From IMG/VR virus record IMGVR_UViG_3300036770_001869, positions 1 to 25,496 of that record: 25,496 bases of DNA; one strand, written 5' to 3'. Of this stretch, positions 1 through 25,496 are shown piece after piece (the first letter of the stretch is position 1; the number at the start of each line of letters is the position of its first letter). This DNA is from a virus. The notes below the pieces were generated by a model, which searched no databases, was not told the origin of the DNA, and worked only from the letters and a program-made list of their open reading frames with translations. A program made the translations under genes and the position numbers.

Positions 1-477
1 AGCGTTCCAACTAAGCCGACCCGCGTCTAAGTCGGTGGTATCGCCTGTCCTAAATTGCAAGTAGTATAGACTGTCAAGAATAATGCTGTCATTTTGAATC
101 CGGATGCCTTCGCCCGCGTAGTAGGTAGTCCCTTCATTGATCCAAACCCAAGCGGAGCCAGTCCAGTAGTAAAGTTCCGGAGCTGCACAATTATTAATAA
201 CAACCTTGCTATCTCCTTTCGTTGGAGTGTAGGCCGGTGCGCTACACCCTGCAATCTCTTCGATCGTGTTGCCTAAAAGCTGCCATCCTCCCGGAGTGTT
301 GTAGTGATACCATTTGCCTGTTATGGTGTCGATTGCCACTCGCGAAGTGCGCGCGGGAGGCGTAAATGAAGGCGCACCATTCGTATAGCTGATGCCAGCG
401 CCATACACTGTATTGTTCTGCCCTTCAACCTGTGTAAAGGCTCCAAGCAGAAAGAGTAAATAAAGTAATTTTTTCAT
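1..477 (-). CDS. Exported fibre-like surface protein, 3' end cut by window edge
   Basis: The reading frame opens with an ATG at 475-477 and stays open to base 1, giving 159 codons with no stop, so the C-terminus lies outside the window. The first 20 residues look like a Sec signal peptide: M-K-K, then a Leu/Phe-rich core (LLYLLFLLGAF), then small and polar residues around VEGQ. The mature part is rich in Gly, Thr, Tyr and Trp and has a segment reading about GKWYHYNTPGGW followed later by YYWTGSAWVWIN and YYAGEGIRI. Such Trp/Tyr/Gly-rich short units are typical of beta-rich fibre or adhesin proteins of Bacteroidota phages. It is the last gene of the fibre cluster, 3 bases downstream of the collagen-like gene. 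Function is inferred from composition and position. A signal peptide on a virion protein is odd; it could instead be a host-surface or lysis factor. Confidence 0.7.
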   Translation of the reverse strand, partial: MKKLLYLLFLLGAFTQVEGQNNTVYGAGISYTNGAPSFTPPARTSRVAIDTITGKWYHYNTPGGWQLLGNTIEEIAGCSAPAYTPTKGDSKVVINNCAAPELYYWTGSAWVWINEGTTYYAGEGIRIQNDSIILDSLYYLQFRTGDTTDLDAGRLSWNA

Positions 478-480
478 ATA

Positions 481-795
481 TTAAAAGAGTCTTTTTTTAG
501 GAAAACCACCCGGCATTCCGTAGTCGTTTGGATCTGAAAGTAAATACCAGTCACCTACTATAATACCGCCTGTGTTGGCTGCATCGTCTGAGCTGTAGGC
601 TGGTAAAGCGTTCAACCATCCTACCACGTCACCCGGTGGACCTGGAGGGCCAGGTGGGCCAACTGGACCAATTGGACCCTGTGGACCAACTGGGCCCTGC
701 GGACCGGTAGATCCTTGAGGGCCTGTGATGCCAACCGGTAATTTTAACTTTACCTGAGGCGAGGTGCTAATTCTGAAAGTTATGTTTGCGCTCAT
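481..795 (-). CDS. Collagen-like repeat protein, probable tail fibre component
   Basis: A 104-residue protein. Residues about 22-55 form uninterrupted Gly-X-Y triplets ([16 protein letters not shown], then [10 protein letters not shown]), the signature of a collagen-like triple helix. The N-terminal 21 residues are a short beta-like head ([16 protein letters not shown]). The C-terminal 48 residues are non-repetitive, acidic and aromatic, as expected for a trimerisation or binding cap. Phage collagen-like proteins usually form trimeric fibres or fibre linkers. The gene lies between a putative attachment protein (stop at 799) and the exported fibre-like gene starting at 477, so all three probably build the receptor-binding apparatus. 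The fibre role is inferred; the repeat is directly visible. Confidence 0.8.
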
Positions 796-798
796 AGT

Positions 799-1170
799 CT
801 ATACCGTATTTATTTGCCGCTGCATCTTAAGTGAGCCGCCTAGCCACGTGCGCTTGTAACCATTGTTGTCGACTGCCTGTAGCTCGTACTGAGCGCCATC
901 CCAAGCAAGTAGCGCTGTATCTGCTTTATCAAAGGTTAGGGTAGCGGTGTCAACCACACCAAGCGGAACGCTGGCAGATAGTGTAATACCTGAGCCTACA
1001 GTTAATTGCTTTAACAGGCTGCCATCCTGAAGTTTGCGCACCTGGCAACTGAACACCCAAGCGCTAATATCAATAGGCGTGCCTAGATCGCAGTCCTCAA
1101 ACACGAGCGAGAAAACAATGTCGTCACCCTGTACAAACTGAATGTTATTTGTAACTCTACTAAAGTCCAT
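799..1170 (-). CDS. Putative baseplate/fibre attachment protein (Ig-like fold)
   Basis: A 123-residue protein with no signal peptide or membrane segment. The sequence alternates short hydrophobic strands with polar turns (NIQFVQGDDIVFSLVFEDCD, then IDISAWVFSCQVRK). This resembles the N-terminal beta-sandwich of baseplate upper proteins and other small Ig-like virion proteins that begin with an R/QGDD-type strand and a 'dis.w.f..qvR' strand. The start overlaps the end of the holin gene by 11 bases, so the two are probably translationally coupled. It is followed by the collagen-like fibre gene. The family resemblance is from memory of pattern, not a database hit, so the role is an inference from sequence style and neighbours. 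Confidence 0.6.
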   Translation of the reverse strand: MDFSRVTNNIQFVQGDDIVFSLVFEDCDLGTPIDISAWVFSCQVRKLQDGSLLKQLTVGSGITLSASVPLGVVDTATLTFDKADTALLAWDGAQYELQAVDNNGYKRTWLGGSLKMQRQINTV

Positions 1171-1585
1171 CCTGTTTAGGTTTGTTTTTTAGTACTTCAG
1201 TTAGCTTTTCCCTGACCGCATCCAGTACGTTTGTGCCTGTTACAACACCTACGTTTTCCAATACTGACCAAAATTCGGTTATTGAAATATAAGCTGAAAC
1301 GGTATAGGCTAGCGGAAAATCACCAAAATAAATTGCCTGGATGCCATGCGCTGAAAGCAAGGCAAAGCAGTACATCATAAATTTTTGCGAGCTTCGACGC
1401 AAGCCCTTAGAATGGATCTGCTCACCGCGCTTTTTGGCGGCCTGAAGACCTGTGACTAGGTCGGCAAAAATCAGGCAGAAAGTAATGGCGACAAAGTGCT
1501 GCACAGGCATAAAATAGTTAAGTACCCCTGCTAGCGCTGCTGCTATGATACCTTTGATAAAATACAAACCCTCTAGGCTTTCCAT
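1160..1585 (-). CDS. Phage holin family protein
   Basis: A 141-residue protein with hydrophobic segments near residues 10-25 (IKGIIAAALAGVLNYF), 30-47 (FVAITFCLIFADLVTG), 70-85 and 90-105. The first two are followed by a charged stretch (AAKKRGEQIHSKGLRRSSQK). The arrangement 'DLVTGLQAAKKR....S.GLRRSSQK' matches the cytoplasmic loop of the phage holin 4 / toxin-secretion holin family, whose members are about 130-150 residues. Holins permeabilise the inner membrane so the endolysin reaches peptidoglycan. The likely partner here is the M15 peptidase at 24621-25073, encoded far away at the other end of the window. The gene directly follows the connector gene and overlaps the next gene by 11 bases. 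Confidence 0.8.
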   Translation of the reverse strand: MESLEGLYFIKGIIAAALAGVLNYFMPVQHFVAITFCLIFADLVTGLQAAKKRGEQIHSKGLRRSSQKFMMYCFALLSAHGIQAIYFGDFPLAYTVSAYISITEFWSVLENVGVVTGTNVLDAVREKLTEVLKNKPKQDGL

Positions 1586-2209
1586 TTAGTCTAAATTGTT
1601 GTTGTTGTTTACGTAATACATACCAAACTGGCTCATGCTTTTGCCGTTGGTCTTGTCTTCTTTGCTGCACCCTGTGCCGGTTTGAGGACATTTGCTGGTG
1701 TCGTACTCAGGTAGATCCGCTGCATTTGCGCAAAGGTACGCCTCGATCGTTTCACGCATAATTACCAAACGACGCTTTACATTATCCTGAAGGTACTTGG
1801 CAGCACTAACGCCCGGATTTTGGCTGTACTCAGTCTGTGTAATAAACGTACCATTTACCCCTGTTTGAATGGTCAGGAAGGGTAGCGCCTCATAATACAC
1901 ACACCAAGCTATATAGGTATTTAGGTGCCTGTACCAAAGTGCCTCATAGGCTGCATCTGCTACTTCTGTGAATGCCTTTTGAATAGGGCCCAATACCATG
2001 TTATAATTGCTTACTGTACCTGCCTTCTTGGTGATCATTGTTTCGTAAAGCAAGGCACCTAATAAGGGTATAACGTGACCCGCCTCGGCATCCATGATGT
2101 GAGGATTAAGCAGCGAGCTATCAAAGCGCGTGTTCATAGGTGTAGCCTTTATAACTCCACCGTTCCACACCTCCTGCGCTTGTATTAGTGTTGGCGTTTG
2201 TATATTCAT
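1586..2209 (-). CDS. Putative head-tail connector protein
   Basis: A 207-residue soluble protein encoded 6 bases downstream of the portal gene. The middle part is helical and aromatic (AFTEVADAAYEALWYRHLNTY, split by a Tyr-rich YIAWCVYYEALPF segment), and the C-terminal quarter has a Cys pair (CPQTGTGC). The C-terminus ends in a run of Asn codons (YYVNNNNN, from a gtt/aac trinucleotide run). Bacteroidota phages often carry a protein of this size and helical style directly after the portal, where it serves as a head completion or adaptor protein. It resembles the DUF6712-type family in my recollection, which cannot be verified here. Position between portal and holin is the main argument. Confidence 0.6.
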   Translation of the reverse strand: MNIQTPTLIQAQEVWNGGVIKATPMNTRFDSSLLNPHIMDAEAGHVIPLLGALLYETMITKKAGTVSNYNMVLGPIQKAFTEVADAAYEALWYRHLNTYIAWCVYYEALPFLTIQTGVNGTFITQTEYSQNPGVSAAKYLQDNVKRRLVIMRETIEAYLCANAADLPEYDTSKCPQTGTGCSKEDKTNGKSMSQFGMYYVNNNNNLD

Positions 2210-2215
2210 CGACTA

Positions 2216-3583
2216 TTATAATTGCGTTTGTGTTGGCTGCTGCTGCTCTAGTGGTTCAAAACCTAACTCCTTCCTTTTCTCGTCAACCGTAAGCGCTGTA
2301 TCTATGTTAATGGCACCGAAGAATGATACAGGAGTAAGGTTCATTATCTGTAGGTACACCATATTGTTGACGCCAACGGAATGCTCTACAAAGACGTTCA
2401 CGAACTTCGCCAGCAACTTGTTTTGCATCGGCTTAATAACGGTATTCTGCACCATTTGGAACTCCTGTAAAACGGTTTGGTTAGTGCCGAGCTTACCAGC
2501 AATCGCGACCCCTGCAAGGGCTGCTGTCCAGCGGTGCGCTGTAATAATCTCCTGAGCTGCAACGGTTGCAAGTTCTAAAAACTCACCATCTCGGCCTTCC
2601 TTCTCCATGCTGGTAAAGGTAGCCTTCATGCTTTCATCCGAAAGTACCTGGATAAGTAAGCCGCTATTGTTGCCTAGTCCGGTTAGGCGGTCCTTTGCAT
2701 CCTTAACTATCTTGTTTGCTTGCTCCTCAGATACAGCACCAAAGAACTGAAGCACCCCTGAAGGCGTGTAGCCGTTTTCAATTTTTGACTGGTTCCACCT
2801 TCCCGCCATGTATTCCAAGGAACTAAAAAATAAGGCACTAATCCAGTCGGGAATGCCATAGTAGTCGAATCCTGGTGTGTAATTGGCAATATGTATACAG
2901 GTGCGCTCAATACCGTTTTCATCTGCCTCCCAGGTCGGGTAAAGCGGTACGGTCTTGGCGTTAATGTAGTTCCAGTTCTTCCAGTCTTCCACAAAACCAA
3001 CGTGCGTTATATCTCCCTCCTGGTTCCTGCGCTTTAGCCTGCCCCCTTGAAACGGCTCATGGTTGCAAAATACCTGACCATCGTCAGTACGTGCCATTGT
3101 TACATAGCAATTACCAAAGGTCGCGTAATCGCGGGCTGCCTTCTCCAGTACCTCAGTGATGCTTTCACCGTTCCCATTTACTACACGTAATTTTTCATCC
3201 AAAAACTCAAGCTGAGCCTCATCCGTTATAGGCTGGTTGGCACTTTGTGCGCTGCGCAGTACGCTGTTTGCTCTGCCTGACATCGCTGTAAAGCCATCAC
3301 CAACTATTAGGGCCACCTTCTGTTGAATGATCGCTGCACAAGTTGGGCTATTATTCACGACTGAAATAATAGTGTGCAGCATGTCATCCCCATCGGAGAA
3401 AAACCGAACAAAGTCGTTAGCGATATAAATACGAGGATCGAGTATAACCGTTTCCTGAATTATATCCTTTGGAAGGACCGGGTTTGCCCGCGCTACTACT
3501 GCACTTGAAATAAGACCGCCCGACCGGTTAATTCCAGCCGGGCTTGTCTTTTTATTTGGTTTGCTGTTGCTGCTCTGCATCAT
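2216..3583 (-). CDS. Phage portal protein
   Basis: A 455-residue protein that forms the dodecameric DNA entry and exit channel at one capsid vertex. The N-terminus is basic and disordered. From residue about 50 it follows the pattern of siphophage portals: an early helical segment (DMLHTIISVVNNSPTCAAII) followed by QQKVALIVGDGF, a wing domain with EVLEKAARDYATFGNCYVTM, and a C-terminal stem/crown region (AAQEIITAHRW...ALAGVAIAGKLGTNQTVLQEF) with the typical 'helix after TNQ' arrangement. It ends in a Gln-rich tail. The start overlaps the stop of the preceding gene as ATGA. It lies downstream of the capsid gene rather than next to the terminase, which is an unusual order. Confidence 0.85.
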   Translation of the reverse strand: MMQSSNSKPNKKTSPAGINRSGGLISSAVVARANPVLPKDIIQETVILDPRIYIANDFVRFFSDGDDMLHTIISVVNNSPTCAAIIQQKVALIVGDGFTAMSGRANSVLRSAQSANQPITDEAQLEFLDEKLRVVNGNGESITEVLEKAARDYATFGNCYVTMARTDDGQVFCNHEPFQGGRLKRRNQEGDITHVGFVEDWKNWNYINAKTVPLYPTWEADENGIERTCIHIANYTPGFDYYGIPDWISALFFSSLEYMAGRWNQSKIENGYTPSGVLQFFGAVSEEQANKIVKDAKDRLTGLGNNSGLLIQVLSDESMKATFTSMEKEGRDGEFLELATVAAQEIITAHRWTAALAGVAIAGKLGTNQTVLQEFQMVQNTVIKPMQNKLLAKFVNVFVEHSVGVNNMVYLQIMNLTPVSFFGAINIDTALTVDEKRKELGFEPLEQQQPTQTQL

Positions 3584-3786
3584 GAATCGCTTTTAGGAGC
3601 TTCTTTTGCTTCCGCCTTTTTATCAGCGCGCTCGCCCCTTGGCTTATAGTACTTATGTTGTACAGGATATTTATACATTTCTGCAAGCTCGTCTTGGGTG
3701 AGCTTCCCCAACTCCTTGACAACAAACTTACCACCAAGCGTACCCATCCACCTGTATTCTTTATACTCATCTTTAATTTCGTACAT
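3580..3786 (-). CDS. Small charged protein upstream of portal
   Basis: A 68-residue protein, rich in Lys, Glu and Tyr, with a low-complexity charged tail (ADKKAEAKEAPKSDS). The central part (GGKFVVKELGKLTQDELAEMY) resembles small proteins seen just before the portal in other Bacteroidota phages, with a 'LTQ.ELAE.Y' helix. The stop codon overlaps the portal start by 4 bases (ATGA), which supports it as a real translated gene and selects this frame over the competing frame at 3552-3770. I do not recognise a defined family; a head-assembly role is only inferred from position. Confidence 0.7.
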   Translation of the reverse strand: MYEIKDEYKEYRWMGTLGGKFVVKELGKLTQDELAEMYKYPVQHKYYKPRGERADKKAEAKEAPKSDS

Positions 3787-3798
3787 AAATACTTAAGT

Positions 3799-4338
3799 TT
3801 AGATTAATGGAACACCGGCCCAGCCTGGAGTAAATACCGCTGCTGGCACAATGTTACGAGCGCTCAACACCAACTCCACCTGTGCAGAGTCATTCAAAGC
3901 CCGGCCAGTGGTGCGCGCGCTTGTGTTCATGCGAACCACAAACTTTTTATCCTCAGCCGTATCACTTGGTAAAATACCCCAAATATATGCAACTCCGGTT
4001 TCTTCTAAGTGAATGCAAACCATGCCGCAAGGGCTTTCATTGTAAAGTTCAAGCAATGCTTTACGAGCTGTGCTGCCATAAGGCAACCAAGTCATATTAA
4101 TAGACTGCTCGAATAAGGTTGTTTTGTTTGCAAAACTACCATTTTCAGTGAATTCTACTGTTTCAAGCTCAGCCTCAAACTCATAGAATTTTTTGGTGGC
4201 GACCATTGTAATGCCAGTCACTTGACCATCCACATCCACCACCCAGGAGCTTACGTCAGCGCGGCTCGCTAAAGCTACGCGACGTACCCCTCCTGCGTTG
4301 GGTGAACAGGCTTGTGTATAACCTGCTGTTAAAGCCAT
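3799..4338 (-). CDS. Putative major tail tube protein
   Basis: A 179-residue protein with high beta-strand propensity, no membrane segments and an Ala/Thr/Val-rich composition typical of abundant virion subunits. It contains alternating strand segments (KFYEFEAELETVEFTENGSF, NMTWLPYGSTARKALLELY) and a C-terminal strand (AQVELVLSARNIVPAAVF). This is the style of small siphophage tail tube proteins, about 150-200 residues, which polymerise as hexameric rings around the tape measure. It directly follows the capsid gene and precedes the portal. No other gene in the window is a better tube candidate, even though the tail chaperone and tape measure are 9-15 kb away. An alternative is a second head structural protein. 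Confidence 0.5.
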   Translation of the reverse strand: MALTAGYTQACSPNAGGVRRVALASRADVSSWVVDVDGQVTGITMVATKKFYEFEAELETVEFTENGSFANKTTLFEQSINMTWLPYGSTARKALLELYNESPCGMVCIHLEETGVAYIWGILPSDTAEDKKFVVRMNTSARTTGRALNDSAQVELVLSARNIVPAAVFTPGWAGVPLI

Positions 4339-4363
4339 TTATTTCAATTGTTTTTTTTGTGAA

Positions 4364-5344
4364 TTAATAACCTACAGACAACAAAGATGGGTGTACTACA
4401 TTAAAGCCCATTTTGTAAAGAGCTTTCAAGCGGATCACCTCACTGTCATCATTGTACCAAACCTTGAACTGGTTTTCAGCATCCAGCAAATCAGTACCGA
4501 ACACCAAGTTTTGTGGCGTAGTGTACAGAATGTAGTGCGTATTAGGGCTTGCAAAGTCATTTGCCATAATCTCATCCCAAAGCCACATTGGCTTTACCTC
4601 AATACCTCTGAAGCTGTACACTTCCTGTCCGTTTTGCAATACTGTAATACCTGCATCACCGCCACCACCATTCTCAATGTCTTCGCGGTACTGCTCAAAC
4701 ACGCTGCCACTAACATAAAACTTCTTCATGTTATTAGGCAAACCTTTCAAACGTACATCTGCTGCGTTGTACACGTCGCGCAAGTAACCGATGCCATCAC
4801 CAGCCGCCAAAGGTGCACCGGATGCGGTATTCGTGTAGGCACACTGGTTAGCAGCAACGAACTGAGGAATGTACACTGTCCACAAGCCATCGGTAGAATC
4901 GTAGTCAGCATTTAAGCTAGCACGATCGCCGAAGAAAGCCAAGCGCGTGTTATCCTTCTTAATTGCAGACTGTGCCAACGTCTGAAGAATGTCAAAGATC
5001 AAAGTACCGGAGATGTCCGGAAGGCTGATACCTTTGTTTAATGCCTCCTCGTAGACTGTGTCCTTAAACTCTTCCCAACACCACTCCAAGTTTACCTTTA
5101 CTTTGTCAACCTGCAAAGTGCGCTCATAGATCTTAGCGTTACCTGCTGGAACGAAGCCGCAGCCGCTATACTGACGTACTACTTTTTCCAACTCCTGCAC
5201 AAATGCAAGTTTGCGCTTGCTTGTTACGTTGGAAATGATACGGAAATCTGCCCTTACGTCAGGATCTTGGTAGATAGGCTCGAAAAACAAGGTGTTTGCC
5301 TCGATGCCTGTAAAGTTTATATTTAATTGCTGTTCAACTGTCAT
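4364..5344 (-). CDS. Major capsid protein (HK97-like fold)
   Basis: A 326-residue protein in the position expected after the head protease and a small decoration-like gene. Features consistent with the HK97 capsid fold are an N-terminal extended arm, an early segment on basic and Cys-containing strands (KRKLAFVQELEKVVRQYSGC), a long helix region (GISLPDISGTLIFDILQTLA), and a C-terminal region with a FRGIEVKPMWLWD strand, then an IRLKALYKMGFNVVHPSLL segment that matches the P-domain/A-domain closing strand of small Bacteroidota phage capsid proteins. Capsid subunits assemble as hexamers and pentamers and are expected to be the most abundant virion protein. The leader is short and A/T-rich. There is no delta domain visible, which fits a separate scaffold encoded in the protease gene. 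Confidence 0.8.
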   Translation of the reverse strand: MTVEQQLNINFTGIEANTLFFEPIYQDPDVRADFRIISNVTSKRKLAFVQELEKVVRQYSGCGFVPAGNAKIYERTLQVDKVKVNLEWCWEEFKDTVYEEALNKGISLPDISGTLIFDILQTLAQSAIKKDNTRLAFFGDRASLNADYDSTDGLWTVYIPQFVAANQCAYTNTASGAPLAAGDGIGYLRDVYNAADVRLKGLPNNMKKFYVSGSVFEQYREDIENGGGGDAGITVLQNGQEVYSFRGIEVKPMWLWDEIMANDFASPNTHYILYTTPQNLVFGTDLLDAENQFKVWYNDDSEVIRLKALYKMGFNVVHPSLLSVGY

Positions 5345-5372
5345 TGTTGCGTAGTTGTTATTTGGTTAAGGT

Positions 5373-5810
5373 TTAGATAGCAGGCTCAGGAGAAAGTACG
5401 CCATTTACGTAACCTGCTGGTACTGCAATCCAATAAGAATCGCTGCAAATATTGCCGTTGGTGTTCACCTCAGCGTAAAACTCGATGCGTAGTGGATCAA
5501 GAAGGTTCAAGCCATCTATGTCTACTACCACCGCGGTCGTTGCAGGTGGAACGGTAGCACCGTAGGCGACATTTCCGCTTTGGTCCATCACTTTCCACTT
5601 AAAGCAGCGAAGGCCGGTTGCGTCGGCTCCAGCAGTTGGAGTGAATGTAATTTCAGGCTCGGCAAGCGTTCCTGTTACTTCCCAGGTAAAAGTACCTGCA
5701 TAGTCGCAGCAGCCTAACTTCTTAACGCCATAAAGCTGGATAGCGTTCTCAGGTTGGTGCGCGTTTGGGTTGGTGCGGCTCAGGCCGTCGGTCATTGGAT
5801 CTAATGCCAT
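5373..5810 (-). CDS. Putative head decoration protein
   Basis: A 145-residue soluble protein between the head protease/scaffold and the capsid gene, the usual place for a decoration protein. The sequence is beta-rich and Ig-like: GTFTWEVTG, LAEPEITFTPT, GLRCFKWKVMDQSGNVAYG, LRIEFYAEV. It contains four Cys (CCDYAG, LRCFKW, NICSDSY). It starts four bases after the protease gene's region at 5815 ends, so both are probably on one transcript. Nothing in it is catalytic. The decoration role is inferred from position and fold style; it may instead be a minor capsid protein. Confidence 0.5.
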   Translation of the reverse strand: MALDPMTDGLSRTNPNAHQPENAIQLYGVKKLGCCDYAGTFTWEVTGTLAEPEITFTPTAGADATGLRCFKWKVMDQSGNVAYGATVPPATTAVVVDIDGLNLLDPLRIEFYAEVNTNGNICSDSYWIAVPAGYVNGVLSPEPAI

Positions 5811-5814
5811 TTTT

Positions 5815-6267
5815 TTACTTCGTCATTTTTTTGGTTAAGGAATTTAGGGCCTTTGCTGCTTCTGCTGCCAACTCTTCGCGCTTTGTTACCGCTTTGGCTG
5901 GTGCTGTTGCTGTTTTTGTGACCGCTTTCGCTGCCTGAGCCGCCTTCATTGCAGCTTCTACGCGTGCAGTTACTAACGCTTCTACTTCAGCGACTGTCAT
6001 TGTAGGCTCTTTGTCTTTTTTCGCCTCTTCGGCTGGCATTGGCGCTGGCTCTACTACTAGCTCCTCCTCGGGTGCTTCTACGGAATAGCCCAAGTCGGTG
6101 AGTAGCTGAATGGCCGCTGCGATTTCTGCCTCTGTTGCCGCTTCTACTGGCGCGGGCGTTTCTTCCGCTGCTGCTGTTGCCGTTTCGGCTACTGGCAGTT
6201 CTACTTCCGTTTGGCTGATAAGGTTTTTAAGCCCATCAAGGAAGCCTGTTAATGTGTTTTTACTCAT
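5815..6267 (-). CDS. Possible nested scaffold protein, internal start in protease gene
   Basis: In frame with the protease gene, an ATG at 6265-6267 (codon 229) opens a 150-residue Ala/Glu-rich segment starting MSKNTLTGFLDGLKNLIS. The ATG is preceded by an A-rich leader (AACAAAAAAACAGAC) of the kind that replaces the Shine-Dalgarno box in Bacteroidota. Many phages make their scaffold from an internal start inside the protease gene, lambda C/Nu3 being the classic case. The product would be the scaffold alone, translated in excess over the protease fusion. Direct evidence is only the start codon, its A-rich context and the domain boundary falling exactly there. Confidence 0.45.
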   Translation of the reverse strand: MSKNTLTGFLDGLKNLISQTEVELPVAETATAAAEETPAPVEAATEAEIAAAIQLLTDLGYSVEAPEEELVVEPAPMPAEEAKKDKEPTMTVAEVEALVTARVEAAMKAAQAAKAVTKTATAPAKAVTKREELAAEAAKALNSLTKKMTK

Positions 6268-6951
6268 GTCTGTTTTTTTGTTTGCTATGTCAAGCGCTGG
6301 CGCGTTCTTAAAGTTTGCCTGCGCAAAATACCTTGTTTTGGCTGCCGCTTCTACATTTTTACGGCCTGTTTCACTTTTTAGTAGCTCGTCTGCAAAACCG
6401 TACTCCACCGCCTCAGCTGCTGTGAACCATGTTTCAGCATCCATCCACTCCTTTACCTTTGCGTCTAGCTCTGCATCTGTCAACTGCTCCATTTTACCCC
6501 GCCTGCGGATGCCGGCTGCATAAACCGAGCGCATATCCGCTTCCATCTTTCGAAGTATAGACAAATCAGCTTCCAGCTCGTTCGCATTGCCTCCCCAGTT
6601 CGTCATTGGATTATGGATCATGTAAAAGGCACCTTCGTGTATCTGCACCCAGCGCCCAGCGGATGCGATAATGGTGGCGCTGCTTGCTGCTAGGCCGATC
6701 ACCTCAATGGTTGGCGCAAACTCCTTTAGGTAGTTCATAATTGCTACGCCTTCTAGGTAGTCACCGCCTACGCTGTTTACCCTCACACGAACCGGGCCCT
6801 TGTAGCCTCCTAAGTCTTCGCGGAGCAAGGAAAGGCCGTACCCCCACCAGTCGCTAATTTCATTAAATATCTCAACTACCCGCTCCCCAGCTGCCTGAGC
6901 TTGGAAGGAGTAGTGTTCTGCTTTGCGTGCTAATATATTTTGTGCATCCAT
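5815..6951 (-). CDS. ClpP-like head maturation protease with C-terminal scaffold domain
   Basis: A 378-residue two-part protein. Residues 25-195 are a ClpP/S14-type serine protease: GGDYLEGVAIMNYL near residue 62, the nucleophile motif GLAASSATIIASAG with Ser90 as probable catalytic residue, His113 in MIHNPMT, and the C-terminal ETWFTAAEAVEYGFADE block, near D171/E173, where the third catalytic residue would lie. Residues about 229-378 are Ala/Glu/Lys-rich, low-complexity and probably coiled coil, as expected of a capsid scaffold. The protease cleaves head proteins during procapsid maturation and the scaffold part guides assembly. The start lies 11 bases downstream of a strong hairpin. An internal Met at codon 229 may begin a separate scaffold protein. 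Confidence 0.88.
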   Translation of the reverse strand: MDAQNILARKAEHYSFQAQAAGERVVEIFNEISDWWGYGLSLLREDLGGYKGPVRVRVNSVGGDYLEGVAIMNYLKEFAPTIEVIGLAASSATIIASAGRWVQIHEGAFYMIHNPMTNWGGNANELEADLSILRKMEADMRSVYAAGIRRRGKMEQLTDAELDAKVKEWMDAETWFTAAEAVEYGFADELLKSETGRKNVEAAAKTRYFAQANFKNAPALDIANKKTDMSKNTLTGFLDGLKNLISQTEVELPVAETATAAAEETPAPVEAATEAEIAAAIQLLTDLGYSVEAPEEELVVEPAPMPAEEAKKDKEPTMTVAEVEALVTARVEAAMKAAQAAKAVTKTATAPAKAVTKREELAAEAAKALNSLTKKMTK

Positions 6952-6962
6952 ATACGCACAAA

Positions 6963-6987
6963 GGTGCGCCCATTGTCTAGGCGCACC
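6963..6987 (-). other. Stable hairpin before the head protease gene
   Basis: A perfect 8-bp stem GGTGCGCC/GGCGCACC with a 9-base loop (TAGACAATG on the minus strand). It lies 36 bases after the stop at 7023 and 11 bases before the protease start. The following T-tract is only TTTGT, so termination would be weak. It may protect or end the upstream transcript, or mark an RNA processing point before the highly expressed head genes. The loop shares CAATGG with other hairpins in this window. Confidence 0.6.
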
Positions 6988-7022
6988 GCTGAAAATTTCG
7001 GCCTTTTTTTGATGACATTTTA

Positions 7023-7355
7023 CTAGTAAGGGTGCTTTTTACGCATCAACCTGGTTCGGCCTATCTTGTTAAGTGTGGACCAAATGGTGCGATCCGTTAC
7101 AGGCAGTTCGGCTTCCATCACCTTTACGGCTTTCGTTTTTTCCCCATCACACCGGTACAAGTATTCTGGGAAAAGCTCTATCACCATGTATTGTATAAGG
7201 TTTGGCCACCGGATGCAGTACTGACCGATAAGGTATAGTACTAGACCTTCCATTGTTGGCTTTTTCTCCTGCCGGCTGCACTTCATCTGGTAGCGCTGCA
7301 CAATTAAAGCAGCAAACCGCTGATGTGCATTACTTACTTCCTTCTTGCTGTACAT
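7023..7355 (-). CDS. Unknown protein with possible helix-turn-helix
   Basis: A 110-residue basic protein that I do not recognise. Its first half is helical (NAHQRFAALIVQRYQMKCSR, MEGLVLYLIGQYCIRWP). Near residue 85 the segment LPVTDRTIWSTLNKIGRTRL has the spacing of a recognition helix pair, and the C-terminus is strongly basic (RLMRKKHPY), so nucleic-acid binding is plausible. The start overlaps the end of the preceding small gene by 26 bases. It is the last gene before the hairpin at 6963-6987. A regulator of the late head genes would fit the position but this is speculation. Confidence 0.65.
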   Translation of the reverse strand: MYSKKEVSNAHQRFAALIVQRYQMKCSRQEKKPTMEGLVLYLIGQYCIRWPNLIQYMVIELFPEYLYRCDGEKTKAVKVMEAELPVTDRTIWSTLNKIGRTRLMRKKHPY

Positions 7356-7548
7356 AGTATCTCAGTTTACTGACTACCCTAGTTCGGCAGCCTTTGCAGT
7401 TAATGTCCTGCCTGTCATTTGGATATGTCCGGTTCCAGTAGTAAAACATCACTTGCAAGTCAGGCCATGTAAAGTCGGCCTGCCGCATCGTGCGTATTAC
7501 TACCTCTTTTACCTGGTCCGGGATGGTACTTTTATTGAGTTGATGCAT
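7330..7548 (-). CDS. Small basic protein with Cys pair
   Basis: A 72-residue protein with an N-terminal helix (VKEVVIRTMRQADFTWPDLQ) and a C-terminal segment INCKGCRTRVVSKLRYYV in which a CxxC pair is followed by Arg/Lys-rich sequence. Short phage proteins of this style recur in Bacteroidota phages, but I cannot assign a function. Two Cys are not enough for a zinc site on their own. The ATG lies inside the end of the frameshift gene (stop at 7509), and the 3' end overlaps the next gene by 26 bases, so the three are a tightly packed, probably co-translated set. Confidence 0.65.
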   Translation of the reverse strand: MHQLNKSTIPDQVKEVVIRTMRQADFTWPDLQVMFYYWNRTYPNDRQDINCKGCRTRVVSKLRYYVQQEGSK

Positions 7549-7789
7549 GGCTTTCGACTATTTACTGTATTTTCTTTAATGTATAGCCCTACAATCGGGT
7601 TTAGAAATGTATCGCTGTTATAGTAAACAGTTCCATCCTCATCCTCGCGCCATAGGCTCATGTTAGCATATTTGCGCTCGTTGAAGGCTGAATTATTAGC
7701 CCTGTTTCTATTTTTTGAGTCTTCGCGGATCTGCCCGATAGTGCGTTCTGTTTTTTTTTAAACTTGGGCAATGTTATTTCTTTCTTCAT
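7509..7789 (-). CDS. Small protein expressed only through -1 shift at A9
   Basis: The ATG at 7787-7789 overlaps the stop of the SPOR-like gene as ATGA, so translation there is expected. In that frame the reading stops at 7658 after 43 codons. If the ribosome or polymerase slips by one at the run of nine A's (7759-7751), the frame continues for 80 more codons to a stop at 7509, giving 93 residues. The shifted part reads like a genuine soluble protein (TERTIGQIREDSKNRNR, SLWREDEDGTVYYNSDTF, NPIVGLYIKENTV), while the unshifted tail looks random (QNALSGRSAKTQKIETG). Without the shift most of the coding signal is unreadable. Possible causes are programmed slippage, a recent mutation or a base-call error in the homopolymer. 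No family recognised. Confidence 0.65.
7751..7759 (-). other. A9 homopolymer, candidate slippage site
   Basis: Nine consecutive A's on the coding strand, read in the upstream frame as AAA AAA AAA followed by CAG. This contains the heptamer A_AAA_AAA, on which ribosomes can slip -1, and it is long enough for RNA polymerase slippage. A single -1 step joins the start that is coupled to the SPOR-like gene to the 80-codon downstream reading frame. Confidence 0.6.
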
Positions 7790-8145
7790 TGTTGTTTTAC
7801 TGTTGTTGTGAATGAATCAATACTGTATTGTTCTAACTTGGCCTCTACCGCGTGTGCCTCCTCTAATGTTTCGTGCCTGCTTACCACTACTCTATACCTT
7901 TCACCGTATGCCATTGCGCAGGCGTATTTGTAACCAAGTGAGCGTAGGCGAAGCACTGAAGGAGTAGCGTTTTCAACGCTTTCAAAGTTGCCTGCAATAA
8001 CTACAAAGTTACCCGGAAGCTCTCCAATGTCGTAGTATTGCGCTGGCTCAGGCTGCTCTTGGTGTTGGCAGTGTTTTAGATAACCAAACCTTAAAAACAG
8101 GGCGCTGGATAGCAGCACCAGCGCCCACTTAAACTTTACTTCCAT
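7786..8145 (-). CDS. Membrane-anchored SPOR-like domain protein
   Basis: A 119-residue protein. Residues 7-24 (WALVLLSSALFLRFGYL) form one transmembrane anchor with Lys before it, so the N-terminus is probably cytoplasmic and the rest periplasmic. Residues about 45-117 follow the SPOR pattern: NFVVIAGNFESVENATPSVL, RLRSLGYKY, ERYRVVVSRHETLEEAHAVEAKL, that is two beta-alpha units with the YRV strand between. SPOR domains bind denuded peptidoglycan at division sites in Gram-negative bacteria. In a phage this could localise a lysis or host-division-interfering protein. The gene overlaps the next gene by 4 bases and the previous by 10. The domain call is by pattern only. Confidence 0.65.
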   Translation of the reverse strand: MEVKFKWALVLLSSALFLRFGYLKHCQHQEQPEPAQYYDIGELPGNFVVIAGNFESVENATPSVLRLRSLGYKYACAMAYGERYRVVVSRHETLEEAHAVEAKLEQYSIDSFTTTVKQQ

Positions 8146-8387
8146 CTCGGTTTCCGGTTTTGCTCGAAAGCCGAGAAGGCTTCCACGATCGTGTCGTTCG
8201 GGCTGTACTTGGAAGGATACACCCTAAATCCTGCACTTTCGTCAACGTCGTTTAAGCTGCCAGGTACTATTTTGTCGCGGTTAGCCAGTTGGCCTTCCTT
8301 TTCCATGATAAGTATCTGAGCGCCTTTCTTTTTAATATATGCGGCCTTCTTGTCACCGCTCACTTGGTATAATCCATCATTTAACAT
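8136..8387 (-). CDS. Small soluble protein of unknown function
   Basis: An 83-residue protein without signal or membrane segment. It has beta-like strands (GLYQVSGDKKAAYIKKKGAQ) and an acidic middle part (SLNDVDESAGFRVYPSKY). The start overlaps the end of the nuclease gene by 11 bases, and its own end overlaps the SPOR-like gene by 10 bases, which supports it as part of one compact operon. I do not recognise the family. Confidence 0.6.
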   Translation of the reverse strand: MLNDGLYQVSGDKKAAYIKKKGAQILIMEKEGQLANRDKIVPGSLNDVDESAGFRVYPSKYSPNDTIVEAFSAFEQNRKPRWK

Positions 8388-9210
8388 AAACGTCTAGAAC
8401 ATTTACGCCACAGTAAAACTCCTGTGACTGGGTGAAAAGTTCGGGTTCTTGCAGGCACTCTTTGAACCGCTGTACATAGCTTCTTATTTCACTCATAGCC
8501 TGTTGGCGTAGTGCATCGCTAATAGAATGTACAGACACCTCGCCTTTGCCATCAACGCAAAGAAATAAAAAGTCTATTACATTGAAAGCCTGCATGTATA
8601 TTGCCGCCTGCCAATGGTAGCGCTTTTTTATAATGTCCCTCGCTGCTGCGTTGCGGCTTGCATCTGACATCGTCTTAATGTCTGCAATATAACTACTTGG
8701 CTCATTAAGTAGATCAACGCGGCCTGAAAACTGTATGCCTTCGATAAAGGTGGAAAAAGCTAGCTCAGGAACGCCATCTTTAAGAAAAACACTGCTTTGG
8801 GAGTTGGTTTTGAGCGCATCGGACATTTCCTTAGCAGCTTCCACCATTTTAGCGCTCACTGGCTGAAGGCCGGTACTGCTGAGGACAGATGCTTTAATAT
8901 CGTCTATCTTCATCTTAAAGCCTTCCTCCGGCACCTGCTCTACATATTGACAGTACAGGTTGTACCAGGCCTGCTTTCCTTCCTTTGTAGCGCCATTCAC
9001 ATCAGGCAGTACTAAATATCTGCTGTTTGCCTCGTTAGGCTCCAGCGTGTAGGTGTGTGCCATTTGGCCTATCACCATCGACTCTGAAGGCTCGAAGGCT
9101 GCCATTTTGTATTGCAATAGTGCGCGTGGTGAAGTCGCGAAAGCATTTAGGGCGCTAAATGAAAGTTTCTGCTCTTGCAGTAGTTGATTAATTGCGTCTT
9201 GTGCGGTCAT
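8377..9210 (-). CDS. PD-(D/E)XK exonuclease, RecE/exonuclease VIII-like
   Basis: A 277-residue protein matching the putative exodeoxyribonuclease 8 PDDEXK-like family, usually 230-290 residues. Conserved points in order: the N-terminal SFSALNAFATSP helix, GQMAHTYTLEP with His52, Glu149 in VPELAF, Asp166 in FSGRVDLL, the catalytic D-x-K in YIADIKTM (Asp177, Lys179), and the Q-x-x-x-Y helix HWQAAIYM (Gln201, Tyr205). Such enzymes resect double-stranded DNA 5' to 3' and feed single-strand annealing recombination. No annealing protein or single-strand binding protein gene is seen next to it, which is unusual. It starts inside the end of the small exported gene (23-base overlap). Confidence 0.85.
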   Translation of the reverse strand: MTAQDAINQLLQEQKLSFSALNAFATSPRALLQYKMAAFEPSESMVIGQMAHTYTLEPNEANSRYLVLPDVNGATKEGKQAWYNLYCQYVEQVPEEGFKMKIDDIKASVLSSTGLQPVSAKMVEAAKEMSDALKTNSQSSVFLKDGVPELAFSTFIEGIQFSGRVDLLNEPSSYIADIKTMSDASRNAAARDIIKKRYHWQAAIYMQAFNVIDFLFLCVDGKGEVSVHSISDALRQQAMSEIRSYVQRFKECLQEPELFTQSQEFYCGVNVLDVYVK

Positions 9211-9400
9211 TGTAGTAAAGTGGTTGTGTTAAAGTAGTGGTGTCGTTCAGTACCGGCTTAGCTACCGGCATTTGTGCACATTGTGCCTCAGTTGGGCGTA
9301 CTGGAGCCGCAATGGTGGGCGGCTTTTTTGTTGTTGGCTGCTGTGTCTGAGCTATGGCAAAGGCAGGAAGCAGCGCGAAAGTAATAATTAAAAGTTTCAT
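9188..9400 (-). CDS. Small exported Pro/Thr-rich protein
   Basis: A 70-residue protein that starts with a clear signal peptide (MKLLIITFALLPAFAIAQ, likely cut after AIA). The mature part is about 52 residues, rich in Pro, Thr, Ala and Gln (TQQPTTKKPPTIAAPVRPTE), low-complexity and hydrophilic. It has one Cys at CAQMP. It lies directly behind the promoter at 9424-9431 and is first in an operon with the exonuclease. The role is unknown. A periplasmic lysis accessory such as a spanin-type component, or a superinfection factor, are possibilities that the sequence does not decide. Confidence 0.6.
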   Translation of the reverse strand: MKLLIITFALLPAFAIAQTQQPTTKKPPTIAAPVRPTEAQCAQMPVAKPVLNDTTTLTQPLYYNDRTRRN

Positions 9401-9423
9401 GTTATAAAGCGTTGAATGTTTAG

Positions 9424-9455
9424 CAAAGGTAATATTATCAAATGATTTTTAAAAA
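9424..9455 (-). promoter_or_regulatory. Bacteroidota-type promoter for the 9400-7023 operon
   Basis: On the minus strand the -7 box is TACCTTTG (complement of 9424-9431), matching TAnnTTTG. It stands 23 bases before the ATG at 9400. Upstream lies AT-rich sequence with one ATTTTTAAAA block; a clear TTG at -33 is not seen. The block is the same one found in the two other promoters of the window. Confidence 0.65.
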
Positions 9456-9676
9456 CTTTTTTGTACAAGTAGATAAAAAAGAGGCACATCAATTGGAGTG
9501 ACGTGCATAAGTACAATGACATCCTGGCCGAGTAGATCCCGGTACTTGTTAGCTGTTAGAGTTGCATCCATTATGTGATTAAAGTTTAACCGCGCTCCGG
9601 TTTCTTTAATTGTAATGTAGTGCATGCCGTTTCCGGCTGGCGTTGTTGTTATGTCGCGTTTTGGTAGAGTTTGCAT
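9449..9676 (-). CDS. Small protein of unknown function
   Basis: A 75-residue protein using the ATG at 9674-9676; an upstream TTG at 9700 would add eight residues but falls inside a hairpin, so I prefer the ATG. The sequence is soluble and mixed alpha/beta (MHYITIKETGARLNFNHIMD, LTANKYRDLLGQDVIVLMHV) and ends in a hydrophobic, possibly amphipathic segment (VPLFYLLVQKSF). It stops within the AT-rich upstream part of the next promoter. I do not recognise it. Confidence 0.55.
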   Translation of the reverse strand: MQTLPKRDITTTPAGNGMHYITIKETGARLNFNHIMDATLTANKYRDLLGQDVIVLMHVTPIDVPLFYLLVQKSF

Positions 9677-9690
9677 GGTATAAAAGTTTA

Positions 9691-9717
9691 GCCCTGCCAA
9701 CTAAAGGCTGACAGGGC
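9691..9717 (-). other. Hairpin between two small genes
   Basis: A 6-bp G/C-rich stem GCCCTG/CAGGGC with a 15-base loop, 7 bases after the stop at 9725 and 14 bases before the ATG at 9676. It is followed on the minus strand by TAAACTTTTATAC, a poor T-tract. It may be a weak terminator or transcript-end stabiliser for the gene at 9725-10270. Confidence 0.5.
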
Positions 9718-9724
9718 GTTGGAA

Positions 9725-10270
9725 TTAAATTTCGTTTACAGACACTTCATTGCCATTAGGGCCGCATATAGTTACAACCTGGAATTTAGTTCCGCACAAT
9801 GTGATACTTTCTTCGTATGCGTCAAACTCAGTAAGTCTGTGATGCACTATATCTGCACGCGACATTCCAAGCCTCCAATTATTAAGGCCTGTAAGCCGAC
9901 CAAATGCACTTTTTGTGGTGTAATTGCTAATAAAAAACTCTGTGTCAATTTTTTTGCCTGATAGATAAGCAGCAACAATTGTAAATGCTAAAACAATATT
10001 ATGTTGCGTGCATTCAAAAACGTTTTCCCAAAACTCCGCTACTTTACTTTCGTCTTCATTTTCAATATTAGCAATAAACTCATTTATTTTGCCTTGAATT
10101 ATCTCTTCGGCCGCTTGAAAATCTAGGCCATTAAGTTCATCTACTTGGTAATACATAATTGCAAGTTCTTCAGCGGTCATTTGACCAGTAATAAACTGGT
10201 CGATGCCGTATTGATTTACATACTCTGCTGTAGCTGCTTTAAGTGATGCTGTTGCTTGTGCGTTTGTCAT
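9725..10270 (-). CDS. Unknown helical protein under its own promoter
   Basis: A 181-residue acidic protein, mainly helical, with no signal peptide. Segments such as MTAEELAIMYYQVDELNGLD, AAEEIIQGKINEFIANIENE and VAEFWENVFECTQHNIVLAF are amphipathic. Residues about 90-106 (NIVLAFTIVAAYLSG) are hydrophobic and could be a buried helix rather than a membrane segment. The C-terminal part, TLCGTKFQVVTICGPNGNEV, is beta-like. Codon use is more A/T-rich than in the structural genes. It is transcribed alone from a strong-looking promoter (10320-10353) and followed by a hairpin, which fits an early or regulatory gene. I do not recognise the family. Confidence 0.65.
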   Translation of the reverse strand: MTNAQATASLKAATAEYVNQYGIDQFITGQMTAEELAIMYYQVDELNGLDFQAAEEIIQGKINEFIANIENEDESKVAEFWENVFECTQHNIVLAFTIVAAYLSGKKIDTEFFISNYTTKSAFGRLTGLNNWRLGMSRADIVHHRLTEFDAYEESITLCGTKFQVVTICGPNGNEVSVNEI

Positions 10271-10319
10271 GATCGTAAAATTTTAAGTGTTAAAAATGTG
10301 TTGTTCTTTAATTGTTAGG

Positions 10320-10376
10320 CAAAGATAATACACTGCGTTCTATATTTCAAAACTATTTTTAAAATTATTTTTAAAA
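10320..10376 (-). promoter_or_regulatory. Strong Bacteroidota-type promoter with tandem AT blocks
   Basis: The minus strand shows -7 TATCTTTG (complement of 10320-10327) and -33 TTTTG (complement of 10348-10352), separated by 20 bases, an almost ideal Bacteroidota promoter. Upstream are two overlapping blocks of the form AAAAnTATTTTTAAAA at 10349-10364 and 10361-10376. The promoter drives the gene starting at 10270 with a leader of about 40 bases. Confidence 0.8.
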
Positions 10377-10390
10377 AACTGAAAAAAGAA

Positions 10391-10424
10391 CAAAAAAGCC
10401 CGCAAACCATTACGGCTGCGGGCT
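10391..10424 (-). terminator. Intrinsic terminator of the tail operon
   Basis: A perfect 8-bp stem AGCCCGCA/TGCGGGCT (10397-10404 with 10417-10424), a 12-base loop (GCCGTAATGGTT on the minus strand) and directly following T6. It lies 33 bases after the tape measure stop at 10457 and before the promoter at 10376, so it closes the long tail operon. Confidence 0.9.
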
Positions 10425-10456
10425 AAATTGACCTCTTATCATCCTAAAATCTTCGC

Positions 10457-13400
10457 CTAAAGTATGGCAGCGGTCCGGACTCTATTACCGGTGTTCACCT
10501 CAGTCACTATATCCTCAGTCACGACGTACGTCTGTATTCGATCAATCCGCTGGTTTGTTGCCTGTATATACTGCGCCAGTAGTGCTTGTCCTTGTTCTAA
10601 CTTTGTCAGTGTTTCGCTGGTTGCATCCGCTATGCGAGGTGCGCCTCCTACTAAACCCCCATCGGCAAAACCAGGGACACCAATTTTCCTAAACGTTGCC
10701 GGGCCGCCTAGCGCTGCCTGCTGCCTTTTATTTAGCACCACTTCCCCGCGCTTTACTGTTGCTAAGACGTTGTCACCGTTACGCATCGTTGGTATATTCT
10801 GCTTAGTAACCACCAGTCCATCCTTCATCTGCGGTACATCTGCCCCCATTAAACCGCCTTCGGCAGCCGGTTGCGCTGTGATGGTAGCAATCTGGGCAGC
10901 ACCTAAAGCAGCAGCAAGCACCGCACCTACTGGACCGGAGGTAGCAAGAGCGCGTGTGACAGCTAAGGCAGTGTTTATAATTGCCTGTACTATTGCAAAT
11001 GCCTTTGCCCTGCGTGCTTCCTCCTTCTCCAGTTGCTCTTTTTCTTTGTCCAGCCGTTCGGCAGCCGCTAGCTCAGACTTAAGTTGCGCTTCCAGTCGCT
11101 TCTTTTGCGCACCGCTAGCCGTTTCTAACTGCTTCTCTATATTCTCGATCCGCTCGGCCTGCTGCTGCGCTCGTTCGTCTAGCGCGTTTTGCTCTCGCTG
11201 CGCTGCTGCCGCCTGGAACTGATCAAAGATGGAAGTTACTTCACTTAAAGTTTCAAGCGCAAATTCAATGCCTTTCTGTCGTTCACCGTTTCTTTTTTCC
11301 TCCTCAGTCGTTACAATCTGTGTGTACTGCTTCTCTGCTTCAGTACGCGCTAGCTGGTAGGCATCCAGCTGCGAGGTTAAAAGTTGGTATTCTTCTATAC
11401 TTGCATTTGTTATCGTGTCATCCTCAGCCAAGCGGGTGAGCGCTGCCTGTATCGTTGCTATTTGTTGCTCGGCTTCCTGGATAGCCCGCTGGGCTGCTGC
11501 CTTATCATACTCAGCTTTTATTTGTACTGTTAGTGTGCCTGCATCCTCACCAGACTGTAGCGCTTCGGTTATGGCTTCATTTAGCTCAATCGCTGCTGCT
11601 GTTGCTTGCTGTTTGTACCCTTCCTGAACCGCCTTGATATTTGCGCTAATCGCCTGTAGGCGGTCTGTGGCTTCCTGCTTTCTTGCGTCGTTCCTGATCT
11701 GCTGTAGGCGTAGTTGGTGCTGCTGCTCTTCCTGCTCTAAGATAGCGTTCGTTTGCCTTCGTTGCGCTTCTACATCTGCATCAGCTTGGCGGTCAAATGC
11801 CTTGACTTCGTCAGACGTTTTGCCCTTAGCCTCTATAATTGCCTGCCTTGCTTCCTCCTGAGCTTTTACCAGCTCCACTTCCTGCTTCGCTAACTCAGCC
11901 TTTACAAGCTCAAACCGATTCTGCTCCTCCGCTATTTCCTTCGCTGTTTCATTCTGTATTCCTTCGATCGTTACATCTGCCAGCTTCTTAGTCAGCTCGT
12001 TTAACAGCTGGATGCGTTGTTCGCCATACGCTTCCTGAGCTTTAATAGCTTCCTCGTTTAATTTGTTTTGCGCTTCTAGTTGCCTGTTTTCCTCCTCCTT
12101 TAACTTTGCCCGCTTTTCGGCATTGCGTGCGCGTTCGTTTGCTTTCCGGTCTAGTTCATCCTGCTTTTCATCAGCAGCGACTTGCTGGGCTAATAATAAG
12201 GCTTGGTTTTTCTCTGCTTCCTTTTGCTGTTGTAGCGCTTCTTCACCCCTTTTTATCGACTCATTATAACCTTTGTTAAAGCCTTCCACTAACTTCGTCA
12301 CGCTAAACGTGCCATTAAAGTACAGCTTAAGAACCTCATAAAGGCCATTGTAGGCTGCAAATGCTTTTTCGACAAAGGAAAGCCAGTTGTTCAGTATTTT
12401 AAGTCCTGTGTTTTCAAGCCATTTAACAAAGCCGCTTTGCCCTCCAAATACTTTGGTGATGCTTTCTGATAGCTTGACTTTGTTGGCTGCTATTTCTTCC
12501 TCTACTTTTAACTGGTCGCTCTGCTTCTTTGTTAGTTCATCGCTTTGATCTACCAAATCCTCAAGACTTCCTGTAAATTCGTCAGACTTTCTTATTAGCT
12601 TTTCAAGTACTTCCTCTTCCTCAATACCGGCCCTACCTGCCTGCGTCAATGATATAAACAACTGGTCAGCACTCGCTCCTGCTCCTTTCGCCTTCGGTGC
12701 AAACTCTGTCAGCGCATCCAAAAATTTACCGTTTGCGTCGGCTCCAGCCAAGTAGCCTGTTTCAATTTTCTTTAGTGCCTCTTCGTAGCTGATACCAAAG
12801 TTTTGAGCGACTGCGTTCGTGGCCTTTAGTAGCTCCTCTTGGTCTGCCTTGAAAGTATTACCCAGCGCTATGATCTTGCTCGTGGCCGCTGCTGCCTGGT
12901 CTGTGGTTTCATTACCTAACCGCTGTATTTCCCCGCGTAGCTTGTTAGTTTCTGCTGCAAATTCCCTGATAGCCTGCACCCCTTCCAAAATTAAGCTGAT
13001 AGCCTGAAAACCCACGAACATACTAGTTATGGCTTTGCCGCTCAGCGTAGCAGCCTGCCCCACCTGGCCTATGCCTGTGCGGGCTGCATCCGCTGCGCCT
13101 GCCAACTGGGAGAAGCCAGGAACGGAAGAAGCTAGCAAGCCCTTTAAAGGTTCAAACGCTTGGGAGTAGTTGCCCACGTTGCGTTGAAACTGCCCTATAC
13201 TTGCGTCAATATCTTTCAGCTCTGCATCTAGTAGCTGTATCTGCTTTCGCATTTCAACCCCTATTTGGGAGTTCCTTTCTACTTCGGTCAGCTCCTTGTA
13301 AAGGCTGCGTAGGTTTACCAACTCTGCGTTAAGTGCGCGGTAGGTACGTGCGCCTCCTGATGCTTGCACTTCCAGTTCGCGCTGCACCGCCTTTTGGCTG

Positions 13401-13594
13401 TCGGCAACATCCTTCTGAGCGTTCTTCAGCTTTCCAAGCTCGGCCTCAAGTTTGCGGTACTCCTCCGTACCTAGCTCCGTTTGCTTTAGTTGCTCGTTGG
13501 TAGCCTTAATCGCTTCAGCTAGCTGCTTCTGCGTTCTTATGATTTGCTCAGATCCTTCTATTTCGACCTGAAATAATATCTTTTTAGTTGCCAT
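10457..13594 (-). CDS. Tail tape measure protein
   Basis: The longest gene in the window, 1045 residues. Residues 1-145 are Lys/Glu/Gln-rich coiled coil. Hydrophobic segments lie near 190-210 (SMFVGFQAISLILEGVQAI) and 863-912 (AKAFAIVQAIINTALAVTR then GPVGAVLAAALGAAQIATI). A long Ala/Gln/Glu coiled coil spans about 460-860. The C-terminal region (GEVVLNKRQQAALGG, then PGFADGGLVGGAP) is the Gly-rich end typical of tape measure proteins in Bacteroidota phages and prophages. The protein sets tail length and is ejected with the DNA. At roughly 0.15 nm per residue it would suit a tail of about 150 nm. The start overlaps the upstream stop as TAATG, and the terminator at 10391-10424 follows. Confidence 0.92.
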   Translation of the reverse strand: MATKKILFQVEIEGSEQIIRTQKQLAEAIKATNEQLKQTELGTEEYRKLEAELGKLKNAQKDVADSQKAVQRELEVQASGGARTYRALNAELVNLRSLYKELTEVERNSQIGVEMRKQIQLLDAELKDIDASIGQFQRNVGNYSQAFEPLKGLLASSVPGFSQLAGAADAARTGIGQVGQAATLSGKAITSMFVGFQAISLILEGVQAIREFAAETNKLRGEIQRLGNETTDQAAAATSKIIALGNTFKADQEELLKATNAVAQNFGISYEEALKKIETGYLAGADANGKFLDALTEFAPKAKGAGASADQLFISLTQAGRAGIEEEEVLEKLIRKSDEFTGSLEDLVDQSDELTKKQSDQLKVEEEIAANKVKLSESITKVFGGQSGFVKWLENTGLKILNNWLSFVEKAFAAYNGLYEVLKLYFNGTFSVTKLVEGFNKGYNESIKRGEEALQQQKEAEKNQALLLAQQVAADEKQDELDRKANERARNAEKRAKLKEEENRQLEAQNKLNEEAIKAQEAYGEQRIQLLNELTKKLADVTIEGIQNETAKEIAEEQNRFELVKAELAKQEVELVKAQEEARQAIIEAKGKTSDEVKAFDRQADADVEAQRRQTNAILEQEEQQHQLRLQQIRNDARKQEATDRLQAISANIKAVQEGYKQQATAAAIELNEAITEALQSGEDAGTLTVQIKAEYDKAAAQRAIQEAEQQIATIQAALTRLAEDDTITNASIEEYQLLTSQLDAYQLARTEAEKQYTQIVTTEEEKRNGERQKGIEFALETLSEVTSIFDQFQAAAAQREQNALDERAQQQAERIENIEKQLETASGAQKKRLEAQLKSELAAAERLDKEKEQLEKEEARRAKAFAIVQAIINTALAVTRALATSGPVGAVLAAALGAAQIATITAQPAAEGGLMGADVPQMKDGLVVTKQNIPTMRNGDNVLATVKRGEVVLNKRQQAALGGPATFRKIGVPGFADGGLVGGAPRIADATSETLTKLEQGQALLAQYIQATNQRIDRIQTYVVTEDIVTEVNTGNRVRTAAIL

Positions 13595-15690
13595 TACCTA
13601 AATAGTCCTTGTATGTTAGTGTTTTCAAGTGCGCTAGCCCTGCTTGCAGGCAGTATATAATCTGCCTCGAGTACCGTTTTACGGCTTCCTGTATAACCAG
13701 GTAAGTATCCATCAATCTCTTTTAAGATATAGATACGCCCATCAATGAGCAGCTTTTTGCGAAAGTCAAGGTTTAGAATGTCCGTTGTCTTCCAGAAAAT
13801 CCATTCTTTAACCGTTTCACCCCACTCTGTACGCCCTATTCGTTGTAGCCAGTAGCGAGAAGCCAGTCCAAGCGTGGCTGAGCCGTACGCATTTGGCGTT
13901 TCATCTGAGAAGCTCAAAGAAGGGCTGCTACCTGCTGCGTCATTGTAGTTAAAGAACCATGCAGCCGGATAGTCATAGGGCGAGCCAAGCCCGCGCGCAA
14001 CGTACCCATCTAGGCCGGCCCTTCTGCCTGCGTAGTACAGGATGCGCGGCCCGGTGTCCTCACCTTCTGCGACTGGATCTGTATCTAGTAGCGTGAGTTG
14101 CAGAATAGGAAGTAGCGGAGTTTTAGCACCTCCGAAAACAGGGTGCCTTATTTCGTTGGCGTTATACATTATTGATTTAGAGAAAAACGGTATAGTTACC
14201 ACGTTTTCTCCATCCTCAAAACGATCTGTCGGGTAATTATATGCAGCTGAGAAGGAAGGTAGCAAGCTATTACGGTCTACCTGCTCCGCATTTGTATCAC
14301 CGCTATCTGTTGCCCACTGCAAGCGAAGTTTCAATGCTTGCTCGTTGTTTGCTTTGTGTTCAGCTTCTTTGCTCAAGTCTATTTTAGTAGTGAAATCTAC
14401 CCGCGTGCTATCCTGGTAGAAACCTTCATAATAAGTACCGCCCATGTAGTAGCCATCCTGCGGCTCTATGCGAACTCTGCCTGTATCTAAGTTCGTACTT
14501 AGTTGCAGGTTGAAAGCGCGGGTAAAGCCTAAAAGCAGGTCGGCCATGTTCCAGGTATCGGGAGCGAGCAAACCTAAGTTTATTTCATAGCCTGCTTTGA
14601 ATACAAAAACCGGGCGTATCAAGAAAGTAAAAATGCCAGGCGTTTTTGTTATGCCATCATCCGTTGCAAAGTATAGCGACATTTTATCACCTTTGTATAA
14701 AAATATAGTTTCAGTCGCTTCTATATAGTCATTAGTACCAGCCGCAACAAGCGCAGGCGTAAAAACTGTGTTTGCAATATTAGCTACCCTAAAGAAATCA
14801 TTTCCATCTGCTTTCCCTCCGTAGGTAATTTCGTACTCTCCAGTAAAAGGCACATCATATTCACTATTACCTAAGTCGAAAAGCGTACCAGGATCAAAAA
14901 ACTCTTGATCGGCTGCCATTATAACCTTTTCGTAGGTAGGGTACAAAGAAGCAAACGTCTGTGTATTAGCTGCATCCTTAACCCGCAACTCATAACCAGC
15001 CCCAAACTCAACCGGAAATGGCCTAGATGGCAGCGGAAGTATGTACCGTTGTATCTCATCATGGCTGAACCAAGTACTATCAACTGCATAGCCGCAAAGG
15101 TTAAACGCCTTTGTAATTAGCTGCGTCAGGAAGACACCAAAAGTTAAGTCTGTGTACTCAATAGTATCTGCATTACTCCAGTCTTTAACCTTCCCTAAAA
15201 ATAAACACCAGGCACTAGACGAAGGCGCTTTGTTGTCATTCGCTGCCACAAACGTATCGTTCCAAATCGTGCCAGCAGCTATGTACGTGCTGACAATATC
15301 CTTTACAAGTATGGTTTTCATCTGCCCGAACCAGGCCGCATTATTTGCAGTTAGAACCGCCTCCATTCTGCGGGCATTCCTGCGGTGGGAGCCATTCCCA
15401 GCAAAAACACTGTCAAGCTGAGCGACCCCACGAAAAACGGAAACCCCATCCACATCGATGCGGCAGGGCTTGCGGTTTAGCGCTGCAAGGTTTGGATCAC
15501 CATCTATCCAATCACCAAAAACAGCCAGAGTTTGTTTGTCGGCTGGTATGGTAATAGGCCGCTTGGCAAAGTAGCCGCTAATTTGTCCGGGTGCTTCCTG
15601 AGCATCTAGGCGAAGGGTGAGCGCGATTGGCTGCGCTCCTTCCACCTGATTTATCAACTGATTATCTATATAAATCTCCGTTCTAGGCAT
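13594..15690 (-). CDS. Large tail tip/baseplate protein
   Basis: A 698-residue soluble beta-rich protein. It opens with a short ligand-like domain (PRTEIYIDNQLINQVEG, ALTLRLDAQEAPGQISGYFA, KRPITIPAD) that resembles the first domain of tail hub and distal tail proteins, followed by RGVAQLDSVFAGNG. The middle contains repeated aromatic beta strands and an embedded ELRVKDAANTQTFAS region; the C-terminal third (WLQRIGRTEWGETVKEWIFW, RKKLLIDGRIYILKEIDGYL) has the layout of a hub-binding domain. The gene overlaps its neighbours by one base on each side. It lies before the tape measure gene in transcription order, whereas hub proteins usually follow it. Hub or baseplate assignment is an inference. 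Confidence 0.6.
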   Translation of the reverse strand: MPRTEIYIDNQLINQVEGAQPIALTLRLDAQEAPGQISGYFAKRPITIPADKQTLAVFGDWIDGDPNLAALNRKPCRIDVDGVSVFRGVAQLDSVFAGNGSHRRNARRMEAVLTANNAAWFGQMKTILVKDIVSTYIAAGTIWNDTFVAANDNKAPSSSAWCLFLGKVKDWSNADTIEYTDLTFGVFLTQLITKAFNLCGYAVDSTWFSHDEIQRYILPLPSRPFPVEFGAGYELRVKDAANTQTFASLYPTYEKVIMAADQEFFDPGTLFDLGNSEYDVPFTGEYEITYGGKADGNDFFRVANIANTVFTPALVAAGTNDYIEATETIFLYKGDKMSLYFATDDGITKTPGIFTFLIRPVFVFKAGYEINLGLLAPDTWNMADLLLGFTRAFNLQLSTNLDTGRVRIEPQDGYYMGGTYYEGFYQDSTRVDFTTKIDLSKEAEHKANNEQALKLRLQWATDSGDTNAEQVDRNSLLPSFSAAYNYPTDRFEDGENVVTIPFFSKSIMYNANEIRHPVFGGAKTPLLPILQLTLLDTDPVAEGEDTGPRILYYAGRRAGLDGYVARGLGSPYDYPAAWFFNYNDAAGSSPSLSFSDETPNAYGSATLGLASRYWLQRIGRTEWGETVKEWIFWKTTDILNLDFRKKLLIDGRIYILKEIDGYLPGYTGSRKTVLEADYILPASRASALENTNIQGLFR

Positions 15691-16976
15691 TACTGTACGT
15701 GGGTTGGTGTTTGGTTAGCTGGGTAAACCTTGAACTTTAGTATCAATCCTATCTCTTCTGTGTCCGACACCTCTAGGCTTCCATCTGCTATGATAACGGA
15801 CCGGTAAGGGTTGGTACTGGATATGGTTGTGTCATAAATATACACCTCCGAGCTGGTAAGTATTTGGCTTAGAAACTCGGCTAATTCAGCCCGAACAATG
15901 CGCGTTTCTACTTCGTAGTATTCATCCCGCTGCGTGAACGGCTTGTAGCTGCCCCTGCTGTCAGGCAGTGCCACTTCTGAGGCGCTAGCCCATACGTTAG
16001 GCCGGATACCTATTTCGCTTTTACCTTCTACGCCTGTCACTACCCGCGCGTCAAAGGTGTACATATCTACACCAGCCAACTGGTTAAGCCAAGCAAGGCG
16101 AAGGCCGCTTTGACATGCAGGCATAACAGCAAAAGAAAGCTCTTCTGTTAGTTGCTGCTTGAAGCTATTCATTAGGCAAACCTTATAACTTACTGTTGTG
16201 GTAAAGTTAGGCGCTAGCGATCCATCGAAGTTAGACGTAGCTATCGACTTTAAATAAGCCGGCCCAATATTGACTGAGAATATTTTACTAAATGCTGACC
16301 TAATTGTTGTTGGCAGTATTAAAAAGGTAGTCAGCGTGGTATTGTTTGCTAGTGTTTCAACTATACGGACATACCACGAAAAATTAGTATTGAATGTTAG
16401 GTTGTAGTAATCTGTCAGCTTAATAGGTATAGGTGCTCCGGTATTGTAATTGTATAGCTTTTGGAAAGGAGCTGAGCCAGGTAAAGGCGGGTATCTGTAT
16501 AGACTACTAATAAAAGGCTCGGTAACGCTTTTATTCGGCCTAATGATAGCAAAAGCAGTTAAGGCTGTGTTTATATACGCCACATCACCAAAATCTGCTA
16601 ATGTGTTGTTGGCCGGATCCCTGTAAAGGAACCTAAACTCCATGTAATATTGAGTATAGAATGTATTGCAGTCTATGTTAGCGGTAGCCGGCAAAATAAA
16701 CTGCCTGCTTCTTATGCTGCTAGTCGGCCCTATAACCGACTGCAAAACTCCTGATATATCTGCATCAAACTCATAGCTGTAGGCAGGGCCGGCACCAGTT
16801 CGCCTTGTCCAATCCCTGTAAAGCGTGCCAAGTATAGTGCCGCCTCCGCCTGAAGCTGTACGGACATTGACGACCATTTTCTCTATTTGAGAAGCAGTAG
16901 ACAAGGAGCTTACCTTATACCGTACCGGCTCATAAATACTGACTGAATTTGATGGTGCGCTTGTAACTGTTGCCAT
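15690..16976 (-). CDS. Tail structural protein of unknown class
   Basis: A 428-residue beta-rich protein, Thr/Ser/Tyr-rich, without signal or membrane segment. It contains many short alternating strands (YRVKVSSLSTASQIEKM-like start, FYTQYYMEFRFLYRDPANNT, DEYYEVETRIVRAELAEFL) and a C-terminal strand block (EVSDTEEIGLILKFKVYPA). This style fits a baseplate or tail-tip protein. It overlaps the next gene by one base (the tail protein at 15690) and the preceding gene by one base (16976), indicating translational coupling. I cannot name a family. Its place among tail completion proteins and the large tip protein is the main evidence. Confidence 0.55.
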   Translation of the reverse strand: MATVTSAPSNSVSIYEPVRYKVSSLSTASQIEKMVVNVRTASGGGGTILGTLYRDWTRRTGAGPAYSYEFDADISGVLQSVIGPTSSIRSRQFILPATANIDCNTFYTQYYMEFRFLYRDPANNTLADFGDVAYINTALTAFAIIRPNKSVTEPFISSLYRYPPLPGSAPFQKLYNYNTGAPIPIKLTDYYNLTFNTNFSWYVRIVETLANNTTLTTFLILPTTIRSAFSKIFSVNIGPAYLKSIATSNFDGSLAPNFTTTVSYKVCLMNSFKQQLTEELSFAVMPACQSGLRLAWLNQLAGVDMYTFDARVVTGVEGKSEIGIRPNVWASASEVALPDSRGSYKPFTQRDEYYEVETRIVRAELAEFLSQILTSSEVYIYDTTISSTNPYRSVIIADGSLEVSDTEEIGLILKFKVYPANQTPTHVQ

Positions 16977-17494
16977 TATATCCTTGCTTTACTAAAGTTA
17001 GTTATTAATATAGTCACTTCCTGCCCTACCCACTCCTCCACATAGTTCGCTAGTTCCTGGTCATTGTCTGCCAGTATTACATCTATCCAGCCGGTTCGCC
17101 TACCGTTCGAGCTATACCGGTAGGAGCCTTGTGTCGGCATCCCTTCTCGCTTATGCTTGCGGGCAATGGCAAAAGCTGCTGAAGTCGCTTCTTTGCCGCG
17201 CAAGCCAAACCGACGTTCAGCAAAGCGGATTAAACCCTCGATATACTTGGAAGTAGCGCCCCTACTTTGGCCAGGCGTGTAGGGTATCCTGCTAGCAGGT
17301 ACGCCAGTGTTCAGCGGATCGCCATAGTCATTGCCCAGCATTTCAATAATCATGCGGCCTCCGGTTATACTGACCTTCTCTTCCAAGCTGCTGATTAAAG
17401 AGCCTGTCAGGTTGTGGCCCTGGTCTTTTAGTTCCTGAGCCAAGCGCACCTTTAACCAGTTGCCTATTGATCTACCTGCTTTCTCGCTTATCAT
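16976..17494 (-). CDS. Tail completion protein, HK97 gp10-like
   Basis: A 172-residue protein. Pattern points: an N-terminal helix (AGRSIGNWLKVRLAQEL), the short HNLTGSLISSL motif typical of gp10-like neck proteins ('..TG.L..S'), a loop with VPASRIPYTPGQSRGATS, and a helical, basic segment (FAIARKHKREGMPTQGSYRY) close to the C-terminal beta strand pair. Gp10-like proteins join the tail to the head or complete the tail end. It overlaps the tail terminator-like gene by one base at 17494, consistent with the usual pairing of gp10-like and tail terminator genes. Confidence 0.65.
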   Translation of the reverse strand: MISEKAGRSIGNWLKVRLAQELKDQGHNLTGSLISSLEEKVSITGGRMIIEMLGNDYGDPLNTGVPASRIPYTPGQSRGATSKYIEGLIRFAERRFGLRGKEATSAAFAIARKHKREGMPTQGSYRYSSNGRRTGWIDVILADNDQELANYVEEWVGQEVTILITNFSKARI

Positions 17495-18045
17495 TAGGAG
17501 TTAAACGTTTGTTCCATGTCAAGTGTAGGCAGCTCGCAGCCTTCTACAGGTTGTAGGTTCTCCAGTTGGTAGTCTTCGCAGGCATAAGGCAGCTCTACAG
17601 TAAAGTCCAAGCCAACGCAAACTAGGCGGTCATTGTGCGTGTTGGCATCTACAAACCAATTCAGGGTTTTGTTTTGCACTGTATAGACCTTACTATTTAC
17701 TGCAGCGTTAAAAAACTCTATCGCGTGGGTGTGCAGCCGGTCCCAAACCGTTAGCAGGCTTTCGTGTACGGTGTTACCTTGCTCATCTCTGCCTTGCAGG
17801 TCGTAAAAGTATAGCGACACCTGTACATTATTCGTACCTCGTTGGCCGTTCAGTGCTGAAAGGTTGCCTTCTACAGGAGCAGCCCACAACACCAGCGGAA
17901 ACAGCGTACCAACTGCCCCATCCGGGTTAAACTTATTTATTATGTTCGTATTTATGTCCGAATGATAGCCAAAGTGGTAGTTCTTAAAAAACGTACTTTG
18001 CTCGGCCAGTCGGCAAAATAAGTTACTGATTTTAGTTAATTGCAT
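17494..18045 (-). CDS. Putative tail terminator protein
   Basis: A 183-residue protein with mixed alpha/beta sequence: an N-terminal helix (MQLTKISNLFCRLAEQSTFF), then beta strands (GTLFPLVLWAAPVEGNLS, NNVQVSLYFYDLQGRD), a central helix (LTVWDRLHTHAIEFFNAAVN) and a second sheet (NDRLVCVGLDFTVELPYA). Tail terminators have this single-domain alpha/beta build and lie next to gp10-like proteins, as here. The ring it forms caps the tube once the tape measure length is reached. The assignment is by position and fold style, without any diagnostic motif. Confidence 0.5.
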   Translation of the reverse strand: MQLTKISNLFCRLAEQSTFFKNYHFGYHSDINTNIINKFNPDGAVGTLFPLVLWAAPVEGNLSALNGQRGTNNVQVSLYFYDLQGRDEQGNTVHESLLTVWDRLHTHAIEFFNAAVNSKVYTVQNKTLNWFVDANTHNDRLVCVGLDFTVELPYACEDYQLENLQPVEGCELPTLDMEQTFNS

Positions 18046-18119
18046 CGAATTATATCGCTTTGTCTTTTACTAAATTGCCCGCTCAGCTCTTTTGCCAAGC
18101 GGGACAATCCTTGCATCAT
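18036..18119 (-). CDS. Possible 27-residue leader peptide ORF
   Basis: ATGATG at 18119 opens a frame of 27 codons (MMQGLSRLAKELSGQFSKRQ and on) that ends at 18036, overlapping the start of the terminator-like gene by 10 bases. The peptide is basic and amphipathic. The hairpin at 18078-18103 lies inside it. The coding status is uncertain; it could be a coupling leader for the next gene or simple noise. Without it, 18046-18148 is noncoding. Confidence 0.25.
   Translation of the reverse strand: MMQGLSRLAKELSGQFSKRQSDIIRCN
18078..18103 (-). other. Hairpin before tail terminator-like gene
   Basis: A 6-bp stem CCCGCT/AGCGGG with a 14-base loop, between the EF-hand-like gene and the next tail gene. 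No T-tract follows (CAATTTAG on the minus strand), so it is not a convincing terminator. It may be an mRNA structure between two differently expressed tail genes. Confidence 0.45.
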
Positions 18120-18148
18120 GAAAAGAAACCTTATGTACACGCTACTGT

Positions 18149-18511
18149 TTAGCCTTCTTTAGAACGACGATACTGCACAATATCTGCGATAAAGGCAGTA
18201 ATGGCAATCGCGATAGACACACCGCGCTCAGCAAACAGCTCTAACTGAATATCCTCCAGCTTAAGGGCCTCGCTAAATGTCTTAATAAGCTCCTGAACCT
18301 CTGCGTCATCTAGGTCGTCAATCTCTGAAGGAATGGCTTTGTAATTGCCTACAGCCGCGGGCAGCTTGCGGGCCGCTTCTGTGAACTTGGCAAACTCGTA
18401 CCAGTTTACCTTGCCATCACCAACCGTATCTACTACTGAGGTGATCAATGTAGCGAAGAAGTCTACTGCTTCTCGCGTTTCTTTTACTCCGTACTTTTGC
18501 TCTTCTTGCAT
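18149..18511 (-). CDS. Small protein with EF-hand-like loop
   Basis: A 120-residue protein when started at the ATG at 18509-18511. That start is chosen because the chaperone extension stops at 18513, two bases before it, and because the sequence before it (AACTTAAAAAACAGTAAT) is A-rich as for other starts here; a longer start at 18598 would overlap the extension in another frame. Residues 28-39 (DTVGDGKVNWYE) match an EF-hand calcium loop at positions 1, 5, 6, 8 and 12 but lack the usual Asp/Asn at position 3. Residues about 96-113 (RGVSIAIAITAFIADIVQ) form a hydrophobic helix, probably buried or membrane-associated. Location within the tail operon suggests a tail or membrane-facing part; the role is unknown. 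Confidence 0.65.
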   Translation of the reverse strand: MQEEQKYGVKETREAVDFFATLITSVVDTVGDGKVNWYEFAKFTEAARKLPAAVGNYKAIPSEIDDLDDAEVQELIKTFSEALKLEDIQLELFAERGVSIAIAITAFIADIVQYRRSKEG

Positions 18512-18512
18512 A

Positions 18513-19432
18513 TTACTGTTTTTTAAGTTGTTCTTTTTGTAATTTTTCCAGGTACTTGGCCTCAGCTTTTTTAGCACTGAGGTAAAAAAATGCTTCATAT
18601 AGGTTTGCTCTTTGTGCGCTTTGCAACGGTGTGTAGCCTGTTAGGTTGAACACCCCGCTTTCGGCTAACTGCTTTAGGGTTAGGTACCATCCGAACGGCT
18701 TTAGTTCATTCGCTGCCTTTGACGAACCACCTCCCGAGCTGTTGTATAGATTAGCAAATCGGGTGCGGATCTGTCGTTGAGCCTCTGCAAAAAAAAAGCG
18801 GTCTGCAAGACTACATCCATACCTAACTCCAACATAAACTCTTTCCGTTCTTCAACTATCGCATCAAACGTATCAGGATCAAATTTTTCACCTTTAGGCC
18901 TGAGTAGGACCGCCATAACGTAAGGCATGGCAGCCCATTTGCCTTGCTTCAGATCGTTCACGCTTTCTTCATACTGCGCTGCCTCTGCATACTCACCAAA
19001 CGTTGCTTTTGTCATGTGCTTTTCAGGTAGCGCCCATACCTGTCCATCTATTTCCCACTCCGATACGTAGTCATCTTTTATGTCTTCGTAATCCAGGTAA
19101 CACTGTTGTATCCGATGGTACCAGCTTTCAATCATGGCAGGCGGTGCGCCTTCATACTTCCCTTTACCAAGTAGCAACTCAGCGGGTATGTCTGTAGCTG
19201 CCTCGATCACACGTGCAAAGTAGGGTATCAACTTACCTATGTACACCTTTTCAGTAATCAGCCCTATGTTTTCGGCTGAGCGAATCGGATTTTGTTCGTT
19301 GAAAAGGTCTAGGTACGCTTTTGGCGCGGTTGCTTCTGCTTCCACAATAGCCAGGTGCCTGCGTAGGGTAATGTCTGCAATTTCCAAAGGCAGCCGGTAC
19401 CTAGTACCGTTTATATTTATAATAGCTGCCAT
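18513..19432 (-). CDS. Tail assembly chaperone, frameshifted long form (GT-like)
   Basis: The short chaperone gene and an overlapping extension frame are joined by a -1 shift at U_UUU_UUG (18794-18788). The first 215 codons come from the short form, then 91 codons from the shifted frame (starting AEAQRQIRTRFANLYNSSGG), ending at 18513 for a total of 306 residues. The extension reads as true protein: a Gly/Ser linker, a NELKPFGWYLTLKQLAESG block, and a charged coiled-coil end (KKAEAKYLEKLQKEQLKKQ). It has no start codon of its own. In lambda and many other siphophages the equivalent G and GT proteins coat the tape measure and recruit tube subunits, and both forms are needed in a fixed ratio. 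Here the frame evidence is direct and the role is from the family. Confidence 0.85.
18701..19432 (-). CDS. Tail assembly chaperone, short form (G-like)
   Basis: A 243-residue unshifted product. It is mostly helical and acidic (ITLRRHLAIVEAEATAPKAY, FGEYAEAAQYEESVNDLKQG) with a beta-like start (AAIININGTRYRLPLEIADI). After codon 215 the frame continues for 28 random-looking residues (from QRLNDRSAPDLLIYTT) to a stop at 18701. It lies upstream of the tail terminator and tape measure genes as expected for the tail assembly chaperone pair. The gene overlaps the preceding gene's stop by one base at 19432. The chaperone role rests on position and the frameshift; sequence similarity is not evident by eye. 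Confidence 0.8.
   Translation of the reverse strand: MAAIININGTRYRLPLEIADITLRRHLAIVEAEATAPKAYLDLFNEQNPIRSAENIGLITEKVYIGKLIPYFARVIEAATDIPAELLLGKGKYEGAPPAMIESWYHRIQQCYLDYEDIKDDYVSEWEIDGQVWALPEKHMTKATFGEYAEAAQYEESVNDLKQGKWAAMPYVMAVLLRPKGEKFDPDTFDAIVEERKEFMLELGMDVVLQTAFFLQRLNDRSAPDLLIYTTAREVVRQRQRMN
18788..18797 (-). other. Slippery sequence for -1 frameshift (T9 G)
   Basis: The coding strand reads GCT TTT TTT TTG, nine T's and a G. The heptamer T_TTT_TTG is in the right phase for simultaneous -1 slippage of two tRNAs. The shifted frame is open from here to 18513, and the frame before it is closed soon after. No downstream pseudoknot is obvious, but one cannot be excluded without folding. Confidence 0.8.
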
Positions 19433-19878
19433 TAATCCTCTTCCTCTGTTTGTGTTGCGTTCGTAGCTAGTACGACCTGATTTTCCGTAGATTTTTTACG
19501 GCTCCTGCTTCTTTTTGTTTGCGCAGCCGTGTCCGTTGCTTGAACTTCATAAAAGTCCAGCGTTTCTGCTTGTTGTACCGCATCTGTCTGCCTGTACTTT
19601 GAAAAAAAGTCTGGTGCTGGTGGGTTCTTTCGTGGCTCGTTGGCTGCACTGCCTGAGCGCTTAAATAGGTTGGGTGCTGCTGCATCCGATGCGGGCCGCT
19701 GCTGGGTAACGTTACCGGACATACGACTTAAAAAGGCTTTTACAGTGCTTAACTTCCTGTACCCTACTATGTAGGCTCCTTCTTTTCGGGCATCCCCGAT
19801 AATTTGGTTTACTTCCTGCCTGAGCTGGTCAAGCTGTTGAAAAACTGCGTCTGTGCGCTCTTGATAGTTCTTAGTCAT
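19432..19878 (-). CDS. Unknown protein upstream of the tail chaperone
   Basis: A 148-residue hydrophilic protein. Residues 1-50 form a helical coil (ERTDAVFQQLDQLRQEVNQI, then VGYRKLSTVKAFLSRM), and the rest is disordered, with Gln, Ser, Arg, Thr and Lys-rich stretches (TAAQTKRSRSRKKSTENQVV) and an acidic end (QTEEED). In siphophages the major tail protein usually occupies this place, but this protein does not look like a tube subunit. It starts 68 bases behind the methyltransferase terminator and shares one base with the chaperone start. I do not know its role; a tail initiator or nonstructural factor are options. Confidence 0.6.
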   Translation of the reverse strand: MTKNYQERTDAVFQQLDQLRQEVNQIIGDARKEGAYIVGYRKLSTVKAFLSRMSGNVTQQRPASDAAAPNLFKRSGSAANEPRKNPPAPDFFSKYRQTDAVQQAETLDFYEVQATDTAAQTKRSRSRKKSTENQVVLATNATQTEEED

Positions 19879-19945
19879 ATAGATATTTTTATTTAATGGC
19901 TACAAATTACCTGCCAAATATCGGTTTTATAGGTGAAACGCTCGG

Positions 19946-19980
19946 CAAAAAAGGCGCTGCATTATTACAACGCAACGCCT
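19946..19980 (-). terminator. Intrinsic terminator after the methyltransferase gene
   Basis: Stem AGGCG/CGCCT (19952-19956 with 19976-19980), extended by an inner TGC/GCA pair set around an 11-base loop (GTTGTAATAAT on the minus strand), followed immediately by T6. It stands 27 bases after the stop at 20008 and separates the methyltransferase gene from the tail operon. Confidence 0.85.
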
Positions 19981-20007
19981 AACCGCTATGAAAAACCAAT
20001 CTACAAT

Positions 20008-21468
20008 CTACTTTCTTCTTGCCTTGCCTCTGAATGTTTCCTGAGCTGGCAGTTCCCATCCGCGCCCCGCGCAGGCTTCTCGATTAAACATCATTCTTAG
20101 ATTGTCATCCTTCCAAGTCAAATGTACGGTACCTGCGTTAAATACTTTGAATGTAAAAAATTCACTTTCGTATAACGGCTCCGGATCACTCATTTTCCGG
20201 TAGCTTTTTATTTCCCGGAGGCGCTGCGTTGTTGTGCTACCTTGCTTGTATAGTTCTTGGTATTGCTTGCCGGTTATCATGCAGAGCGCCTTGTCTAGGT
20301 CATCCATCGCATCTTGGCTGCGGCTCAGTGTGAAGCCTGTGTTATCGTAGAACTGCACAATAATCTTTTTACCGACCATGTACCGGCTGTTGGTTTTCCA
20401 CTCACCGCCAAACATTTGCTGGTTCTTGTGCTGGCGCGTCAAATACTCAAATACGTTTTCTATACACTTGGCCCGGATATTATCCTTTTGGCTGATAAGC
20501 ATCTCAAAAAACAGGGTAACATTTTCAACTGTGAGGTCTACACCGCCTTGCTCTAGGCGCCATTTATGGAAATCTTCCCGAACCTTTGTAGTCACCATCC
20601 GTTCGGCATTGGTAAGCGTAAAAATATAGTTCCAGCACCTTTCTTGCAGCTCCTTTATCATTAAGTTGTGCGCTTCGGTAAAACCTCTACTAATAGCGTT
20701 CTTGGCAAACTCGCTTAATAGTTTCTCGCGTTCGTAGCTGCTCAGGAAAGCAGACATATACAGCTCAATCTTTTTAAGAGCTGCAAAAAAGTCTGTAGTT
20801 GCACGCGTTGCGTTGGTGTACGCATCGCAGTGCGCCTTGATGAAGTCTGCCCGCTGTAGGCCGTTTTCACCGGTAATTGCTTCCTCTTCTAACGTGAACG
20901 CGGGCCGGTCAGTTGCTTTGAACTGGAACGCTTCCTGCTCCTTTGCTTTCTTATGCAGGTAAACTAATGCTACCTGCACACCTGTTTTCCTGTCCGCTGT
21001 CGCAAAGGCGTTATCTATATACTCAACCGTTCCATTTTCAGCTATCAGTTCGGCCAAGTATTGCCGCTTGGCGGTGTGCGCATTTAGTAGCGTTTCTGCA
21101 TTTAGCAGGCAGACAATATGCCCGGTGCGCATAATATCCCAAGCCTTAAGTAGGTGGTCTGCACCTGCATCAAATGGCGGGTTCATTATTATTGCATCGT
21201 AGGCCTTCGCGCCTGAGTACTGAAGAAAGTCACCCTGTATTGTGGTGTACCCTTTGCCCTTAAGCGTTGCGGCCATGTGTTCGTTAAGCTCGATGCACTC
21301 CACCCGCTTAACAAGGTATTTCAACCGGTCAGCAATAGCGCCCATGCCAGCAGAAGGCTCTAGAACGGTCATTGTTTTAAGTTGGTCCGCTGGGAGCTTA
21401 GCCATCATGCGTTCGGTCAACCCGACAGGTGTCGGGTAATAATTCTTGGAAAAGTAGTTGGTACTCAT
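20008..21468 (-). CDS. DNA adenine methyltransferase with DUF4942-like domain
   Basis: A 486-residue two-domain protein. Residues 1-180 are a class I SAM-dependent methyltransferase: YYPTPVGLTERM at the start, motif I VLEPSAGMGAIADRL (35-49), the acidic motif II CIELNEHM, and the catalytic NPPF in YDAIIMNPPFD (96-99). NPPF marks amino-methyltransferases acting on adenine N6, or less often cytosine N4. Residues about 215-450 match the DUF4942-type region that often follows such phage methyltransferases (ALKKIELYMSAFLSSYEREK, NAERMVTTKVREDFHKWRL, VGKKIIVQFYDNTGF). No restriction endonuclease gene is beside it, so it probably protects phage DNA or marks it. It has its own promoter (21500) and terminator and interrupts the usual link between terminase and structural genes. 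Confidence 0.85.
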   Translation of the reverse strand: MSTNYFSKNYYPTPVGLTERMMAKLPADQLKTMTVLEPSAGMGAIADRLKYLVKRVECIELNEHMAATLKGKGYTTIQGDFLQYSGAKAYDAIIMNPPFDAGADHLLKAWDIMRTGHIVCLLNAETLLNAHTAKRQYLAELIAENGTVEYIDNAFATADRKTGVQVALVYLHKKAKEQEAFQFKATDRPAFTLEEEAITGENGLQRADFIKAHCDAYTNATRATTDFFAALKKIELYMSAFLSSYEREKLLSEFAKNAISRGFTEAHNLMIKELQERCWNYIFTLTNAERMVTTKVREDFHKWRLEQGGVDLTVENVTLFFEMLISQKDNIRAKCIENVFEYLTRQHKNQQMFGGEWKTNSRYMVGKKIIVQFYDNTGFTLSRSQDAMDDLDKALCMITGKQYQELYKQGSTTTQRLREIKSYRKMSDPEPLYESEFFTFKVFNAGTVHLTWKDDNLRMMFNREACAGRGWELPAQETFRGKARRK

Positions 21469-21499
21469 TCTTAAAATATTAGAGTATTAATTAATAAGG

Positions 21500-21554
21500 C
21501 AAAGATCTAACCTTTTAACCAATTCTAAAAACATTTTTAAAACTATTTTTAAAA
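21500..21554 (-). promoter_or_regulatory. Promoter for the methyltransferase gene with tandem AT blocks
   Basis: The minus strand has GATCTTTG (complement of 21500-21507), one mismatch from TAnnTTTG, with GTTTT (complement of 21528-21532) 20 bases upstream as a -33 element. Upstream are AAAACATTTTTAAAA (21528-21542) and AAAACTATTTTTAAAA (21539-21554). The latter 16 bases are identical to 10349-10364 in the other promoter. The leader to the ATG at 21468 is about 25 bases. Confidence 0.65.
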
Positions 21555-21567
21555 CAAGGTAAAAAAA

Positions 21568-22959
21568 CTATCCGCTGGCTATCAGCCCGCCCCGCTTCGC
21601 CTCGCTTATTAGCATACCTGATAAACAATCTACCCGGTCGTCATGCGCCCCATTCGGGAAGGTGGCCACCTCCTCAAGGAAGTCATTTACCCAGACCATA
21701 CCGGAGGGAACAAATACCCGGCCCGCCTCGATAATGGCAGATACACTATTCACCCTCGCTACCTTATCACCTTTAGGCACAGGCGCTTCCCTGATATTTA
21801 GGTCTGTATTTGCCTTAAGCACCTGTACCAGCGACTTACCCGACGCTTTAGGCTCCACCCTTATTACTGACTGCCTAGTGTAGCCGTTGCGCTTGGCAAA
21901 TGCCTGTATCCAGCGGACCGCTGCGTTAAAGTCCAGGTACTCGGCTGAGCATTCAAGTATGTAATAGTCATTGCCCCGCATCATATAGGCGATACCAGCC
22001 GTAGGATCGTTTTTCTCACTGTCTGTATAGGCTGTATCAAAGTAGAAGTTTACCACCCCATCTATTTGCAGCGTGCGTTGGTCGTACTGCTCAAACCAGG
22101 AGCGCTTTAATATGTCGCCTTCCTGCGCTGCTGGACGCTGCTGGTACAGAGCGTTCCAAGCTCGGGTACCTATGGTTTTTTGTATCGTTAAAAGCTGCTC
22201 CCTGTTGTACTTCGCCTCCCATAGCGCCTCACCTGTCTGCCTGTACTGGTCGTCTGCTTCAGCTAAGGCCGGCATACTTAGCACCACCCTACCAGGTACA
22301 TCCGTTTGCAGTACTCTACCTGTCAGGTCATCTTCGTGCCAGCGCGTTTGGCATATCACCTCCACACATCCCGGCTCGAAGCGCGTTTTAAAAGTGGTGG
22401 TGTACCATTCCCAAGCGCGGTTTCTATATGTCGCACTGTCTGCCTCCTCTGCATTTTTCACTGGATCGTCAATGATAGCAACCGTACAACCGGCACCTGT
22501 AATACCTCCACCAACACCAGCGCTTAGGTAATAACCTTTACCTCCCACAATATCAAACCGCTTGCTGGTCCTTATCGCCCCGGCATCCTTCGCCTCTGCT
22601 AGCTTTGTTTTTGGAAATACATCTTTGTACGCTTCGCTTGACATAACGCGCTGGCAGTCGCGTGACATCGCTCCGGCTAGGTCTGCTGAGTAGCTCGCTG
22701 CTATTATTTGTTCCGTTGGGTTGCGGGCTAGCATCCAAGCCGGGAAGAGCCTAGAAACAAGCTCCGATTTACCATGTCGCGGCGGCATCATTACAAGCAA
22801 CTGTTTTATATTGCCATCCGCTAGCTGTTGCAGCGCTTGTATAAGTAGTAAGTGGTGAAAATTGAACTGGTAGCCGGGCGCTAGTTCACGTATAAAGTCG
22901 TAAAAGCTCTCCCGGCATAGTTCCTGCCTTAGCTGTTTGTATTGCTCCGCTGTTATCAT
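21568..22959 (-). CDS. terL: Terminase large subunit
   Basis: A 463-residue packaging motor. The N-terminal ATPase has Walker A MMPPRHGKSE (58-66), followed by adenine-motif region IIAASYSADLAGAM (85-98), Walker B VAIIDDP (160-166), and coupling motif CQTRWHEDDL (203-212). The C-terminal nuclease domain has its first metal-binding acid in FYFDTAYTD (Asp308 about) and a late acidic pair in GAHDDRVDCLSG. It translocates DNA into the procapsid and cuts the concatemer, with the small subunit at 22969-23343 selecting the cut site and the portal as docking partner. Length is normal for the family. The ATG lies 9 bases after the small subunit's stop. No terminator follows it; the AT-rich promoter region begins directly downstream. 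Confidence 0.95.
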   Translation of the reverse strand: MITAEQYKQLRQELCRESFYDFIRELAPGYQFNFHHLLLIQALQQLADGNIKQLLVMMPPRHGKSELVSRLFPAWMLARNPTEQIIAASYSADLAGAMSRDCQRVMSSEAYKDVFPKTKLAEAKDAGAIRTSKRFDIVGGKGYYLSAGVGGGITGAGCTVAIIDDPVKNAEEADSATYRNRAWEWYTTTFKTRFEPGCVEVICQTRWHEDDLTGRVLQTDVPGRVVLSMPALAEADDQYRQTGEALWEAKYNREQLLTIQKTIGTRAWNALYQQRPAAQEGDILKRSWFEQYDQRTLQIDGVVNFYFDTAYTDSEKNDPTAGIAYMMRGNDYYILECSAEYLDFNAAVRWIQAFAKRNGYTRQSVIRVEPKASGKSLVQVLKANTDLNIREAPVPKGDKVARVNSVSAIIEAGRVFVPSGMVWVNDFLEEVATFPNGAHDDRVDCLSGMLISEAKRGGLIASG

Positions 22960-22968
22960 GCCTCATCT

Positions 22969-23343
22969 TTACTCCGCATCCGGTATCGCCTTACGGTATA
23001 GTTCTAACAGTTGCCGTTTTTCTTCAGCATTTAGTTTTGAGGTGTCCATTTTCGGCCCTGTTTGCAAGTCGCCTTTTAGATCTATCGTTTGTTTGCTCAA
23101 GCCGTACCCGCGTTCTAGTAGCAGCTTTGCGGCTTGTATGTTGCCTTTGGCTGCTTGAGCCAGTAGGCTGCGTATAATCGCTTCGGCAGCGGTGATCTGC
23201 TCACCGTTTACTTCCTTTTCCTGCCCTAAAACGTTGGCTAGTATCTCGTCAAGGTGCGGTAGCTTGCGAGGCCTGCCGTTTGGGTTGCCGCTTACGCCTT
23301 TTGGAAATGGTTTATTATTAGGTATTGGATTCTTTTTTGCCAT
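22969..23343 (-). CDS. Putative small terminase subunit, DUF5681-type
   Basis: A 124-residue protein. The start ATG at 23341-23343 is preferred; a TTG at 23403 would add 20 basic residues but overlaps the ParB-like gene and has no special support. Residues 10-26 (KPFPKGVSGNPNGRPRK) match the DUF5681 motif 'G..GNP.GRP', usual at the N-terminus of phage small terminase-like proteins. A helical segment follows (AAEAIIRSLLAQAAKGNIQAA, then LLERGYGLSKQ), and the C-terminus is charged. Such proteins bind the packaging site. It sits between a ParB-like gene and terL, the classic arrangement, which is the stronger argument for the terminase role. Confidence 0.75.
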   Translation of the reverse strand: MAKKNPIPNNKPFPKGVSGNPNGRPRKLPHLDEILANVLGQEKEVNGEQITAAEAIIRSLLAQAAKGNIQAAKLLLERGYGLSKQTIDLKGDLQTGPKMDTSKLNAEEKRQLLELYRKAIPDAE

Positions 23344-23365
23344 AAATCGGCTGTTTTTTGGCTGC

Positions 23366-23911
23366 TTACGCCTCAAATTCGTTGTTACAATGCGGACAAA
23401 CAATCATTTCAGACTCTTTGTTTTGTTCGCTTTTCTCCGCTTCCTTTTCCTCCTCTCCTGATCTACCTACGTGCGGTATCTGCATCCCCCAGTCCTGCAA
23501 CTCCTCCACATCCCACTCATTTGCGAGTGCTTCCCAATCCCACTCCCCAAAGGGTATGTTATCTGCTATAATAAAGCGCTTTTGCTGAGCGGGTGTAAGC
23601 TCGGTGCAGTCCACGACCGGCACACCTTTTGCGAAGTAGCCTAGCAATGTTTCCATCTCAGCCGCCTGCACTTTGTGCCTCTTCTCAAAGTCTGCATCAC
23701 CTATTTCCGACTGTATGTCAAGCATGGCCCGGAGCCGCTGGTTGCCACCAAGAGCAACGTATCCATCGCCATCGCATGTCACCGCAATAGGGCGTTTTTC
23801 AAGCATTTGCGGAAACTCAATAAGGCTAGCCTTCAGCTTCTTAAACTGCTCATCGCGTATGATGCGCGGGTTGGCCGGGTTAGGTTTTATTTTGTTTAGT
23901 TTCAGTTGCAT
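23366..23911 (-). CDS. ParB/Spo0J-like nuclease-domain protein with zinc ribbon end
   Basis: A 181-residue protein. Residues 1-70 resemble the ParB N-terminal domain: LNKIKPNPANPRIIRDEQFK, LIEFPQMLEKRPIAV, then GGNQRLRAM, the equivalent of the 'G.RR..A' box. The middle (FAKGVPVVDCTELTPAQQKRFIIADNIPFGEWDWE) is typical of the phage ParB-like family found next to terminase genes. The C-terminus has CPHCNNEF, half of a zinc ribbon with only one CxxC, so it may dimerise or end in an incomplete site. It may be a DNA-binding or nicking factor helping packaging, but the role is not established. The gene starts just after a hairpin with a T5 tract. Confidence 0.75.
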   Translation of the reverse strand: MQLKLNKIKPNPANPRIIRDEQFKKLKASLIEFPQMLEKRPIAVTCDGDGYVALGGNQRLRAMLDIQSEIGDADFEKRHKVQAAEMETLLGYFAKGVPVVDCTELTPAQQKRFIIADNIPFGEWDWEALANEWDVEELQDWGMQIPHVGRSGEEEKEAEKSEQNKESEMIVCPHCNNEFEA

Positions 23912-23925
23912 AGTTTAAGTCTTTT

Positions 23926-23957
23926 AAAAAGGGTAGCGATTTTACAACGGCTGACCC
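23926..23957 (-). terminator. Terminator-like hairpin before the ParB-like gene
   Basis: Stem GGGT-AGC/GCT-ACCC with one bulged base (23931-23937 with 23950-23957), a 12-base loop (CGTTGTAAAATC) and then T5. It is only 15 bases before the ParB-like ATG at 23911 and no promoter is visible between, so it could also be an attenuator or leader structure. Confidence 0.55.
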
Positions 23958-24014
23958 TGCGACAATCATCTCATATTAGGTTCTTTTATTTCTTGTATTC
24001 TGCTTTCCAAAATA

Positions 24015-24039
24015 GGGTGCAACCATTGCAGCTGCACCC
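24015..24039 (-). other. Hairpin after tRNA-like element 1
   Basis: Perfect 7-bp stem GGGTGCA/TGCACCC with loop GCTGCAATGGT on the minus strand, followed by TATTTTGG. The loop is nearly identical to the loop of the hairpin at 24292-24316 (GCTGCAATAGT) although the stems differ completely. It may end the tRNA-like transcript weakly or mark a processing site. Confidence 0.65.
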
Positions 24040-24065
24040 CTAAGAAAAAAAACTGTTGATCGTAC

Positions 24066-24158
24066 GCTGAGGCGCGGGAATCGAACCCGCTTTGCCTGCT
24101 TCTGTTTACTGTCGGACCCCGCGAGCATCCTAACAAGCAAAGAATCCAGTCACCTCAA
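24066..24158 (-). tRNA. tRNA-like element 1, unusual structure
   Basis: A canonical T-arm is present: GCGGG-TTCGATT-CCCGC (24090-24074 on the minus strand). An acceptor stem can be formed by TTGAGGT (24158-24152) with GCCTCAG (24073-24067), 7 bp including two G-U pairs. Between them there is no normal D-arm or 7-base anticodon loop. Instead TTTGCTTG pairs with CAGGCAAA (8 bp) flush against the T-stem, enclosing about 35 bases. This plan, acceptor, unpaired D-like segment (GACTGGATT), long helix, T-arm, is that of the tRNA-like domain of tmRNA, but the total of 93 bases is far too short for a tag-encoding tmRNA. No anticodon can be assigned, and CCA is not encoded. It may be a degenerate tRNA, a tRNA fragment at an attachment site, or a tRNA mimic. 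Confidence 0.5.
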
Positions 24159-24159
24159 A

Positions 24160-24187
24160 TGGCCTTTTTGCTGCACCGGGTAGGCCA
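24160..24187 (-). other. Spacer hairpin between tRNA-like elements
   Basis: A 6-bp stem TGGCCT/AGGCCA with a 16-base loop containing GGTGCAGC. It fills the 40-base space between the 3' end of element 2 and the 5' end of element 1 and may guide their separation. There is no T-tract of useful length. Confidence 0.4.
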
Positions 24188-24198
24188 ACCCTAGTACG

Positions 24199-24282
24199 TC
24201 AAAGGCGCTGGAATCGAACCAACCAGCGGGTTGAAAAATACTTCTCAGTGTGAGAGATAAACCGCTGAACCGTTACCCTGAT
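24199..24282 (-). tRNA. tRNA-like element 2, unusual structure
   Basis: T-arm GTTGG-TTCGATT-CCAGC (24223-24207, with one G-U pair) followed by GCCTTTG and an A in the discriminator position. The 5' part TCAGGG (24281-24276) can pair with the acceptor strand with one bulge. A D-loop-like stretch (GGTTCAGCGGTTTA) is present but no D-stem forms well. CAGCGG pairs with CCGCTG (24267-24262 with 24229-24224) directly beside the T-stem, enclosing a small TCTCA-CAC-TGAGA hairpin. The layout thus repeats that of element 1. A Val-like loop CTCACAC can be read only with a mismatched stem, so I assign no anticodon. It is either a degraded tRNA or the same class of tRNA-like RNA as element 1. Confidence 0.45.
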
Positions 24283-24286
24283 ATTT

Positions 24287-24316
24287 AAAAACTAGGCAAC
24301 TATTGCAGCTGCCTAG
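24287..24316 (-). terminator. Hairpin with T5 before tRNA-like element 2
   Basis: Perfect 7-bp stem CTAGGCA/TGCCTAG (24292-24298 with 24310-24316), loop GCTGCAATAGT, followed on the minus strand by T5 (24291-24287). It meets the definition of an intrinsic terminator, although G/C content of the stem is moderate. It lies only 5 bases before element 2, which then needs another promoter or is released by processing. Confidence 0.65.
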
Positions 24317-24334
24317 AAAAAACCCATTTCACAT

Positions 24335-24428
24335 GTTATCGGTTATTGTTCCAGCGCTCTTTTGCGCTGCTTTGTGTGTGTGCTGCTTTTGTGAGCCGGG
24401 CGACTGTTGCAGCAGCCCGGCCGATAAC
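24335..24428 (-). ncRNA. Candidate three-way-junction structured RNA
   Basis: Three helices nest in 94 bases. P1 is GTTATCGG/CCGATAAC (24335-24342 with 24421-24428, 8 bp). Inside it, P2 is CCGGGC/GCCCGG (24396-24401 with 24415-24420) with a loop holding GCTGCAACAGT, and P3 is CAGCGC/GCGCTG (24352-24357 with 24364-24369) with a 6-base A-rich loop. P1 and P2 abut and can stack coaxially. The element starts 15 bases after the stop at 24443. Function is unknown; it could be a cleavage-stabilised 3' UTR, a regulatory RNA or a decoy. Helices are seen directly, the fold as a whole is a hypothesis. Confidence 0.45.
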
Positions 24429-24442
24429 CACTTTACCACTTT

Positions 24443-24634
24443 TTAACGTTGTCTATACATCACTACTTGCTGTGCTATACCAATCGGTCCTACCTCCTCT
24501 ATCGCTCCCTGCTCTACTAGCTTGCAAAAATGCTGCTCAGCCTGCACCATTGTCTTCCTCTCTTTTGTTGTACTGTTCTCGGCAATCCACCTGCGGCAAA
24601 ACTCCGTTCGTGTAAACCGCTTACTTGTTTCCAT
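24443..24634 (-). CDS. Small basic protein, possible winged-helix
   Basis: A 63-residue protein overlapping the end of the endolysin gene by 14 bases. The N-terminal half is basic (SKRFTRTEFCRRWIAENSTT), the second half is QAEQHFCKLVEQGAIEEVGP, with the hydrophobic spacing of a helix followed by a wing-like beta turn. Small DNA-binding proteins with such a 'L.E.G.I' end are common in phages, but no motif is decisive. It is the last gene before the noncoding locus. Confidence 0.55.
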   Translation of the reverse strand: METSKRFTRTEFCRRWIAENSTTKERKTMVQAEQHFCKLVEQGAIEEVGPIGIAQQVVMYRQR

Positions 24635-25073
24635 ATCGCACAGGTATAAATACTGTTTGGCCGTTCCTTTTTATAGCTCTTAGTGCCTGCTTACGGTTGT
24701 TGCCTTTGTTAAAGCTGATATGTATCCAGGTATCAAACTCTTGAATACATTGGTCAAACTCTATGCCAAGAGCCAATATAAACCTGAATAGCTGCTCAGT
24801 TTTTATGCCCTTAACCTGTATGTCGGCTGCCTGTCCTTGCAAGTGCTGACTAGTACGACTGCCTCCAACCGCTTTGTTAAGAAGGTTAGATCGATAACCA
24901 GAGGTTACCATAACAGGTCTACCAGCAGCATCCCTAATAGGATCTAGTACATAAATACATAGATCTGTCAAGTTTTCTATCTGGGCGTCATTCGGAACGT
25001 TTAGAATATTCCGTAACTCAGCCGTTCGGCTGCGCGTCATTTCATCTAAGGTAAAATACTTACTCAGTTTCAT
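24621..25073 (-). CDS. M15 family peptidase, probable endolysin
   Basis: A 150-residue protein matching the M15A D-Ala-D-Ala carboxypeptidase-like family, typically 120-160 residues. It has an early YFTLDEMTRSRTA segment, the conserved SGYRS (58-62), the zinc-binding SxHxxGxAxD box SQHLQGQAAD (His77, Asp84), and the WIHIS motif with the third ligand His118. These enzymes cut peptide cross-links of peptidoglycan with a zinc ion. No signal peptide is present, so release needs a holin, likely the one at 1160-1585. A possible TACATTTG box lies at 25078-25085, but too near the ATG to be a convincing promoter. Confidence 0.9.
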   Translation of the reverse strand: MKLSKYFTLDEMTRSRTAELRNILNVPNDAQIENLTDLCIYVLDPIRDAAGRPVMVTSGYRSNLLNKAVGGSRTSQHLQGQAADIQVKGIKTEQLFRFILALGIEFDQCIQEFDTWIHISFNKGNNRKQALRAIKRNGQTVFIPVRYGNK

Positions 25074-25087
25074 ACTGCAAATGTAAG

Positions 25088-25496
25088 TTAATTTTCCGAA
25101 AGAATTTTAAAAATCTTTTCTTTAGGATCTTTCCACCCTTCAGGTTTCATTACTTTGTTCAAGGGCTTACCAGGGTACAGTACTCCGTTCTGTCCATTGA
25201 TGATGGGTTTGCCATCCGTGCCCAACTTTGCCATGTTGCTTTCGTGTACTGCGTCGAAAATAGCTTCTATTTTATCCTGCAGGCCATGTTTAAATATTGC
25301 AATGCAAATATCTTTTAATACACTGCCTAGTAATGCTTCGCACATTGTCGTTCCCGTAAAAAACTCTTTTTCCGTATCTTCATTACAATAAAGCGTATTA
25401 CTATAAGTAAGTCGGTGATGAGTAATATAGTCAACTGGGTATTTATCTACATTTTTATACCTACCTTTTAAAGCCTGCAGCATTTCGTATGGGTAA
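25088..25496 (-). CDS. Unknown protein, 5' end cut by window edge
   Basis: An ATG at 25481-25483 opens 131 codons ending at 25088, but the frame stays open upstream to the edge (YPYE before the Met), so the true start probably lies outside the window. The visible part is soluble and mixed, with helical VLKDICIAIFKHGLQDKIEA and IFDAVHESNMAKLG segments, a Gly/Asn-rich turn region (TDGKPIINGQNGVLYPGKPL) and a Lys-rich end. No family is recognised. It lies directly upstream of the endolysin, 14 bases apart, and probably shares its transcript. Confidence 0.65.
   Translation of the reverse strand, partial: YPYEMLQALKGRYKNVDKYPVDYITHHRLTYSNTLYCNEDTEKEFFTGTTMCEALLGSVLKDICIAIFKHGLQDKIEAIFDAVHESNMAKLGTDGKPIINGQNGVLYPGKPLNKVMKPEGWKDPKEKIFKILSEN

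What the first reader, a model, noticed from the sequence alone, without database searches (positions are those of the whole stretch)
24066..24282. Two tRNA-like elements with the tmRNA-type domain plan but without a coding part
Both have a canonical T-arm and a plausible acceptor stem but no D-stem or clear anticodon loop. In both, an extended helix abuts the T-stem, as P2 does in the tRNA-like domain of tmRNA, and element 1 even has GACTGGATTC in the D-loop place. Repeating the same unusual plan twice argues against random decay. They could be a new type of phage tRNA mimic.
Basis: partly seen in the sequence, partly recalled or inferred. Interest (0 to 1): 0.75.

Follow-up and report, generated by a model that had tools for sequence, protein, structure and literature searches.

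The report
Phage tRNA-like RNAs carrying hairpin payloads
This phage and several of its relatives encode what look like small RNAs that copy the top half of a transfer RNA but carry a hairpin where the anticodon arm should be, and many paired bases have changed together during evolution, so the structure looks selected although its job is still unknown.

Summary
On the minus strand, 24200-24281 (element A) and 24067-24158 (element B) each have an acceptor stem, a canonical T-arm, a GG-containing linker with no D-stem, and a helix that runs into the T-stem in place of the anticodon arm. ARAGORN finds no tRNA or tmRNA. Rfam gives element B only a sub-threshold tmRNA hit (21.2 bits, gathering score 47).

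Element A is in 12 viral records including this one, in three lineages; two of them have terminases of different PHROG families. Between two lineages 11 of 16 compared pairs differ, 10 stay paired and 7 changed on both sides (table laid out by hand). Further types (C, D) follow the same plan. Two relatives keep A's inner hairpin but lack the T-arm, so the inner hairpin, not the tRNA mimicry, may be the part kept longest.

They are not tmRNAs: G3-U70 is met in 1 of 16 elements and there is no tag-coding part. Best reading: phage small RNAs whose ends are made and protected by host tRNA-processing enzymes, each presenting a hairpin payload. Transcription, processing and the payload's target are inferred, not shown.

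The parts
24200..24281 (-).
   Evidence: Model R1 86 bits (the window copy is part of the training set); homologs in three lineages; helix table
24275..24281 (-). A acceptor 5' strand TCAGGGT (pairs with 24200-24206, 6 of 7)
24268..24274 (-). A linker AACGGTT in the D-loop place; GG present
   Evidence: GG in the linker of all 16 elements tabulated
24262..24267 (-). A P2 helix 5' strand CAGCGG
   Evidence: pairs with 24224-24229
24230..24261 (-). A payload core: inner hairpin (P3 UCUC/GAGA as I draw it; RNAalifold prefers GAGAA/UUUUC) and invariant AGUAUUUUUC
   Evidence: alignments A1-A3; unlikely to code (1-nt indels and stops between copies)
24224..24229 (-). A P2 helix 3' strand CCGCTG
24207..24223 (-). 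A T-arm GTTGG TTCGATT CCAGC
24200..24206 (-). A acceptor 3' strand GCCTTTG; no CCA follows
24067..24158 (-).
   Evidence: Rfam tmRNA 21.2 bits, E 1.2e-6, below gathering; R1 29.3 bits; one homolog, in L002
24142..24151 (-). B linker GACTGGATTC in the D-loop place
24134..24141 (-). B P2 helix 5' strand TTTGCTTG
   Evidence: pairs with 24091-24098
24091..24098 (-). B P2 helix 3' strand CAGGCAAA
24074..24090 (-). B T-arm GCGGG TTCGATT CCCGC
24292..24316 (-). Stem-loop H2, ends 10 nt before element A; stem CTAGGCA/TGCCTAG
24015..24039 (-). Stem-loop H3 downstream of element B, same loop type
24396..24420 (-). Stem-loop H1 upstream, same loop type

Best explanation
A and B are genes for small stable phage RNAs. 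Each uses the upper half of a tRNA (acceptor stem, T-arm, GG in a D-loop-like linker) as a scaffold and carries a hairpin payload on a helix stacked under the T-arm. Host tRNA-processing enzymes (RNase P at the 5' end, RNase Z or exonucleases and the CCA enzyme at the 3' end) would cut them out of the transcript that runs from the lysis gene to the packaging genes and would protect their ends. The payload, with its invariant AGUAUUUUUC in element A, does the work in trans, most likely by binding a protein or an RNA. Shown: structure by comparison, compensation, spread, position. Inferred: transcription, processing, action of the payload.
For: Compensatory change: RNAalifold on the unguided MAFFT alignment A1 (10 sequences) predicts 22 pairs, 6 with changes on both sides. 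On a hand-made helix table of 8 sequences, 7 of 16 pairs have both-side changes; L036 against L047: 11 pairs differ, 10 stay standard pairs, 7 changed on both sides. L003 carries two copies that look like fusions (5' part of A, 3' part of B) whose acceptor pair 3-70 is G-C where the other lineage 1 and 2 copies have A-U. Element A lies in 12 records including the window (L052 is cut at its 5' end). The terminases of the window and of L049 fall in different PHROG families (phrog_38, phrog_9), yet in both the RNA lies within about 1.5 kb upstream of the terminase genes on the same strand; in L047 an HNH gene follows about 0.6 kb downstream. The same plan recurs with other payloads: type C (L045, L047) and D (L004, L005). 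T-arm motif: 17 of 18 matches in the 12 relatives' records fall on tRNA-like elements (one of them L004's extra element, perhaps a decaying tRNA), the other in a coding stretch; the reversed motif matches once. A thirteenth record searched (that of L119, a chance hit) had 3 motif matches, not looked at. A stable stem-loop ends 2-14 nt upstream of 11 of the 12 elements folded (of about 19 copies held), against 719 of 11566 background windows (6.2%) with such an energy and position (cut-off chosen after seeing the data, rows related).
Against: No expression or processing data. All copies are in metagenomic viral contigs. blastn of these regions against 50,697 phage records showed only fragments of 11% of the query or less at E 0.3 or above in the rows listed (20 of 28, 10 of 17; none). 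No type A was found in 395 sampled genomes, searched with stricter filters. L004 and L005 lack the T-arm of element A, so the tRNA part is dispensable there. Some pairs break: 2-71 in 3 of 8 rows, 1-72 in one, 49-65 in L045 and L047, one P3 pair in L043 and L049, one end pair in L002 B, one acceptor pair more in L004 D than in L005 D. RNAalifold draws the inner hairpin of A otherwise than I do. Within lineages 1 and 2 alone only 2 pairs change on both sides, a number that 45 of 500 shuffles reach. R1 is not specific on T-arm sequences: ordinary tRNA-Leu genes score 20-28 bits, so its 29.3 bits for B do not prove kinship with A; and L047 (E 0.2), L004 (0.18) and L005 (0.055) are weak in the joint search. 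Element B has only one homolog.
Confidence: 0.5

Rival explanations
1. Processing marks: the tRNA-like folds are there to be cut by RNase P and RNase Z, separating the lysis mRNA from the packaging mRNA (tRNA punctuation, as recalled for mitochondria); the payload is a filler.
For: Similar position and the same orientation upstream of the packaging genes in phages with different terminase families; variable P2 contents between types A, B, C, D.
Against: The core of element A is kept almost letter for letter within lineages 1 and 2 and in its AGUAUUUUUC part in lineage 3, and a like core stands where the T-arm is absent; a filler would not explain that. The flanking stem-loops could end transcripts by themselves.
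Confidence: 0.2
2. Decoys for tRNA-directed host factors: they bind tRNA-cutting defence nucleases, tRNA-modifying enzymes or the translation machinery and so protect the phage or slow the host.
For: T-loop, acceptor and GG linker are what elbow-reading enzymes see (recalled); several genomes hold two tRNA-like elements and L003 a tandem duplication.
Against: No anticodon loop for anticodon nucleases to cut. Of 7 neighbouring window proteins the PADLOC models matched 2, both as methyltransferase-like (one of them best as mad2) and none as a tRNA-directed system. The acceptor identity is not conserved.
Confidence: 0.12
3. Decaying tRNAs, or tRNA pieces carried as phage attachment sites.
For: L007, L009 and L010 (about 61% TerL identity) carry what I read as the 3' part of a tRNA-Gly, and the record of L007 has an integrase. 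L004's second element looks like a tRNA-Leu without its anticodon arm.
Against: None of the 10 element-bearing records searched has a PF00589 integrase (all are fragments). Both acceptor strands are kept and largely compensate; an attachment site needs one end only.
Confidence: 0.1
4. A reduced tmRNA that still acts in ribosome rescue or competes with tmRNA for SmpB.
For: Same domain plan; CUGGAUUC in the linker of B; Rfam tmRNA E 1.2e-6 for B.
Against: G3-U70, reported as completely conserved in tmRNA (PMC3985003, passages seen), is met in 1 of 16 elements; no tag-coding part; the linker motif is not kept in L002.
Confidence: 0.06

Closest known systems
tmRNA tRNA-like domain (Rfam RF00023)
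   Same: Acceptor stem, T-arm, D-loop-like linker without D-stem, helix P2 in place of the anticodon arm; CUGGAUUC in element B
   Different: 82-92 nt in all, no coding part, G3-U70 absent except in L045 A, score below the family's gathering cut-off
Ordinary phage-encoded tRNAs
   Same: T-arm with TTCRANN loop, acceptor stem, place in a phage genome
   Different: No D-stem, no 7-nt anticodon loop; ARAGORN finds none at these elements
Bacterial Y RNAs (YrlA; recalled, no paper on them read here)
   Same: A noncoding RNA with a tRNA-like module
   Different: No such Rfam match among the 3 listed at E up to 10; no Ro/TROVE gene in 10 of 10 records (fragments)
tRNA fragments at phage attachment sites
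   Same: tRNA 3' sequence in a phage genome; seen in the more distant relatives L007, L009, L010
   Different: A and B keep both acceptor strands; no integrase found in the 10 element-bearing records searched

Membership tests
tmRNA | G-U at the third acceptor pair | tested here: not met
   Helix table of 16 elements: A-U, G-C or C-G at 3-70 except G-U in L045 A; rule from PMC3985003, passages seen
tmRNA | mRNA-like part coding a tag peptide | tested here: not met
   Only 32 nt (A) and 35 nt (B) lie between the P2 strands; 1-nt indels and stops between copies of A
tmRNA | Rfam RF00023 at gathering score | tested here: not met
   21.2 bits against 47 for B; none listed for A
tmRNA | SmpB binding | not testable with these tools
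   Needs protein and RNA
tRNA | T-arm and 7-pair acceptor stem | tested here: met
   T-stem 5 of 5 in 14 of 16 elements, 4 of 5 in two; acceptor 7 of 7 in 11, 6 in 3, 5 in 2
tRNA | D-stem and 7-nt anticodon loop in a cloverleaf | tested here: not met
   ARAGORN finds none of these elements; folds
tRNA | 3' CCA | tested here: inconclusive
   Not encoded after any of the 16 elements; addition by the host enzyme cannot be tested here
Y RNA | Ro60/Rsr partner and Rfam match | tested here: not met
   TROVE 0 of 10 records, all fragments; no Rfam match
attachment-site tRNA fragment | Integrase in the same phage | tested here: inconclusive
   PF00589 in 1 of 13 records (G016, no R1 match); the records are fragments

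The most novel reading that the evidence does not exclude
A class of phage RNAs not found described in my searches: the upper half of a tRNA used as a modular, host-processed scaffold for interchangeable hairpin payloads, spread across tailed phages with unrelated terminases upstream of the packaging genes, with one payload (AGUAUUUUUC core) that outlives the scaffold.
Probability: 0.45. Interest if true: 0.75.

Novelty: new variant of a known kind. Interest (0 to 1): 0.62.

Why it matters
tRNA scaffolds are, from recall, used by engineers to make stable RNAs. A natural phage version would be a new way of making small RNAs with host tRNA enzymes, and a family that ARAGORN and Rfam's cut-offs miss. 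The conserved payload gives a specific bait for finding its partner.

Tried and rejected
Coding peptide: the core of A can be read as peptides similar between some copies, but 1-nt indels (CAC, CACC, CAAC) and stops between close copies speak against it. Antisense to the phage itself: no 9-nt complement of the core in the window's minus strand, about 2.3 expected; GAAAAATAC occurs twice in L047, once in L049 and not in L002, L003, L005, L120. Known RNA family: Rfam gave the sub-threshold tmRNA hit, a 16.9-bit hit to PK-SPCSV over H2 and the start of A, a 13.3-bit permuted-tmRNA hit and a tRNA-Sec hit of 28.2 bits (gathering score 47) on L136.

Other pattern matches: of 20 viral stretches, 11 are element A and 9 are not; of 63 genome contigs stretches none was taken as A on reading 62 nt upstream. 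R1 over these 72 loci gave one match (L041, 20.9 bits, E 0.051), away from the pattern and by eye like a coding stretch. Some pattern matches sit in ordinary genes: tRNA-Leu in L056, tmRNA in L060 and L098. R1 on 395 genomes gave 6 places: 3 are tRNA-Leu by ARAGORN, and L142, L144 and L145 are by eye not type A. An L045-type core pattern and a type C pattern found no new lineage; L119 looks like a chance hit in coding DNA. The L049 terminase query found only copies of 96% identity or more.

Literature: 7 searches (one search found 0 papers) listed nothing describing such RNAs in the titles and abstract starts shown; the motif-catalogue papers PMC2864571 and PMC8040213 appeared in the listing and were not read. 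Only passages of PMC9897764, PMC3985003, PMC9004378 and PMC12197685 were seen. The library lacks most subscription journals.

Full report
What is there. On the minus strand, between the M15 endolysin-type gene (24621-25073; a 63-aa frame at 24443-24634 lies between) and a ParB-like gene followed by a DUF5681 gene (the likely small terminase) and the large terminase gene (23911 down to 21568), two tRNA-like elements lie head to tail: A 24200-24281 and B 24067-24158. These genes and both elements read the same way. Each element has a T-arm with the loop TTCGATT, an acceptor stem (A 6 of 7, B 7 of 7 pairs), a linker with GG and no D-stem, and a P2 helix (A 6, B 8 pairs) directly against the T-stem. 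ARAGORN sees nothing. Rfam sees nothing at its cut-offs and, without them, a tmRNA match for B of 21.2 bits, E 1.2e-6. Two complete T-arms on one strand are seen in 1 of 200 shuffles. Energy alone does not single them out (z -1.97 and -1.15).

Relatives. TerL-based and pattern-based scans of viral contigs give element A in 12 records including the window. Lineage 1: window, L002, L003 (TerL 98%). Lineage 2, grouped by flanking DNA or TerL: L036, L037, L038, L043, L049, L052 (cut at the 5' end), L054. Lineage 3: L045, L047. The large terminases of the window and of L049 fall in different PHROG families (phrog_38 and phrog_9). For lineage 3 no terminase was read, because the contigs end there; an HNH gene follows in L047. 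Element B has one homolog, in L002.

Selection on structure. MAFFT plus RNAalifold on 10 type A sequences: 22 pairs, 6 with changes on both sides, in acceptor, P2 and T-stem. RNAalifold draws the inner hairpin as GAGAA/UUUUC, I draw UCUC/GAGA; the second has one both-side change, the first only one-sided changes. On the 8 sequences of lineages 1 and 2, 97.0% of cells pair against 35-45% when the partner is slid by 1 to 3 columns; only 2 pairs change on both sides there, which 45 of 500 shuffles reach, while 0 of 500 reach the covariation score. With lineage 3 in a hand-made table of 8 sequences, 7 of 16 pairs change on both sides; the table leaves P2 out and was laid out by me with the structure in mind. 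Breaks: acceptor 2-71 in 3 of 8 rows, 1-72 in 1, T 49-65 in 2, one P3 pair in 2. In types B, C and D the changed pairs stay paired in 3 of 4, 2 of 2 and 5 of 6 cases. L003 has two tandem copies, each apparently a fusion of the 5' part of A with the T-arm and 3' acceptor of B, and its acceptor pair 3-70 is G-C where the other lineage 1 and 2 copies have A-U.

The same plan with other payloads. L045 and L047 carry a second element (type C: CACTACT/AGTAGTG, P2 of 8 pairs). L004 and L005 carry type D (P2 of 8 pairs, loop TTTGAAAGC). GG is in the linker of all 16 tabulated elements, and none is followed by an encoded CCA. In the 12 relatives' records 17 of 18 T-arm motifs lie on such elements, L004's extra one included; the reversed motif matches once. 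L011 has a longer relative with a D-arm-like hairpin. L004's extra element resembles a tRNA-Leu without its anticodon arm and may simply be decaying.

The payload may outlive the scaffold. In L004 and L005 a core like that of A (TTATATTTCTAACCATGG..GTATTTTTC) sits on a plain long hairpin: an outer stem and P2 stacked on it, without a T-arm. R1, built without them, scores L004 17.9 and L005 19.8 bits, L045 27.2 and L047 17.6 (E 0.18, 0.055, 0.00068 and 0.2 there; 0.015, 0.0061, 8.4e-5 and 0.025 per record). R1 also gives 20-28 bits to ordinary tRNA-Leu genes, so its 29.3 bits for element B show a shared plan, not shared descent. The core is unlikely to code (1-nt indels, stops).

Surroundings. 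A stable stem-loop ends 2-14 nt upstream of 11 of the 12 elements folded, of about 19 copies held (exception L002 B), against 719 of 11566 background windows. The rows are related (five to six independent units) and the cut-off was set after seeing the values. Several of these stem-loops share the loop GCTGCAAYAGT.

What it is not. tmRNA: G3-U70, which the review PMC3985003 (passages) calls completely conserved, is met in 1 of 16 elements, and there is no coding part. tRNA: no D-stem or anticodon loop. Attachment site: integrase in none of the 10 element-bearing records searched, though all are fragments; more distant relatives L007, L009, L010 do carry what I read as tRNA-Gly 3' ends. Y RNA: no TROVE gene in 10 of 10 records.

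Mechanism. I take them for small RNAs on a tRNA scaffold, cut out and protected by the host's tRNA enzymes, with the hairpin as the working part (0.5). That neither the acceptor pairs nor the base after the stem are conserved between types speaks against a role as an amino acid carrier. Punctuation of the transcript is the main rival (0.2). No expression data exist, and the host is unknown (Bacteroidota is my guess from the look of the gene starts, not tested). By blastn phage records match only in fragments of 11% of the query or less at E 0.3 or above in the rows listed (20 of 28, 10 of 17; none); many of these are Mycobacterium phage matches of 35-36 nt to the T-arm end of B.

Noticed in passing
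window 24396-24420, 24292-24316, 24015-24039 (- strand); L005 5431-5463, 5562-5592: Stem-loops with differing stems but a shared loop GCTGCAAYAGT, some followed by T-runs; perhaps a conserved terminator or protein-binding loop of these phages.
   Followed up: partly
L003 3357-3429 and L010 3425-3499: ARAGORN's tRNA-Gly and tRNA-??? look like false hits: the two are alike in sequence and L010's lies in an open frame.
   Followed up: partly
L007 about 2173, L009 about 474, L010 about 288: Apparent 3' part of a tRNA-Gly, probably an attachment site; the record of L007 has an integrase, in that of L010 none was found.
   Followed up: partly
   Followed up: no
L011 about 1640-1773: Long tRNA-like stretch upstream of the terminase gene: acceptor, D-arm-like hairpin and a long helix in place of the anticodon arm.
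   Followed up: partly
L044, L046, L050, L055 (viral contigs): Four viral contigs share a near-identical T-arm-like stretch after AGTATTTTTC with no tRNA found by ARAGORN and no R1 match; not examined further.
   Followed up: no
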